From Deltaproteobacteria bacterium (lineage in GTDB: Bacteria > Myxococcota_A > Polyangia > HGW-17): a stretch of 64,000 bases of DNA. The DNA lies in contig JAFGWM010000006.1 of assembly GCA_016937155.1 (NCBI GenBank), positions 1-64,000 of the forward strand, in the 5' to 3' direction. Each line of letters begins with the position of its first letter. The stretch's first letter is position 1. The notes under the pieces are model-generated. The model did not search any database. It worked only from the letters and a program-made list of their open reading frames with translations, and was not told where the DNA came from. A program made the position numbers and the translations under genes. Below, piece by piece: positions 1-64,000 of the stretch.

Positions 1-386
1 CGGCACGGAGTTGAAACCTATCAATTCTCCCTGCTGGCATTTCCAAAACAGCCCTAAATGACCGTGCCACCGGCACGGAGTTGAAACCTTTGACAATGAA
101 TACAACGTCGAGCTGTTAATTTCGCTGCCCTAAATGACCGTGCCACCGGCACGGAGTTGAAACAATCGATCGATCAGAGATCGTCGATACAATTCTGGAC
201 GTCGTCCCTAAATGACCGTGCCACCGGCACGGAGTTGAAACTCTCCTGTCCTAACTCTTCAAAACTTTTATATTTTTCCCTAAATGACCGTGCCACCGGC
301 ACGGAGTTGAAACTCGGCGCACTCGTGGTACTCGCTGTCACCACAGACGACCCTAAATGACCGTGCCACCACTGCTGTGTTGAAAC
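1..386 (+). CRISPR. CRISPR array, distal end (5 full repeats plus a cut one, 5 spacers)
   Basis: A 36-base repeat is seen complete at 52-87, 128-163, 206-241, 278-313 and 351-386; positions 1-17 are the 3' end of another, so the array continues off the left edge. Spacers are 18-51, 88-127, 164-205, 242-277 and 314-350 (34-42 bases). The repeat holds a perfect 7-bp stem, CCGTGCC/GGCACGG with loop ACC, and ends in GTTGAAAC, which matches the 8-base 5' tag of type III crRNAs. That orientation means transcription on the + strand, with the leader off-window. The last repeat (351-386) has lost the 3' arm of the stem (bases 371-380 differ), as expected of the leader-distal end. The cas genes on the - strand run towards the array. 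Confidence 0.97.
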
Positions 387-528
387 AATTATTCTCGCTG
401 CATTTTTTCGCTAAAAATTTAATTGAAGCATTTAAAACAGCAATTGAGCCTGGGTTTGCTATGATGGGGATGAAATATGAAAAACTTAAAAACTTACAGA
501 GGACTCAAGTGAAATTATTAGCTGAAAA

Positions 529-2214
529 TCAGAGGCATATTTCTTCATGTATCTCATTAACTATATTTGAAATGAGCGTTTCAAAAATACCAGAAGATTT
601 AGTACCTGATAACTTCTCTAACCATTTCTTCATGAAATCGCCGCTGAAAATGGAAAAAATACCCGCTTTTTCCATAAATATTTTGCTTTCTCTGAATTTG
701 TTTTCCAGTGATTTCAATTCATCTTGGTCTAATTCAGGCATAATACGATGGGCATATATATTCCGGATCTCGTACATTGAGATATCCTTCGCTTTTATTT
801 TTACTTTTTCATCAAGCAGTTTTCCCAGACGGCTGAATTCATTAAGGGATTCTGTAGCATCGGAATTCTCTTTTATTGTATTTTCAAAACATTTAATAAA
901 ATCAGCGGCTCTTGCGTTCTCGTTTTTATAAAATCCTCTATCTTTCACAAAAACCGGGCGCATGTCGGATCGGGATGGAACTTTATAATCCTGAATAGTT
1001 TTGGATAAATCCGTCCTCAGTAATTTAAATCCCTTGTTAAAGTAATCATATTTAATTATTCCAAGATTATTCAGAAGCAATACAGGAAAACTATCCTGAA
1101 GGGAAACCAGTTCAAAAACAGCACGGACATACTGCTTTTGAGCAAGAGTAAGCTCCAGACGAAGAGCAATGCGAAATATATCGGCATATTTATTCTCTGA
1201 CAGACTTGATAAATCCGGCCATGATACCTTGTTTATAACCATATTTCCCTTGAGCCATTCTCCCAGATAATCAAGCATTTTTCGCCATGTGGTATCGGGA
1301 TTTCCCGCCATCTCAATGAGTGCACGGGCTCCTTCAATATTTCCGGCTTTCAGTTGTCTGATAATATGATATCTGGCAATGAGTTTCTCATGCTCCTGAT
1401 TTTCGATGGGAATTTTATTATTCTGCATGGAATTTCCAAATTCAGCTATAAATGCTCTGTCTATTATTTTCCAGGAACAGTTTTCACTGAACATACGGAG
1501 AGCGTGAAGCATGTGAAAAGTAACCGCCGGCATTCCATTTTTAACATAAGCCATACCCCTTGTGTGATCACTGGAAACCAGATTCAGAAGTTTATTGATT
1601 CGCTGACGCCAGCATGCATTTTCCAGAGTCTCATCACCGGTGAGAAAATTGAAAAACAAAACCTTCCTTACAGACGATGACTTTAGAAATTTCACCGCTT
1701 CATCGACATCACCGGTTTCGTGGATTTCATATCTGGTCTCATCATTATTGTATGGAATATTTTCAATGGCCTTTTTAAGGATGGTATTTACGGCCACGGG
1801 CTCATTATCAGGTTTTGTTTCCGTTCTCATGGTAGAAAGCAAAATTACAGTCTGAGGTTTTGAATGGAGTTCCTTTCTGAAACTATTGAGCGTATCAAGA
1901 AAAATTGCCGGATAAACCACCGGCACATCTATCTTTTTTTTACTGTCTGAATTTCCATCATTATTTATTGTATAAAGATCGTTATCCTCAAAAATAACTT
2001 TCTTTCCGGAATCGTGATTTTCAGACTTACTCACATCTTTCTTTACATCAATAATATTAAAATGTTCCAGTATAATTTCATGAATTTTCCTGGTGTTTTT
2101 TTCAGTCTCAATGATTTTTTCAGTACCATCTTCTTTCACAATAAACGAAATATCCCTTGAACCCGTTGTATAAATTAATACATTTTTATCCATATCTTTT
2201 ATCCTTTCAATCAA
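529..2214 (-). CDS. putative CARF-HEPN ribonuclease, Csm6/Csx1-like
   Basis: Third gene of the cas operon, 561 residues; its start overlaps the end of cas2 by 8 bases (Met8 at 2193 is an alternative start). The C-terminal region carries an R-X4-H motif, R484-N-I-Y-A-H489, the hallmark of HEPN ribonucleases. The N-terminal part starts with a hydrophobic strand followed by TTGSRD and has a second strand near residues 120-130, compatible with a CARF-like Rossmann fold that senses cyclic oligoadenylate. Known Csm6/Csx1 proteins are non-specific RNases switched on by cyclic oligoadenylate made by Cas10 in type III systems. The HEPN motif is seen; the CARF assignment and the exact subfamily are inferred. 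No Cas10 is visible in this window to make the activator. Confidence 0.7.
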   Translation of the reverse strand: MIERIKDMDKNVLIYTTGSRDISFIVKEDGTEKIIETEKNTRKIHEIILEHFNIIDVKKDVSKSENHDSGKKVIFEDNDLYTINNDGNSDSKKKIDVPVVYPAIFLDTLNSFRKELHSKPQTVILLSTMRTETKPDNEPVAVNTILKKAIENIPYNNDETRYEIHETGDVDEAVKFLKSSSVRKVLFFNFLTGDETLENACWRQRINKLLNLVSSDHTRGMAYVKNGMPAVTFHMLHALRMFSENCSWKIIDRAFIAEFGNSMQNNKIPIENQEHEKLIARYHIIRQLKAGNIEGARALIEMAGNPDTTWRKMLDYLGEWLKGNMVINKVSWPDLSSLSENKYADIFRIALRLELTLAQKQYVRAVFELVSLQDSFPVLLLNNLGIIKYDYFNKGFKLLRTDLSKTIQDYKVPSRSDMRPVFVKDRGFYKNENARAADFIKCFENTIKENSDATESLNEFSRLGKLLDEKVKIKAKDISMYEIRNIYAHRIMPELDQDELKSLENKFRESKIFMEKAGIFSIFSGDFMKKWLEKLSGTKSSGIFETLISNIVNEIHEEICL

Positions 2215-2485
2215 TTACCCAGGATTTTTCTTCAGGTCCGAGAAATTGTGCACGCCCCATACACGTGGCACAAACGGGAATAACAATAACCCTGTGTTCA
2301 TTCCCAAGCAGAGAATATATTTTATCTTTAATTGTTCTTATTCCCTGAGAATCAGTTTTAACAAAGAACACACTCTTTTGAATTCTTAATCCCTTTTTCT
2401 CAAGATAATCAGCTGTCTTTCTGAGAAGACGATCATCGGATATGTCATAGGAAACGATCCAGTTTGTGTTTCTGCCCATGATCAC
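2207..2485 (-). CDS. cas2: CRISPR-associated endonuclease Cas2
   Basis: A 92-residue protein, the normal Cas2 length. It has the Cas2 ferredoxin-like opening: strand WIVSYDISDD with the conserved Asp, then RLLRKTADYLEKKG and RIQKSVFF, followed by a mid-protein strand and a C-terminal region. In the adaptation complex a Cas2 dimer bridges two Cas1 dimers. The start codon overlaps the stop of the Cas6-RT-Cas1 gene (ATGA overlap) and its end overlaps the CARF-HEPN gene, so the three are almost certainly co-translated. The C-terminal CATCMG cysteine pair is a minor peculiarity. Confidence 0.95.
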   Translation of the reverse strand: MIMGRNTNWIVSYDISDDRLLRKTADYLEKKGLRIQKSVFFVKTDSQGIRTIKDKIYSLLGNEHRVIVIPVCATCMGRAQFLGPEEKSWVID

Positions 2486-5175
2486 CTGACAATCCTCGGC
2501 TCATATACCATACCAAGTCGGAGAGCCACTGTTACGCTGTCGGACATTTCCTCCAGATATTCGTTCATATTAATCTGAATATTACTGAAGGAAGATTTGA
2601 ACCGCCGATCCATTGAACTTTCAAATCTGGCTATGTATGCCTGAAATGATTTTCCCGATAAACTTCTGGGATTATCATGAAAATCATCTGGAGTTATTTC
2701 ACCATTTGAAATCATTGAAATAACTGTTCTATCAATAAAATATCTCAATTCCTCCATTAGATCCGAAGCAAGAGCTGCATGTCGACCGTGTTGAACATGC
2801 ATAAATCCAGCCCTTGTATCAAGACCTGCTCTTATCAGTGCGCAATTAAGCCTGTGGTAGATAAGAGTATAGCCAAAGGAAAGCATCGCATTAACAGGGC
2901 CATCCGGGGGATGATAAATCCTGCCTTTAAATTCAAATGGGGAAAAAAATTCAGAGAGAGTATTAAAATAAAGTTTTGAAAAGTATCCTTCAACCCCTCG
3001 GAGTTCATCCATTGATGTAACAATTGCAAGTCGATCTTTTATATCGTAGAACCAGTCTGGATTTTTCTGATTTTTACCTTTACGCCTTAAAACTGCCATG
3101 CTGTTCATTAACTTGGCATTCACTATATTTTTAGCCCAAGAAAAGCAATACTCAGGATCAGAAAACATATGATACTGAGTAATATGTGCTGGAGTCCGAT
3201 ATTTCTGACGGTTAGTGATGAACTGAGCACTTATATCTCCTGATAGATACTGGAAAAAGACTGGTATTCCATGTTCGAGGCATCTTGAAAATACACCACC
3301 TGTAAGACGCTGTTTTCCGACAACAATAATCTGCCGTATTTTCATAAACGGAATTAATTCCTTTGGTTGATCATACTTTTCGAGAACCAGATTATTGTTT
3401 ATCGCTTGCACTTTTAAAACACGGCTGGTTATATATACGGTTCTGTGCCCGGTGTCGACTGCATTATAAATACCCCTCCAACCTTCATTTACGGGAAATA
3501 CAGAAGAAGTATCTTCATCAACTGGAGGATGAATTTGACCGCTTTTTATAAGAGTTCCGAGAAACTTGAATTGCGTATCAGGTGATATATCAGTTCGTTT
3601 GGATGGGTGAAGTGATAAACCCATTTTGTCGAGAATTCCACCTGCATATTCGTATATTTCGTTTATCTCATCACTACTTTTACATAGAATAATAAAATCA
3701 TCACTATAACGAACGATGGGCCATCTTACTGAAACAATACGATCAAAAACATCCATATAAAGATTGCTGAGAACCGGGGAGAGTGCATTACCCTGATTAA
3801 GCCCGGAAAATGATGAAGATGCGTGGTACAATTTATGAATAAGTTCAACCACAGGATCTTCGTGAAAAAGAGCCGTCAGAAGTTTCAGAATCGATCGGAT
3901 ATCAATGCTGTCGAAGAAGGACTTAATATCCAGCTTTAAACCAAAATAAAATCCATCAGAAAATAATTTGAGGTAACTTTCTATTGCTCCGGATGTATTA
4001 TGCTCTGCCCGGTAAGCATAATTAAATGGAGAAAGTAATTTTTCAGTCACCTTAACCAGATACGAAGATACGGATTTTTCAAGCAGCCTGTCAAAGATAT
4101 TGGAAATATGTATTACTCGAACCCCACCTTCGGGCTTTTCGAACTCATGAATTGAAGGTTTTTCAAATTTATACTGTCCTGCTTTTATCTGAGAACAGAA
4201 AAAATCAAGTCCTGAAACTCCAGCGGATATAATACTGTCAACTCCGATTCCATCAGGACCGGGTGTTTTATCTTTAAGGGATGGAAGAAATGAATGCAGT
4301 ACCATTGCATCCACAGCAGATTTGAAAACGGTTCTGTATCGTGGTAATTTTGATACAGGAGATATTTCTTCTAATTCAGGTATTTCATATAAACCAAGTC
4401 CCAGCGCAGTGTTGCGTCCAATTCCACGATAACCGGCCATAATAAAATCACTGAAACTGTCAGGAGTAAATGCTGGAACTCTTGTTCTTACATAACCGGC
4501 AATCCCACCTGTTGTTTTGGCATTTGAATCAGCACCCCAGGGGACATCAATCCATTTTAGATTAAAATTTTCCAGTATAAAATCATGACTTTGGTATTTT
4601 GTAAAAACCTGTTCAAAAACACGTTCTAGAGGAGACAAATTTTCGATAAACCATGATTCATCTATGAAAGAATGTCCTGGCTTTCTGTTTTCTGATTTCC
4701 TGAAAACACGGAAAGGAGTGTAAAAAATTATATTCATACTCTCGTGATTTTTAATAACCGGAAATAAATCATTGAAAACTCCGGCATCAATTGGAGAAAA
4801 TTCACCAGTTTTTGAGCTTGAATTTATTCTGCATTCAGCATTTTTGAATAAACAGGTTTTTCCGGGAATAAAGTGACCGTGAAAATCTGAAGTAGTTTTA
4901 TTATCTGCAAGAAATTCATAAAGTTTTTCAAAGCTGGACATTTCAGAAGAAGGGAATGAAATTCCTGTTGAAATAACATCACCTTGCATGTATTCAACAA
5001 TTCCCTGATCGGCAGGATTGACTCTGAATGGAAATTCATTCTGGTACTTTAGACCACTTCCCCTGCATGCATTTCGAAGAAAAGCTGACCACATAGGTCC
5101 ATGAAAAAACGGTAGTGAGCCAATGTTTTGAAGAACTTCAAATTCAAGTTTAATAAAATAATATTTTTCCAGCAT
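2482..5175 (-). CDS. cas1: Cas6-reverse transcriptase-Cas1 fusion protein
   Basis: This 897-residue protein holds three domains. Residues 1-265 look like Cas6: a RAMP-type opening with H25 as a candidate catalytic His, and a Gly-rich loop GYRGIGRNTALGLGLYEI at 248-265. Residues about 290-545 are a group II intron-type reverse transcriptase: KLDIKSFFDSID (D416), GLNQGNALSP (458-467), active site YSDD (490-493), and FLGTLI near 538. Residues about 565-897 are Cas1, with metal ligands E729 (GVEGYF), H793 (GFMHVQHGR) and D805/E808 (SDLMEELR). All catalytic residues are present, so both polymerase and integrase should be active. The same architecture in Marinomonas type III-B acquires spacers from RNA. 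No ribosome-binding site precedes the ATG at 5175, which may mean a leaderless mRNA. Confidence 0.95.
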   Translation of the reverse strand: MLEKYYFIKLEFEVLQNIGSLPFFHGPMWSAFLRNACRGSGLKYQNEFPFRVNPADQGIVEYMQGDVISTGISFPSSEMSSFEKLYEFLADNKTTSDFHGHFIPGKTCLFKNAECRINSSSKTGEFSPIDAGVFNDLFPVIKNHESMNIIFYTPFRVFRKSENRKPGHSFIDESWFIENLSPLERVFEQVFTKYQSHDFILENFNLKWIDVPWGADSNAKTTGGIAGYVRTRVPAFTPDSFSDFIMAGYRGIGRNTALGLGLYEIPELEEISPVSKLPRYRTVFKSAVDAMVLHSFLPSLKDKTPGPDGIGVDSIISAGVSGLDFFCSQIKAGQYKFEKPSIHEFEKPEGGVRVIHISNIFDRLLEKSVSSYLVKVTEKLLSPFNYAYRAEHNTSGAIESYLKLFSDGFYFGLKLDIKSFFDSIDIRSILKLLTALFHEDPVVELIHKLYHASSSFSGLNQGNALSPVLSNLYMDVFDRIVSVRWPIVRYSDDFIILCKSSDEINEIYEYAGGILDKMGLSLHPSKRTDISPDTQFKFLGTLIKSGQIHPPVDEDTSSVFPVNEGWRGIYNAVDTGHRTVYITSRVLKVQAINNNLVLEKYDQPKELIPFMKIRQIIVVGKQRLTGGVFSRCLEHGIPVFFQYLSGDISAQFITNRQKYRTPAHITQYHMFSDPEYCFSWAKNIVNAKLMNSMAVLRRKGKNQKNPDWFYDIKDRLAIVTSMDELRGVEGYFSKLYFNTLSEFFSPFEFKGRIYHPPDGPVNAMLSFGYTLIYHRLNCALIRAGLDTRAGFMHVQHGRHAALASDLMEELRYFIDRTVISMISNGEITPDDFHDNPRSLSGKSFQAYIARFESSMDRRFKSSFSNIQINMNEYLEEMSDSVTVALRLGMVYEPRIVR

Positions 5176-5181
5176 TGAATA

Positions 5182-5209
5182 ATTATATGTAAATATATGG
5201 ATTTTTGAA
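5182..5209 (-). promoter_or_regulatory. candidate cas operon promoter
   Basis: On the - strand there is a TATAAT at 5187-5182 and, 16 bases upstream, TTCAAA (5209-5204), which matches four of six bases of a sigma-70 -35 box. The -10 box ends only six bases before the ATG at 5175, so a transcript from it would be leaderless or nearly so. That fits the lack of a Shine-Dalgarno sequence. The region is AT-rich, so chance matches are likely. Confidence 0.4.
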
Positions 5210-5332
5210 GAAATTTATTGATTTATCATCATTTTAGTTTGAAAATTAAACCGTTGCATTCTGGAGCCGGCATTTACAATCAGTTAAAAATTGTAATGTC
5301 ATTGAAAACTGGATGGAACGCTGGAATAATGG

Positions 5333-5358
5333 CCCGGAGGAAACTCCGGGTTTTTTAT
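5333..5358 (+). terminator. intrinsic terminator-like hairpin
   Basis: CCCGGAG (5333-5339), a GAAA tetraloop, and CTCCGGG (5344-5350) form a 7-bp GC-rich stem followed directly by TTTTTTATTTT on the + strand. It has the form of a rho-independent terminator for + strand transcription, but no + strand gene lies upstream. On the - strand the same hairpin follows the malG stop codon by 23 bases and lacks a U-tract. It may therefore only weakly insulate the cas operon from malG transcription. Confidence 0.5.
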
Positions 5359-5373
5359 TTTATTTCTGGAAAA

Positions 5374-6225
5374 TCAGCCTTTGACGCCGCCGGCTGTGAG
5401 ACCGCCCACAAGGTGCTTTTGCAGAACATAGAAGAGAATCATGATGGGGAGAGATACGATAACGGAGCCCGCTGCGAATTTACCCCAGGATGTGCTGTGG
5501 GAACCTACGTAATGCTGAAGCATAACGGGAAGTGTGTATGCTGTTTCTTCGTTGAGGAAGGTTTCAGTTAAAATGTATTCGTTCCAGGCCGTCATGAAAC
5601 TGAAGAGTGCAGTAACAGCAAGGGCGGGTCTGGAAAGGGGAAGAACAACACGCCAGAACATGGAAAAGCGTGTGGCTCCGTCGATCCAGGCTGCTTCTTC
5701 GAGTTCTTTGGGGATTGTATCGAAATAACCTTTTAGCATCCAGACACAGAAGGGAATTGCCGTGGTTGAATACACTAAAACAAGCCCTGTCATGGAGTTT
5801 AAAAGCCCCAGTTTATCGAGAATTACATACAGTGGTATCATAATCAGCGTCGCCGGAAACATCTGCACCACTAAAAACATCGTAAGACCAATTTCCCTGC
5901 CGGCAAATCTGAATCGTGAAAAGCTGTAAGCCGCCGTGGAAGCCAGAAAGAGACCCATAATAGTTGTAATTAGACTGACAACCAGACTGTTGAGGAATTG
6001 GCGGGCAAAAAGTGAACGCCCGGCTGAATCTTTACTTGTGACAACATCTTTATAATGCTTGAGGGTTACCTCTTTGGGAACAGGATTAAGACTTCGGGAA
6101 AAGTTATCCCCGGGGGTGATGCTCTTGCGAACAACTAGCATTACGGGATACAGCGTCACAACAGTAAAAACTATGAGGAAAAGATGAGTGAAAAATAAAC
6201 GGATATTTGAATTATGGTTCATCAC
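5374..6225 (-). CDS. malG: maltose/maltodextrin ABC transporter permease MalG
   Basis: A 283-residue polytopic inner-membrane protein of the MalG family, close to the usual length. It has an N-terminal membrane segment (LFLIVFTVVTLYPVMLVV), further segments near residues 82-105, 115-135 and 145-165, and the EAA loop that docks on the ATPase (EEAAWIDGATRFSMFWRVVLP). With MalF it would form the translocation pore for maltodextrin. The start at 6225 overlaps the end of the broken malF by 14 bases. The reading frame is intact, but its partner MalF is truncated and no malE or malK is in the window, so the transporter is probably not functional unless another copy exists. Confidence 0.9.
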   Translation of the reverse strand: MMNHNSNIRLFFTHLFLIVFTVVTLYPVMLVVRKSITPGDNFSRSLNPVPKEVTLKHYKDVVTSKDSAGRSLFARQFLNSLVVSLITTIMGLFLASTAAYSFSRFRFAGREIGLTMFLVVQMFPATLIMIPLYVILDKLGLLNSMTGLVLVYSTTAIPFCVWMLKGYFDTIPKELEEAAWIDGATRFSMFWRVVLPLSRPALAVTALFSFMTAWNEYILTETFLNEETAYTLPVMLQHYVGSHSTSWGKFAAGSVIVSLPIMILFYVLQKHLVGGLTAGGVKG

Positions 6226-6776
6226 ATAACTGCTGCTGAAACATCCCTTTCCACATTAAGGCTGTGATGTAGTTAGGTATTGCCCATGGAATAATGAGCA
6301 GTGCTCTGTAAATCCCCTTCATTCTAAGAAGAGGATCCTTGAGTAAAAGTGCGATACCAAGACCGGTACCCACATGGAGAAATACGTTAATACTTGTCCA
6401 TAAAATGGTAACTCCAAGGGTAAACCAGAAGTTAAGCGGATTGGTGATACTTGATCCGCCTCCCGACAGGATATCCACGAAGTGGCAATTCCCACCATCT
6501 GGAACTGATCCTTGCAGTGATTGAAGAAACCGAGACCAAGACATGCTGCGAATGTAATAAGAACCAGAATCAGCATTTCGGCCATTGCAGGGAAAATATA
6601 AGTGTATGCCATACGGAATTCGGGTAAAGCGCTGAAAAAGCGACCTGCATGACCCGTATACCAGGCTATGGCGAGACCGAACGTAATCGCACTTAATGCC
6701 GCCCAGAGTTGTAGGAAATTAAAACGCTGTTTCCGGTTTTTGCCGGGTGCTGACCGTTCGTTATCTCTTCGTTGTG
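6212..6776 (-). pseudogene. malF: broken MalF permease gene (frameshift and 3' deletion)
   Basis: The upstream part encodes two membrane helices (LWAALSAITFGLAIAWYTG and YIFPAMAEMLILVLITFAA) and reads up to FQMVGIA. The match continues in a second frame with FVDILSGGGSSITNPLNFW and the helices up to IPWAIPNYITALMWKGMF, a characteristic MalF stretch. Between the frames, near 6480-6484, the DNA reads GCC-AC-TTC where MalF expects GCC-AAC-TTC, so a single missing A explains the shift. After GMF the protein ends in QQQLCDEP and a stop that overlaps the malG start, so the C-terminal half including the EAA loop is gone. The 1-base lesion could be a sequencing error; the deletion could not. Confidence 0.85.
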
Positions 6777-7168
6777 GCACTCTATCGGCTCCATTCCTAT
6801 CTCCGTTGGTGCGTGTTTTGGCATGATTATTAGGTGACGGCAACACGATTATTCCTGTACTCGGTGTTTCAGGCGTACCGGTCCCCCTGCTGCTTCGGCA
6901 AATGGTTTTCTCATTGGGAATCCAAGGTGTATCAGAACTCTTCGGGGTGGAGTTGCACCTCGTCCATATCCTGGTAGGCAGCTTCCTTGGCGAACAGGTC
7001 GTCACTATCGGGATGGCTATCACCGAAAAGTTCCATGGTGGGTGAGGCACGGGCCGGAGCGAAGTATGATGTCCTATATTACCTGTAAAAAGGAGTCGAC
7101 GTGCAGCCCATCCAATGATAGAAATTGAATTGGAATAAAAACTAAAAAGGAGAGCGGTAGTTGTCAAT
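6777..7168 (-). other. decayed stretch between malF remnant and the insertion sequence
   Basis: The open frame spanning this stretch has Pro/Thr/Ser/Arg-rich, non-protein-like composition and is probably out of frame. In another - strand frame a 34-codon piece from the ATG at 7036 ends at a stop at 6932; it is acidic (ELFGDSHPDSDDLF, MDEVQLHPEEF) and could be the tail of a lost gene. I do not recognise it. The stretch lies directly beside the left end of the IS256-type element, so a deletion or insertion probably removed the rest. Confidence 0.3.
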
Positions 7169-7238
7169 AATTTTGTGTAAGAAGTAATGGATCGGAATCA
7201 AATCTGATAAAAAATTTAGTAGCTCTTAAAGCCTGCAA

Positions 7239-8416
7239 TCAATTGAGCATATTATTTGATGGCCTAATCCAAGCACCTGCTTCAATGGAACTGGCGTTAA
7301 TTTGAATTTTCAAGAACAGAGAGTTCTCTGAAGCGAAATAACCACCAGAATTGCGTCTGAGACGCTCCAACTGCCCGTTAACTGCTTCTACTAGGTTTGA
7401 GGTAGAGAAAGTTTTCTGAAATTTCTTTGGATAATCGAGGAAGTTAAGATAATAATTTTTTTTCTTTCTGAGAAGACTGGCAAAATAGGGAGATTCTTTG
7501 TCAACGGAAATGCACAGTTCCTCCCAGTGAGGGAGAGCAGCCTCTTTAGAGACTGAGAGTCGAATAAGTTTAAAAGACTTATGAAATTATTGTAATTTTC
7601 TTTTGAGAGGTGCATTTTAGCATTTCTAAGGAGATGGACAGTGCATAACTGGATATCAGCATCTCTGAAGAGAGATGAAGTCCGAGAGCTAAGTCCAGAA
7701 AAATCATCATGAACCACAAACAGGGTACGTCTGTGTCCACGTTCAAGAAGTTTTTGGATAATTTTTTTCCAATTATCAATAGATTCATTGCCGTATTTAT
7801 GTTCAATGGAAAGAATTCTGTTTAAACCATCAGTGTTTATACCAATAACGACGTAAATACATGAATTTCTGATTTTTCCATCATTTTTGACATCAATAAT
7901 TTTAGCATCCATGTAAACAGCGAGACAATCGGAAGCAAGATCGCTGGAATTTCTAAGATTGTATTCATCGACTAATTCCTGGCAAATGTCGTCAAATTCA
8001 TTATCTGAAACTGCAACGCCAAGTCTTTTAAGAGAGTTTTTAACAGCAGTAATAGATTTGGAGCTGTAAAGCATTGAGAGGATAAGATTGTGGTAATCAT
8101 CTTCGAAATGTCTTTGAAATTTATCAGGTAAAATAGCCGGACGAAAGTTACCATTTCTGGTACGTGGTACATCTATTTCAACCGGAATACTGCCAAATGA
8201 AAGTTGTTTACGAGAGTAAAAAACATTGGCTGAATCGGTTGTATTATCAGTAAGATATTTACTTCTTTCTGCTTCCTATACTTTTTGAAGTAATGCGGAA
8301 AGTAGATCAGAAACAGAAGAACTGCTGAATTTTTCAAGGGAATTGATATCAAGTTCATTTTCAGATTGCTTGAAAATCTTTTTTGTTATTGAATCAGTTG
8401 CGATGTGGGACTTCAT
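7239..8416 (-). pseudogene. IS256-family transposase, inactivated
   Basis: Read from an ATG at 8416, the frame begins MKSHIATDSITKK and runs to a TAG at 8278-8276 (codon 47), directly before EAERSKYL, which in this family forms one unbroken helix. It then continues in the same frame to about 7570. Family signatures include a DDE first Asp in AVYMDAKIID, a second in VVHDDFSGL, and CTVHLLRNA. Near 7570 the frame shifts; the C-terminal part continues in another frame (LPHWEELCISVDKESPYF, then TSNLVEAVNGQLERLRRN, holding the catalytic Glu) to a stop at 7239. One premature stop plus one frameshift make it a pseudogene, barring sequence errors. Confidence 0.88.
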
Positions 8417-8538
8417 TTTTGCTCCATATCAGGGGAAGATACTTTTGAAGGGTGATCTTCCCCATTTTTTTGGGTTGAAGAAATAATTTATAGTTTATCA
8501 TAGTCATTAAGCTTTTTGCTACCGCGCTTCGCTTGCTA

Positions 8539-8586
8539 CCTTCACAATTTTTGCGTTTTTAAGAAAAATCACAAAAATCGCGAAGG
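8539..8586. repeat. long imperfect hairpin upstream of the dead transposase
   Basis: Two arms of about 22 bases, CCTTCACAATTTTTGCG plus T5 and its near-complement ending CGCGAAGG, flank a 3-base loop at 8561-8563; several mismatches would be G:U pairs in RNA. It lies between the transposase start and the right end of the element. Such sub-terminal hairpins in insertion sequences can block transcription or translation entering from outside. The role here is inferred. Confidence 0.5.
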
Positions 8587-8696
8587 CCAATTTTATGATC
8601 TGAACACAAAACATCTATATTTCCTTACACAAAATTCCTTGTACTACTTAAGGGGAGCAGGGGAGCAGAGTCAGGGAATGTAGGGGCGGGGGTGAA

Positions 8697-11369
8697 TTAT
8701 TTACGGGGAGAGGTAATCTGACTCTGGGCTGCCTTGATTATTGAACGATAAACCTTACCGGGACTCATTGAAATACCTGTGAGACCTATAAGATGAAGTC
8801 TGCTGATGGTATAAACATCGCCACCGTGTTCACCACAGATGAAAGTTTCAAATTTGGGATCAACACTGCGTGCTTCTTCCACAAAAGTTCTTACCATACG
8901 CTCCACTGCTGGGTGAATGGAAATAAAGGGATGTCTTTCAAAGAACTTGTTTTCCACATAAAGTGGGAGGAATTTATCAGCATCATCACGGCTAATTGCC
9001 AGTGTTGTCTGAGTAAGATCATTTGTTCCAAAGGACGCAAAACCATGGGCAGGATGTGCTTCAGGAGCGAATCCCGGCAATGTGGCTTTGAGAGCTTCAA
9101 CCATTGCTTTTCCACTGATTGCTGCTGCTGGAGTTTCCACCATTATACCGAATGCATAATTGACCCAGGAACCTGTTTTCTTGTGAATTTCAGTTGAAAC
9201 CTCACATGCTATTTTTTTGATTTCGAGAGCCTCTTTGGGTATTACCACCAGAGGAACTTCAATTTCCGGTTTAGGATCAAAACCTTCAGATTTCAGTTCT
9301 CTTGCGGCTTCGAGGATAGCACGAATCTGAGTTCTTGGTATTTCAGGATTGGTGATAGCCATACGAACACTTCTGTGTCCCAGCATTGGATTCTCTTCTT
9401 TCTCAAGATCACTGTCATGAGGGAAGAATTCATGTAAAGGAGCATCCAGAAGTCTGATTGTAACACCATGACCGGACATAACTTTCATTGAATGTTTGAA
9501 ATCCTCTTTTGAAAATTCATAGATTTTTTCAAGAGCTTTTTCACTTGCTGCATCATCATTTCCAAAAAGTACTGCCTGAATATGGGGGAGTCTGTCACCA
9601 AGGAACATATGTTCAGTTCTGAAAAGCCCGATTCCTCTTGCACCGTTATTATAGGCAGGCTGAGTTTCAGCGGCTTCAGCATTTGCACGAACGTCCATGG
9701 CTTTGATTTCCTGTGACCAGTCAAGGATCATCTGGGCACTTTCTTCCAGTTCGGTGGGAATGGTGGTGGGAACTGCACCGAGGAAAACTTCTCCAGTGGC
9801 ACCATTTATTGTAATAATATCTCCACCCTTAACAGTAAATTCACCGGATGTGAAAGTTCTTTCTTTCTTGTTGATGGTAATTTCACTGGCACCAACCACA
9901 GCAGGAATACCCCATGCGGTTGCCATAATTGCAGCATGAGAAACTTTAGTTCCAGTTGTGGTCAGAATGCCGCGACTGGCTTTCATTCCTTTAACGTCTT
10001 CCTGACTTGTCATTACTGTTACTAAAATTACATCTTCGCCTTTTCCTGAAAGTTCCAGTGCCTCATCCTGGGTGAAACATACTTTTCCACTGACTGCTCC
10101 CGGACTGGCGGCACTGCCTTTTGTGATAACAGTGGCTTCTTTTCTGTGAGCAGGTTCTATCTGGGGGAACAAAAGTTCTTCAAAGCGCTCAGGATTTACC
10201 ATCATCACGGCTTCTTCTTTTGTAACTATTCCCTCGGATTGCATTGCAGCAGCAATGACACTTTCAGCCTTTGCACTTCTTTTTCCATCTCTTATCTGCA
10301 ACCAGTAAAGGAGAGGTGTTCCATCTTTCTCTTCAATGGTAAACTCTGTATCCTGCATGTTTTTCAGAGTTTTTTCAAGACGATCACCCGTATCTTTCAT
10401 TTCCTGATAAATAGCTCTGAAAACATCCTCCTGATGATCCCTGAGAGCTTCCAGTGGAAGTGAGTTTCTGATGCCTGCAACAACATCCTCACCCTGTGCC
10501 TGGAATAAAACAGTGCCATCAAGATGATCATCGGATTTGTGTCCTGTACTTTTATCTCTGGTGAAGAAAACACCAGTGGCACATCTGTCATTTTTATTTC
10601 CGAATACCATCTCCTGAATGTTTACTGCGGTTCCCAGATCATCGCTGATACCTTCCTGTTTTCTGGTGAAAACAGCACGGTCATTGTTCCAGCTTCTGAA
10701 AACAGCTTCAGCTGATCTTACAACCTGCTCAACCGGATTCTGGGGGAACTTATGTCCGTATTTATCATAAATGGCTTTATATCTGTTTATGAGTTCCCTG
10801 AGTCCTTCAACATCAAGTTCAAGATCGTTTTTTGCGCCTTTTTCTTTTTTGAAACCGTCAAGTGTATGTTCAAAAGGATCTTCACCTTCAGAGTCTTTGA
10901 TCTGCAGTACAACATCACCATACATCTGAAGAAGTCTTCTGTATGAATCAAGCCAGAAACGTGCTTTATCACCAACAGCAAGGGTGTTGACGATTTCATC
11001 GGTAAGACCGATATTCAGAATTGTATCCATCATACCTGGCATTGAGAATTTTGCACCGCTTCTTGCGCTTACCAGAAGTGGATTTGCTTTATCCCCGAAT
11101 TTTTTCCCGGTGTTTTCTTCCATCTGTCTGAGGCCATCCTCTATTTCTTTAACCAAAGATTTTTTTAGTTGACCATCATCAAGATCATGAGAATGGAAAG
11201 TAGGAAGATTCAATACAACGGGGCATCTGAGATCAAGTACGCAGGTCATGAGATAAAGACCATAGCCCTTGCCACCGAGAAGAGTTTTTAGTTCATCGCG
11301 TGTTTTTGTTTCGAATTCGGGATATTTCTGTCCCTTGGCGAAAAAATATGTGTTTTTGAATTCGTTCAT
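8697..11369 (-). CDS. ppdK: pyruvate, phosphate dikinase
   Basis: The 890-residue enzyme interconverts pyruvate + ATP + phosphate with phosphoenolpyruvate + AMP + pyrophosphate in the cytoplasm. The start at 11369 is chosen because AAGGAGT lies seven bases upstream; an ATG 15 codons earlier has no such site. The N-terminal ATP-grasp part has the Gly-rich LLGGKGYGL and SARSGAKFSMPGMMDTILN. The swivelling domain carries the phospho-His in GTKVSHAAIMA (about H478). The C-terminal PEP-binding barrel has GLFRTEHMF and the catalytic Cys in CGEHGGD (about C845). The His loop differs from the usual GGMTSHAAV, so it belongs to a divergent PPDK branch. It stands alone, divergent from the methyltransferase gene. 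Confidence 0.93.
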   Translation of the reverse strand: MNEFKNTYFFAKGQKYPEFETKTRDELKTLLGGKGYGLYLMTCVLDLRCPVVLNLPTFHSHDLDDGQLKKSLVKEIEDGLRQMEENTGKKFGDKANPLLVSARSGAKFSMPGMMDTILNIGLTDEIVNTLAVGDKARFWLDSYRRLLQMYGDVVLQIKDSEGEDPFEHTLDGFKKEKGAKNDLELDVEGLRELINRYKAIYDKYGHKFPQNPVEQVVRSAEAVFRSWNNDRAVFTRKQEGISDDLGTAVNIQEMVFGNKNDRCATGVFFTRDKSTGHKSDDHLDGTVLFQAQGEDVVAGIRNSLPLEALRDHQEDVFRAIYQEMKDTGDRLEKTLKNMQDTEFTIEEKDGTPLLYWLQIRDGKRSAKAESVIAAAMQSEGIVTKEEAVMMVNPERFEELLFPQIEPAHRKEATVITKGSAASPGAVSGKVCFTQDEALELSGKGEDVILVTVMTSQEDVKGMKASRGILTTTGTKVSHAAIMATAWGIPAVVGASEITINKKERTFTSGEFTVKGGDIITINGATGEVFLGAVPTTIPTELEESAQMILDWSQEIKAMDVRANAEAAETQPAYNNGARGIGLFRTEHMFLGDRLPHIQAVLFGNDDAASEKALEKIYEFSKEDFKHSMKVMSGHGVTIRLLDAPLHEFFPHDSDLEKEENPMLGHRSVRMAITNPEIPRTQIRAILEAARELKSEGFDPKPEIEVPLVVIPKEALEIKKIACEVSTEIHKKTGSWVNYAFGIMVETPAAAISGKAMVEALKATLPGFAPEAHPAHGFASFGTNDLTQTTLAISRDDADKFLPLYVENKFFERHPFISIHPAVERMVRTFVEEARSVDPKFETFICGEHGGDVYTISRLHLIGLTGISMSPGKVYRSIIKAAQSQITSPRK

Positions 11370-11769
11370 CTTGTACTCCTTATGGGTAAAAAAACATAAT
11401 TTCAATAAAACCACTTATAGAAAATACTAGTTCTGATACACTAAATATATAATACTATCAATGGTTTATCATCCGATTTGTTGCATGGTGTCAACTGTTC
11501 GGACGAAGGGGTTTATATCATATCGGCAGGAAATTTCATCATTTTTACCTTAATATTTCTTTACAGGAAAAAAGTTCTTTCAAGAAATCATGATTCAAAA
11601 GGAAAAACACAGGGTTTTTATGTTTAAATCATTGATCAAACCATTAACTATTACACTGTGTTAGATCGTTTATGATCAGAAATTTGCCCTGTGATCTCAA
11701 TCGTGTATCCTTTAAAACCATAGAAACGAAGTATGTATTTATCTGGATGACTTCGAAACTGGAGGAATA
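11370..11769. other. intergenic region between divergent ppdK and methyltransferase genes
   Basis: About 400 bases with no convincing coding frame in either direction. It must hold the promoters of ppdK (leftwards) and the methyltransferase gene (rightwards). I see no clear consensus -35/-10 pair, operator palindrome or terminator. Several A/T-rich tracts occur around 11570-11640. Confidence 0.5.
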
Positions 11770-12651
11770 ATGAACGGTTTTTTTCTTGATGCATTTCCAT
11801 GGTACATGAGCGATTCGAGGGATTTTATGCTGTACAGACAGAATTCACTTGATGTGCTTCCTACTATTCCTGATTCGTCAATAGATCTTATTTTTGCGGA
11901 TCCTCCATATTTTCTTTCAAATGGTGGTTCCACCTGCAAGAGTGGAAAAAGAGCCAGTGTTGACAAAGGGGAGTGGGATGTAAGTAAAGGACCGGATGAA
12001 AATCACACCTACAACCTAGAGTGGCTAGCTGAATGCAAAAGAATTCTGAAACCGGGGGGAAGCATTTTTGTTTCCGGGACACATCATGTTATTTTTAGTA
12101 TAGGTTTTGGAATGCAGCAGCTTGATATGAAAATTCTCAATGAGATATCATGGTACAAGGTTAATCCTCCACCGAATCTTGCCTGCAGATATTTTACTCA
12201 TGCCACTGAAAGTATAATCTGGGCATCAAAAGAGCAAAGCAGCCGTCATTACTTTAACTATCACGCAATGAAAGAGGAAAATGGCGGAAAACAGATGCAG
12301 AGTCTGTGGTCGATTACACCGCCGAGAAAAATTGAAAAAAGATTTGGAAAACATCCCACACAGAAACCGTTGTCACTCCTGAAAAGAATAATTACTGCAG
12401 CAAGCAGGCCTGGCGATACAGTTCTGGATCCTTTTTCCGGCAGTGGAACAACCGGGATAGCAGCAGCACTGCTTGACAGAAAATTCATTGGAATAGAAAT
12501 GAATGATGAATATCTGGGAATTGCAAAACAGAGGTATCTTTTCAGGGACGAAGAGGAATCTCAGGTTCTCACAAAGACTTTCAGATCAAAAGAGTCAAAA
12601 TCTGTAGCTGCAAAAACCGTAAAAAAATCCACAAAAAAGCCTGAAAAATAG
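11770..12651 (+). CDS. site-specific DNA adenine/cytosine-N4 methyltransferase, DpnA-like (beta class)
   Basis: The 293-residue S-adenosylmethionine-dependent methyltransferase has catalytic DPPY at 44-47 followed by FLSNGG, a central target-recognition region, and FSGSGTTG (about 221-228) for cofactor binding. Catalytic motif before cofactor motif is the beta-class order. The DPPYFLSNGG...SGK...KGEWD run is typical of the M2.DpnII (DpnA) group, which methylates adenine in GATC, including on single-stranded DNA; GATC specificity here is inferred. A GGAGGA ribosome site lies six bases before the ATG. The Lys/Ser-rich tail after residue 265 is extra. No restriction endonuclease is adjacent, so it looks like a solitary methyltransferase. 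Confidence 0.88.
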   Translation: MNGFFLDAFPWYMSDSRDFMLYRQNSLDVLPTIPDSSIDLIFADPPYFLSNGGSTCKSGKRASVDKGEWDVSKGPDENHTYNLEWLAECKRILKPGGSIFVSGTHHVIFSIGFGMQQLDMKILNEISWYKVNPPPNLACRYFTHATESIIWASKEQSSRHYFNYHAMKEENGGKQMQSLWSITPPRKIEKRFGKHPTQKPLSLLKRIITAASRPGDTVLDPFSGSGTTGIAAALLDRKFIGIEMNDEYLGIAKQRYLFRDEEESQVLTKTFRSKESKSVAAKTVKKSTKKPEK

Positions 12652-13148
12652 TCCCACCTGTATTAATCCAGTTGCTAGAGTGCTTCATGAATAATACGAT
12701 AGTAAAATCTGTTAATTACAGGTAGCCAGTCAGGGGTGTTTACGACGAACTCGCTGCAGTTACTTACAGACTCAAAATCTAAATCAATTCAACATTTAAT
12801 CTTTTATCAAATATCCATAATGCTTAATCCATCCTGCTATATCTGACTCACTTATACTTTTGATGGCAAATTCTACTGCATTATCAAACTTTTCTTCATT
12901 TTCTGTGTCTTGTCTGCGAAGTATGTCTTTTATCTTTTTCGATCCTTTTACTCATGAAGCGTTCTAATTCCATAAATGAAAAACTCAGTATTGTATCAGG
13001 TAAATTTGTTTATCAGATATCCCCGGCGAGTTTTTCCCCGAAATTAGTCAAATGTGTAATTTATTACTGGAATGAGTAGTAACAATATAATAAAGTGCTG
13101 CACGTAAAGGATATTTTTAAACCCTAACTTCGAATTTCAGGAGATATA
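12652..13148. other. intergenic region with transposase debris and the MFS gene promoter region
   Basis: No intact gene. It contains the IS630-like transposase tail at 12796-12951. The last bases carry the ribosome site AGGAG (13139-13143) of the next gene. I see no clear terminator behind the methyltransferase gene. Confidence 0.5.
12796..12951 (-). pseudogene. C-terminal remnant of an IS630-like transposase
   Basis: A - strand frame of about 51 codons ends at a stop at 12798-12796 and contains KFDNAVEFAIKSISESDIAG followed by WIKHYGY. It resembles the end of IS630/Tc1-type transposases, in which an Ala/Ile-rich helix is followed by W-[FI]-x-H-x-GY. Upstream the frame runs straight into a stop at 12954-12952, so nothing else of the gene survives. 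The assignment rests on this short resemblance only. Confidence 0.45.
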
Positions 13149-14822
13149 ATGACAGATCAGATTTCATCCCTAAGAGATTCCAAAAAAGCCAGATGGACGG
13201 CTCTTGTGGTTGTTTCCATGGCAATGTTCGGTGCATATTTCTTTAACTATACACTTTCCCCCCTGAAGCCAATGCTGGAAAGTATGCTTGGGTGGAACAG
13301 TGCCGATTTCGGTGTTTATACATCCTCATACACATGGTTTAATGTGTTTCTTTTCATGCTTATTTTCAGTGGAATTATTCTGGATAAGATGGGAATCAGG
13401 TTTACTGGAATAACTGCAACCGGCCTTATGGCTGCAGGAACCGGTATCAACTACTGGGCGCTGATCCATAATTTTGGTCCGTCAAGCACTATGTTCGGCA
13501 TGAAAACTCAGGTTGTAATAAGTGCTGTTGGATTCGGTATTTTCGGAGTGGGTACTGAGGCTGCCGGTATAACAGTTTCAAAAGCTGTTGTTAAATGGTT
13601 CAAGGGTAAAGAGATGGCCCTGGCCATGGGTATGCAGATGTCCATCGCAAGACTTGGTACTGCACTTGCACTGGGTGTTTCTCTGCCTGTTGCCAAAGCT
13701 TTCAATTTCACTTCTCCCGTTTTACTGGCATTTGTATTCATGCTTATCGGTATGGTGGCATTTTTTATATACACCTTTATGGACAAGAAACTTGATGCAT
13801 CCATGAAAACCGAGAAAACTGAGGAATCCTCCGATGAGGATCAGTTCCAGCTAAAGGATATTTTGTTTATAATCAAAAACAAGGGATTCTGGTACATTGC
13901 TATTTTATGCGTACTCTTTTACAGCGCAGTTTTTCCATTCCTTTTCTATGCAACTGACCTGATGATAAATAAATATCACGTTGAGCCTGCCCTGGCCGGT
14001 CTTATCCCGGCATCACTTCCTTTTGGTACGATTTTCCTGACTCCGGTATTCGGTGGTGTCTATGATAAAAAAGGTAAGGGTGCCACAATCATGATCCTTG
14101 GTGCAATGATTCTGATTGCTGTACACGGTGTTTTGAGTGTTCCATTCCTGAACAACTGGATGCTTGCAACTGGAATGGTTATTTTACTGGGTATCGGTTT
14201 TTCACTGGTTCCAGCTGCAATGTGGCCTTCAGTTCCAAAAATTATCCCGGAAAAACAACTGGGAAGTGCATACGCTGTAATTTTCTGGATTCAGAACATT
14301 GGTCTCTGGGCAGTTCCTCTTCTTCTGGGAATTATTCTTAATCAGACAAACCCTGATGTTGCTCCCAATAAAAAGATTATCAAGGATTCATTCTTTAAGG
14401 CATATACAAGTGTGCTTGATGCAAGCGGACATAAATATTCCAAGGATGAAATCACAAAACTGGCTGAAGTTGCTTCAAGTAAACTTATTGATAACGTGGT
14501 TAAGACAACCAGATATAAAGCTGTTTCAAATGATAACATCAATAAACAGCAGCTGGCTCTTGAAATTGAAAATGCAGTTAAAAACTTCAAGGTATCCAAA
14601 TCTGATGATAAGAAACTTCTTGAAAAGGAACTTCTTGCCGCAAGTGTGAAGGCCGTTTCTCCGGTTATCGAAAAAGCAAAACTTAACATCAGATACGATT
14701 ATCTTTACGATATGCTTATGTTTACTGCACTTGGTATCTTATCACTGCTGTTTGGATTTCTTCTGAAGAGGGAAGACGGTATAAAGGGATACGGTCTGGA
14801 AAAACCGAATATCAAGGCTTAA
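13149..14822 (+). CDS. MFS transporter with a large soluble insertion before the last membrane helix
   Basis: The 557-residue inner-membrane protein has the MFS layout: helices from residue about 15 (ALVVVSMAMFGAYFFNYTL), an N-half motif ILDKMGIRFTG resembling the loop 2-3 signature, a charged central loop (220-240), and a C-half with FGGVYDKKGKGA. Residues about 405-520 form a long polar, Lys/Ser/Asp-rich stretch (ASGHKYSKDEITKLAEVAS) between the second-last helix and the final one (MLMFTALGILSLLFGFLL). This is unusual for MFS proteins, which normally have short loops there. The substrate cannot be told from sequence. AGGAG at 13139 fixes the start. It overlaps the convergent next gene by four bases. 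Confidence 0.85.
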   Translation: MTDQISSLRDSKKARWTALVVVSMAMFGAYFFNYTLSPLKPMLESMLGWNSADFGVYTSSYTWFNVFLFMLIFSGIILDKMGIRFTGITATGLMAAGTGINYWALIHNFGPSSTMFGMKTQVVISAVGFGIFGVGTEAAGITVSKAVVKWFKGKEMALAMGMQMSIARLGTALALGVSLPVAKAFNFTSPVLLAFVFMLIGMVAFFIYTFMDKKLDASMKTEKTEESSDEDQFQLKDILFIIKNKGFWYIAILCVLFYSAVFPFLFYATDLMINKYHVEPALAGLIPASLPFGTIFLTPVFGGVYDKKGKGATIMILGAMILIAVHGVLSVPFLNNWMLATGMVILLGIGFSLVPAAMWPSVPKIIPEKQLGSAYAVIFWIQNIGLWAVPLLLGIILNQTNPDVAPNKKIIKDSFFKAYTSVLDASGHKYSKDEITKLAEVASSKLIDNVVKTTRYKAVSNDNINKQQLALEIENAVKNFKVSKSDDKKLLEKELLAASVKAVSPVIEKAKLNIRYDYLYDMLMFTALGILSLLFGFLLKREDGIKGYGLEKPNIKA

Positions 14823-15721
14823 TCTCCTGATTTTTCGATTTTCTGATCTTTTTCATCTCCTTCTTTTTTCAATCTTGCTTTCTTTCTCATATGTCCGATG
14901 CCAAAAAGCACAGCAATCACAAAAACTGTAACTGATGTGGTTATAATAAACATCTTAGGGCTTACTGTATGAATTTCTTCTTTTTCTTCAGGTGGTTCGT
15001 CCTTCAGATAGAAATCAGCAAAAATAATTGTCAGATCCAAAGGTGCTTTCGGATCAAATACCCATCCATGACGGTTTTCAATGGAGTTTTCCTCTGGAAG
15101 TGTGGAACCATGCATATTCCATGGGTCAGAAAATTCTGCAAAAACAGTTCCCTTAAAACTTTTGGAAAATTTGAATGCGCTCAGCCATTTAAGATAAACA
15201 GTGTAATTTCTGGTTTCCGAGTTACTAACTGTGGGAAACTGGGTGGATTCATATGAAAATATGAATGTGAGCTGGGTATCTTCAGGTTTGAAAGGGAGGG
15301 GCGGTATTGAAATCCTTATTGTAGCCTTTGATAGTTTTTCTTCCTTTAAAACTTTCACCGGTATCTGAATTTCAGGACCAGGCCCCTTGAGGGTGGCCTT
15401 TATGACTGTTTCGGAATTAACAGATTTATCAAAGGGAAGAGTTAAAATTACATTCATCCGGCATTTCTGATCCCATTTGGATGTTGGAACAAGTGTCAGA
15501 GAATTTTTATAAAATATTTTTTTCTCTGAGAAAGTGAGCATCAGATTCAATCGGCTCAACTGAGCTGTATCCATAATGGAAATTGATTTAACACAGCCAC
15601 CACCCGAAGGTTTGGTATCTTTTCCACTTATGGAAGTGATCTTTGAAGAAGGCTTTTCTCCAGCTGACTGAAATGTAGAGAACAAAATTATCAGGGTAGA
15701 AATAAAAAGATGTGAAAACAT
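14819..15721 (-). CDS. exported single-pass membrane protein of unknown function
   Basis: The 300-residue protein starts with a signal peptide (MFSHLFISTLIILFSTFQSA). A mostly beta-strand extracytoplasmic region follows (LTLVPTSKWDQKCRM, SKATIRISIPPLPFKPED, YTVYLKWLSAF). A C-terminal membrane helix (MFIITTSVTVFVIAVLFGIG, about 252-275) is followed by a positively charged cytoplasmic tail rich in Lys and Glu. The predicted topology puts the domain in the periplasm or on the surface. I recognise no family. A CGGAGA ribosome site lies six bases upstream. It is convergent with and overlaps the MFS gene. Confidence 0.75.
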   Translation of the reverse strand: MFSHLFISTLIILFSTFQSAGEKPSSKITSISGKDTKPSGGGCVKSISIMDTAQLSRLNLMLTFSEKKIFYKNSLTLVPTSKWDQKCRMNVILTLPFDKSVNSETVIKATLKGPGPEIQIPVKVLKEEKLSKATIRISIPPLPFKPEDTQLTFIFSYESTQFPTVSNSETRNYTVYLKWLSAFKFSKSFKGTVFAEFSDPWNMHGSTLPEENSIENRHGWVFDPKAPLDLTIIFADFYLKDEPPEEKEEIHTVSPKMFIITTSVTVFVIAVLFGIGHMRKKARLKKEGDEKDQKIEKSGD

Positions 15722-15785
15722 AAAAATCTCCGTTTTGTGGATAATAGTCCCCTGTTTTAGTTGTGTGTCAACATTTTAATATGAA

Positions 15786-17909
15786 TTAAAAATCAGTTCC
15801 GTCAGTTCTTGCTCCAGGCGAGAAAAGAGATGGAGAATGGGGAATGAATGAACTGGAGCCGTTTGCGTCCTCACTCCTCACCAGTGAACGATCATTTCCA
15901 CCTTCTGTTCCATAGCTGTACGAATCCATGGGATTGGACCGATCATCTGCAAGTGTTACGGTATCACCTGTGTTGTTAAGTCCAAGTCCACCCTGAGCAA
16001 CAAAAATCAGTGCATTTTCAGGGAGATTGAATTCAGAAATCTCACCGCCCCCGAATATTACAATCGGTTGCATGGGTGATACGACTGTTCCTTCAGGAAA
16101 AACAAATCTTACCATGTATCCGTCGCTAAGAGTCCATCCGGAGATGTCCGCAGATTCCACTGAAGTGTTGACAAGTTCAACAAACTCATCATCAGCAAAA
16201 TGTCTTACACCATCACCATTGGCGTCTCCTGTTTCATCAGAAGCCGGGTCAGCAAGAATCTCGTTGATTATAATACTGTATGTTTCCGGTACATCCGGGT
16301 CTGTGCAGCTTAACCCGGCCGGAACGCACTGTTTTGTTGTGATGTAACCGCTTGTGGCACTGTTTTCACAGAAATATCCCTCCGGGCATCCATCATCAGC
16401 TGTGCACTGGTATGTACATACCTTTTCTTCCCCACTTAGCCTTGAACACTGATATCCGGGGGAGTTGCAGTCTGAATTTTCACTGCAGGATGTACAAAGC
16501 AGTGATGGATCAGCCCATACATAACCATGCGGATTGTCATCAATACCGTGAACTCCGTACATGGTGGAAAACCAGTAGGAATTTGAATCCATATCTTTGA
16601 GAATTTCACTGTAAAGTCTGGGAGAATGATTGCCCCTGTAATCAGTTCCTACAATACTTTTTATAAAATCCATCACTGTAGTGGGAACTGATGCATTGGA
16701 AGAATTTGTGGTAGTGATAATATCAATGAATCTGTTTCCTTCCTTGGCAGGATTCTGCATAAAAGCTTCCCCAAGTGCATAGGTGTCACAACCTTCAGCT
16801 AAAACAACCTGATATTTGTTTTCCGGAAGTGTGATAAAAGGAATTTCACTGTCATCAAGGTCGCCCTCAAGTGTTTTTCTCCAGTTTGCCAGAGCAAAGC
16901 CGTAAAGGGGACCGCTGTGACCGGAATAAATGATAACTTCTCTGTTTTCAAAACTGTCTCTCATATCATTTTCAAGAAGAATTCCACCTGCATTTGTATC
17001 AGGATCAGTTTCTGTTCCGGATTTGCCGTAATATATGAATACTTTTACTGAAACATCTTTTCCATTGGCTTTTATAATTTTAGTGAGTGGTCCGCTTTCA
17101 CGATCATATTCAGCCCATGTTGCGACTGGAGAAGCAAAACCCATGGTATTTATAAGCCAGTTGTATACGCTCTCAGAATGTTTTTCGTGATAAGAACTAT
17201 GGTAATCCCATCCGAAATGGAGGGCAATTTCCACCATTCCATCTTCAAAAAGTGCGTTGTAATCAGGCCATGCATCATTGCTTCTTTCTTCAGGCCATAT
17301 TGCCAGATTTATTTTTTCCAGACGATCTTCAGAAAGAGTTGAAGGATTGAATTCTGACCATGGAGATTCTCTGTACCATTCATAGTTGGTTTCAAGACGG
17401 GACATATCATAGTTTGAAATCTTACCCATGGTGAGTTCAAAATATCTTTTTCCATCTGCGCCCATTGTGGATGGAATAAGTGTTAAAAGATCATTTGTAC
17501 CACCAATGAGTTGAGTGAAAGAAAAACTGTAAGTGAGATCATTAACTTTTTCTATGCCAAGATCTTCCCATGCACCGTTTTTTACCAGAGATTTAAATCC
17601 GCCGTATTCCTCATTTGCACTGTCATGCTTATCGATCAGGTATACGTTAAGAAACCATCCTACGACAACATGTTTGTACTGAATCAGTTCTTTTGCCCGC
17701 TCAAGTTTTTCTTCTTCAGTTGCAGTCAGATAGGTATCTTCAAGAACAACTTCTGATGTACCCTGAAGAACATACTCCTGAGCAGTCATGGAAAGAAAAT
17801 CATCAGCTTTGCCAGGGGGGACAATTATATTTTCTTCTTCGGTTGCTGTGGAACCGTTACACGATGCCAGTATGGAAATCAGCACAGATAAAATAACTAC
17901 TTTTTTCAT
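15786..17909 (-). CDS. lipoprotein with clan CD caspase-like peptidase domain, Cys-rich segment and lamin-tail domain
   Basis: Start chosen at 17909 (MKKVVILSVL), seven bases after GGAG; this gives 707 residues with lipobox ILASC (lipidated C17). The N-terminal half is novel. Around 328-335 is IIYSGHSGP (H331) and around 370-378 LAEGCDTYA (C374). The spacing and hydrophobic-strand context of this His/Cys pair match clan CD peptidases (caspase/gingipain/clostripain fold). A Cys-rich segment follows (SCSENSDCNSPGYQCSR, DGCPEGYFCEN), typical of myxobacterial surface proteins. The C-terminal 120 residues look like a lamin-tail domain (IIINEILADPASDETGDANG, VELVNTS, ISGWTLSDG). It is divergent from the other lamin-tail lipoprotein at 18103. 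The protease activity is inferred. Confidence 0.7.
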   Translation of the reverse strand: MKKVVILSVLISILASCNGSTATEEENIIVPPGKADDFLSMTAQEYVLQGTSEVVLEDTYLTATEEEKLERAKELIQYKHVVVGWFLNVYLIDKHDSANEEYGGFKSLVKNGAWEDLGIEKVNDLTYSFSFTQLIGGTNDLLTLIPSTMGADGKRYFELTMGKISNYDMSRLETNYEWYRESPWSEFNPSTLSEDRLEKINLAIWPEERSNDAWPDYNALFEDGMVEIALHFGWDYHSSYHEKHSESVYNWLINTMGFASPVATWAEYDRESGPLTKIIKANGKDVSVKVFIYYGKSGTETDPDTNAGGILLENDMRDSFENREVIIYSGHSGPLYGFALANWRKTLEGDLDDSEIPFITLPENKYQVVLAEGCDTYALGEAFMQNPAKEGNRFIDIITTTNSSNASVPTTVMDFIKSIVGTDYRGNHSPRLYSEILKDMDSNSYWFSTMYGVHGIDDNPHGYVWADPSLLCTSCSENSDCNSPGYQCSRLSGEEKVCTYQCTADDGCPEGYFCENSATSGYITTKQCVPAGLSCTDPDVPETYSIIINEILADPASDETGDANGDGVRHFADDEFVELVNTSVESADISGWTLSDGYMVRFVFPEGTVVSPMQPIVIFGGGEISEFNLPENALIFVAQGGLGLNNTGDTVTLADDRSNPMDSYSYGTEGGNDRSLVRSEDANGSSSFIPHSPSLFSPGARTDGTDF

Positions 17910-18102
17910 ATTCATACTCCATAAATGAATTTCTGGGAGAGAATGGTACCACATAGAGTTGCTCGGTACAATAAATACCTTTTTCCAAGAAAAAATATCA
18001 GATTTATACATTTTTTTTATTTTTCAGGTGGACAAAGGTGATCCTGTATTCTATTTAAATAGCCTGAGTATTTACATTATAAATCTGAAAGGAGAACAGC
18101 AT

Positions 18103-21100
18103 ATGAAAAAACTTAGAACCATGCTTACTGTTCTGGCATTTTCAGTCGGCGCATTTGCGGTAATCGGCTGTGATGATGACAGTTCCAGTAACAATACCAA
18201 CAACACGACTAACAATACAACCAATAATGCCAATTGCGGCAATGGTGTGATTGATGAGGGTGAAGAATGTGATTTGACAGCCCTTGATGATCAGACATGC
18301 AGCGATCAGGGATATACCGGTGGTGAACTCAGTTGCAACACTGATTGTACTTTCAATACTGATATGTGCACCGGCGGATGTACTGATGAGTGTGCCATAG
18401 ACACATTGGTTTGCAATGGTACGGTATTACGTCAGTGCGTTATGGATGATAATGATGAATGCACCGTATGGAGTGAAACTGACTGTGCTGATAATTCACA
18501 GACATGCGCTGTTGTGGACAGTGTTGCTCAGTGTACAGATGATTGTAGTGACGAGTGTACTGAGGATACCACCAGATGCAGTGAAACTGCTATTGAAGTC
18601 TGTGCAGTTCAGGCAAGTGGATGTACTGATTGGCAGGCAGAAGGAACAGATTGCGCTGATACTACACAGGAATGCCGTGTGGAAGGCGGAGCCGCTGAGT
18701 GCTATACCCCCTGTGTACCGGAATGTACTGAGGGCGAACTTCGTTGCAGTGGTACAGCAATTCAGATCTGTGAAAACCCCGGTGATGACTGTACATTCTG
18801 GGATGTAACAGATACTGACTGTGCTGACACATCAGAAGTATGTGTTGAAGACGGTTCAGGAGATGCAGTATGTGAAGCTCCTCCAAGTGGAGAAGATTGC
18901 TCGGATGCTATTCCTATTTACAGTCTTCCATATTCCATAAGTGGCGACAGTCTGGTTACGGATTTCCCAGGGAATGATTTTGATCTGGACGACTCATGTG
19001 AAACTGCTTACGGTGTTGATGCAGTGTTTGAAGTGAATCTCACCGGTGGAGCCACTTATGTTATTCAGAACAACACAACCCTTGATACTGTTTTACATGT
19101 TATGGAAACATGTTCTGAAACTGGAAGCTGTGTTGCTTCCATGGATGGTGCTTGGAGCGGTCCTGAAACACTTCTTTATAATCCTGAAACAGACGGAACA
19201 TATTTTATTGTTCTTGAAGCGTATTCTTCAAGTGCAAGCACTTCATCACCATACAGTCTTCTTGTATATGAACTTGATTCGACAGAATCAGACTGTGCTG
19301 ATGGCATTGACAATGATGCCAACGGTTATATCGACTGTGCGGATGGAGCATGTAATGGTGTAGGAAGCTGTGGAACAGAAAACACCGACGCATTCTGCGG
19401 TGACAGCATTGATAACGACGGTGACGGCGATATCGACTGTGAAGATGACGAATGCTACGGTCATGGAGTTTGCGGTGATGAAAACACAACTGCATTCTGC
19501 TCCGACGGTATTGATAATGATAACGATGGTGATATCGACTGTGTTGATACCGACTGCTACGGAGTTACAGGTGCCTGTGATACAGAACTTGACTGTAGTG
19601 ACGGCATTGACAATGATTTAGATGGTGCTATCGACTGTGCAGATCATACTGATTGTGATAGTGTTGGTGCATGCGTTCCGGAAAATACAACAAGTGCATG
19701 CAGTGACAGTTTTGATAACGATGGTGATGGCCTTGTGGACTGTGATGATGAAGAATGTCAGGATGTTCAGGCATGTATGCCAAGAATGGGTATCTGGGAG
19801 CAGTTCAGAACTTCAGGTCTTTCCAATCCCATCGATCTCACAGGTATGAGACTGGTGTTCAGCCCAGACGGAAGTGGCGATTACACTTGGCAGGTGACTG
19901 GTGATGCAACATATCTCGTTGAACCAGGAAGTACATCGGTAGGGAGTGAAGTTGCCGGTGACAGTGCTGTCTTTAACTATGCACTTCCCTTTACATTTGA
20001 TTTTTATGGTGAAAGCTACAACGAACTGTGGATAACAACAGATGGCTATATTACATTCAATGAAATTACCTCAACAGACTATTCTGAAAGCGAAAGTGAT
20101 CTTTTTGCAAGTCCTAAAATCGCTGTGGCCTGGGCAGACCTTACAAATATTACAGGGGGAGATCTTCTTTACGTGGATCAGGGCAATGATGCCCTCAGTG
20201 GAAGAGACTTCTGGGCATTCACCTATCACATGAGAGATTTAGGAGACAATGGTGTTGTTAACGCTCAGGTTGTACTATTTGAAGATGGTGAAATCAGAAT
20301 TGATTATCTTCTCAATGAGCTTGTTAATTCAATTACCGGAATCAGCAGCAACGGACTTGAACCTAATCCTCCTGAGGTTGAATTCGTCAGTGTTGGTAAG
20401 GGCGCTGTAATATTTACAGAAATTCTGGCCAACAGTGATTTCAGCAACGAACCTGTAGGCGAATTTTTTGAAGTTTACAACACAACCGGCAGCGAAATAG
20501 ATCTCACTGGCTGCGAAATAATTGATGGTGGCACTCTGAATGCTTATGTTGCAGCTTCAGTTACAATACCGCCTTATGGTTATCTTGCATTTGAAAATAA
20601 GGGCGTCAGTGGTACAGATGGACTTATTTCTCCCTCTGAGAATATCACCCAGCTCGGTCTTGGAAACGGTGGAGACTGGATTTCCCTGACCTGTGCCGGT
20701 ATTTTGGTTGATTATGTTGCCTATACCGGAAGTAGAGGTGGTGTATCACTTCAGTTGAATCCAACAAAAATGGATGCTGACAGTAATGATGATCCTTCAA
20801 ACTGGTGCTACACTGAAGAAACAGCCACATACGAAGTGACAGATGGAACAGTTACTCACTATATGACTCCAGGAAGTGATAATCACGCATGTCCTCAGAA
20901 TGTTATACTTGAAGAAACATTTGACGGCGGTGTTCCGCCCACCAACTGGACAACATACACCTACGATGCCACAAACGTGGATACAGCATGGATGCAGTGT
21001 GATGACTGTGGAAGCACCCTTACCAATTCAGAAGGTCCATTTGCGTATATCAGTACTTATAGTGGTGAATATGCTGATAACTACCTTGAACTTCCAAGCC

Positions 21101-21381
21101 TTGATCTCACCACTGAAACAGGTGTGGAACTTTCATTTGTACATTACTACTATTACAGTTCATCATATTACAGTGAAGCTGAAGTTCAGATGAGTCTTGA
21201 TGGCGGAACAACATGGGATCCAATCAGAGCTTACACCGCTTCCACCTCCAATGGTGCTCAGGAGATTATATCTCTTGTGATGGCAGAAGGTGAAGCTGAC
21301 GTACGCATAAGATTCTGGTATTCAGGGGATAACAGTTTCTACTGGCGCCTTGACACCGTGAGAGTTACCTCAAACTTCTAA
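18103..21381 (+). CDS. large Cys-rich surface lipoprotein with MopE-like repeats and lamin-tail domain
   Basis: The start at 18103 has AAAGGAG ten bases upstream; 1092 residues. It has a signal peptide with lipobox AVIGC, then an Asn/Thr linker. A CGNGVIDEGEECD module follows, the myxobacterial Cys-rich repeat, then four short repeats of the type ECTEDTTRCSETAIEVC. Next is a PPC-like beta domain (about 270-390). Five MopE-like repeats of the pattern DGIDNDxDGxIDCxDxxC probably bind calcium. After these come a beta region, a lamin-tail domain (VIFTEILANSDFSNEPVG) and a C-terminal MAM/adhesin-like beta sandwich (EETFDGGVPPTNW). It should sit on the outer surface, perhaps as an adhesin. The exact role is unknown. 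Confidence 0.8.
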   Translation: MKKLRTMLTVLAFSVGAFAVIGCDDDSSSNNTNNTTNNTTNNANCGNGVIDEGEECDLTALDDQTCSDQGYTGGELSCNTDCTFNTDMCTGGCTDECAIDTLVCNGTVLRQCVMDDNDECTVWSETDCADNSQTCAVVDSVAQCTDDCSDECTEDTTRCSETAIEVCAVQASGCTDWQAEGTDCADTTQECRVEGGAAECYTPCVPECTEGELRCSGTAIQICENPGDDCTFWDVTDTDCADTSEVCVEDGSGDAVCEAPPSGEDCSDAIPIYSLPYSISGDSLVTDFPGNDFDLDDSCETAYGVDAVFEVNLTGGATYVIQNNTTLDTVLHVMETCSETGSCVASMDGAWSGPETLLYNPETDGTYFIVLEAYSSSASTSSPYSLLVYELDSTESDCADGIDNDANGYIDCADGACNGVGSCGTENTDAFCGDSIDNDGDGDIDCEDDECYGHGVCGDENTTAFCSDGIDNDNDGDIDCVDTDCYGVTGACDTELDCSDGIDNDLDGAIDCADHTDCDSVGACVPENTTSACSDSFDNDGDGLVDCDDEECQDVQACMPRMGIWEQFRTSGLSNPIDLTGMRLVFSPDGSGDYTWQVTGDATYLVEPGSTSVGSEVAGDSAVFNYALPFTFDFYGESYNELWITTDGYITFNEITSTDYSESESDLFASPKIAVAWADLTNITGGDLLYVDQGNDALSGRDFWAFTYHMRDLGDNGVVNAQVVLFEDGEIRIDYLLNELVNSITGISSNGLEPNPPEVEFVSVGKGAVIFTEILANSDFSNEPVGEFFEVYNTTGSEIDLTGCEIIDGGTLNAYVAASVTIPPYGYLAFENKGVSGTDGLISPSENITQLGLGNGGDWISLTCAGILVDYVAYTGSRGGVSLQLNPTKMDADSNDDPSNWCYTEETATYEVTDGTVTHYMTPGSDNHACPQNVILEETFDGGVPPTNWTTYTYDATNVDTAWMQCDDCGSTLTNSEGPFAYISTYSGEYADNYLELPSLDLTTETGVELSFVHYYYYSSSYYSEAEVQMSLDGGTTWDPIRAYTASTSNGAQEIISLVMAEGEADVRIRFWYSGDNSFYWRLDTVRVTSNF

Positions 21382-21537
21382 TCTGATTTTCTTTCTTCCT
21401 TTCTCCTTAATATCTCCAAAATAGAGTAAGCCTATATGTGCGCATAAGTGCATGTTTATTATTTAAAAAATCCTAAAGATAATTTATTTCAGTACGATTA
21501 TTAGTGTCAGAAATCTAAAACCCAAAGGAGTGATAAA

Positions 21538-21753
21538 ATGGATTGTAAATGTCTTCCCGGTTGTCCTTTTTTTAATGATAAGATGGCTAATATGCCAGCT
21601 ATGGCCAACATAATGAAAAAGAAATACTGTCAGGGTAATTTTGAAAGCTGTGCCCGGTATATGATTTTTTCAGTGAAAGGAAAGCCGGCTGTACCCTCAG
21701 ATCTCTTTCCAAATGAAGTTGAAAAAGCAAAAAAAATTCTTGGGAAAAAATAA
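21538..21753 (+). CDS. small cysteine-containing conserved-type protein
   Basis: The 71-residue cytoplasmic protein begins MDCKCLPGCPFFNDKM and carries a later KKYCQGNFESCARYMI. The cysteines (C3, C5, C9, and the pair in the second motif) could bind a metal or an iron-sulfur cluster. A similar CPFF...KKYC...CARY pattern occurs in small hypothetical proteins of several bacteria; I recall no assigned function. It has a good ribosome site (AAAGGAG before the ATG at 21538) and its own upstream spacer of 156 bases, so it is probably transcribed on its own. Confidence 0.75.
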   Translation: MDCKCLPGCPFFNDKMANMPAMANIMKKKYCQGNFESCARYMIFSVKGKPAVPSDLFPNEVEKAKKILGKK

Positions 21754-21775
21754 TCACTGATTATAACCCGTATAA

Positions 21776-24049
21776 TCACTGATTCTTTAGGGGTGGAGCA
21801 GATGGCAGATTCATAACTGACGGTACAGGTTTTATTACAGGTTTTTTCGAAGATGTACCATTTTCCGGTGGTTTCTTTCCGGTGTCGGTTTTATTTTGAT
21901 TTTTTGTATCCTCTTTATTTATCTTTTTTTCAGGACTTAAGTTTTTCTCTTTTCCCGTTTTACCATTTTCATCATTGCCAGTTGTTAATGAAGTGGCATC
22001 TTTTGTTTTGTTTTCATCAAGTGCAGTGGAATCTTCAGTATCAACAGGCTCCAGAATACCATTTTCTCCAATGGCCATACCGATTTCAAGATCTTCACGA
22101 TATTCCTTGTTAGGAATCCGCACAAGCTCCCTGATTGGTTTTTTCTGTTTGCCCAAAATTGCTCCTCTTCCCACAACAACTCTAATGGGGGGAGTAAGTT
22201 CATAGTAATATCCCTTTGTTTTCAGTTCGATCTTGTGAGTTTTTCCACCCCAGGGGAAAAAGTGCCTCCAGTCAGTTTCCTGCTGTCCCATTCTTACATG
22301 TGGTCTTCTCTGTAAAATATTGGAGAACATTCTTACTGCAAGATGATTATGAAGCCGGTGGCATCCATGGCTGTGACCAATGAGTATTGACATATAATTC
22401 ACACTGCCGTGGGTTCGTATACCATGATCGAGATCTTCCGTTTTTCCGTTTCTATATTTTTTTGTAATGGTGTGAATACCCATAGCGAGACCATAGGCAC
22501 TTGCGTAACTGGGACCGAATGCAGATGGTTTGACATGGGGTTTCCAGATGCCGTATTTGTTGGGTTCGAATTTTAAAAGTTCCCGTGGAGGTGTTGTGTG
22601 AGGAGGAAACCAGACGGGTCCTCCAACGATGAACTTCCATTCAACAGCTCCGAGATCGCTGCTTTTATATTTGAGGAATATTTCTTTTTCAACGTATTCT
22701 TTCTGCCATCCCCCTGCAGTTGTTCCCATTCTCATCAGGGGTATTTCGTGATTCTTGTAAATTACATACAGATAAACCCTCGGAAGTCTTTTTCGTGGCT
22801 GGGGAATTTCCTTCCCATCCTTTGAATAAGGGACATCATACCAGACGTCGCCAATACTTGTTTTAACAGTCAGGTTCATATTTTCTGAATAGTAAGGAGG
22901 AAGCTTTTCAGTGGGAATTGCAACCCACATTGAATTAAAGGATTTTTCATTGTTTTTCCTGAAAAATTCCAGAGATTTTTCTGGTGAATCAATACCCATG
23001 TGTTTTATGAGTCTATCACGTATATTATGAATAAGATCCGTACTTTCAGGAAACAGCGCTCTTTTTCTGATACTGCCGTCATCAAAGATGCCCAGTGAAT
23101 GGGCAACACGCTCTCTGAGCATTCGCTTAAGTGCGGCATAGTCGTTTTCCAGCATGGTTCGGGAGAGTATTTTCAGCAGTTTTGCATTAACATATCCCCA
23201 CCCGTAAACCATGTGCTTTCTTTCGAAAGTTCTTACTGCGTTTTTAAGTCTTTGATCGAAATAATCTTTTCGAATGTTCTTTTTATCTATAACATGCTCA
23301 CATATAAATCTGTTCTGAAGCTCTTTCAGTGCATCATATCTTACTTTTGCACTATAATATTCCCTGAGTATCTTGTTTCTGCGGTTCTTTTTCTCCAGAA
23401 CGAACTTATCAATATCAGCAATTTTTTTTCTTCTGGCATATCTTAAAGCAGCTTTTCTGGAATTACTGTATCTTCCGGAATACATTCTTGGATGTTTTAC
23501 ATTCCAGTAAAGGCTTTTACTTATTCTTTTAAAAACATCTGGATTCAGTTTTTTTGCGCATTCACTGTCGGCACTCTCCATGAATCGCTTTCTCAGTACA
23601 GACATGGTTGGGGGAATACCATAGAGCTCAAGATAATTATGCTCAGAGGGATTTAACTTACGACCTTCCTCATCTGTCAGATCCTGAGCAAGATTGAGAT
23701 ATGTTTTTCTGTAGAGATTCGGCATGGATTTACCATCTGGAGATGATTTCTCAGAAAAGATATACGGTGTAAAATTATCACTGAGATTAATCAGTGAAAG
23801 TTTTTTCTCTCTGGCTTTTGTTCGTTCGATGGTTTTGCATTTTCCATTATCACAGTACAGAACCGGATCTGTCAGAGGTTTTACTTCTATTTTGTCGACT
23901 TTTCCTGCATCACTTTTATTAGTGACATCCGGAGGGGCGTCATTTTCCTGAACACTGGGTTCAGTTATTTTATCCGGGGATTTTTTGGATTTTTCCGAGC
24001 ATCCCAGTGCTAGTATCAAGATTGGTGTAATCAGTAGTTTTATTCTCAT
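21776..24049 (-). CDS. lipoprotein L,D-transpeptidase (YkuD family) with long N-terminal extension
   Basis: Start chosen at the ATG at 24049, behind AGGGATGA; a GTG seven codons earlier lacks a ribosome site. 757 residues. The signal peptide ends in lipobox LALGC. Residues about 50-400 are Lys/Arg-rich and helical, of no family I recognise. The catalytic part has HGIRTHGSVNY followed by SHGCHRLHN (nucleophile about C563), the YkuD signature. These enzymes make 3-3 cross-links in peptidoglycan or attach proteins to it. The last 110 residues are a low-complexity Lys/Glu/Thr/Pro tail. The protein is far longer than typical YkuD enzymes, so the extension may add a wall-binding or regulatory role. 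Confidence 0.85.
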   Translation of the reverse strand: MRIKLLITPILILALGCSEKSKKSPDKITEPSVQENDAPPDVTNKSDAGKVDKIEVKPLTDPVLYCDNGKCKTIERTKAREKKLSLINLSDNFTPYIFSEKSSPDGKSMPNLYRKTYLNLAQDLTDEEGRKLNPSEHNYLELYGIPPTMSVLRKRFMESADSECAKKLNPDVFKRISKSLYWNVKHPRMYSGRYSNSRKAALRYARRKKIADIDKFVLEKKNRRNKILREYYSAKVRYDALKELQNRFICEHVIDKKNIRKDYFDQRLKNAVRTFERKHMVYGWGYVNAKLLKILSRTMLENDYAALKRMLRERVAHSLGIFDDGSIRKRALFPESTDLIHNIRDRLIKHMGIDSPEKSLEFFRKNNEKSFNSMWVAIPTEKLPPYYSENMNLTVKTSIGDVWYDVPYSKDGKEIPQPRKRLPRVYLYVIYKNHEIPLMRMGTTAGGWQKEYVEKEIFLKYKSSDLGAVEWKFIVGGPVWFPPHTTPPRELLKFEPNKYGIWKPHVKPSAFGPSYASAYGLAMGIHTITKKYRNGKTEDLDHGIRTHGSVNYMSILIGHSHGCHRLHNHLAVRMFSNILQRRPHVRMGQQETDWRHFFPWGGKTHKIELKTKGYYYELTPPIRVVVGRGAILGKQKKPIRELVRIPNKEYREDLEIGMAIGENGILEPVDTEDSTALDENKTKDATSLTTGNDENGKTGKEKNLSPEKKINKEDTKNQNKTDTGKKPPENGTSSKKPVIKPVPSVMNLPSAPPLKNQ

Positions 24050-24196
24050 TTCATCCCTGTTTATATTCACAGTTTTTACTGTACATAAAAGTAAAAATGG
24101 TGTCCAATACCTGTCTCAGTATTTATATACCACCGGCGCCAAAAGTAAATTATCCTCTTCGGGTGATTTCAAATTTTCCGGGTCAGGAGGTCTTTG

Positions 24197-25540
24197 ATGA
24201 TAGTGGTTATTGTAGGTGGAGATGCGGCTGGAATGAGTGCTGCAAGCCAGATTAGAAGACAAAAACCAGAGTACAGGGTCATAGTTCTCGAAAAATCTGA
24301 AAATGTCAGTTATGGCGCCTGTGGAATGCCTTATAATTTAGCTGATAACTCCAGAGACACCGATGATCTTAAGGTTATCTCACCTGAAAACTTTATTAAC
24401 AAAAGAGGAATAGATCTCCGACTAAATCATGAGGTTGTTTCTGTAACTACTGAATCTGTTACTGTGAAAACACCCGATAATCAGTATGAACAGCCCTATG
24501 ATAAACTTCTTATTGCAAGTGGGGCTAGGGCGTCAAGGCCTGATATTGAAAATATTGAAGGTGAAAACACCTGGTTTTTGCATACCCTTGGAGATGCTGA
24601 AAAAATAAAAGAGGATCTCCGGCAAAATACCATTTCAGGTGTTGCCATCATCGGAGGTGGTTACACCGGGATTGAAATGGCGGAATCACTCACAGCTCTG
24701 GGAAAATCAGTTACTCTGGTTAAAAGAAGTAAAAAACTTTTTCCATTTCTTCCTGAAATGATGAATCAGAGAATAGAAGATGAACTTAAAAGAAATGGCG
24801 TAAAACTTGAATTTGGAAAAACACCTGTGAGAATTAACCGGACCGGGAAAAGGATCAGCATTGTTTTTGAGGATAAAACAGAGACTGATGCAGACAGGAT
24901 TCTTGTCGTAAGTGGTGTTGAACCTGCAGCAGAGGCATTTATCTCCAGTGGCATCAAACCCGGTATTGCCAATTCCATTCAGACAGATGAATTTCTTGAA
25001 ACTTCCTTTAAAAACGTTTATGCCGCCGGGGATTGCAGTGATGCATTTTGCGCTGTAACCGGGGAAAAAATATACGAACCACTCGCACTGAAAGCAAACC
25101 GGTACGGAAAAGTTGCAGCAGCAAATATGATGGGTAATCCCACCAAAGCTCCTCCAGTGAGTGGTGCCAGTGCGGTGAGAATTTTTTCTCTGGAACTTGC
25201 CGTTACCGGTATTGTTAAACGATCTTCTTCCATGACCGATAAAATGGAAATTGTATCGAATATGGTGACTGTGAATTCACGAGCACATGCTTTTCCCGGA
25301 GGTGGCAAAATGGATGTACATCTGCTGTGCGAAAAGGATTCCGGCTTGTTGCTGGGTGGAGCAATCTGTGGCCCTTTCAGAGAGAGTGCTCTGAGAATTG
25401 ATGCTCTCACAAGTGTTATCATGATGAAAGGCAGCATATGGGATCTGTACAACATGGATTACATATATACACCTCCCCTCGGACCCGTATGGAGTCCACT
25501 TCTGGTGGCTGCTGGTGATATGATTAAGAAACTGAAGTAA
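24197..25540 (+). CDS. FAD-dependent pyridine nucleotide-disulfide oxidoreductase, CoA-disulfide reductase-like
   Basis: The start at 24197 lies six bases after AGGAGG; a TTG three bases earlier is less likely. 447 residues, the normal size for CoA-disulfide reductases and NADH oxidases/peroxidases with a single active Cys. Seen: the FAD-binding opening VGGDAAGMSAA, the redox Cys in SYGACGMPY (about C43), the NAD(P)H-binding VAIIGGGYTGIEMAESL, and the second FAD motif NVYAAGDCSD. There is no rhodanese extension. It should reduce CoA disulfide, related disulfides or oxygen species. It heads a tight cluster with hydantoinase and SsnA-like genes, hinting at a joint catabolic or detoxifying pathway. 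Confidence 0.88.
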   Translation: MIVVIVGGDAAGMSAASQIRRQKPEYRVIVLEKSENVSYGACGMPYNLADNSRDTDDLKVISPENFINKRGIDLRLNHEVVSVTTESVTVKTPDNQYEQPYDKLLIASGARASRPDIENIEGENTWFLHTLGDAEKIKEDLRQNTISGVAIIGGGYTGIEMAESLTALGKSVTLVKRSKKLFPFLPEMMNQRIEDELKRNGVKLEFGKTPVRINRTGKRISIVFEDKTETDADRILVVSGVEPAAEAFISSGIKPGIANSIQTDEFLETSFKNVYAAGDCSDAFCAVTGEKIYEPLALKANRYGKVAAANMMGNPTKAPPVSGASAVRIFSLELAVTGIVKRSSSMTDKMEIVSNMVTVNSRAHAFPGGGKMDVHLLCEKDSGLLLGGAICGPFRESALRIDALTSVIMMKGSIWDLYNMDYIYTPPLGPVWSPLLVAAGDMIKKLK

Positions 25541-25552
25541 TGGAGTTTTGTG

Positions 25553-26980
25553 ATGTCCCTTATTATTAAAGGTGCGCAACTGGTTGATCACTGTGGTGTT
25601 GCTCCACTTGATATCTATATTGAGAACGGTACCGTTTTAGCAACCGGGTATGATATTGATCCGTCTCCTGAAGATGATGTGGTGGATGCCCGTGGACTTG
25701 TTGTACTTCCAGGCATGGTTGATATTCATACTCATCTTTCTCTGGAAGTCGGCAAATATACAAGCTCCGATGATTTTAACACCGGAAGTGCCGGTGCAAT
25801 AGCAGGTGGTACAACCACAGTGGTTGATTATATTACACCTGTTAGAGGTGAAAATGTTAAAGAAGCCATTGACAGATGGTTTAAAAAAGCTGCAGAAAGT
25901 CGGGTGGATTATTCCTTTCATCTCACTCTGACTGATGCTTCGGATGAGACTTTCAGGGGAATAGAAACAGCGGCGGAAATGGGAATAAGGGGTTTTAAGG
26001 TTTTTATGGCATATCCTGACAGGCTGATGATTTCAGATGATGATATCATGAGGATAATGAAAAAAGTCAAGTCTGTGGGTGGTGTTCTTTTTGTTCACAC
26101 TGAAGATGGTGTGGAAATTGAAAAACTTAGGAATGAAGCTGAACAGGCGGGAAATACCGGAATGAAATGGCATGCGGCAAGTCGTCCATCCTATCAGGAA
26201 CATAATGCTGCAAAACGCCTTTATGAAATGGTAAAAAATACATTCTGCCCCACAGTAATTGTTCATATCAGTGCAGGTGAAGTGGTTGATGTGCTCAGGG
26301 AGGCCTCACTAAGTGGTGTTCCACTTTTCGGGGAAACATGTCCGCACTATTTATGGCTTAACGAATCAATGCTTGAAAGGCCATGGCCGGAAAGTGCCAC
26401 CTATGTCTGTTCTCCCCCTTTGAGAACATCAGAGCACATGAGTACGCTCTGGGATGCACTTATTTTTGGAGATATTGATCTTGTAAGTACAGATCACTGT
26501 CCTTTCAGTTTTGAAAACCGTACTGAGAATGGTGAGAACTTCACAAAGGTTCCCAATGGTCTTAGTGGTATTGAAAGCCGGTTTATGCTCATGCAAAACG
26601 GCGCTATTTCCTCTGGCAGATTCGGCTGGACAAGGCTGGTGAGGCTTTTATCCACTAATCCGGCCATTATTGCAGGTCTTTACCCTAAAAAAGGTACCAT
26701 ACGGCCTGGAAGTGATGCTGACCTTGTATTTTTTGATCCCTCTTCTGTAACAAATCTTGAATCTGATAACATGTTCACATCCCCCGATGCAAATCCTTAT
26801 GACGGGATGTCCCTTCTGGGTGCTGTTGCCGCTGTTATTTCAAGGGGAGAAGTGGTATATGATAACGGAATACTTACTGCTGAGCCGGGACGCGGTGAGT
26901 TTGTACCCAGAAAAAGAATTGATATGTCCCGGCTATGGACTGTTAAAATGGAGGATCACCCATGGGCATTTTGTCAATAA
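25553..26980 (+). CDS. hydA: dihydropyrimidinase/hydantoinase
   Basis: The 475-residue cyclic amidohydrolase opens cyclic amides such as dihydrouracil or hydantoins. The start is the ATG at 25553, with GGAG at 25542, rather than the GTG before it. Metal ligands are visible: HTH (H59, H61), the carbamylated Lys in GFKVFMAY (K149), His in FVHTEDG, His in VIVHISAGE, and the Asp of STDHCPF. It starts 12 bases after the oxidoreductase gene and overlaps the next gene by 19 bases. In E. coli a hydantoinase (ygeZ/hyuA) also sits near ssnA in a purine/selenium-linked cluster, so the pairing here is meaningful. Confidence 0.92.
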   Translation: MSLIIKGAQLVDHCGVAPLDIYIENGTVLATGYDIDPSPEDDVVDARGLVVLPGMVDIHTHLSLEVGKYTSSDDFNTGSAGAIAGGTTTVVDYITPVRGENVKEAIDRWFKKAAESRVDYSFHLTLTDASDETFRGIETAAEMGIRGFKVFMAYPDRLMISDDDIMRIMKKVKSVGGVLFVHTEDGVEIEKLRNEAEQAGNTGMKWHAASRPSYQEHNAAKRLYEMVKNTFCPTVIVHISAGEVVDVLREASLSGVPLFGETCPHYLWLNESMLERPWPESATYVCSPPLRTSEHMSTLWDALIFGDIDLVSTDHCPFSFENRTENGENFTKVPNGLSGIESRFMLMQNGAISSGRFGWTRLVRLLSTNPAIIAGLYPKKGTIRPGSDADLVFFDPSSVTNLESDNMFTSPDANPYDGMSLLGAVAAVISRGEVVYDNGILTAEPGRGEFVPRKRIDMSRLWTVKMEDHPWAFCQ

Positions 26981-28272
26981 ATGATGGATATATTCTTTCT
27001 TCCTGGCATGGAGGAACTCTTGAAAAAGGCTGTATCAGAATAGATGAAAAAACAGGATTAATAATTGAAACCGGCTCAGATGTAACTCCTCAGGATGGTG
27101 ACAGGCAGTATTCAATGCCGGGAAATATTATAGCCCCCGGACTTGTTGTTGGACATCATCACCTTTACAGTGCGCTGGCCAGAGGAATGAACGCCCCCAA
27201 AAAAACACCATCCAGTTTTGTTGAGACTCTTCAGTATTTATGGTGGGTACTTGATCGTGCCCTGGATGAAAAAACAGTTTATCACAGTGCCATGGCAGGG
27301 CTTTGTGGCGCCGCAAAGCTTGGAATTACAGGTATTGTGGATCATCATGCCAGTCCATCATTTATTTCGGGAAGTCTGAAAACAATGGCTGGTGCCTTTG
27401 AAAAGTTTCATATGAGAGGTTCCCTTTGTTATGAAGTAACTGACAGAAATGGTCCCGATGAGGGTGCTCAGGGAATAAGGGAAAACAGGGACTTTGCTCT
27501 CAGTCATATGAAACATCCCCTTTTGAGAGGTGCTGTGGGGGCTCACGCCAGTTTTACCATAAAGGATAAAACCCTTGATGGAATTGCATCACTATGCAGC
27601 GAACTTGATCTTCCTCTCCACATTCATCTCCTTGAGGATGCTTCTGACAGAACAGAGTCGATCAATAACTTTGGCATGTCACCCGTGGCAAGACTTCAGA
27701 TAAGAAATCTCCTCCGAAAAGGGGATATCATTGTTCACGGTGTTCATCTTACGGATCATGAACTTTCAATGCTGGTGGATAAAGATGTGTATTTACTTCA
27801 TAATACACGCAGTAATATGAATAACAGAGTGGGAAGAGCCTTTTTGGAAAAAGGTAATTGGGCTCTGGGCACAGATGGTATAGACAGTGATATTCTTTCC
27901 GAAGCCAGAAGCTGTTTTTTCCGGGGCCGTGAGGATATGGTTCCACCAGCTTTTGATGCTCCTCTGGCATTTCTGAAAAATTCACAGAACGTTCTGGGGT
28001 CATTTTTCAATGAAAACCTGTCTGAACTTGCTGCCGGCAGTGCTGCTGATATTACAATTCTTGACTATAATCCTCCAACGCCGCTGAGTGCCGGAAATTT
28101 TGCCGGACATGTTTTATTCGGGATGGAAAGCTGGGCTGTGAGATCATCCATGGTTGCCGGGAAATGGCTGCTTTATGACAGAAAAATTCAGACAGTTGAC
28201 GAAATGGAAGTTATGGCTCATTCCCGTGAGGCTGCAAAAACCCTTTACGAAAAAATGGAGAAACTTCAATGA
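26962..28272 (+). CDS. ssnA: SsnA-like amidohydrolase
   Basis: This 436-residue metal-dependent hydrolase belongs to the amidohydrolase superfamily (chlorohydrolase/guanine-deaminase branch). Visible are GLVVGHHHLYSALARGM (the HxH metal motif in the SsnA setting), the long helix QYLWWVLDRALDE, IVDHHASP, the His in HIHLLED, the later His in VHGVHLTD, and the Asp in ALGTDGID. It probably deaminates or hydrolyses a purine-like or other N-heterocyclic compound; the true substrate of SsnA proteins is not settled. GGAGG precedes the ATG within the hydantoinase gene, and the coding sequences overlap, so translation is coupled. Confidence 0.85.
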   Translation: MGILSINDGYILSSWHGGTLEKGCIRIDEKTGLIIETGSDVTPQDGDRQYSMPGNIIAPGLVVGHHHLYSALARGMNAPKKTPSSFVETLQYLWWVLDRALDEKTVYHSAMAGLCGAAKLGITGIVDHHASPSFISGSLKTMAGAFEKFHMRGSLCYEVTDRNGPDEGAQGIRENRDFALSHMKHPLLRGAVGAHASFTIKDKTLDGIASLCSELDLPLHIHLLEDASDRTESINNFGMSPVARLQIRNLLRKGDIIVHGVHLTDHELSMLVDKDVYLLHNTRSNMNNRVGRAFLEKGNWALGTDGIDSDILSEARSCFFRGREDMVPPAFDAPLAFLKNSQNVLGSFFNENLSELAAGSAADITILDYNPPTPLSAGNFAGHVLFGMESWAVRSSMVAGKWLLYDRKIQTVDEMEVMAHSREAAKTLYEKMEKLQ

Positions 28273-28700
28273 CAAAAGTTGAAGAAAATGACTCAGGTCT
28301 GAATTCTGAAGAAAATACGGGAAATGAACATGAATCTTCCGAGGAAAAAAGAGACGGTATTTCCGGTCTGATGGGTGATATTCTAAGCAGAGTTGTGAGT
28401 GTTGGCGAGGGAAGTTTTAAAAAAGCCACAGATATGAAGATTCCAAAGGAATTTATCTCATACGGAAAAGAGCAGATAGGCTCACTTCGCAAGGATGTTG
28501 TCACGATTGTGGGTCGTGAGGTTCATTCGTTTCTTAAATCCATCAATCTCGGTGAGGAGATGCTGAACCTTCTGACATATCTGACTTTTGAAATAAAGAT
28601 GCAGGTCAGACTTCTTCCAAGTGAAAAGGGTGGACTCAAAATAAAACCCACCACTGAAGTTAAGATTGTTGAATCAAATGACAGGGAAAAAGGAAAATAA
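28269..28700 (+). CDS. small hypothetical protein, acidic N-terminus with amphipathic helices
   Basis: 143 residues with no membrane segment or signal peptide. The first 30 residues are Glu/Asn/Ser-rich and look disordered. The rest is mainly helical (ISGLMGDILSRVVSVGEG, then GKEQIGSLRKDVVTIVGREV) with an ending rich in Lys. The helical Lys/Val pattern is a little like phasin or polyhydroxyalkanoate-regulator proteins, but I would not assign it. The start shares ATGA with the ssnA stop, and its own end overlaps the mutS start, so it belongs to the same operon. Confidence 0.7.
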   Translation: MTKVEENDSGLNSEENTGNEHESSEEKRDGISGLMGDILSRVVSVGEGSFKKATDMKIPKEFISYGKEQIGSLRKDVVTIVGREVHSFLKSINLGEEMLNLLTYLTFEIKMQVRLLPSEKGGLKIKPTTEVKIVESNDREKGK

Positions 28701-31314
28701 AAAATCTGAGGATCTCACACCACTGATGCGCCAGTACATGGAGCAGAAGGAAAAATATCCGGATTGTATACTGCTTTTCAGGGTAGGGGATTTTTATGAG
28801 ATGTTTTATGAGGACGCTGTGGTTGCCAGTGAGGCATTAGGGCTGGTTCTGACATCAAGAGATAAAAACAGGGAGAATCCTATTCCTTTGTGTGGTGTTC
28901 CTTATCATGCTCTGAAGACATATCTTCCGAGGCTTCTTGACAGCGGTTTCAAAGTTGCAGTATGTGAGCAAATTGAAAATCCCAAAGATGCAAAAGGTGT
29001 GGTCAGACGTGATGTTACAAGGGTCGTTACGCCCGGACTCATCATGGATGAAGAACAACTGGACAGCCGTACAACGAATTATATCACTGCTTTATACAGC
29101 GATGAAACACCTGATTTTGGCATAGCAAGTGCGGATATAAGCACCGGTGAATTTCGTATTGCAAAAGTTACAGGAGAGGATGCTCTCCTGAGTGAGATTT
29201 CCAGAATAAGGCCCAGACAGCTTATTACTGATTCCGAAACTGCAGATTTTCTAAAAACATGTTTTCGGGGAAATGATATTCTGATTGAGGACAGGATTCA
29301 CAGGTTTCAGGATTTTCATGAAGCTGAAGAGTTTTTACACAGGTATTCTCAGGATGTGTTTCCAACTGAAACTTCAACGCCACAGGTTATAATTGCGGGA
29401 GCAGCACTTTTAAAGGAAATGGGCAGAGCTCATCCTGCTGATGAACTTCCGAAAATGAGAATTATACCCTATATCCCTGGAAATTTTATGGTTCTTGATG
29501 AAACCACAATAACTAATCTGGAACTGTTTTTTAACTCCAGAGAGAAAAAAAGATACGGGTCACTCATCGGGATTATAGATCAGACCTCCACCGGTATGGG
29601 TGGTCGAAAGCTCAGATCATGGGTTAATTATCCACTGCTGGATATTGGTGAAATCAGAAACCGTCAGGATGCAGTGGAAATTCTTTTCGAGAGATCAGAT
29701 CTGAGAAGAAACCTGATGGATCGGCTTCGTACTCTTCCTGATATTGAACGAATCAGCACCAGAATTTCACACCTGGTTGCAACACCGAGAGATCTTGGAA
29801 CTTTGCGGAATGGACTTTATATGATTCCGGATATGCACTCTATTTTGGATGAAATAGGAAAGTCTCTCACGGTGGGTTTACCATCACTTCTTGATATGGG
29901 TGATGACAAACTTGAGGATATTTTAACTCTTTTGGAAAATCTGGTAGATGAACCACCGGTTTATCTGAAGGATGGTGGAGTTTTTAAAAGTGGATTCAAC
30001 CCCGGACTTGATGAACTGATTGAGTTTACCAGTGGTGGCAGGGATGCTCTTATAGCAATCGAAGAAAGAGAAAGAAAGCGCACCGGAATAGGTTCTCTGA
30101 AAGTAAAGTTCAATAAGGTTTTTGGTTATTATATTGAGATTCCCAGATCCCGGACTTCAGAGATTCCTGAAGAGTATATGAGAAAACAGACTCTGGCGAA
30201 TGCCGAAAGATTTGTTACTCCTGAATTAGCTGATCTTGAGGGAAAAGTGCTTAGTGCTCAGGAAAAGAGGGTTCTTTTAGAAGAAAAACTTTTTGTGGAA
30301 TTGAGAGAATCCATTGCACTGATGTGCTTTAGAATTGCCGGACTGGCTGATATGATAGGTACAATTGATGCGCTGGTTTCGCTGGCTCAGGTGGCTCATA
30401 AAAACGGATACACCAGACCGTTTGTGGATACCTCTGATGAAATCACAATACATGATGGCAGACATCCTGTTATTGAAATGATGACCGGACTTAGTGATTT
30501 TATTCCAAATGACATCAAACTATCGGGAAAAGACAGGCAGATTCTGCTCATTACCGGACCAAATATGGCTGGAAAGTCAACAGTTATCAGACAGCTGGCC
30601 TTGAGTGTTCTTCTAGCTCAGATTGGGAGTTTTATTCCCGCACGAAAAGCATCCATAGGTATTTGTGATCGAATTTTCAGCAGGGTCGGAGCGAGTGATA
30701 ATATAGCTAGAGGTGAATCAACATTTATGGTTGAAATGAAGGAAACCGCTTCAATTCTGACTTATGCAACATCAAGAAGTCTCATTATTCTGGATGAAAT
30801 AGGTCGTGGAACTTCCACCTGGGATGGTGTCAGCATAGCCTGGTCTGTTGCTGAATATATTCATGATCACATAGGGGCAAGAACGCTGTTTGCCACCCAC
30901 TATCATGAACTTGCGGCTCTGATTGATGTGAAACCCCGAATTGCTCTGGGTGCTGTGACAGTCAGAGAATGGAATGGAACCATCCTTTTCCTGAGAAAAC
31001 TGGTAAACGGGAGTGTTAACAGAAGTTATGGTATCCAAGTAGCTGAACTTGCAGGAGTTCCGTCAAATGTTACAAACAGGGCTAAACAGATAATGAAAGC
31101 TCTTGAAGAGGGTGAAAGTCTTGTGGTTCCGGGTAATAGATACGAACGTCATATCCAGCCTGGTCTTTTCTCCAGTATGGAAAAAACACCTGAAAAAGTT
31201 CAAGAGGTTCTGATTGATCATCCAATTGTTGAGCGTTTCTCACATATTGATCCTGATAATCTTTCTCCTAAAAAAGCTCTGGAACTGATGTATGAACTGA
31301 AGTTACTTATGTGA
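28678..31314 (+). CDS. mutS: DNA mismatch repair protein MutS
   Basis: 878 residues, the usual size. The N-terminal mismatch-binding domain has the Phe-x-Glu motif in GDFYEMFYEDA. The ATPase has Walker A GPNMAGKSTVIRQ (about 626), the ESTFMVEM loop, Walker B LIILDEIGRGTSTWDG (about 701), and FATHYHEL. It recognises base mismatches and recruits MutL. The ATG at 28678 is preferred; a TTG four codons upstream is possible. Its start lies inside the preceding 143-residue gene, which is unusual for mutS and suggests translational coupling to the amidohydrolase operon. No mutL is in the window. Confidence 0.97.
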   Translation: MTGKKENKKSEDLTPLMRQYMEQKEKYPDCILLFRVGDFYEMFYEDAVVASEALGLVLTSRDKNRENPIPLCGVPYHALKTYLPRLLDSGFKVAVCEQIENPKDAKGVVRRDVTRVVTPGLIMDEEQLDSRTTNYITALYSDETPDFGIASADISTGEFRIAKVTGEDALLSEISRIRPRQLITDSETADFLKTCFRGNDILIEDRIHRFQDFHEAEEFLHRYSQDVFPTETSTPQVIIAGAALLKEMGRAHPADELPKMRIIPYIPGNFMVLDETTITNLELFFNSREKKRYGSLIGIIDQTSTGMGGRKLRSWVNYPLLDIGEIRNRQDAVEILFERSDLRRNLMDRLRTLPDIERISTRISHLVATPRDLGTLRNGLYMIPDMHSILDEIGKSLTVGLPSLLDMGDDKLEDILTLLENLVDEPPVYLKDGGVFKSGFNPGLDELIEFTSGGRDALIAIEERERKRTGIGSLKVKFNKVFGYYIEIPRSRTSEIPEEYMRKQTLANAERFVTPELADLEGKVLSAQEKRVLLEEKLFVELRESIALMCFRIAGLADMIGTIDALVSLAQVAHKNGYTRPFVDTSDEITIHDGRHPVIEMMTGLSDFIPNDIKLSGKDRQILLITGPNMAGKSTVIRQLALSVLLAQIGSFIPARKASIGICDRIFSRVGASDNIARGESTFMVEMKETASILTYATSRSLIILDEIGRGTSTWDGVSIAWSVAEYIHDHIGARTLFATHYHELAALIDVKPRIALGAVTVREWNGTILFLRKLVNGSVNRSYGIQVAELAGVPSNVTNRAKQIMKALEEGESLVVPGNRYERHIQPGLFSSMEKTPEKVQEVLIDHPIVERFSHIDPDNLSPKKALELMYELKLLM

Positions 31315-31326
31315 TGAGGAAACTTT

Positions 31327-32157
31327 CTAGTTAAATGAAATACCCAGACCGAAAAGAAGACTTATGCGGTGGCCTGTGATACCGGATGCGCTGTTGCAGT
31401 GCAGCGAACCTGCAGCAGGGTCACAGGAATTGATCCAGAATGGAAAGCCATAATAAAACTGCCAGGTGAGGTAGAGGTTTTTATTGATAAAATAATTAAA
31501 ACCCATCCCGGCTTCAGAATTGATTCCGGAAAGTTCTCTGGTTTCATTTTCTATTGAGGCTTCCTCACTTCTGTAACCGATACGAAGTGATAAAAACATA
31601 TCAACTGCGCCTTCATCAGTAATCTTACTCTTCTTTATGATGGGAATATAAAGTCTTGGCTCCAGTGATATTGCAAGAAGGGAATATCCGGTGAAGCTGC
31701 CATCAAATAAAAATCCCAGCGATAAAGTTGATAAAAGAGCGAAATGGCGTCCAAACCTGAACCCGGGATTTGCATTAATCAAAAGGCCATGAGTTTTTAT
31801 AAGATCAACGAGCCCTATTCCTGCTCCTGCGGAGGATTCTATAAAAAAGAAAATACCTGAAACTTCTTTTTTTGATTTCTTCAGTTTTCTGGAATTTATA
31901 TCAATTGCCTCAAAGGGTTCATCCGCAGAAAGTGTAATTTTTTCCGGGGAATCATCTCCGACAATTTCATCTACATTAATTTTTTCCTCTTTTTTAACAA
32001 CAACGGGTTTTTTCTCTTCTTTTTTCTCTTCAGTATCTTCAGTATCTTCTATTTCAATTTCGAGATCATCAGTATTTTCGCTTTTGTTTTGAGCGCAAAC
32101 AGATGTGGAAAATATCAAAAGAAAAGAGAAAAACGCTGATTTCAACACACCCTTCAT
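31327..32157 (-). CDS. putative outer-membrane beta-barrel protein
   Basis: 276 residues. The signal peptide (MKGVLKSAFFSFLLIFSTSVCA) leads into an acidic-then-basic linker rich in Glu and Lys (residues 28-60). From about residue 100 on there are alternating short beta strands with aromatic girdle residues (YSLLAISLEPRLYIPI, DMFLSLRIGYRS, LYLTWQFYYGFPFW). It ends ISLLFGLGISFN, close to the C-terminal aromatic pattern of outer-membrane barrels. About eight to ten strands are possible. No specific family recognised. Confidence 0.7.
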   Translation of the reverse strand: MKGVLKSAFFSFLLIFSTSVCAQNKSENTDDLEIEIEDTEDTEEKKEEKKPVVVKKEEKINVDEIVGDDSPEKITLSADEPFEAIDINSRKLKKSKKEVSGIFFFIESSAGAGIGLVDLIKTHGLLINANPGFRFGRHFALLSTLSLGFLFDGSFTGYSLLAISLEPRLYIPIIKKSKITDEGAVDMFLSLRIGYRSEEASIENETRELSGINSEAGMGFNYFINKNLYLTWQFYYGFPFWINSCDPAAGSLHCNSASGITGHRISLLFGLGISFN

Positions 32158-32368
32158 GACCGAATCCTTTCGGTTGAAAACAATATCACTTAAATATATT
32201 AAAGGATACCACTAATTCATGGTATGTCATGTACAGTGGAAATCACGATGTGTTCAGGAAGTATGCTTTAACCAGTGATAATAATGGTGAAATACTCAAG
32301 TGTTTTCACCTTTATAATGTACCGATTGGGTGATACGTTATCATGAAGTTAACTGGAGAATTAGTCTG

Positions 32369-33646
32369 ATGCTGACGGAATATATTCATACTGCTGTTAT
32401 AGGTGCCGGATTAAGCGGTCTTGCATTTGCATCTGAATTTGACAGTTCCAGAGTAAGGGTTTTTGAAAGAAGTTCACATCCCGGAGGTAAGGCTTCGAGT
32501 GTGAGGGTGGGGACATCCACCTTTGATTGTACAGGCCACTGGCTTCATCTCAGAAAAGGAAAATTCAGAGATAAATTTCTGAAAAACTTTCCAGGTAAAC
32601 TGCTGGAGGTGGAAAGAAAAGCTCTGGTGTTTATAGATAACCACTATATGCCATATCCATTTCAGGCTCATCTTTTTCATCTTGGTGCGGAAAAAAGTGC
32701 CCGTCTTCTTGAGTCCTTTCTTGAGAAAAAAACTACAGAGGATACAAGTTTTGAAGGACTTTTAAAAAATGCCTTTGGTGATGAAATGTATAGTGTTTTC
32801 TTTGAGCCTTACAATAAAAAAATCTGGGGCATTCATCCATCAAAGCTCGCCGGAAGTCTGACAGCAAGATATGTTCCTGTTCCACATGATGATGAAATTA
32901 TCACAGGAGCCAAAACGGATCGTGTTACCGGCATCGGATACAATCAGATTCTTTACTATCCGGATCGGGGGGGTATCGGAACGATTGCCCAATATCTTGC
33001 AGATCAACTGGATGATGGTGTTTTATCCACAAACAGTGAAATAACAGGTGTAGATACCGAAAACAAAATGATTACTGTAAACAACAGAAAGAAAGTCAGG
33101 TATGAACATCTGGTTTCAACAGCTTTTTTACCGGACTTTTTCAATCTTTTAAAAGCACCCCCTATGGGAAAACTGAACCTTTCATACAGAAATCTCAGTT
33201 TTGCAGATGTAACAATAAAACGAAATCCCGACGTGGTTGATTTTCACTGGGCATATGTTGTGGATCCTGAGATTCCAGTTTACCGCGTGGGGCTTTATAG
33301 TGCTGTAGCTCCATATATGGCAGCGAAGGGAGAACATTCAGTTTATGTTGAATTTACTGATGATATTGATGATTTGAGCGCTGCTGAAAAAAGTGTCAGG
33401 GAGCTTTTTCTGAGAATGAATCTCATCGAAACAGAAGAGGATATTAAATATTTGAAACTCAGGAGAATTAAGGGGGCTTATCCACACTTTGATGAAAACT
33501 ACATCAGAGTAATTGATGCATTAAGAAAATATCTGGAGAAACAGGATGTTTATTTACTTGGAAGATTCGGATCATTCATTTACTCTTCCATGGGCGAGGA
33601 TATGGAAAATGCTGTTTCCCTTGCGGAGAGATTGAATAATGAATGA
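32369..33646 (+). CDS. FAD-dependent oxidoreductase, UDP-galactopyranose mutase-like
   Basis: 425 residues starting at 32369, nine bases after GGAGAA; a start 13 codons earlier is possible but has no ribosome site. The N-terminal FAD fold is VIGAGLSGLAFASEF with the ribose-binding Glu/Arg in VFERSSHPGGKASS. The middle part, FEPYNKKIWGIHPSKLAGS, matches the UDP-galactopyranose mutase/amine oxidase-like family used in surface-sugar pathways. Residues GGIGTIAQYLADQL fit the same fold. It is followed by a glycosyltransferase and an SDR, so a role in making a surface polysaccharide sugar is likely. Substrate unknown. Confidence 0.75.
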   Translation: MLTEYIHTAVIGAGLSGLAFASEFDSSRVRVFERSSHPGGKASSVRVGTSTFDCTGHWLHLRKGKFRDKFLKNFPGKLLEVERKALVFIDNHYMPYPFQAHLFHLGAEKSARLLESFLEKKTTEDTSFEGLLKNAFGDEMYSVFFEPYNKKIWGIHPSKLAGSLTARYVPVPHDDEIITGAKTDRVTGIGYNQILYYPDRGGIGTIAQYLADQLDDGVLSTNSEITGVDTENKMITVNNRKKVRYEHLVSTAFLPDFFNLLKAPPMGKLNLSYRNLSFADVTIKRNPDVVDFHWAYVVDPEIPVYRVGLYSAVAPYMAAKGEHSVYVEFTDDIDDLSAAEKSVRELFLRMNLIETEEDIKYLKLRRIKGAYPHFDENYIRVIDALRKYLEKQDVYLLGRFGSFIYSSMGEDMENAVSLAERLNNE

Positions 33647-34358
33647 CCATGTCTCCATTAAATACAGTGCTGTTATACCCGTTTATAACGAGGAAAAAAT
33701 TCTCAGGGATTCCATTGTTGAATTAAAATCACATCTTCAGTTACTTTTTGGCTCAAAGTTTGAAATCATTATTTCCGAAAATGGAAGTACGGATTCAACC
33801 CTTGAGATTGCCAGGAGCCTGGAGAATGAATTTCCGGAAGTGGTTGTTATCAGTTCTGATATTCCGGATTATGGAGCTGCCTTAAAATCAGGTATTATTA
33901 ATAGCCGTGGAGATATAGTAATCTGTGATGAAATAGATCTGGGTATATTGGGTTTTTATGCAGAAAGTGTCGGTTGTCTTGAAGAAACAGATACTGTACT
34001 TGTGGTGGGTTCAAAAAACCTTCCCCAGTCAGGTGATGGAAGACCCATTATCAGAAAAATTGCAACTAAAAGTATTAACCTGATGCTGAGAGCTGCTCTG
34101 GGTTTTCGGGGAACGGATACTCATGGATTAAAAGCATTCAGAAAAAAACCAATGATGGATATTATTGAAAGCTGTGTAATAACAAAGGATCTTTTTGCCA
34201 GTGAACTTGTTATCAGAGCACAAAGAAATTCAATAAAAATTAAGGAAATCCCCATTGCACTAAATGAAAAACGTCCCCCCGCCATTAATCTTTTCAGGCG
34301 GGTTCCCGGTGTAATAAGGGGAATGGTGACTTTATTAAAAGTTTTAGGTCCAAGATAA
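33639..34358 (+). CDS. family 2 glycosyltransferase (dolichol-phosphate-mannose-synthase-like)
   Basis: 239 residues. The GT-A fold is visible in SAVIPVYNEEKIL at the start, FEIIISENGSTDST (nucleotide-sugar binding), and a DEID acidic cluster in IVICDEIDLG for the metal. There is no membrane helix. The donor and acceptor cannot be read from sequence. It overlaps the flavoprotein gene by eight bases and has GGAGAG ahead of its ATG, so the two are co-translated. The SDR gene follows 16 bases later. Confidence 0.8.
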   Translation: MNDHVSIKYSAVIPVYNEEKILRDSIVELKSHLQLLFGSKFEIIISENGSTDSTLEIARSLENEFPEVVVISSDIPDYGAALKSGIINSRGDIVICDEIDLGILGFYAESVGCLEETDTVLVVGSKNLPQSGDGRPIIRKIATKSINLMLRAALGFRGTDTHGLKAFRKKPMMDIIESCVITKDLFASELVIRAQRNSIKIKEIPIALNEKRPPAINLFRRVPGVIRGMVTLLKVLGPR

Positions 34359-34374
34359 TATTTAAGGAGGAAAA

Positions 34375-35139
34375 ATGCCTCACGCAATTGTTACAGGAGC
34401 TTCAAGTGGTTTGGGATACGAATTTGCGAGACAGCTAGCAAAGAAGGGATTTGATATCACAGGTGTTGCAAGGAGAGAAAGCCGGCTGAATAAACTGAGG
34501 GAGGAAATTGAAACTGAAACAGGTTCCTCATTTACATCTGTAGTGGCGGATCTTCAAAACAACCGTTCTGTTGAACTGATAAAAAATGCTTTCAGAGATG
34601 ACACCTCAGTATTTATCAACAATGCAGGTCTGGGAATCAGAGGTGCATTTTGTGAAATGTCGGAAGAAAATATCCACACTATGATTCAGGTAAACCTGAG
34701 TGCACTCACAGACCTGTTTTTGATGGCGACTAAAAGGTTTGTTAATAAAACAGGTGAAAATTACATTCTTAATGTGGCAAGCGTTGCAGGTTTTTCTCCA
34801 GTGCCATGGTTTGCTGTTTATGGTGCCACAAAAAGTTATGTGAGAAGTCTTTCCCTTGCAGTGGCAGAGGAACTGAAAAACACTCATACATCAATTTCAG
34901 TGCTTTCACCCGGACCCGTTAAAACTGAATTTTTCAAAGACAGCGAACTGACCACACTTCACAAGGCAAGTGTATTATGGAGTACTCCGGAAGAAGTTGT
35001 CAGGAAGGCTTTGAGAGGTCTTTTTTCCGGCAAGAAGGAAATTATCACCGGAAATATCTTTATGATGCAAAAATTCTTCAGTGATCATTTCCCGGATCCT
35101 GTGACTGTGAAACTTGCGGGAAAAATATTCAGAGACTAG
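34375..35139 (+). CDS. short-chain dehydrogenase/reductase
   Basis: 254 residues, classical SDR length. Cofactor-binding TGASSGLG lies at 8-15; the NNAG-like motif is FINNAGLG; the catalytic Ser comes from VASVAGF; YxxxK is in FAVYGATKSY. An Arg in VARRES after the second strand suggests NADPH. A strong AAGGAGG precedes the ATG. It ends the three-gene group with the flavoprotein and glycosyltransferase. Substrate unknown. Confidence 0.9.
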   Translation: MPHAIVTGASSGLGYEFARQLAKKGFDITGVARRESRLNKLREEIETETGSSFTSVVADLQNNRSVELIKNAFRDDTSVFINNAGLGIRGAFCEMSEENIHTMIQVNLSALTDLFLMATKRFVNKTGENYILNVASVAGFSPVPWFAVYGATKSYVRSLSLAVAEELKNTHTSISVLSPGPVKTEFFKDSELTTLHKASVLWSTPEEVVRKALRGLFSGKKEIITGNIFMMQKFFSDHFPDPVTVKLAGKIFRD

Positions 35140-35288
35140 ATTTATAAAAATTAATAACTAAACGGGGTTGTTTTGTAATCCGGAATATATCGAAATGATT
35201 AAGGATAATTTCCATCCATAGAATATTTGTATTGTAACTTTAAAATCATAGTATAAAATTTGCTTTGATTAACCGGAGGAAAATTGAA

Positions 35289-36848
35289 GTGAAACACAGA
35301 ATTTACCTGATGATGGCCGTATTTGCTGTACTGATGACCGTATGGGGTTGCGACGATGATTCCACAAGCGACAATACCAATAATACTGTAAACAACACGA
35401 CTTCCAATAACACCACAGTCAATAATAATACGTCCACCAATAACAATACATCAAGTAACAATACCACCAATAACAACACATCTACAAATAACAACACGAA
35501 TACCAACAACAATACCGGTATTGATTTTGAGACAGTAATTGAGGTGGGACCTTCTCTTGAATATGAAACACCATGTGATGTTCCATGGGAAAGTCTTACT
35601 CCATCAACTCTCATAAATATTCATTACAGGGAGGAGCCCTACAGATGTAAATTTGTTGTTGCCACTGCAGGCACTTCCGAGCAGCCGGTGGTTGTGAGAG
35701 GAATACCATCTGATTCAAATGAACTCCCTGTTATTTCCGGAGATAATGCCATCACCAGACTTGAACTTGACTACTGGAATGAGCCCAGAAGTGTTGTGAA
35801 AATAGGGGGAGTCAGCCATTCTTCGGATTTCCCATCCTATATCACAATAGAAAATCTGGTGATAACCAGTGCACGTCCCGGGTATACATTTACAGATGAC
35901 AGTGGAAATGCCGGTGAATACGTGGAGAATGCCGCAGCTGTCCATATTGAGGAGGGTGAGCATATTACAATCAGAAACTGTGTTCTCACTAACAGTGGAA
36001 ATGGATTGTTTTCCACAAGTTCAACTTCATCAGTTCTGGTTGAGGGTAATTATATTCATGGGAACGGAATTGAGAATTCCATCTACGAACACAACAATTA
36101 TACTGAAAGTAAGGGGATAACATTTCAGTATAATCATTTCGGACCCCTTAGAGAGAACTGTCCGGGAAATAATCTGAAAGACAGATCATCAGGAACTGTT
36201 ATCCGGTTCAACTGGATTGAAGCGGGTAACAGAACAGTGGATGCTGTTGACAGCGATCACGAGGAACTTTTGAATGACCCCGACTATTCAGAGACATATA
36301 TATATGGGAATGTACTTATAAAACATGATGTGGAAGAAAATGGACAGGTCATTCACTATGGTGGTGATAGTGGAGACTACACCAGATACCGTAAAGGAAC
36401 TCTGTGGTTTTTCAATAATACGGTATATTCCATGAGAAGTGGTAATACCACACTGCTTGGTATTTCAACCAATGATGAATCATCCATGTGTTTCAATAAT
36501 ATCGTTTATGCTGTTTCCGGAGGGACAACACTTGCTGTTACAGGGGGAGAAGGTATTGTTACACTTTCAAATAACTGGCTTAACGAAAACTGGCGGGAAG
36601 TACATGGCACGAACAATGGCACTATTACGGCAAGTGACAATATAACCGGTGACAATCCCGGTTTTACAGATGAAGGTTCAATGAATTTTCTTCCCGTTTC
36701 CGATTCTCCGGTTTTAAATGCCGGCATGGCTCTTCCCTCTGAACTGTTATCCCTTCATTCTCTGGCTTATCAATATGTTGTTCATCAGCAGCATGAAGTA
36801 AGACCGCAATCGGGAAATATCGACTGTGGAGCATTTGAACGCCAGTAA
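35289..36848 (+). CDS. lipoprotein with Asn/Thr-rich linker and right-handed beta-helix domain
   Basis: Probable GTG start at 35289, nine bases after CCGGAGGA (a TTG at 35265 is weaker); 519 residues. The signal peptide ends in lipobox MTVWGC, followed by DDDST and a linker of about 55 residues made almost only of Asn, Thr and Ser. From about residue 80 the sequence has a parallel beta-helix pattern (ITIENLVITSARPGYTF, HITIRNCVLTNSGNGLFS, VLVEGNYIHGNGI) as in pectate-lyase-like and copper-binding NosD-like proteins. It is surface-anchored and may bind or cleave polysaccharide. The linker matches that of the lipoprotein at 18103. Confidence 0.78.
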   Translation: MKHRIYLMMAVFAVLMTVWGCDDDSTSDNTNNTVNNTTSNNTTVNNNTSTNNNTSSNNTTNNNTSTNNNTNTNNNTGIDFETVIEVGPSLEYETPCDVPWESLTPSTLINIHYREEPYRCKFVVATAGTSEQPVVVRGIPSDSNELPVISGDNAITRLELDYWNEPRSVVKIGGVSHSSDFPSYITIENLVITSARPGYTFTDDSGNAGEYVENAAAVHIEEGEHITIRNCVLTNSGNGLFSTSSTSSVLVEGNYIHGNGIENSIYEHNNYTESKGITFQYNHFGPLRENCPGNNLKDRSSGTVIRFNWIEAGNRTVDAVDSDHEELLNDPDYSETYIYGNVLIKHDVEENGQVIHYGGDSGDYTRYRKGTLWFFNNTVYSMRSGNTTLLGISTNDESSMCFNNIVYAVSGGTTLAVTGGEGIVTLSNNWLNENWREVHGTNNGTITASDNITGDNPGFTDEGSMNFLPVSDSPVLNAGMALPSELLSLHSLAYQYVVHQQHEVRPQSGNIDCGAFERQ

Positions 36849-37427
36849 CCCTTTTGCCTGGAACTGCGGATTTTGGACTGGGGATTTCGGATTTACGATT
36901 TTGGACAGCTGAATTCATAAATCTAGCAATCCGCAATCGACTGACTGGGCCATCATCATCGAATCCGCCACTACTTGGGGCAGACTTTTTTGCAGAACCC
37001 TGCAGTAATTCCACTTCTCACCCACCCAGGTTAGTTTTTCTCCTTTCACCCTTTAGTACACTGCTGCAGGTGGGGAAAATAAAAAACATGAAAATTCCTT
37101 TGATTAGGAGAGGAGTTTAACACGTGTCTTTTTAATTTCAGATTCTGGCCGGTTGTTTTAGTTGGTTATTTTATTAAAAAAAGGTGTTACTATTAATAAT
37201 TATATTGACAAATTGAATCCTGGCACTAGTTAACATTAATTACATAATATTTTCGAGGAGTTCTCACAAACACAAATTGCATTTTCTGCGAACAAGTGGA
37301 TAAATAAGAAAGGACTTTCAGCATTATATGCGGATCCGTATAAAACCCTCATTTAAATTTGCCCATGTGTTTTTTTATACTAATCACCATGGGTTATCTT
37401 CATCTGATCAAGTTCAGACAGAGGATA
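36849..37427. other. non-coding stretch left of the integron cassettes
   Basis: About 580 bases without a convincing gene. The open frames present have no recognisable domains. A TTGACA at 37205-37210 is followed by an AT-rich stretch, but the best -10 candidate (TAACAT at 37231-37236) is poorly spaced, so it is only a weak candidate promoter for the cassettes to the right. No integrase gene or recognisable attI site is seen. Confidence 0.45.
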
Positions 37428-37504
37428 GTTATACGAACAAAACAACCAACACGGCATCCGACAAGATTCCGTATAAACATTGTTAACCCCTCGAAGGAAA
37501 GCAA

Positions 37505-38188
37505 ATGGAGATTGGAAAACTTGTCCTCGAATTCACGAAGGTGTTAGCGTGGCCGATCTTCACGCTGGTGCTGGTTTTGCTATTTAAAGGACCAATTAGC
37601 GACCTGATACGACGGATAAAAAAAGGAAGTCTGCTTGGTGGAATTGAGTTCGAAGCAGAGAAGGCGGAGATACTTCCTCCCAGTGAACAGAAGCGAAAAT
37701 TAGAAGCAGAGGTCAAGGAGGCTGCCGAGTCTCTCTCCTACGACAAGAAAGGGCCAGAGGAATACGACTCCAGTGCGTTAGCTCAAAAACTCGAACTCGC
37801 AGAAACGTTAGTCCTCAAGGATATCGAGGTTGAATATGGCGGCAACCTTAGGCGCCAAGTATACCTTTACGGTAATACCTTTGATGCGGTGACTTGGACA
37901 AGAAGAGGGGTAACTGCTATCGAAGTAAAAGTTATCGGGACAAAAGCAGACATTCGAACTTTCCGAACCTTATTTGAAAAGGCTGAGAATGTTGCAACAC
38001 AATATAAACGTAATATTTTCTCGTTTGTGCTAGCAATAGTAACGATTGACCAGTCGCCTGAAGATCGTGAAGGGTTACGGCAAAAGCTGGTGGATATAAA
38101 ACGCGATATGAGAGTCCCAATCGAAGTGCGGACATATGATCTATTGGAGTTAGAACAACGCTATGGCGTTTCAATTTCACAGGCCTAA
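37505..38188 (+). CDS. cassette 1: membrane-anchored PD-(D/E)XK nuclease-like protein
   Basis: 227 residues. An N-terminal membrane helix (VLAWPIFTLVLVLLF, 13-27) is followed by RRIKKGS on the cytoplasmic side. A charged, coiled-coil-like region spans residues 50-105. Then comes a strand-turn-strand unit with FDAV (D127) and AIEVKVI (E140, K142), the D...ExK core of the restriction-endonuclease-like fold (compare FDLV...AIEVK in many such nucleases). It is probably a nuclease tethered to the inner membrane, possibly acting on incoming DNA. The stop codon TAA lies within the attC left core. The ATG has CGAAGGAA about seven bases ahead. Function is inferred. Confidence 0.6.
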   Translation: MEIGKLVLEFTKVLAWPIFTLVLVLLFKGPISDLIRRIKKGSLLGGIEFEAEKAEILPPSEQKRKLEAEVKEAAESLSYDKKGPEEYDSSALAQKLELAETLVLKDIEVEYGGNLRRQVYLYGNTFDAVTWTRRGVTAIEVKVIGTKADIRTFRTLFEKAENVATQYKRNIFSFVLAIVTIDQSPEDREGLRQKLVDIKRDMRVPIEVRTYDLLELEQRYGVSISQA

Positions 38189-38254
38189 CCAGGTGCTCGT
38201 TCGGATGCAAACTATGCTGTGCTTCGTTTGTACCGCAAAGCTTAGACGTTATGC
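38183..38254 (+). other. attC recombination site of cassette 1
   Basis: Left core GCCTAAC at 38183-38189 and right core GTTATGC at 38248-38254 bracket 58 bases. Inside, CGGATGCAAAC pairs imperfectly with GTTTGTACCG around a short loop, the folded bottom strand that IntI recognises. The length of 72 bases is typical. Right core base 5 (T) deviates from GTTRRRY. Confidence 0.7.
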
Positions 38255-38333
38255 GTCAACCACAGATAAAAATTATAGTTTTTTAATTACCATTTATTTT
38301 TTTTAGAAGCGAATAATTTCAGGGCAGGTGTCT

Positions 38334-41300
38334 ATGACTAAACCTTTTAAGATTGAATCAGAAGATATTAATCGGCTGAACGATATTCAACTCACACAAC
38401 TGTTAAAAGAATTATTGCAAGCTGAAGCCTATAAATTTGGAATAGCGCAGCGGGCTGTAGAGGTTGCATTAAATATCCGTGTTGGAGATGGCGGAGAAGA
38501 TGGTCGTATAAGTTGGATTGACGGGCCTGACCAAACTGAATTTTTACCAAATCGTCTTACAATATTTCAAAATAAAGCCACGGAAATGTGGCCGGCGGCA
38601 TATGCCAATGAAATAATGACAACAGCAAGAAAAGGCATTCCAAGTGTTTTAAAGCCAAAGGTGGAAGAGGTATTGGATAATGGCGGCGCCTATGTAGTTT
38701 TTACAACACAAGAATTGAACACACAGCAAAAAGATGAACGTATAGCAGCTATAAGGAATAGGATCAGTGAACAAGGCAAAGCATATGCAGATACATGCAA
38801 TATTGCTATTTACGATGCTGCTCAAATATCTGCGTGGGTTAATAATTTTATATCGACAATAGCTTCAGTTCAACATTGGGTCGGGAGGCCAATGGAAAGA
38901 GGGTTGAAGCCCTTTAATATGTGGAGCGAAGATGAAGATTTGTCTCGCCTCCCTTTTTCAGCCGTAGATAGTAGAAAAGATATTGTGGCTACGCTTGTTG
39001 GACAGGTGGCAGAACCAAAATCTTGTTTTCGCATTATAGGTCTGTCTGGTTTGGGTAAAACAAGAACCGCCTTTCAGGTTTTTGTTGAGAATGAAGCCAT
39101 TAGAAATCTAGTTGTTTATGTCGATGCTAATCACGCTCCCACAATTGATGCGCTGATAGCAGATTGGGTTGGATTGGGTTTAAGAGCAATCTTGATAGTC
39201 GATAATTGCGAGTATCGCTTACATGAAAGAATAGCTAAAGAAGTTTGCCGTTCGAGTAGCCAGATAAGCCTATTGACGTTGGACTACAACTTGGAATCTG
39301 TTTCGGCACCAACGGTTTGTTTTAGGCTGTGCCCAATGACCGACAAAGAATTATTGCAGTTGTTAACCCCTATATACAAGAACCAACTGCCCGATCTTGA
39401 GAGAATCGCATTGTTTGCACAAGGGTTTCCCCAAATGGCCGTTTTATTGGCAGAAGCTCGCTTAACAGAAGACCCTCGGATTGGCGAACTTACAGAAGAC
39501 GAGTTGGCTAACAAGTTGCTATGGAGGCGTGGTGAATCTGAGAACCCTGAGCGGATAAAGGTACTGCAGGCTTGCTCTCTTTTTGATGTGTTTGGAGTTG
39601 AAAAAGAGGTAGAAAGTCAACTTGAATTTATTGCGACTATTGTTGGTGCAAGTATCGATAATGTATTCGAATGTGTGCAGGACTACTCAGAAAGAGGGTT
39701 GATTGACCGACGGGGTCGTTATGGCCAGGTTGTTCCAAAGCCATTGGCTATAAGATTAGCTGGCCAATGGTGGACAAAAACTAGAGAGCAAAAACAAATA
39801 GAACTAGTGGATAGTATTCCAGAAGGAATGATAGAAGGTTTTTGTCATCAAATAGAAAGGATGGATTTTCACACAAATGTTAAAGAATTAAGCGAGAAAC
39901 TATGTGGGCCCCAGCGCCCTTTTGGCCAAGCGGGCGTGATCTTATCGGATCGGGGTTCTAGACTCTTTCGCTCATTTGTAGTCGTGAACCCCGAAGCTAC
40001 CTGCGCTGCACTATATAAAGTATTGAATGATAGAAATAGCCAGCAGCTTTCTGCCATAGATGGTGCTATTCGAAGAAATTTAGTGTGGGCGCTTGAGAAA
40101 CTGTGTTTTCACTCAGAGATATTTCCTGAGGCAGCATGGTGCATGTTACTCTTGGCATCAGCCGAGAATGAAACATATGGCAACAATGCAACGGGAATGT
40201 TTGCTCAGTTATTCAGCATTTCTCTTTCTGGCACAGCGGCAACACCTAAAGCACGTTTTGCTCTCTTAAATAGGGCTTTAGAGTTGCATCAAGATTCTGT
40301 TGATATGGTTGTATTGAAAGCGCTTGAGCAGGCAATCAGTACCTATGGTGGCAGCCGTATGGTAGGCGCTGAGTACCAAGGCACTAAAGCCCCCCTTAAA
40401 GAATGGAAACCCATAATTTGGCAGGATATTTTTGATTACTGGCAAGAGGCCTTTAATTTACTGATTTTTCTGCTTGAACGGGGAGAGGCCCAGAAAGAAA
40501 AAGTACTCTCTGTTATAGGCCAATCAATACGTGGCTTTGTTAGTCGGGGTCGGCTGGAAATGTTAAATTCCGCAATCAATCAAATTGTGGCTGTTAATGG
40601 TAGATATTGGCCAGCTGCTTTAGAAAGTATTAAGCACACTTTTGAGTACGACTCAGAGGGAATGGAGAAAGAGGCCTTTGAATCGCTAAATAGTTGGCTG
40701 CAATTGCTTAGTCCAGATGAAGCGGCTTTACCAGAAAAATTAAAGATACTTGTGATCAACCCACCTTGGGAACACCACAAAGGAGATGACGGACATTATA
40801 TCGATGTTGCTTCTGAAAATGCCAAGGCTTTAGGTGTCGATGTTGCTAAGGATATAGAGGAATTGCTGCCTCATCTTAACTTGCTACTACAGGGTGAACA
40901 AAAGCAATCTTATTCCTTTGGCTATCAGTTAGCGCTTGACCTCACAGATTTAAGGCAGTTGCTGGAGAAATCTTTAGAGCAGCTTATAAATGCTGACCCT
41001 GCGAATCCGAGCTTTATCTTAGGGATATACCGTGGAATTTTCGAAAAATCACACGAGCAGTGGCAAGTTGATATCGATAAACTATTGGCTGATGAACGTC
41101 TTGTTCGTTTCTATCCAGATTTCATTCGCACTGGTAACATTCGGAAACTGCATCTTGATCAATTATTTGAATTAATTCGTAGCGGAGTTATCTCGCCCAA
41201 TAGCGCAAACGCATTAAGTTATGGAAGCGTCACCGCTGGCATTGATCAAACAACAATGATGGAATTCTGTCTATCTCTTGCGACGTTAGGCGGCAATGCA

Positions 41301-42101
41301 AGTTGGACAGCTTTGAATGTGATCTACATGTACTGTTTTGGCAATAAGGGAAGTATTAGAACACTTAGCGATCCGCTGAAACAGCTTGTTTCCAGCGTGC
41401 CTCTAAATAGAGAGCAGCAGGGCGCAACAACAGACACATATCATTGGCGTGACTTGGCGGAGAAGTTGTTAAAGGAACCGGATGAGGATTTTGCAATAGC
41501 ATTAACGAAACAGCTTATTGATGCTTGCCATCACGGTTTAAATCATGGAGATATATGGCATTATAATAAACCATTGCTACTTGATCTTATGCGTGAGTAC
41601 GTTGATAAACTATGGCCGATATTCGGAGATGCCATTATCCAGGCGGAGGGTATGGAGCGGTATTGGTTGCAACAATTGCTTGAACGTGAAAATAGTTTTT
41701 CGAACCAGTTACCTAGCGTCTTGTCTGTGGTACCGGTCGAGAGTGTTATCTCTTGGTGTGAGGAACAACCTGTATTAGGGCCGAGTTTTGTTGCTAGCTG
41801 TATAAATATCTTTGAAACAGCTGATGAGCAACAACGACCTTCAGATTTGTTTATAGCTTTGCTAGTGCGATTCGGTGACGATGAACGTGTAATAAGTGGC
41901 CTAAGGGCCAATATGGGTACTCGGGGATGGTCAGGCTCTCTAGTACCCTACCTCGAAGCTGACAAAGCTGCGCTTAGCTCTTTAATAGAGCATGAAAGTA
42001 ACAACGTAAGACTATGGGTGAAAGACCAAATTGCATACATCAATCGGCAAATAGATTCTGAGTCGATTAGAGACGAAGAGAGAGATTTAGGGCTATTCTA
42101 A
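38334..42101 (+). CDS. cassette 2: STAND-type NTPase with N-terminal nuclease-like domain (candidate anti-phage protein)
   Basis: 1255 residues from the ATG at 38334 (CAGG upstream; a GTG two codons earlier also fits). Residues about 20-110 resemble a PD-(D/E)XK nuclease variant: GDGGEDGR supplies Asp and IFQNKAT gives QxK, as in Mrr-like nucleases. From about 200 to 330 a STAND/NACHT-like ATPase follows: Walker A GLSGLGKT (236-243) and a Walker B-like AILIVDN (285-291). Residues 330-480 fit the helical and winged-helix parts. The remaining about 770 residues are helical with no obvious repeat, the place where a trigger would bind. Nuclease-NTPase-sensor is the layout of Avs and bNACHT defence proteins. 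Integron cassettes are known to carry such genes. Confidence 0.65.
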   Translation: MTKPFKIESEDINRLNDIQLTQLLKELLQAEAYKFGIAQRAVEVALNIRVGDGGEDGRISWIDGPDQTEFLPNRLTIFQNKATEMWPAAYANEIMTTARKGIPSVLKPKVEEVLDNGGAYVVFTTQELNTQQKDERIAAIRNRISEQGKAYADTCNIAIYDAAQISAWVNNFISTIASVQHWVGRPMERGLKPFNMWSEDEDLSRLPFSAVDSRKDIVATLVGQVAEPKSCFRIIGLSGLGKTRTAFQVFVENEAIRNLVVYVDANHAPTIDALIADWVGLGLRAILIVDNCEYRLHERIAKEVCRSSSQISLLTLDYNLESVSAPTVCFRLCPMTDKELLQLLTPIYKNQLPDLERIALFAQGFPQMAVLLAEARLTEDPRIGELTEDELANKLLWRRGESENPERIKVLQACSLFDVFGVEKEVESQLEFIATIVGASIDNVFECVQDYSERGLIDRRGRYGQVVPKPLAIRLAGQWWTKTREQKQIELVDSIPEGMIEGFCHQIERMDFHTNVKELSEKLCGPQRPFGQAGVILSDRGSRLFRSFVVVNPEATCAALYKVLNDRNSQQLSAIDGAIRRNLVWALEKLCFHSEIFPEAAWCMLLLASAENETYGNNATGMFAQLFSISLSGTAATPKARFALLNRALELHQDSVDMVVLKALEQAISTYGGSRMVGAEYQGTKAPLKEWKPIIWQDIFDYWQEAFNLLIFLLERGEAQKEKVLSVIGQSIRGFVSRGRLEMLNSAINQIVAVNGRYWPAALESIKHTFEYDSEGMEKEAFESLNSWLQLLSPDEAALPEKLKILVINPPWEHHKGDDGHYIDVASENAKALGVDVAKDIEELLPHLNLLLQGEQKQSYSFGYQLALDLTDLRQLLEKSLEQLINADPANPSFILGIYRGIFEKSHEQWQVDIDKLLADERLVRFYPDFIRTGNIRKLHLDQLFELIRSGVISPNSANALSYGSVTAGIDQTTMMEFCLSLATLGGNASWTALNVIYMYCFGNKGSIRTLSDPLKQLVSSVPLNREQQGATTDTYHWRDLAEKLLKEPDEDFAIALTKQLIDACHHGLNHGDIWHYNKPLLLDLMREYVDKLWPIFGDAIIQAEGMERYWLQQLLERENSFSNQLPSVLSVVPVESVISWCEEQPVLGPSFVASCINIFETADEQQRPSDLFIALLVRFGDDERVISGLRANMGTRGWSGSLVPYLEADKAALSSLIEHESNNVRLWVKDQIAYINRQIDSESIRDEERDLGLF

Positions 42102-42130
42102 CTTTGAATCAATATCTATTGGGGACAACC

Positions 42131-42202
42131 ACATAACAAATCACTGCACTGGATTTTTACTCCGCTGCGCTGCATAAAAACCGGTTACGCGCAACGTTAT
42201 AC
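42131..42202 (+). other. attC recombination site of cassette 2
   Basis: Left core ACATAAC at 42131-42137 and right core GTTATAC at 42196-42202. CTGGATTTTTA (42150-42160) pairs with TAAAAACCGG (42175-42184) around a GC-rich loop TCCGCTGCGCTGC. This is the classic attC hairpin, of a kind common in marine gammaproteobacterial integrons, which hints that the cassette came from outside the host lineage. Confidence 0.82.
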
Positions 42203-42872
42203 AGGAAGACAAATGTTGATGAACGAAATTATAGATAAATAAAAAAAATAATTATCCAGAAACGATATAGCGACTATTGATATTTATAATCCAAGTAGCC
42301 ACTCATTGCCCTCTTCCATCCTAGCGAAGGTGACGATACCGAGCGATGAATGATGAGGTATGAATGATGAATAAAAAAATAAAAAAACTCAGCATTCGCC
42401 GGAAGTGGAGATTATGTACTGTGGCTCAAGGAGCTAAAGGCAAAGATTCGTTCGACGCAAATCAGGGCTGTGTTGGCTGCGAGTCGAACCTTGCTCAACG
42501 ACTTTCAGATACCCAAAAGAATTTGATGGGAACAACTCTATTAAAATGGACTATGGCACAGTCAAGTTGAGAATTCTAAAGGAAGTGGTGGGAGCCATGT
42601 CAATCATTCTGGAAGGTTCGGCGGCCGCCATTTCAGAGTATCTAGACTAAAAAAATGATTGGGGGTAAGAACCGGGTTCATGAGGAATATGATAAAAAAA
42701 TATATGGAAAAATGTACATTTGACAACTTTCTTCGTTAGTGCTTTTCTGTTTTGTGTCTGGAAAATATGTAAGATGTGGAGGTTATATATGGGTTGTGAT
42801 ACAGGAATAAAGCCAAGGAAAAAAGTAACGCAAGTAGATACAATACAGGAAATTAAAGAGGAGAAAAAGAAG
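42203..42872. other. decayed stretch between cassette 2 and ahpC
   Basis: It holds a fragment resembling DUF1016 at 42404-42526 and otherwise no credible gene. The bases from 42640 on supply the upstream region of the peroxiredoxin; an in-frame upstream extension from 42720 is not supported by a ribosome site. No further attC site was found. Confidence 0.45.
42404..42526 (+). pseudogene. fragment resembling DUF1016 (YhcG-like nuclease) N-terminus
   Basis: A 40-codon frame reads SGDYVLWLKELKAKIRSTQI followed by RAVLAASRTLLNDF and ends at TGA 42524. The pattern of Tyr, a Leu/Lys helix, then IRSxQIRAxLA resembles the start of DUF1016 nucleases, which are common in mobile regions. There is no start codon at the front and no continuation after the stop, so it is only a remnant. 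Identification rests on a short stretch. Confidence 0.4.
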
Positions 42873-43487
42873 ATGAGTTCAACAATGGTTAGACAGGAAA
42901 TGCCTGAGTTCAAAATGGATGCTTATGATGCAAAATCAGGGCATTTTACTACAGTTTCTAATGAAGATTATAAAGGGAAATGGACAGTTATTTGTTTTTA
43001 TCCTGCTGACTTCACTTTTGTTTGCCCTACAGAAATAGCAGCTATGAATGCAAAATATGATGATTTTCAGGATCTCAATACAGAGATTTTAGCTGTTTCA
43101 GTAGATTCTAAATTCTCTCACAAAAGATTTGCAGAAACCGAACCTATTTTGAAAGATTTAAAATTAATGATGGGAGCTGATTCAAATCAGGAAGTGAGTC
43201 GTGCTTTTGGTGTATTGATCGAGGAGGAAGGTGTTGCACTAAGAGGGCGTTTTCTGTTTAATCCCGATGGAATTTGTGTTGCTCAGGAAGTTCAGGCAGA
43301 CTCTGTTGGAAGAAATGTTAATGAGTTCCTGAGACAGGTTCAGGCCTGGCAGTACGCAACTAAGACTGGAGAAGTATGTCCCGCAGGTTGGAGACCTGGG
43401 AAGAAAACTTTACCAGTAAATACAGATGCTGAGAAAATGGCCGGTCGTGTTGGTGACTATATAACAATAGAAGAAATTCTAAGTTAA
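42873..43487 (+). CDS. ahpC: peroxiredoxin, AhpC/Prx1 type
   Basis: 204 residues from the ATG at 42873, which has GAGGAG nine bases ahead; the longer frame from 42720 is not supported. The peroxidatic Cys is in FYPADFTFVCPTEIAA, the resolving Cys in KTGEVCPAGWRPG, so it is a typical two-Cys peroxiredoxin. SRAFGVLIEEEGVALRGRFL is the conserved middle. It reduces hydrogen peroxide and alkyl hydroperoxides in the cytoplasm. No ahpF or dedicated reductase lies next to it. Confidence 0.95.
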   Translation: MSSTMVRQEMPEFKMDAYDAKSGHFTTVSNEDYKGKWTVICFYPADFTFVCPTEIAAMNAKYDDFQDLNTEILAVSVDSKFSHKRFAETEPILKDLKLMMGADSNQEVSRAFGVLIEEEGVALRGRFLFNPDGICVAQEVQADSVGRNVNEFLRQVQAWQYATKTGEVCPAGWRPGKKTLPVNTDAEKMAGRVGDYITIEEILS

Positions 43488-44172
43488 AGAAATATACGAA
43501 TGTAAGCATTTTCCGGGATATTTCTGATTCCTGCTTGGGTGTTGTAACTCAATATCTCAGATGTCAACTTTTTCAGATCCAGAAGTGGTCTTAACTGTTT
43601 AAACTTATTGCTTTTTACAGTATGCTTCAGGCAGGAGTTGACACAGGGTGTCGGGGGTTTTCCGGGCTTTCCGGAGAGTCGGAGCGGGCAGGTGATGAAT
43701 ATGCCCATCATGATTCTGAGTTGTTTGTTGGAAACAACTGTGCGGGCTGTTTTTGCCCAGTCCTGATACCAGGCCCACATTTCGCGATTTTACTGACCAA
43801 GGCTGGTGCGACAATTAGAATTGGACACTGGCGAACGCGCAAGTATTCCTTCTAGGGGGTGTGGCCCGTGATACTGCAAATTGCCTGAGCAGGCAAACGA
43901 TCTGGAGGCCAACACCATTATGGAATTTATGCTGGAAAAGTACTGTAGGGACTAGGTACATAGGTAACATATTAGGGTTAAAAAAACTGTAATAAAAAAT
44001 CTAGTAATGGAGGGTTTGATTGGTCATTTTTACGTTCGCATAAAAACACAGACAGGCCACTGAGTGCAAAGCACATTGTTGATTTTAGAAATTGTTGTAT
44101 ATTGGTTTTGTGCAAGTGTGCCATATACATGCAACTGCACACATTGAAACACCAAGAAGGTGAAAATATCCC
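43488..44172. other. non-coding/decayed stretch with an orphan - strand reading frame
   Basis: A - strand frame at about 43680-43780 contains MWAWYQDWAKTARTVVSNKQ, well enough formed to be the end of some lost gene, but I cannot name the family. The frame changes after that and shows no continuation. The rest (43860-44172) has nothing I can identify. I see no attC. Confidence 0.35.
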
Positions 44173-45552
44173 ATGAAATATATCCCTTGTTACCTGTTCA
44201 TTTTATTTGCGTTGTCGATTACTTCCTGTTCCAACAATAAATCCAACGGCACCGAACCGGTATATGAGCCGGATGTGGAAGATCTGGATGACGATGGATT
44301 ACCCAAGCAGGGTTTTGAAGTCCAAGTACCAGTAATAGTAGGCACCCAAGAATACATAATTGATCTAGCTGAATGGGATATTCCCAACACAGGGACCGAT
44401 GCCACCAAGACGACCGCCAACCTGCAAGCGGCAGTTGACTGGGCGCACGACGAAGGATACAACCGCGTGGTGTTGCCAGAAGGCAACTATCTGGTGAGCG
44501 AAGACGTCAACGACATTTACCAGGGCGGAATTGATATTTATGGGGATACGGAGTTTGTGTTCAGTGATGGTGCTGTGCTGACCATGGACACGAACGACAA
44601 ATGGAATTACTGCGTGCTGCGATTAAATGGCGACAACATAATCGTGCGCGATGGAGTTATTGTCGGAGATCGGGACACCCATGTGTTTACCCCCCGCGAT
44701 GACGGCAGCACGGCCCACGATGAAGGGCATGGTATTTGTGTGTGGGAAAACAGCAACGTGCTCATTGAGAATATGGAAATACAAGATTTGACCGGGGATG
44801 GTGTGCTGGTACTGGATGCAACCGACATCATGTTTACCAACAATATGATTTTCAATAATCGACGTCAGGGAATTTCAATTGTTGGGGGCGTACGCATTGC
44901 AGTACAAGATAATGAGATACATCACATCAACGGGACAGCGCCACAGTTTGGAATTGACATTGAAGGTCCCGGGCGTGTCGATGAAGATATTCTGATTCAA
45001 AACAACAATTTTCATCACAACGCCGGGGGCGATATTGTAAACGCAACTGGCGAGAATGTGTACATTCTGGACAACGTGATGGAGCAGGGTGAGGGCAGCA
45101 CATACACTGATGGTCCCATTGTGAGCTGGCATAAAACCCACAACATTATTGCAAGAAATACCATCACCATGGTCGATGGCTCTGCAAATGGACGTCTAGG
45201 GTACATCCAATACTCGGGGGGCGGAGACAAAGGGCATAACCGAGCAACCTATGTGCACGATAATGTCTGCAACAGTTGTGGCATGTACATGTACAAGAGT
45301 TCACAGGCGGATGTGCGCCGCAATCAATTCCTTGGGTACTTTATGGCCTTCAGTGAATTTGTAAACCTCATTCTGATTGATAATCTCGTGACCTATTCTG
45401 AAGATCACCCGAACCTCAGGTATTGCTGGTCATACAGGTTTGACGATGTCACGGGTTTTGCCAGTGGAAACCGTCTGGGAGAGGACCTGGAAGAAATACC
45501 CCTGTCAGAAACCGAACCTTACACACTACAATGTGTTCTCGACGGCTGGTGA
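44173..45552 (+). CDS. lipoprotein with right-handed beta-helix (pectate-lyase-like) domain, foreign base composition
   Basis: 459 residues. The signal peptide ends in lipobox SITSC; an acidic linker (EPDVEDLDDDGLPKQG) follows. From about residue 60, NLQAAVDWAHDEGYNRVVLP is the classic first helix of GH55/pectate-lyase-type beta-helices. Repeating coils (VLIENMEIQDLTGDGVLV, IMFTNNMIFNNRRQGISI, ILIQNNNFHHNAGGDIV) continue to about residue 380. Likely surface-bound and acting on or binding a polysaccharide. The codons are clearly richer in G and C than the neighbouring host genes, suggesting recent transfer. Unlike the host lipoproteins it has no Asn/Thr linker. Confidence 0.78.
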   Translation: MKYIPCYLFILFALSITSCSNNKSNGTEPVYEPDVEDLDDDGLPKQGFEVQVPVIVGTQEYIIDLAEWDIPNTGTDATKTTANLQAAVDWAHDEGYNRVVLPEGNYLVSEDVNDIYQGGIDIYGDTEFVFSDGAVLTMDTNDKWNYCVLRLNGDNIIVRDGVIVGDRDTHVFTPRDDGSTAHDEGHGICVWENSNVLIENMEIQDLTGDGVLVLDATDIMFTNNMIFNNRRQGISIVGGVRIAVQDNEIHHINGTAPQFGIDIEGPGRVDEDILIQNNNFHHNAGGDIVNATGENVYILDNVMEQGEGSTYTDGPIVSWHKTHNIIARNTITMVDGSANGRLGYIQYSGGGDKGHNRATYVHDNVCNSCGMYMYKSSQADVRRNQFLGYFMAFSEFVNLILIDNLVTYSEDHPNLRYCWSYRFDDVTGFASGNRLGEDLEEIPLSETEPYTLQCVLDGW

Positions 45553-45850
45553 TCGGCTGACGAGAGCCCTCTGTGTCAGACATAGATGTCGCTGTTTATA
45601 AGAGATTCATTTCCGGAGCATCATTAGGGTTCATTCCAGCCTCATCAGTGTGCTGCGCCGGATTCGTACAGGTTACGACGGACGTCTACAGTATTAAAGA
45701 TGCAACAACAGATAACTTTGGCAGCAGGCAAAATTATTGTGAAATACACGATTAGTGAAGGATATATAAGTTCAGAAATAACGCTGACTGATTCGGCTGC
45801 AATTGTGACGGGAAAAAACACCGATATGTTTTAATCTGAGGTCACTTTAG
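45553..45850. other. intergenic stretch after the beta-helix gene
   Basis: About 300 bases with short open frames only, none with a recognisable domain or a ribosome site. It separates the foreign-looking beta-helix gene from the leftward zinc-ribbon operon. Confidence 0.4.
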
Positions 45851-47149
45851 TTACTTTGTCTGATTTTTCTGGATTTGAAGGGAAATCTCGTTCATGAAGT
45901 TTTTCAGCATATTGTCATCAAGATTTTTAATTATCAGAGAGAACTGAGCAGTTCTTGACTCCATATTCACAAGTCTTGAATGAAAACAGCACACCTGAGT
46001 ATCTTTACCAACCCCGGCTTCAACCAAAGATGAAAGTGCTATTACTCTGGTATTGGCGGTGGCACGGCATCCACACCATATCTGTGTTTTCTCAATCATG
46101 AGAACACGCTGATTTGTAAGTACCAGCATTACTCTGATAAATCCACCGGTAATGGTAACAGTAAATGCCTGATATTTTGCCAGAAGTTTTAGTAAAGGGT
46201 TTGTTCCCAGAAAGAAGCCATCTCCCTCAATAGCGGTTATTATGTTTTCACCCTGAAGCAACTGAATTCCCTCCATCAAAGAATTGAAGTTCTTTGGCAT
46301 CGGAAAATTTCCACTTCCCGCCGCAGGGGGTTGAGCACCAACAGGAGGTGGAGGATTCCCCTGCGGAGGCGGAGGATTCCCCTGCGGAGGCGGAGGATTC
46401 CCCTGCGGAGGCGGAGGATTCTGTGAGCTTGCCTGCGGGGGCATTTGCTGCTGAGGTGGCAATGACTGAGGTGGCTGCATTGCCTGAGCGTCTAAAATTG
46501 TAGCACCCCCACCCACAAAAGGAACAGCAGCGGCGCCAGGTACTGGCTGCTGGGGAGGCATTTGCTGCTGCGGAGGCATTTGCTGTTGCGGAGGCATTTG
46601 CTGCTGCGGAGGCATTTGCTGTTGCGGAGGCATCTGCTGTTGCGGAGGCATCTGCTGCTGGGGAGGCATTTGCTGTTGCGGAGGCATTTGCTGTTGCGGA
46701 GGCATTTGCTGCTGGGGAGGTACTGGTTGTGATGCTGCAGTTCCCTCTTTTTGCTCATTAACCATCTGAGCCAGCATTCCCGCCATACCAGGGCCTGCCA
46801 TCATGGTTTTTTTAACCTGACGTTTCTGGGGATCCTGAGTAACATTGCTGGAAGGAGATGCAACCGGCGGCATCTGCTGCGGAGGCATTTGCTGTTGCAG
46901 CATCGGATTCGGAGCCTGAGGCTGTGAACTCTGAGTCGCTTGTGGTGGCGAAGGAGCCTGACCAACCTGAGGCGGGCTGACTTTCCCTTCTTTTTGTTCG
47001 TTAACCATTTGAGCCAGCATTCCCGCCATACCAGGGCCTGCCATCATGGTTTTTTTAACCTCTCTTTTTGCTGGTTGTTGCTGTTTACCACAACTTGGGC
47101 AAAAAGACTGCGAGGGATTAATAGGAGCTCCACATTCAGTGCAATTCAT
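45851..47149 (-). CDS. zinc-ribbon protein with Pro/Gln repeats and a PH-like C-terminal domain
   Basis: 432 residues, last gene of a four-gene operon. A zinc ribbon opens it (CTECG...CPSCG, residues 3-21). A 25-residue block with KKTMMAGPGMAGMLAQMVNE occurs twice (about 31-55 and 113-137). Then come about nine copies of PPQQQM and three of PPPPQGN. The last 140 residues (LLQGENIITAIEGDGFFLG, LVLTNQRVLMIEK) are a close paralogue of the whole neighbouring protein at 47181. The LTNxRV strand is typical of bacterial PH-like domains. No signal peptide, so it is cytoplasmic or inner-membrane associated. Function unknown. Confidence 0.75.
   Translation of the reverse strand: MNCTECGAPINPSQSFCPSCGKQQQPAKREVKKTMMAGPGMAGMLAQMVNEQKEGKVSPPQVGQAPSPPQATQSSQPQAPNPMLQQQMPPQQMPPVASPSSNVTQDPQKRQVKKTMMAGPGMAGMLAQMVNEQKEGTAASQPVPPQQQMPPQQQMPPQQQMPPQQQMPPQQQMPPQQQMPPQQQMPPQQQMPPQQQMPPQQPVPGAAAVPFVGGGATILDAQAMQPPQSLPPQQQMPPQASSQNPPPPQGNPPPPQGNPPPPQGNPPPPVGAQPPAAGSGNFPMPKNFNSLMEGIQLLQGENIITAIEGDGFFLGTNPLLKLLAKYQAFTVTITGGFIRVMLVLTNQRVLMIEKTQIWCGCRATANTRVIALSSLVEAGVGKDTQVCCFHSRLVNMESRTAQFSLIIKNLDDNMLKNFMNEISLQIQKNQTK
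46545..46715 (-). repeat. 18-bp tandem repeat coding for PPQQQM
   Basis: About nine copies of an 18-base unit differing by silent changes (GGCATTTGCTGCTGC versus GGCATTTGCTGTTGC on the + strand). It lies inside the zinc-ribbon gene and keeps the frame. Such a tract can change copy number by slippage, so its length may vary between strains. Confidence 0.9.
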
Positions 47150-47180
47150 GACCTGTTTTCCTCATTATGGTTGTCAAAAA

Positions 47181-47642
47181 TTAAATAGCGGGATTCATGA
47201 GAATAAGCATACTCATTCTTGAGATGAACTCTCTCAATTCCTGATCACTGAACTGTTTGACTACCATTGAATATTTTTGAGTAAAGGACTCAATGTGAAT
47301 CATCCTTGTATGAAAACAGCACATCTGAGTTTCTTTTGCACTTCCGGCCTCAACTATGGATTTAATTCCAATGGTGTGAACATTTTTTGTGGCTGTACAT
47401 CCACACATCTTCGCGGTGCTTTCCACAAGAATTACTCTTTTATTGGTAAGTACAAGAAAAATTCTGATGTGTCCGCCGGTGAGCTTTGTCATAAATGCCT
47501 GGATTTTTGCAATTGCCTTGGCAGCGGGGTTTGTTCCCAGGAAAAACCCATCAGCCTGAATTGCATAATCAATCTGCTCACCCTGCAGTAACTGTACGTT
47601 ATTAATTGCTTCCTGAATTTTGGGGGATAACTGGAGTGTCAT
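47181..47642 (-). CDS. PH-like domain protein, paralogue of the neighbouring C-terminal domain
   Basis: 153 residues with the same fold as the end of the protein at 45851: LLQGEQIDYAIQADGFFLG, then IRIFLVLTNKRVILVES, CGCTATKN, MCCFHTRMIHIES. The shared Cys-Gly-Cys and Cys-Cys-Phe-His positions could bind metal. The start lies 41 bases inside the preceding gene, so translation is coupled. It looks like the source of a tandem duplication, with the downstream copy having gained the zinc ribbon and repeats. Function unknown. Confidence 0.75.
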   Translation of the reverse strand: MTLQLSPKIQEAINNVQLLQGEQIDYAIQADGFFLGTNPAAKAIAKIQAFMTKLTGGHIRIFLVLTNKRVILVESTAKMCGCTATKNVHTIGIKSIVEAGSAKETQMCCFHTRMIHIESFTQKYSMVVKQFSDQELREFISRMSMLILMNPAI

Positions 47643-48216
47643 CTAACTCACCTTGTTCCTCGTTAAATTTAAATTTCTCAGTGGTTTGACCATCGGAACG
47701 GTAAACCACATGGTTTTTAAAGTCAACAGCAAATGAAAAATTATTTTCAGATCTGGCTATTCTGGTATTTTTTCTGATTATTTTCCGGCGTTCAAAAAAA
47801 CCTACATTTCGCTGGATAAGAATTTCATCAGCTACCACACGGTAACATGGATCTCCACAGTACTTTGATAGCGGCGATAACTCACCACCGGATTCAGAGT
47901 GTTCAAACATCTGCTTTTTAAGTATATGAAATTTTTTTGAAGTCTGGGAATGAATAAAATATGCCCATTTAATCATCCAGATGGCAGGAAACAACAATAA
48001 TAGTGTAAGCCACCACCAGGCAGGTTTCAGGATCAATGATGAAAGAGGAAGCAGTATTCCCGAAATTAACAGCAGGTAGGCATACCTATTGAAACTGAAG
48101 TACAGCTTTAGTTTTTTCGGAAAACCAAACTGAATTTTTTCTTCAATAAGAAGAAAATTTTCTCCTTTTTCATGGGATTCGGTTTTCAATCTATATCTCC
48201 ACCGCAACTGGGACAA
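47602..48216 (-). CDS. membrane protein with two helices and a soluble C-terminal domain
   Basis: 204 residues. Two adjacent membrane helices (AYLLLISGILLPLSSLIL about 46-63 and WWWLTLLLLFPAIWMIKWAY about 67-86) are followed by a cytoplasmic region with short strands (YRVVADEILIQRNVGFFERR, NHVVYRSDGQTTEKF). I do not recognise a family. It overlaps both neighbours (31 bases with the TM2 gene, 41 with the PH-like gene), which places it firmly in the operon. Confidence 0.75.
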   Translation of the reverse strand: MSQLRWRYRLKTESHEKGENFLLIEEKIQFGFPKKLKLYFSFNRYAYLLLISGILLPLSSLILKPAWWWLTLLLLFPAIWMIKWAYFIHSQTSKKFHILKKQMFEHSESGGELSPLSKYCGDPCYRVVADEILIQRNVGFFERRKIIRKNTRIARSENNFSFAVDFKNHVVYRSDGQTTEKFKFNEEQGELDDTPVIPQNSGSN

Positions 48217-48656
48217 CTTGTGGCAGTACTTAGAACCTTACGGCCACAGTACTGGCAGGTGACTTTACTTACGCCGGCAGTTGGCGCAGTTCCCAAAACG
48301 GCGCCGTCGGAAGGTCCATCGGCAGAATACTGTTTCATTTTTCTTCTGAGATTAATAGAATTTGCAATACCAATTGCTTTTTCTTCATTCATCTCCCTTA
48401 TGGTGGATTTAAGTGTGAATGCTTCCACAAAACCCACAATCAGAGGAATAAATGTGTAAACAAAAAGGATGGAAAGAATACCAAGGATCCACCTTTTTAA
48501 GTAAAAGTGATGGAGTCCTATAAAACCGCCAAAAATAGCAAGTTTAAGAGCAAGTTTATAATCAAGTTTAACTTCATTGTAATCAGAGAGAAAAAGTTTT
48601 TGCTCTTCCTCATCAAAACTGTACATACCAATAATGTTTTCTTCCACCGTGCTCAT
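48186..48656 (-). CDS. TM2-domain protein with C-terminal zinc ribbon
   Basis: 156 residues, first gene of the operon. The central TM2 unit is KLAIFGGFIGLHHFYLKRW followed by ILGILSILFVYTFIPLIVGF: two helices joined by a short Gly-rich turn with the typical GxHxFYL. The C-terminus is a zinc ribbon (CQYCGRKVLSTATSCPSCGG), a near match to the ribbon opening the last gene of the operon. The membrane unit plus ribbon suggests anchoring and a binding role; nothing more can be said. Confidence 0.78.
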   Translation of the reverse strand: MSTVEENIIGMYSFDEEEQKLFLSDYNEVKLDYKLALKLAIFGGFIGLHHFYLKRWILGILSILFVYTFIPLIVGFVEAFTLKSTIREMNEEKAIGIANSINLRRKMKQYSADGPSDGAVLGTAPTAGVSKVTCQYCGRKVLSTATSCPSCGGDID

Positions 48657-48761
48657 TGAGATGCCTTTTTCCAGTTAAAAAGAAAAATTTCAAACAACAG
48701 TAAATCACTTTAACAAAAAAATTGATAAATATAAATTTAATAAAATCCTTTCTGACTGAAT

Positions 48762-48818
48762 GGAGTCCCCCGGAGTCTGGCGGTATTCCAGTTGAGTTTG
48801 TCGGAGTCCCCCGGAGTC
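48762..48818. repeat. pair of 16-base direct repeats
   Basis: GGAGTCCCCCGGAGTC occurs at 48762-48777 and 48803-48818, 25 bases apart, in the gap between the TM2 operon and the thrombospondin-repeat gene. The repeat itself contains GGAGTC twice. No protein is coded here. Its role is unknown; it could be a remnant of a small repeated element. Confidence 0.6.
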
Positions 48819-48907
48819 CAATTCATAGAAATTCATATAAAGTATGAAAGGGGATTAAAGGTCTACAGGAGATATTGATTTAAAAGTGGACCAAATGGGA
48901 GAATTAA

Positions 48908-51900
48908 TCAGAAACGTCTTCGAATTATTGCTGCTCCCAAGAGAAGCATAACGACTATTGCAGGTGAAACCGGTGAAGAATTGCTATTTCCGGGTGTTGA
49001 ACATCCACATCCGCTGTCTTTCCCTGAAGATTCCTCACATGCGTCCCCGATGCCGTCCCCATTTGTATCCAGTTGATCCGCATTGGGAATCATAGGACAG
49101 TTATCTTCAAGATCCAGTATTCCATCCTGATCATCATCACTGTCACATGCATCCCCGTATGCATCACCATCATTATTTTCCTGATCAGGATTCGATACAT
49201 AAGGGCAATTGTCGTCTTCGTCAGCAACACCATCACCATCACTGTCACCATCGCATGCATCTCCGACACCGTTTCCATCACTGTCAGTCTGATCCACATT
49301 GGAAACAACGACACAGTTATCATCCACATCAGGAATAGTGTCATTATCATCATCATCGTCACATGCATCACCCATGGAGTCATCATCACTGTTTGCCTGG
49401 TCATTGTTTGGTGTATCAACGCAGTTGTCAAGTTCATCCGGAATGCCATCACCATCACTGTCACCATCGCATGCGTCCCCGATACCGTTTCCATCGCTGT
49501 CCTGTTGATTGTTGTTGGAAATCAGCGGACAGTTATCTTCGTCATCCGGGATATTGTCATTGTCATCATCGTTGTCGCATGCATCACCGTATGCATCATT
49601 ATCGTTATTGCTCTGATCAGGATTAGCAATTTCAGGACAATTGTCTTCATCATCCAAAATTCCGTCATTGTCATCATCATCGTCGCAAATATCGCCGATA
49701 TCGTCTAAATCGGTATCGCTCTGGTTGCTGTTGGAAATCAACCGACAGTTATCTTCTCCATCGCTGACCCCGTCGTTATCGCTATCCGGGTCGAGATAGT
49801 CAGGTATGTCATCATGATCAGTGTCAACAGGAGGAGTATCTATGTCGTCATCTCCTGCCTCCACACTGTCTGGAATACCATCATCGTCACTATCTGTATC
49901 CTGGAAATCCGGAATGCCATCATCATCATAGTCAATAGGAGCAGTATTGATATCGTTATCCCATGCTTCATCGGCATCACTGATACCATCACCGTCACTA
50001 TCTTCATCAACGGCATCGACCATTCCGTCGTTGTCGGTGTCAACAATGCCATTTTTACATTCATCGGCATCGCTGATACCGTCACCATCGCTATCGAGGT
50101 TCATAGGATCCATGTCTGCTGCAATTTCGTCTTCATCGGAAATGCCGTCATTATCATCATCACCGTCACATTCATCCCCGATGTAATCATTATCAAAGTC
50201 AAGCTGTTCGGGATTATAAATCAACGGACAGTTATCCTCAAGATCCTGGATTCCGTCACCATCAGCATCACTGTCACATGCATCACCATAGCCGTTGTTA
50301 TCGGTATCTGTTTGATCAGCATTGTCAACAAGCCTGCAATTGTCCACATTGTCCAAAATACCATCATTATCACTGTCAGGGTCAATATAATCGGGAATTG
50401 AATCATTATCGGTATCCGCAACAGGAGTTGTAACATCGTTGTCTCCTGCTTCCAGACGGTCGATAATACCATCATCGTCACTATCATCATCAAGAGCATC
50501 AATGATTCCGTCTTCATCTGTATCCACAGGATTTGAATGATCAACGCCAATTTCAACGCCGTCAGGAATAGTATCACCATCAGAATCAATATCCAGAGGA
50601 TCCATATCTGCAGCTATTTCATCCACATCACTTACGCCATCACCATCATCATCATCATCACATGCATCACCCTCACCGTCATTATCGGTGTCTAACTGAT
50701 CGGTATTCACTTCAAGGGGGCAGTTGTCAATATCATCAGAAACACCGTCACCATCATCATCGTCATCACATGCATCACCCTCACCGTCATTATCCGTATC
50801 TGTCTGATCTGTGTTTGAAACATTTATACAGTTATCATTGCAGTCTAAAATAGTGTCCATATCTGTGTCAGTATCAGCAACACCGCAACCACACATGCCG
50901 GGCTCGGTTTTGAGCGGGTCATTAATGCAGTTGTCGTTGCAGTCGGGAGTGCCGTCCATATCTGTGTCAGTATCAGTTACACCGCAACCGCAAACCCCGG
51001 GTTCAGTTTTGAGGGGGTCAGTGGAGCAGTTATCGTTGCAGTCAGGAGTGCCGTCGGCATCGGAATCAGTATCAGCTACATTGCAACCGCAAACCCCGGG
51101 TTCAGTTTTGAGGGGGTCAGTGGAGCAGTTGTCATTGCAATCGAGAGTACCGTCGGCATCGGAATCAGTATCAGCTACATTGCAGCCACAAACACCGGGC
51201 TCAGTTTTGAGGGGATCAGTGGAGCAGTTGTCGTTACAGTCGGGGGTGCCGTCGGCATCGGAGTCAGTATCAGCTACATTGCAACCACAAACGCCTGGCA
51301 GGATTTTACCCGGGTCAGAAGGACATGCGTCATTACAGTCGGGGGTGCCGTCGGCATCGGAGTCAGTATCAGCTACATTGCAACCACAAACACCGGGTTC
51401 AGTTTTGAGGGGATCAGTGGAGCAGTTATCGTTGCAGTCGGGAGTGCCGTCGGCATCGGAATCAGTATCAGCTACATTGCAACCGCAAACGCCTGGCAGG
51501 ATTTTACCCGGGTCAGAAGGACATGCGTCATTACAGTCGGCAGTGCCGTCAGCATCGGAGTCAGTATCAGCAACACCGCAACCGCAAATACCTGGCAGAA
51601 TTTTACCCGGGTCAGAAGGACATGCGTCATTACAGTCGGGAGTGCCGTCGGCATCGGAGTCAGTATCAAGTACACCGCAACCGCAAACACCTGGAAGAAT
51701 TTTAACTGGATCTTCCGGGCAGCCATCGATGCAGTCGGGAGTGCCATCGGCATCGGAGTCAGTATCAGCTACATTGCAACCACAAACACCGGGTTCGGAT
51801 TTATCAGGATCATCAATGCATCCATCAGCACAGTCAGGTACAAAATCTCCATCTGAATCGGTTTCCGGATTACCACAACCACATATTTCCGGCTGAGTTT

Positions 51901-54232
51901 TATCAGGATCTTCCGGGCAGTTATCATTACAGTCTGGGGTGCCGTCGGCATCGGAGTCAGTATCAGCTACACCGCAACCGCATATGCCGGGTTCAGTTTT
52001 TAGTGGATCCTTATCGCAGCTTTCACATACGTTACCATATCCGTCACCATCCTGATCCGCCTGATCTGCATTGGGATCAGCAGGACAGTTGTCACACACA
52101 TCGCCTATACCGTCAGAATCAGTATCCGCCTGATCTGCATTAGGATCAATAGGGCAGTTGTCATCACCATCAAGTACACCATCCGAGTCTGAGTCAAGCA
52201 ATTCACACACATCACCCACACCGTTACTGTCAGCATCCGCCTGATCCGGGTTAGAATCAAGAGGACAGTTGTCACATACATCACCTACACCATCGGAGTC
52301 GGTATCCTCCTGAATGGGATTAACGTCAAACTCACAGTTGTCACATACATCACCCACACCATCGGAGTCGGCGTCTGACTGATCTGAATTTACATCGTCT
52401 ATGCAGTTGTCACATGCATCACCGGTACCGTCAGAATCAGTATCCGCCTGATCCGGATTAGGATCGAGGGGGCAGTTGTCATCTCCGTCTAAAATACCAT
52501 CGCTGTCAATGTCATTGCTGTCACATGCATCACCTATTCCATCAAGATCAGTATCCTCCTGAGATGGATTAGCGTCGTTTATGCAGTTGTCACATGCATC
52601 ACCCACACCATCGGAGTCGGTATCCGATTGATCTGCATTGGGAACCATGATACAGTTATCAACATCGTCGAAAACACCATCACTGTCAAAGTCCGTAGGT
52701 TCACACACATCACCTATACCATTACTGTCAGAATCCTCCTGTCCTGGATTTGAGTCATCTACGCAGTTATCGCACGCATCACCCACACCATCGGAGTCGG
52801 TATCAGTCTGGACACTGTTGGGAGTGTTTACACAGTTGTCTAAAAGATCAATAATTCCATCGCCGTCGCTATCAACTCCGCTTATGGTGCCTGGGGTTCC
52901 TGTGGTGGTGTCCACAAAGAAATCAGTTCCCATACTGTCAGTATCCCAAGATGAAAAATCACGGCTGATGGTCTGGTTGTTTCCAGATAGAATGGTTCCG
53001 GTGACCGTAGGAATATTTCCTGATTCATAATCAATTGCATCTATTATGGTATCGGAAGAATCAAGAATTAAAACTTCATCACCTGAATTACCCAGACCAA
53101 TACTGCCCGTTGTCCAGGGAGTATAAGTTGTTACCGCAACAGCTGATGTTCCTCCTGCAGTTTGAGCATAGTCAGGTTCAAAGGAATATACAGACAGAAA
53201 GGTATCAGCATTTACTGCAAGAATGCGATTTTCATAGCTTCCGATGGATCCGGAATTAAGAACCTTCATTCCTCCACCCTTCACAATTGGATTTTCCTCA
53301 TCCCCAATTTTGTAGTTATCAAGGGCTACGGATGATGGAGAAACGTTAAAGAATTCTATCCATTCCACATCACCATCGTACATCACTTCTGAAATAAGGA
53401 GAGGAGAATAAACTTCTCCTGGGTTGAAGCCCCAAAGTGCGGATGTGAAAGGATCAGCAAAGTGGATTGTGAAACTGTAGTCCAAAACACCATCGGAAAC
53501 TTCATCCCAGGTGTTATAAACAGCGGCCGGAGCGCTGTAATTGGTGACAGCATCCAGAACGTTGGATTGAGCACTGGCACTTGTATCCCATACGGTATCT
53601 GATGTATTGGATTTGAAAACAGCAACGGAAAATCGTATTGGACTTGCCGGTGGTCCTGAAAGAGAGAGAGCACTCCAAGGAATTTTAATTTCAACGGTAT
53701 CAGTATCCTGATCTATAGCTGTCTCACCTGTGGAAGACCAGTTTGATGAAACATCAAAAAATCCCATGTCAATCTGGCTGCTGCCGAACCTTGTATGAAA
53801 CAGATATTCCCATGCATTAGCTGAAGTGACAGATGTTTCAGCGTTTCCATGAAACCATGTGTTTCCACTGCCATCTGTCTGATCAAGATCGACTGCAATT
53901 TGAATCTGGAGAGCTCCATTACCACTTTCCTGGGTAATATCCTCAAATTTAGCCATGAAGTAGAGGTAGGATGCATCTCCGGTGACTCTGAATTCTGTGA
54001 GATCAACATCAGTATCAGGGGATGAAAAGTCAGTTCTTTCATCACCACTGCCATCCAGCCATATGAATGAACCTTCATTTGATGAATTTCGCTGGATAAC
54101 CCCAATGTTTGGGATTCCATATGTGATTCCTATCCAGTCAATATCTGTGGCATCAACGGTTATTGTATTTGCCAGTGCCAGACCTGGTATAAGTGCTATT
54201 AACGCCACCAGAAATAATAAAGTACGTCTCAT
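48908..54232 (-). CDS. giant secreted thrombospondin type 3 repeat protein with MYXO-CTERM-like tail
   Basis: About 1774 residues from the ATG at 54232 (GGAGG eight bases upstream; an ATG 17 codons earlier lacks a site). A signal peptide (LLFLVALIALIPGLALA) precedes a beta-rich domain, then a lamin-tail domain (SPLLISEVMYDGDVEWIEFF). From about residue 440 come dozens of thrombospondin type 3 calcium-binding repeats (DTDSDGVGDACDNC type), interrupted by twelve 33-residue Cys repeats (CGCNVADTDSDADGTPDCND). The end has GCGCST, a hydrophobic stretch (AIVVMLLLGAAI) and RRRF, the layout of the MYXO-CTERM sorting signal processed by a rhomboid/CPBP-type peptidase. Surface display is expected; a calcium-stiffened adhesin or stalk is a reasonable guess. 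Confidence 0.87.
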   Translation of the reverse strand: MRRTLLFLVALIALIPGLALANTITVDATDIDWIGITYGIPNIGVIQRNSSNEGSFIWLDGSGDERTDFSSPDTDVDLTEFRVTGDASYLYFMAKFEDITQESGNGALQIQIAVDLDQTDGSGNTWFHGNAETSVTSANAWEYLFHTRFGSSQIDMGFFDVSSNWSSTGETAIDQDTDTVEIKIPWSALSLSGPPASPIRFSVAVFKSNTSDTVWDTSASAQSNVLDAVTNYSAPAAVYNTWDEVSDGVLDYSFTIHFADPFTSALWGFNPGEVYSPLLISEVMYDGDVEWIEFFNVSPSSVALDNYKIGDEENPIVKGGGMKVLNSGSIGSYENRILAVNADTFLSVYSFEPDYAQTAGGTSAVAVTTYTPWTTGSIGLGNSGDEVLILDSSDTIIDAIDYESGNIPTVTGTILSGNNQTISRDFSSWDTDSMGTDFFVDTTTGTPGTISGVDSDGDGIIDLLDNCVNTPNSVQTDTDSDGVGDACDNCVDDSNPGQEDSDSNGIGDVCEPTDFDSDGVFDDVDNCIMVPNADQSDTDSDGVGDACDNCINDANPSQEDTDLDGIGDACDSNDIDSDGILDGDDNCPLDPNPDQADTDSDGTGDACDNCIDDVNSDQSDADSDGVGDVCDNCEFDVNPIQEDTDSDGVGDVCDNCPLDSNPDQADADSNGVGDVCELLDSDSDGVLDGDDNCPIDPNADQADTDSDGIGDVCDNCPADPNADQADQDGDGYGNVCESCDKDPLKTEPGICGCGVADTDSDADGTPDCNDNCPEDPDKTQPEICGCGNPETDSDGDFVPDCADGCIDDPDKSEPGVCGCNVADTDSDADGTPDCIDGCPEDPVKILPGVCGCGVLDTDSDADGTPDCNDACPSDPGKILPGICGCGVADTDSDADGTADCNDACPSDPGKILPGVCGCNVADTDSDADGTPDCNDNCSTDPLKTEPGVCGCNVADTDSDADGTPDCNDACPSDPGKILPGVCGCNVADTDSDADGTPDCNDNCSTDPLKTEPGVCGCNVADTDSDADGTLDCNDNCSTDPLKTEPGVCGCNVADTDSDADGTPDCNDNCSTDPLKTEPGVCGCGVTDTDTDMDGTPDCNDNCINDPLKTEPGMCGCGVADTDTDMDTILDCNDNCINVSNTDQTDTDNDGEGDACDDDDDGDGVSDDIDNCPLEVNTDQLDTDNDGEGDACDDDDDGDGVSDVDEIAADMDPLDIDSDGDTIPDGVEIGVDHSNPVDTDEDGIIDALDDDSDDDGIIDRLEAGDNDVTTPVADTDNDSIPDYIDPDSDNDGILDNVDNCRLVDNADQTDTDNNGYGDACDSDADGDGIQDLEDNCPLIYNPEQLDFDNDYIGDECDGDDDNDGISDEDEIAADMDPMNLDSDGDGISDADECKNGIVDTDNDGMVDAVDEDSDGDGISDADEAWDNDINTAPIDYDDDGIPDFQDTDSDDDGIPDSVEAGDDDIDTPPVDTDHDDIPDYLDPDSDNDGVSDGEDNCRLISNSNQSDTDLDDIGDICDDDDDNDGILDDEDNCPEIANPDQSNNDNDAYGDACDNDDDNDNIPDDEDNCPLISNNNQQDSDGNGIGDACDGDSDGDGIPDELDNCVDTPNNDQANSDDDSMGDACDDDDDNDTIPDVDDNCVVVSNVDQTDSDGNGVGDACDGDSDGDGVADEDDNCPYVSNPDQENNDGDAYGDACDSDDDQDGILDLEDNCPMIPNADQLDTNGDGIGDACEESSGKDSGCGCSTPGNSNSSPVSPAIVVMLLLGAAIIRRRF
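50830..51985 (-). repeat. twelve tandem 99-bp repeats inside the thrombospondin-repeat gene
   Basis: The coding DNA holds twelve consecutive units of 33 codons, each with CGC at its start, DTDSDADGTPDC in the middle and KTEPGV or KILPGV at its end. Two alternating subtypes (DPLKTEPGV and DPGKILPGV) recur in the same order, a sign of unequal crossing-over or gene conversion. Identity between some units is near complete at DNA level. Confidence 0.9.
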
Positions 54233-54328
54233 TATCAGAACCTCCAGAAAATTACTGGAGGTAATTATATCACTGATTAGCACTATTTCAGTGTTTTTAT
54301 TGAAAAAAGATAGTTTAACGGAAGATTG

Positions 54329-55024
54329 TCATCTTTTTATAAGATTACTTCTGGCAAAAGTGAGAAAGAAGAGTTCTTTGGCCCCGTGATTTTTCAGGAA
54401 ATTTCCATATGTATTTAGAGTGGTACCAGTGGTGCGTACATCATCGACAATCAGTATTTTACCTTCAGGAACCGGTGATGTAATGATAAATTCATTCAGA
54501 GGTAGTATTTTCCTTTCTGATCTATTTTTCGATACCTGTGGTGGAGAGTGTTTTCTTTTTGCAACAGAAATGAATTTAAGATTGTCATCCCGGGAACTTA
54601 TTGTTCGGGATATTATATCCGTATGGGAAAATCCCCGTTTTCGATAGGTTTCTTCTGATACCGGTACTCCTGTCACATAATCACAGTTAAATTTCCCGGC
54701 AGCATCTGTCAGGGCGATTCCTATTCTCTGGAATATCCATGGTATTTCACCATATTTGCCTTTTTTTATCATTGACGCTGCTGTAGCTGCATATTCATAA
54801 ATGGAAACGCCACCAGTGAAAATCTGATTCTTTTCCAGCATACAATAGCCACATACACTTCCTTCAGTTATTGGTTTTGCACAGTAAATACAAAGAGGTG
54901 GAGTCAGAGGTAAAAGTCCCAAAAAGCAGTTTTCACAAAAGAGTCCATCCGGAACACTGATGGGTTTTTGACAGTTTGAACAAAGTGGTTTGAACAGTTT
55001 TTTTGAAATATAGCGCATTAACAT
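54329..55024 (-). CDS. comF: ComF family phosphoribosyltransferase-like protein
   Basis: 231 residues if started at the ATG at 55024 (frame open to 55096 but ComF proteins begin close to the first Cys pair). An N-terminal zinc-binding region has four CxxC pairs (CSNCQKP, CENC, CIYCAKP, CGYC). The phosphoribosyl-binding loop is ILIVDDVRTTGTT near the C-terminus. ComF proteins are needed for DNA uptake in naturally competent bacteria, at the step of moving single strands inwards, and are also linked to replication restart. No other competence genes are near. No clear ribosome site supports any start. Confidence 0.88.
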   Translation of the reverse strand: MLMRYISKKLFKPLCSNCQKPISVPDGLFCENCFLGLLPLTPPLCIYCAKPITEGSVCGYCMLEKNQIFTGGVSIYEYAATAASMIKKGKYGEIPWIFQRIGIALTDAAGKFNCDYVTGVPVSEETYRKRGFSHTDIISRTISSRDDNLKFISVAKRKHSPPQVSKNRSERKILPLNEFIITSPVPEGKILIVDDVRTTGTTLNTYGNFLKNHGAKELFFLTFARSNLIKR

Positions 55025-55166
55025 GAAATAATTTTCGCCGTATTGAATACTTTGTTTCAGAATTTTTCTTTTTATGATGAAAAAAATCTGGCACAATCAT
55101 GATTTCAGGTAATGGAATAGATCCCGAAATAAGAAAATTTTACTTTGTGGAAGCCGGAGACAGTAA

Positions 55167-56627
55167 TTGAAACAGCTAAAAATACTATTTGTATCCAGCG
55201 AAGTCAGACCCTATGCAATGAGTGGGGGGCTTGGGGATGTGAGTGGAACACTTCCCCGTTATCTTAAAAAACGTGGTCATGATGTCAGGGTTGTGATGCC
55301 TGGATATTCCAGTGCAGGGGTTCATTCTTTCCGACAGACTTCTTCTCCTCTCGGTGTTAACCTTGGTAATGGTGTCAAATGGTGTGGAATCAGACTGAAT
55401 AAAATTCCTGGAAGTGATGTTCCTGTGTTTTTTATCGAACATGACAACTTTTTCTCCAGAGATGGACTTTACGGTGATCCAAATGGTGAGTTTGGAGACA
55501 ATCTGGAGAGATTTGCTCTTCTGTCAAAGGGTTCACTTGAACTGTGCCACTATTTGGGATGGTATCCCGATGTTATTCACGCAAATGACTGGCAGACTGC
55601 TTTGATTCCCGGCTATCTGAACAGTACTGAAAGATCAAACCAGCTGGGAAGTGCAGCAAGTGTTCTGACCATTCACAACCTTGGTTATCAGGGAAGATTT
55701 TCTGCTGATGAATTTGGAAAAACAGGTCTTCCATGGGAACTATACACTCATATGAGTTATGAATTTCATGGAGGTCTTAATCTTTTAAAAGGGGGAATAT
55801 ACCATAGCACAATGGTAAATACTGTTTCCAGTATGTATGCTCACGAGATTCAGACTCCTGAGATGGGTGAAGGACTAGACGGTGTTTTGAGAGAAAGAGG
55901 GGCACAGTTATACGGAATTCTGAATGGCATAGACACATCTGAATGGAATCCTGAAACTGACAGATATCTCGAACATAATTATAATAAGGAAACACTTTCC
56001 AGCAAGGCCTCAGCTAAACGTTCACTTCAGATGGAACTTGGACTGGAACTCAGGGATGAAACACCTGTTATTGCAATGGTGACAAGACTGGCATGGCAAA
56101 AAGGTATTGATGTTGTGGCTGGTGCAATACGTAGAATTATGGAGATGGATGTACAGTTTGTTCTAGTGGGAACCGGCGAAAAGTGGGCTGAAGATTTTTT
56201 TGGCCAGCTAAATCATGATTTTCCAGGGAGATTCAGGGCAGTCATTGACTTTAATACCGGTTTGTCGCACAGGGTGGAAGCCGGAGCGGATTTATTCCTT
56301 ATGCCTTCAAGGTATGAACCATGCGGTCTGAATCAGATGTATTCCCTGAGATACGGGACGCTGCCCATTGTAAGGGCCACAGGAGGACTTGCAGATACTG
56401 TAAGGAATTATGATCAGCAAAGTGGTAATGGAACCGGGTTTAAATTCTACGATTTGAACGAAGGCTCTCTTTTTGATGTTGTGGGATGGGCTGTTGATAC
56501 ATACTTCAACAGACAGGAACACTTTAAAAATATGGTTATCCGGGCAATGTCCGGTGATTATGGATGGGAAAACAGTGCTGCACAGTATGAAGAACTTTAT
56601 CGAAGAGCCATAATGGCAAGAAGGTGA
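55167..56627 (+). CDS. glgA: glycogen synthase (ADP-glucose type)
   Basis: 486 residues, normal GlgA length. The start is a TTG at 55167, with GGAG seven bases ahead. The N-terminal GT-B half begins KILFVSSEVRPYAMSGGLGD; the ADP-glucose motif KTGGL of the family reads MSGGL here, so the usual Lys is replaced by Met18. The C-terminal half has TRLAWQKGIDVV, the ExxxxxE-like LMPSRYEPCGLNQM and RATGGLADTV. It transfers glucose from ADP-glucose to a growing alpha-1,4-glucan. No glgC or glgB is adjacent. The Lys-to-Met change is odd and may alter donor binding. Confidence 0.93.
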   Translation: MKQLKILFVSSEVRPYAMSGGLGDVSGTLPRYLKKRGHDVRVVMPGYSSAGVHSFRQTSSPLGVNLGNGVKWCGIRLNKIPGSDVPVFFIEHDNFFSRDGLYGDPNGEFGDNLERFALLSKGSLELCHYLGWYPDVIHANDWQTALIPGYLNSTERSNQLGSAASVLTIHNLGYQGRFSADEFGKTGLPWELYTHMSYEFHGGLNLLKGGIYHSTMVNTVSSMYAHEIQTPEMGEGLDGVLRERGAQLYGILNGIDTSEWNPETDRYLEHNYNKETLSSKASAKRSLQMELGLELRDETPVIAMVTRLAWQKGIDVVAGAIRRIMEMDVQFVLVGTGEKWAEDFFGQLNHDFPGRFRAVIDFNTGLSHRVEAGADLFLMPSRYEPCGLNQMYSLRYGTLPIVRATGGLADTVRNYDQQSGNGTGFKFYDLNEGSLFDVVGWAVDTYFNRQEHFKNMVIRAMSGDYGWENSAAQYEELYRRAIMARR

Positions 56628-56632
56628 TGAAA

Positions 56633-57952
56633 TTATGGAGTGGTAACTTCAAATTCAGGTCGGTTTTTCAGTTTCAGAATCATGTATGTTCCACCACCTG
56701 CAGCAGCAACACCTGCACCGATTGCTGTCCAGAACCACCACTTTTTATAGATAGGAGTTTCAAGGACACATCTCCCTCCCACACAACTTCCCTCACCGCA
56801 ATCTCTGTCTGCATAGCATTTTTTATCGTTTTCACTGACCTTGGCAAGATCAATAACCGGCTTTATTTTGAAGAGTTCATTAACAACAGTTTTATTGAGA
56901 TTTCCAGGAACAACATTTCGTCGTCTGACTCTTTTATGCCACGCGTTGAGTTTTGCATTGTACCAGGAAATTTCAGTATCATTGGCATTAGCTCTGAAAA
57001 TAACAATGTTATCCACTCTCATTTTTTTGGCCATGGTTGCCAGTTCAGGTGGTACACCATCCTTATTCAGTAATTGACTGTCAATGGTATTTATCTGTGA
57101 TGAAATTTCCTTAAAATTATCACTTTTTGCCACTTTAAACTCTGTAACAGCTTTTTCCTGATCCTTTACAGTAACTTCCTGAAATAGCGGTTTGTAGCCA
57201 TATCTTGCAAATGTAACAGCATGTCTTCCGGGAGGAACATTTTCGATAATAGCAGGAGTAACGCCAACCAGATTTCCATCAAGGTACACAAATCCCTTTA
57301 CATCACTGTTTGCGATAACTGTTCCGGAACCAAACCCGGGGGGTTCAATACTTTTATTGAATACCTCAAGTGTGGCAGCAACCTTAAAAGCGCTCTTGGG
57401 TAAAGGATATCCTGGGAAAACACTGAATCCAAGTCTGAAGGAGCCTTTCGCATCATCAGTCAGAGCATCCATTAACTGTGCGGCACCAAGATAGAGATAT
57501 GAAAGAGCAAGCCGTCTTTTAACCTTGTATGATGGTCCATATTTTTCCCTGAACTGAGAAAGTCCGTCAACTGCATCCTTTAATAATTTAACAGCCTTGG
57601 AATACTTTCCTTTTTTGAACATTTTAACCCCTTTTTTATATTTCTTTTTGTATATAGGGGTGTATTCAGTTTTTGGAGGCTTTGTCAGACTTTCGTTGTA
57701 AGGCATCGCAAGGATTGCATTTTTTGAGGACAGCTTAAGCCCGACAGCCAGAGCCATTTTGCTTAGATCCTTGTAGTATTCATCAGGAGTAATAACGATG
57801 AACATATGAGTGCCGTTGGAATTTCTGGGCTTTTTTTTCTTCTTAACGGCAGATGGGGCAGGCTCTTTTGGTTTAGCCTTTTTCTTGGAGACTGCTTCAG
57901 GAGCCACCAGAAGTAACAGTGATAAACTTAAAATTATGACTTTATTCAGCAT
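56633..57952 (-). CDS. PEGA-domain protein with TPR-like region and C-terminal membrane helix
   Basis: 439 residues. The signal peptide (MLNKVIILSLSLLLLVAPEA) is followed by a Lys/Pro-rich linker and a helical region with a TPR-like pair (YKKGVKMFKKGKYSKAVKLL, then LALSYLYLGAAQLMDAL, residues 108-175). A PEGA domain follows at about 219-270 (GFVYLDGNLVGVTPAII, PPGRHAVTFARYGYKPL). Near the end are CYADRDCGEGSCVGGRCV and a membrane helix (WWFWTAIGAGVAAAGGGTYM), a set-up common in myxobacterial envelope proteins. It probably works at the cell envelope with the downstream lipoprotein and pseudokinase genes, all leftward. Specific role unknown. Confidence 0.8.
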   Translation of the reverse strand: MLNKVIILSLSLLLLVAPEAVSKKKAKPKEPAPSAVKKKKKPRNSNGTHMFIVITPDEYYKDLSKMALAVGLKLSSKNAILAMPYNESLTKPPKTEYTPIYKKKYKKGVKMFKKGKYSKAVKLLKDAVDGLSQFREKYGPSYKVKRRLALSYLYLGAAQLMDALTDDAKGSFRLGFSVFPGYPLPKSAFKVAATLEVFNKSIEPPGFGSGTVIANSDVKGFVYLDGNLVGVTPAIIENVPPGRHAVTFARYGYKPLFQEVTVKDQEKAVTEFKVAKSDNFKEISSQINTIDSQLLNKDGVPPELATMAKKMRVDNIVIFRANANDTEISWYNAKLNAWHKRVRRRNVVPGNLNKTVVNELFKIKPVIDLAKVSENDKKCYADRDCGEGSCVGGRCVLETPIYKKWWFWTAIGAGVAAAGGGTYMILKLKNRPEFEVTTP

Positions 57953-57965
57953 TATATTACCTGTT

Positions 57966-58598
57966 TCAGTCTGGATCAGCTATGAACCAGCCGTCATTAA
58001 TTCTTTTCATTTTTAAACTGGAAACATCGGAATACGGAAGTATAGCAGTGCTTTCATTTATAAAAATAATCTGATCCTTTGCCTTTTCAAGTTGGGAAAG
58101 GAGTGACTTTATACGTGGATTTTTTAAACTGAAAATTTTAGCCAGCTCAACTGGGCTTATACTTACACGGTATTCTTCGATAAGAAGTGACGAGATGATG
58201 TCCACCCTCTGAAATTTAAGAGCTCTAACAAACGATTTTACAGTATCCTCAGGTGTTGAATTTCTGTATTCAGGAAAAGGAATTCCAGTAAATTTCCAAC
58301 CATCTGAAGAATTTATCAGTTTTACAGAGGTTCCCTCAATATCAAGCTCTGCACTATAAATATATTTCGCTTTTCCAGCTATTTTTACACATCTGCGTAC
58401 TTTTTCCCGTGAAAGTCTTTTGTAATCTTCAGGGGAATTGATCTTATTGTTCTTTTCAGAAGTGAGCCTGAATATTTCCTTTCCATGGTGTTCCTTCCAT
58501 GCCTGACACCAGTTTGAATAAACAGAAGATGGTCTGTTACCGGAAGAACACGATATGGTTAAAAATAATACAAATATAGAAAGGGTTATTTTATTCAT
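57966..58598 (-). CDS. lipoprotein of unknown function
   Basis: 210 residues with a signal peptide and lipobox LTISC. The mature part is mixed alpha/beta; residues 110-200 contain STPEDTVKSFVRALKFQRVD and end in a GWFIADPD strand, a pattern seen in NTF2-like or DUF4878-type lipoproteins. Its ATG shares ATGA with the stop of the pseudokinase gene, so it is in the same transcript. Role unknown. Confidence 0.7.
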   Translation of the reverse strand: MNKITLSIFVLFLTISCSSGNRPSSVYSNWCQAWKEHHGKEIFRLTSEKNNKINSPEDYKRLSREKVRRCVKIAGKAKYIYSAELDIEGTSVKLINSSDGWKFTGIPFPEYRNSTPEDTVKSFVRALKFQRVDIISSLLIEEYRVSISPVELAKIFSLKNPRIKSLLSQLEKAKDQIIFINESTAILPYSDVSSLKMKRINDGWFIADPD

Positions 58599-60862
58599 TT
58601 TGTCTGATATTGCTTTGCAAAGAATTCCTTCAGTGTAAGACTTGGGAAGTGCATATAGGACTTATTGTATATCTCAATTGCCTTCTTCTCGTTTTTATCA
58701 AGTACACTGATGGCGTTTATCATTCTTCTTACCTGAATCCAGTTTTTAGAGTCAAAACGTTTTTTCAGATCTTCAAGCATTTTTGTTTTAAGTTTTTTCC
58801 CCATTTCCGGCCAGAGTTTTTTGAGTTTCCGGTCAACTCTTTTAGCCTTGGGATATTCTTCTGCCATTGCCATATAAACTGAAAGAGTGCTGTTTTTAGG
58901 GTCTGAAATCAGGTTGGCGTCATCCTTGAATAATTTCAGATACATTTTGTAGAGTTTTTTAAGATTTGTTTCCGGATTTCTTTCCCACAAAGGTGCAGCG
59001 GGATAAACCGGAAGAAATCCCAAAAGTTCCCTGAAGGAGATTTTCGCTTTTTTTCCTTTTCTTGAGAAATAAAAATCAACCATTGTTTTAAAATTCAATG
59101 TATTGGCATCGTTGGGAATAAGGGTGTTGAAAGTCCTGATAACCCTCTCCATGAATATTTTGTTGTCATGATATTTATCAAGATATCCAAGAGAAAATAC
59201 TGTTTTGAAAAGTTCTCCTGATAGTTTTGAAGCGGTTTTCTTTGCTTCCGGAGAGTTTACTGCCATGATACTCATAATCAACTCTGATGCTGATTTCCCA
59301 TCTCCGGCAGTTTTTTCGGGAATAAGTCCGGATTTTGCCTTGAGAAGTTCATTGATTTTACCCGATGTTTCCTTGATATCAACTTTGTCAGAGACAATGA
59401 ATTGTGGTGGTGGTGCCGGTTTCACTTTTCTGAGTACATTTTCAAGATTATCAACTGCATCTTTTGCAAAAATATCCTTATAAAGGAATTTGTTTGCACC
59501 AAAAATTCCACCAACTATGGCACCTGCAAGAATGATAACACCAATTATCCCCCACACAAGTTTGCCTTTTTTCCGTTTTTCAGCTGCCATTGATTCAGCT
59601 TCTTCTCTTCTTGCTTCAGCAGCTTTAATATCTTCAACCTTTACAGCCTGAAAAACGCCTGTCTGTCCGGTGCGAACCGAGAATTTTCTTCTGTCCTCAC
59701 TACTTAGATCCACCTGTCCATCCCGGTATTTCTCTTCAAGGGATTTTTCAGAATCAGATATGGTTCCGGTTCCTTCCTTCACATTCATCAGGTCATCGGC
59801 CTTCACCGGTGCTGCTTCCTCGTTTTCTTCACCCTTTTTGAACCATAAAGTCTCTCTGAATCCTCCCTTTCTTCTTCTTCGCGGACTTCTTCTTCCAGGA
59901 TCATCCTCATTTTCAACCGGAGGTAAATCCTGCACAGTTTTGAGAGGTTCCTCTTTGGCAGCCGCTGGCTGTGGAACTTCCTGAGGGGGGGGTTCAACTG
60001 GAGGATTCACCTCAGGACCTGGTATAGCAACTGCTTCCTTTTTTTCTTCCGGAACGGCGGGATTAAATACATTTTTCATCTCGTTGATGAAGAAATTAAA
60101 ATCAGGGTATCTGGAATTTGAGGTGCTGCTGAGGCCTTTTAACACAAAATTATCAAAAGCAGCGGGAAGGCCAAGATCTCCCCTCACAGAAGACGGGAGA
60201 GGGGGAGTAGCGTGCTTGTGTTTTTCAATGAGTGATGCGGGATCCCCATCGGTATAGGGTGGCATACCGAGAATCATGTAATACAGCATACATGTGAGGC
60301 TGTAAATCGAACCTGGAACACCGGGGTCCATACCATTGGCCTGCTCCGGAGACATAAACCAGGGATCACCGAAAATACCCTGAGCAATGGACTGAGCGAC
60401 GCCGAATCCCATGAGTGTAACGGTTCCGTCCTGATTCAGATAAATATTGGAGGGACCCAGTTCCCGATGAAAAACACCATACGTTGAAGCATCCCTGAGT
60501 ATTGAAGCCATGCTTTCCACGTATGAAACAGCCTCATTCCACGGAATGACTCCCTGTGCAATTCTTGTGCTGAGCGCCGTTCCTTCCGGGGGAACATAAG
60601 CAGTATAAAGTCTCCCATCAGGAAGTACATTGAAATGAACTGTTTTTGCACAGCCATTTACACTGCCTGAGGAAACAATTTCTTTTCTTGCTCTTTCAAC
60701 AGCCTCTGGTGAAGGTAAAGCCTCAGGACGTACAATCAGTACATTAACTGCTGCCCCTGACATTTTATCGGTAGCCTGGTATATATCACCAACTGGTCTT
60801 CCCTCTATAAGGTTGCCTAGTACAAACCTTCCATCCAACTCATAGGTTTGCTGATCAGTCAT
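58595..60862 (-). CDS. membrane-anchored serine/threonine pseudokinase
   Basis: 755 residues. The N-terminal 270 residues follow the Hanks-type kinase fold, but key residues are gone: the VAIK Lys is Asn40 (AAVNVLIV), HRD is H132-R-E134 (FHRELGPSNIYL; Asn139 kept), and the DFG Asp is Gly152 (LMGFGVAQ). WFMSPEQANG and the later SIYSLTCMLYYMILG remain. A Pro/Glu-rich linker follows (280-370), then a basic segment, a membrane helix (about 436-460, VWGIIGVIILAGAIVGGIFG) and a helical extracytoplasmic domain. It cannot phosphorylate by the normal mechanism, so it should be a scaffold or sensor. It opens a group with the lipoprotein and PEGA genes. Confidence 0.85.
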   Translation of the reverse strand: MTDQQTYELDGRFVLGNLIEGRPVGDIYQATDKMSGAAVNVLIVRPEALPSPEAVERARKEIVSSGSVNGCAKTVHFNVLPDGRLYTAYVPPEGTALSTRIAQGVIPWNEAVSYVESMASILRDASTYGVFHRELGPSNIYLNQDGTVTLMGFGVAQSIAQGIFGDPWFMSPEQANGMDPGVPGSIYSLTCMLYYMILGMPPYTDGDPASLIEKHKHATPPLPSSVRGDLGLPAAFDNFVLKGLSSTSNSRYPDFNFFINEMKNVFNPAVPEEKKEAVAIPGPEVNPPVEPPPQEVPQPAAAKEEPLKTVQDLPPVENEDDPGRRSPRRRRKGGFRETLWFKKGEENEEAAPVKADDLMNVKEGTGTISDSEKSLEEKYRDGQVDLSSEDRRKFSVRTGQTGVFQAVKVEDIKAAEARREEAESMAAEKRKKGKLVWGIIGVIILAGAIVGGIFGANKFLYKDIFAKDAVDNLENVLRKVKPAPPPQFIVSDKVDIKETSGKINELLKAKSGLIPEKTAGDGKSASELIMSIMAVNSPEAKKTASKLSGELFKTVFSLGYLDKYHDNKIFMERVIRTFNTLIPNDANTLNFKTMVDFYFSRKGKKAKISFRELLGFLPVYPAAPLWERNPETNLKKLYKMYLKLFKDDANLISDPKNSTLSVYMAMAEEYPKAKRVDRKLKKLWPEMGKKLKTKMLEDLKKRFDSKNWIQVRRMINAISVLDKNEKKAIEIYNKSYMHFPSLTLKEFFAKQYQTK

Positions 60863-61184
60863 CAGATCCTCCGGATTGTTTAATGAACTCGCTTTTGCAA
60901 GATCAGCTAAGGATAATTCGTTTAAGCTCCAAGGTCAAGATCACCGCTGGAAAATAATAAAAAATTAATAATATCAGTGACACAAGTCCCTTTATTACTG
61001 GAGCTGTTTCAAAAATTCTTCAATTTAATCTGAAACTGTATCAACATACTTAATCCCAATGATTTTTGAAAGAAAAATCTTGGAATAAGATTTCCGTTCA
61101 TCTGCAATATATGTTTTTGTGGAGATCCCTTTTTGGGGTTATAAGTTTCAGGCGTGAAAATTATTTTTGCAGATCGGAATTCTT
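60863..61184. other. divergent intergenic region
   Basis: About 320 bases between the pseudokinase (leftwards) and the beta-propeller gene (rightwards). It must carry both promoters; none stands out. No RNA gene, repeat or terminator is visible. Confidence 0.45.
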
Positions 61185-62318
61185 ATGAAATTTTTTGTAC
61201 TCAGTTTTTTGATAATTATTGAAATATCACCTGCTCAGGGTTCAAAGGGTTCTCCCAAAGCGCGTCAAAGAGGGCATATCCTGACCATGGGAAAAACCAG
61301 ATTCATGATATGGGGTGCAGCATCAACCGGCATTATGCCAAAAGGCTGCAGTGTGTCTCCTGATGGAAAGTGGCTTTTTGTAAGTAATTTTGGAAGAAAA
61401 AATGTAAAAAATATAAGTGTTTATGAAACACCTTCCCTGAAATTTCACAAATATTTGAGTTACAGGGGTAACAGTGTTGAAACTGCAGTATCACCTGATT
61501 CAAAAACTTTGTATTCAACCAATATGTACGGATATTATCTTGATGTAATCGATATCGGGGCTTTCACTCTAAGAAAAAGAATAAAAATCGGATATTTTCC
61601 AAAGTTGATCCTTCTTAACAGAGCAGGTGACACAGCGTTTATTTCACTGTGGGAAGGAGCAGGATTTATGAAGGTTGATACAGTTTCAGGAGTAAAGAAG
61701 CGATATGTCACCAGAAAGGGAAATCCCAGAGGTCTTTCACTCAGTCCTGATGAGAAAACTCTATATGTGGCTAACAACAGGGGGAAAACATACACTGTTG
61801 TGGATCTCACCGGTAAACTTAAAAACAGTGTGCCTCCACTGGTTCATCACAACATTGGTCGGGGTCCAAGGCATACGGCTTTAAGTTCGGATGGAAAAAC
61901 ACTTTATATAAGCACACTCGGAAGTTCTTCAGTATATGTTCTAGATACAAAAACCAAAAAAGTCATTAAGCGAGTACCGGTTGGAAAGAAACCTAAAACA
62001 ATAGAACTTTCAAAAGACGGTAAATTTCTTTACACAGCGAATTATACAGGCCACAGCATATCAATAATGGATACCTCAACCTTTGAGGTAAAGACACTGG
62101 ATGTTGATATTGTAAGAGCAAGTGGACTTACTGTGGGACATAATGACAGGTTTATCTATGTTACAGGGTGGTGCAGTGATGATGTATGGGCAATTATGAG
62201 GTTAAAGGACAATGAAAAGGTTCCAGTAACTCTTGGCCCTTCAATTAAGAGGAGAGGACTCGACCGAAAATCCCCACGGGACTGGTTTGGGTGTTCGATA
62301 AAGAAATCCAGGAAATAA
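61185..62318 (+). CDS. secreted YVTN-type beta-propeller protein
   Basis: 377 residues from the ATG at 61185; a TTG 18 bases earlier is less likely. A signal peptide (MKFFVLSFLIIIEISPAQG) precedes about seven blades with the repeat pattern SPDGKWLFVSNFG, SPDSKTLYSTNMYG, SPDEKTLYVANNRG, SSDGKTLYISTLG, SKDGKFLYTANYTG: the YVTN/lactonase-like family found in surface and periplasmic proteins. A Trp-Cys in YVTGWCSDDV is near the end. No catalytic site is evident. It is followed four bases later by uppP, so the two may be co-transcribed. Confidence 0.85.
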   Translation: MKFFVLSFLIIIEISPAQGSKGSPKARQRGHILTMGKTRFMIWGAASTGIMPKGCSVSPDGKWLFVSNFGRKNVKNISVYETPSLKFHKYLSYRGNSVETAVSPDSKTLYSTNMYGYYLDVIDIGAFTLRKRIKIGYFPKLILLNRAGDTAFISLWEGAGFMKVDTVSGVKKRYVTRKGNPRGLSLSPDEKTLYVANNRGKTYTVVDLTGKLKNSVPPLVHHNIGRGPRHTALSSDGKTLYISTLGSSSVYVLDTKTKKVIKRVPVGKKPKTIELSKDGKFLYTANYTGHSISIMDTSTFEVKTLDVDIVRASGLTVGHNDRFIYVTGWCSDDVWAIMRLKDNEKVPVTLGPSIKRRGLDRKSPRDWFGCSIKKSRK

Positions 62319-62322
62319 AAAA

Positions 62323-63117
62323 ATGAGTATGATTTTTGCAATATTTCTAGGAATTCTGCAGGGAGTGACAGAGTTTCTTCCGGTCTCTTCCTCAGGTCAT
62401 CTTGTGGTTCTTGAAAAATATTTTTCAATGACTCCATCAATTACCATAAATGTTTTTCTCCACCTTGGAACCCTTGGTGCCATAGTCTTTTACTACTGGA
62501 AAGACCTTTCAGAGCTTATCAGAGTTTTTTTCCGGTTTCCGTTTTTTAATCCCGAAAAAAAATCCAGAGAATCTGATCTTATACTGATGCTGCTGCTTTC
62601 CACTTTTATTACAGGAATTTTAGCTCTGTTAATGAAAAATACCATGGAAAAACTGTTTACTTATCATTTCTCATGGTTGGTTTTGGCAGGTACTTTTTCA
62701 GTAACTGCCATAATGCTGATTGTAAGTACTGGAATTCAGTCAGGACAAAAAGAAATAAATTGGAACATCGCAGTTATTTTAGGTATTGTGCAGGGATTGG
62801 CGGTTATGCCTGGAATCAGCAGAAGCGGGTTTACCATATGTGCTGCTCTGATCCTTGGTGTTAAACCTGCTGAAGCAGCACGATATTCTTTTCTGATGGC
62901 TGTTCCGGCTATTGCCGGTGCTGGAATTCTTGAGGCTAGACATCTTTCATCCATTTCTGATCCCGTCCCACTTGCTGCAGGGGTTCTTATAAGTGCTTTA
63001 GCCGGTTTTTTAAGTTTATCCTTTCTTGTAAGACTTGTGGAAAAAGGAAAAATCCGGTTTTTCGCCTGGTATCTGTTTCCACTTGCTGTTTTTTGCATAT
63101 ACTGCTTTGTACGCTGA
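62323..63117 (+). CDS. uppP: undecaprenyl-diphosphate phosphatase UppP (BacA)
   Basis: 264 residues, usual length, eight-helix inner-membrane protein. The two family signatures are present: QGVTEFLPVSSSGHL (14-28, active-site Glu and Ser/His) and MPGISRSGFTICAALILGV (162-180, catalytic Arg). It removes a phosphate from undecaprenyl diphosphate to recycle the carrier for cell wall and surface sugars, and confers bacitracin tolerance. The ATG lies four bases after the preceding stop with AGGA inside that gene's end. Confidence 0.96.
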   Translation: MSMIFAIFLGILQGVTEFLPVSSSGHLVVLEKYFSMTPSITINVFLHLGTLGAIVFYYWKDLSELIRVFFRFPFFNPEKKSRESDLILMLLLSTFITGILALLMKNTMEKLFTYHFSWLVLAGTFSVTAIMLIVSTGIQSGQKEINWNIAVILGIVQGLAVMPGISRSGFTICAALILGVKPAEAARYSFLMAVPAIAGAGILEARHLSSISDPVPLAAGVLISALAGFLSLSFLVRLVEKGKIRFFAWYLFPLAVFCIYCFVR

Positions 63118-63190
63118 TATCAGGGAGTAGATTTATTGCCAAAGTTATTCCTGTTCATGGCTGGATGAATGGATGGTGAGAAAATAAAAT

Positions 63191-64000
63191 TTATCTGCTA
63201 CCTGGAATATTCAGACTGAATGCGGCTAAAACACCTGTACAGGCCTGGACGAAACTTCCGCACTTTTCAACTCCAATGTTTGATCCTGTGTAAAATCCCA
63301 CCAGAGGACTTTTGGATTTCACTGCGCCCTGTACAAGATAAGCTTCTTCAAAATCAGTTCCAGTGATTTTACTGGTTCTTCCCACATCGTCCAGATACAT
63401 GGTGAAAAGAATATTATTTTCACCCAGAGATTCCATAAGTTTCATTGAGGAATATCTGGTACTTTCCAGCAGATTTCTTTTGTGTCTGGATAAAATCTGA
63501 ATCCAGTCACCTTCTTCACAGTCCTTTTCAGAAAGCTGGATTGAGGAATCAATAGTATTTAAATTGATTAACTTCCTGTTCATCACAGTATAATCTTCCG
63601 GTGTTCCATTTGTTCGCCCATTTGTTTTTGCAAGTCCGAGAATAACTGTTTTTTCATTGAATCCTCTCTGTAAAAGAACATCAAGTGCTGGTCTATTTTC
63701 CAGTTCGTATATAATGCCATTTTGGCATTTGGTTATTTCAAAAAAACCGCTGCCAGAAATACAACCATGAGTTGTTTCGGTGGAAATTTTTATGTTTTCG
63801 GAAAATACAAGACAGACTGCAGTATCAGTACATACCTCATATCCATCGAATATAACAGGTGGTGAGTATTGTGGATCAGATACGAGGCCACCACCAATAA
63901 TTGGTGGAATATCAGGTTTCCCTATGTACTTTTGTATTCCTTCAAGTAATTTACTTCCGGAGTTTAACAGTTGCTTTTCTCTGGTGTTTTTTGAATAACC
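63191..64000 (-). CDS. FIST-domain signal transduction protein, partial (N-terminus off the window)
   Basis: The - strand frame is open from the right edge to the stop at 63191, about 269 residues. Readable: a FIST-N-like part with IPPIIGGGLVSDPQYSPP, and a FIST-C-like end with KSKSPLVGFYTGSNIGVEK followed by GVLAAFSL. FIST proteins are thought to sense small ligands such as amino acids and are often linked to other signalling domains, which may lie beyond the edge. A shorter start at 63586 is internal and not credible, since the frame runs unbroken through it. Confidence 0.75.
   Translation of the reverse strand, partial: GYSKNTREKQLLNSGSKLLEGIQKYIGKPDIPPIIGGGLVSDPQYSPPVIFDGYEVCTDTAVCLVFSENIKISTETTHGCISGSGFFEITKCQNGIIYELENRPALDVLLQRGFNEKTVILGLAKTNGRTNGTPEDYTVMNRKLINLNTIDSSIQLSEKDCEEGDWIQILSRHKRNLLESTRYSSMKLMESLGENNILFTMYLDDVGRTSKITGTDFEEAYLVQGAVKSKSPLVGFYTGSNIGVEKCGSFVQACTGVLAAFSLNIPGSR

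Follow-up and report, generated by a model that had tools for sequence, protein, structure and literature searches.

PD-λ-4 is described by Vassallo et al. 2022 (PMC9519451) as one of 21 loci obtained by selection of E. coli fosmid clones that survived phage, and is listed in a review with a P-loop NTPase domain (PMC10952713). It is defined by two genes, PD-Lambda-4_A and PD-Lambda-4_B (PADLOC PDLC03989-03992). The homologue in E. coli O104:H4 has 1283 aa, scores 2531 bits against the PADLOC A model, and is followed 49 bases downstream by PD-Lambda-4_B, in an island beside tmRNA. Among larger defense proteins, Avs1-4 carry nuclease effectors that cleave phage and host DNA once phage packaging proteins are recognized (PMC12931631). 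Defense-type genes also occur as integron cassettes (Darracq et al. 2025; Kieffer et al. 2025; via PMC12409362), and in that review such systems are said to be miniaturized and streamlined to cassette size, with large systems absent. The locus described here touches on all three: a full-length PD-λ-4A-type gene, predicted to encode an NLR-like protein, in what appears to be a single integron cassette. It lies in a 64,000 nt stretch of contig JAFGWM010000006.1, from the assembly of a Deltaproteobacteria bacterium, hereafter the window. The gene and the regions of its product are as follows.

38334..42101, plus strand: PD-Lambda-4_A-family CDS, 1255 aa (ORF; PADLOC PDLC03991 over the full length, E 7.1e-90)
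38334..38903, plus strand: predicted N-terminal PD-(D/E)xK-type nuclease domain, residues ~1-190 (two alignments; AF2 secondary structure)
38931..39773, plus strand: STAND-like NTPase and winged-helix region, residues ~200-480 (Foldseek; weak Pfam matches in relatives)
39039..39065, plus strand: Walker A, GLSGLGKTR, residues 236-244 (G236, G239, G241, K242 and R244 invariant)
39186..39209, plus strand: Walker B, AILIVDNC, residues 285-292 (D290 and C292 invariant)
39831..42098, plus strand: HEAT-like alpha-solenoid, putative sensor, residues 500-1255 (AF2; Foldseek)

The ORF is unbroken from the ATG at 38334 to a stop ending at 42101 (1255 codons), with an alternative in-frame GTG start possible at 38328. 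Sequence searches of Pfam, NCBIfam and the PDB returned no significant match to the encoded protein, and a profile search of the PDB gave marginal matches alone, to plant NLR and designed-repeat proteins. In contrast, PADLOC PDLC03991 (PD-Lambda-4_A) aligned residues 5-1251 with positions 4-1279 of its 1283 (300 bits). A reading of the locus made from the letters alone (the sequence-only reading) had proposed a possible new anti-phage family; this match overturns that proposal, the protein being a full-length relative of PD-λ-4A, the large subunit of an E. coli system that came out of selection against phage lambda. The same reading had called for comparison with Avs1-4 and bNACHT, and no PADLOC model for Avs1-5 or bNACHT matched the protein.

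Eighteen full-length relatives from Pseudomonadota, Cyanobacteriota, Spirochaetota, Acidobacteriota and Halobacteria, with 19–96% identity to the window protein, were aligned with it end to end. PADLOC assigned all 19 sequences to PD-Lambda-4_A and to no other family, and the protein is therefore called neither Avs nor bNACHT. Seven residues of the nuclease region (D52, G53, G54, D56, Q79, K81 and E93) are invariant in 19/19, as are seven around Walker A and B (G236, G239, G241, K242, R244, D290 and C292), giving the motifs D52-GGxD...Q79-x-K81, GxSGxGKTR and DNC. The nuclease-like QxK noticed earlier at the N-terminus is thus real and conserved (Q79-N-K81, within FQNK). D52, Q79, K81, K242 and D290 are shared with the E. 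coli homologue, which resembles the window protein in the full-length homology of the large subunit, in size (1283 and 1255 aa) and in the same invariant nuclease and Walker residues. The two differ in that they are only ~20% identical, that the window protein belongs to a separate, fully supported clade, and that B is missing from its cassette and genome. Given the ~20% identity and the lack of B, the published activity is not simply transferable.

An AF2 model of residues 1-530, built with a 17-sequence alignment, had a mean pLDDT of 77. Its N-terminus consists of a helix (17-34), three strands (42-45, 58-61 and 76-81), a second helix (108-115) and a fourth strand (119-124); the third strand carries QxK, and D52 precedes the second. 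This alpha-beta-beta-beta-alpha-beta order, with invariant D52, Q79 and K81, is the plan of PD-(D/E)xK enzymes, in which D and (D/E/Q)xK stand on adjacent strands, and the domain is predicted to be a nuclease of that type. The model of residues 1-530 was matched by Foldseek to ORC (E 2e-7), Apaf-1 (3e-7), Avs3 (4e-7) and Avs4 (2e-5; the Avs entries being PDB 8dgc and 8dgf), and further to plant NLR resistosomes, NLRP3/9 and CED-4, with E ~1e-7 to 1e-4 over the whole set. The relatives gave weak Pfam matches to AAA_16, NB-ARC, nSTAND3 and nSTAND5. A STAND NTPase is favored by the model over another AAA+ branch, but not proven, because the TM-scores are low (0.2–0.33) and the AAA+ proteins ORC, RFC and RuvB have E-values like those of Apaf-1, Avs and NLR proteins. 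For residues 500-1255 AF2 predicted (mean pLDDT 83) an almost entirely helical solenoid of ~45 helices, with SF3B1, importin-beta, CAND1, transportin and CRM1 as the best Foldseek matches. No TPR or LRR model matches this part, in agreement with the sequence-only reading, and the putative sensor is best described, from the predicted fold, as a HEAT-like alpha-solenoid. The effector, STAND-like NTPase and helical sensor plan that had been read from the sequence is therefore borne out by the predicted architecture: had structure prediction shown no ATPase or nuclease fold, the earlier reading would have lost its ground, and both appear.

This predicted plan is shared with Avs3 and Avs4 (AVAST), from which the window protein differs in its HEAT-like solenoid, with no Avs among the first 50 Foldseek matches of that part, and in being shorter (1255 residues against 2028 and 1534 in the PDB entries). 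Plant NLR resistosomes and Apaf-1 have the NTPase core fold and the same order of effector, NTPase, winged helix and repeats; they differ from the window protein, which has a predicted nuclease effector and a HEAT-like rather than an LRR or WD40 sensor, and the structural likeness is remote only.

These comparisons suggest how the protein could act. It is probably, though with some room for doubt, a one-gene defense protein of the PD-λ-4A family that senses a phage ligand, oligomerizes and cleaves DNA, and that travels as an integron cassette. The order of sensing, assembly and cleavage is proposed by analogy with Avs1-4 (PMC12931631). In the resting state the NTPase module would keep the protein inactive; infection would bring in a ligand for the HEAT-like solenoid, a phage protein being the likeliest candidate. 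Binding of ATP could then make the protein oligomerize in the manner of Avs and NLR proteins, which would bring the N-terminal PD-(D/E)xK domains together to cut DNA, so that the phage is stopped and the cell probably killed. The presence of ORC, RFC and RuvB among the matches for residues 1-530 would also fit a motor that binds foreign DNA directly, the QxK domain cutting phage or plasmid DNA with no protein trigger, and in PMC9519451 direct immunity, not abortive infection, was found for 7 of 11 DNA-binding or -cleaving systems. Such direct sensing is unlikely, however, as the 770-residue solenoid is of a fold type that binds proteins in its best structural matches, the Apaf-1, Avs and NLR matches are equally strong, and neither a methylase nor any other gene for self-marking is present. 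A phage-triggered sensor-nuclease of one gene thus stays the preferred reading, and the PD-λ-4A cassette gene would be a compact candidate of this kind.

The surroundings of the gene were compared with a contig (DEIG01000024.1, L014) from a Methylococcaceae metagenome-assembled genome (MAG), which has 96% nucleotide identity over window positions 38247-42182 and gives the following outline.

38183..38254, plus strand: attC-like site of the upstream cassette (GCCTAAC...GTTATGC), left crossover (sequence; identity with L014 sets in at GTTATG)
38249..42196, plus strand: putative integron cassette, ~3,948 bp, G/TT to G/TT (the same segment stands in L014 behind another upstream attC)
42131..42202, plus strand: attC of the PD-λ-4A cassette (CATAAC...GTTATAC) (sequence; folding of the copy in L014)

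At the left edge, identity between the two contigs starts at GTTATG, with its G/TT crossover, and the attC-like site upstream is a different one in L014. At the right edge it passes the first half of attC and fades in the last bases before GTTA. The L014 copy of the right attC folds better than chance (z -2.6; 2/200 shuffles), whereas the 3' arm of the window copy has diverged and its fold is no better than chance. Neither attC-like site in the window is significant by fold or symmetry alone, and the status of the cassette is therefore taken from the comparison with L014. By these limits of identity, 38249-42196 appears to be a single gene cassette with G/TT at both boundaries; the earlier suggestion that the gene fits wholly in one large mobile cassette is thus upheld by the limits of identity, not by the shape of attC. 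PD-λ-4 itself is found in a tmRNA-linked island or prophage-type contig. No IntI integrase (TIGR02249) scored above cut-off in the window's assembly, which is 95% complete, and below cut-off there were Xer-like partial matches alone to the integron integrase model. With no such integrase and attC-like sites that are not significant, the window locus amounts to no more than a pair of cassettes that lacks an integrase close by. An empty-site comparison by way of the downstream peroxiredoxin gene found no syntenic relative.

A consensus scan upstream of the gene revealed no convincing promoter of its own. Together with the diverged 3' arm of attC, and with an assembly in which no integrase lies close to the gene or passes the cut-off, this could mean that the gene is silent, functionless cargo in the window's genome. 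That is very improbable: the ORF is intact over 1255 codons, the leader ahead of the start codon is conserved in L014 and in part also in a Holophagae contig (Acidobacteriota, L015), and dN/dS, from codon differences, is 0.18 between the window gene and that of L014 and 0.22 for that of L015. The gene is under purifying selection between hosts.

The L015 gene has 88% protein and 90% nucleotide identity to that of the window; the match spans window positions 38301-42132, without attC, and the gene lies at a contig edge. L014 and L015 are both metagenome-assembled, and mis-binning of either host is possible; the evidence for the cassette boundaries does not depend on the host name. With both hosts named from MAGs, the sequence similarity indicates transfer of the cassette gene between phyla. 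A 3.95 kb cassette that carries a whole predicted NLR-like sensor, with 96% and 88% identity across phyla, shows that the size limit on integron defense genes is softer than stated.

L014 is itself an array, with attC-like sites at 4877-4927, 5795-5915 and 9801-9866. Ahead of the PD-λ-4A cassette it carries (3600-5915) a gene for an FRG-domain protein (PADLOC PDC-S15) and one of HNH type, each followed by an attC-like site; the HNH-type assignment is our reading of a motif. The three cassettes together look like a small defense array. In the MAG that contains L014, a frame of 183 aa matches the last third of the IntI model with 134 bits.

Proteins of the A type occur across Bacteria and in haloarchaea, with a patchy distribution. 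Genomes with PD-Lambda-4_A numbered 5/379 of those sampled in the window's phylum (its own included), 10/398 in Pseudomonadota and 9/247 in Acidobacteriota. Relatives are found on plasmids, in prophage-type contigs and in islands beside integrases, RT/Abi, toxin-antitoxin and phosphorothioation-related genes. Plasmids are a frequent location, with 45 PLSDB records, and the deposited phage collection yielded no relative. A search of viral contigs, queried with the window protein and the proteins closest to it, gave no match. The plasmid records and the empty phage collection might be explained by a defense aimed mainly at plasmids or competing mobile elements, serving the carrier element rather than acting against phages. 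This is decidedly unlikely, as the E. coli PD-λ-4 family came from a selection against phage (PMC9519451), and relatives lie in prophage-type contigs, a usual site of inter-phage defense. Defense against phages therefore remains the favored role. Two copies of the A gene in viral contigs (L061, 2728-6619; L054, 6001-9840) are broken by a frameshift or stop, which suggests frequent loss in prophage-type contexts. On the Pseudanabaena plasmid pPg_05 (L004, 1-9753), a 64%-identical relative lies between a phosphorothioation-associated cluster, which contains a DUF4007 gene and a methyltransferase, and a tyrosine integrase.

PD-Lambda-4_B (PDLC03992) had no match in the genomes of the window, L014 and L015 or in two plasmids, and with B missing from cassette and genome the locus falls outside the two-gene definition of PD-λ-4. 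When all fetched loci were searched by tblastn, B was found beside three A genes only (L050, L025 and L018, the last being the E. coli O104:H4 locus), and in a tree of 41 family members these three cluster at a single tip. The clade to which the window protein belongs, with L014, L015 and the Pseudanabaena plasmid, is separate from this tip and fully supported. The genes downstream of A differ between loci or are missing, and in L051 an unrelated-looking gene of 306 aa stands beside A. The simplest reading is that A is ancestral and usually stand-alone, with B a local addition; divergent partners beneath the reach of tblastn may exist. In L018 (9898-10810), PD-Lambda-4_B is present as two ORFs, one of 248 aa and the other of 51 aa, which align with successive stretches of the 303-position model, and from this layout B may be frameshifted in E. 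coli O104:H4; the L050 copy appears to be split in the same way.

The protein family is known, and what is new is the B-less clade and a full-size NLR-like protein within one 3.95 kb cassette; a literature search, mostly of journals open without subscription, found no published description of either the clade or the single-gene cassette form. Judged by the tree, the PD-λ-4 family seems to consist mainly of single genes, across Bacteria and haloarchaea, and annotation rules that ask for two components would overlook such members. A wider proposal can be put forward tentatively, at somewhat less than even odds: that PD-λ-4A-type proteins are pan-prokaryotic, stand-alone NLR-like sensors outside Avs, each recognizing a conserved phage component, with B a late and local acquisition and the gene mobile between phyla as a cassette. 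In that case most of the family falls outside the published two-gene definition, and full-size NLR-like immunity can cross phyla as a single integron cassette.

Immediately upstream of the cassette is one further ORF.

37505..38188, plus strand: orphan gene, 227 aa, before the first attC (ORF; absent from all relatives' loci)

Its product carries a membrane segment at the N-terminus as well as a D...EVK motif (FDAVTWTRRGVTAIEVKV), and by sequence may be a PD-(D/E)xK nuclease anchored in the membrane. Searches of plasmids, of viral contigs and of 237 genomes from the phylum found no relative. The gene was considered as a partner of the PD-λ-4A protein and rejected, being beside none of the relatives; since it lies directly before the first attC, it is probably a cassette of its own and not part of the PD-λ-4A system. 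Farther along the window, on the minus strand (58595-60862), is a gene for a 755-aa protein with an N-terminal part that matches PADLOC PD-T4-6 kinase models (E 3e-37), and which is probably an ordinary Ser/Thr kinase, not necessarily involved in defense.
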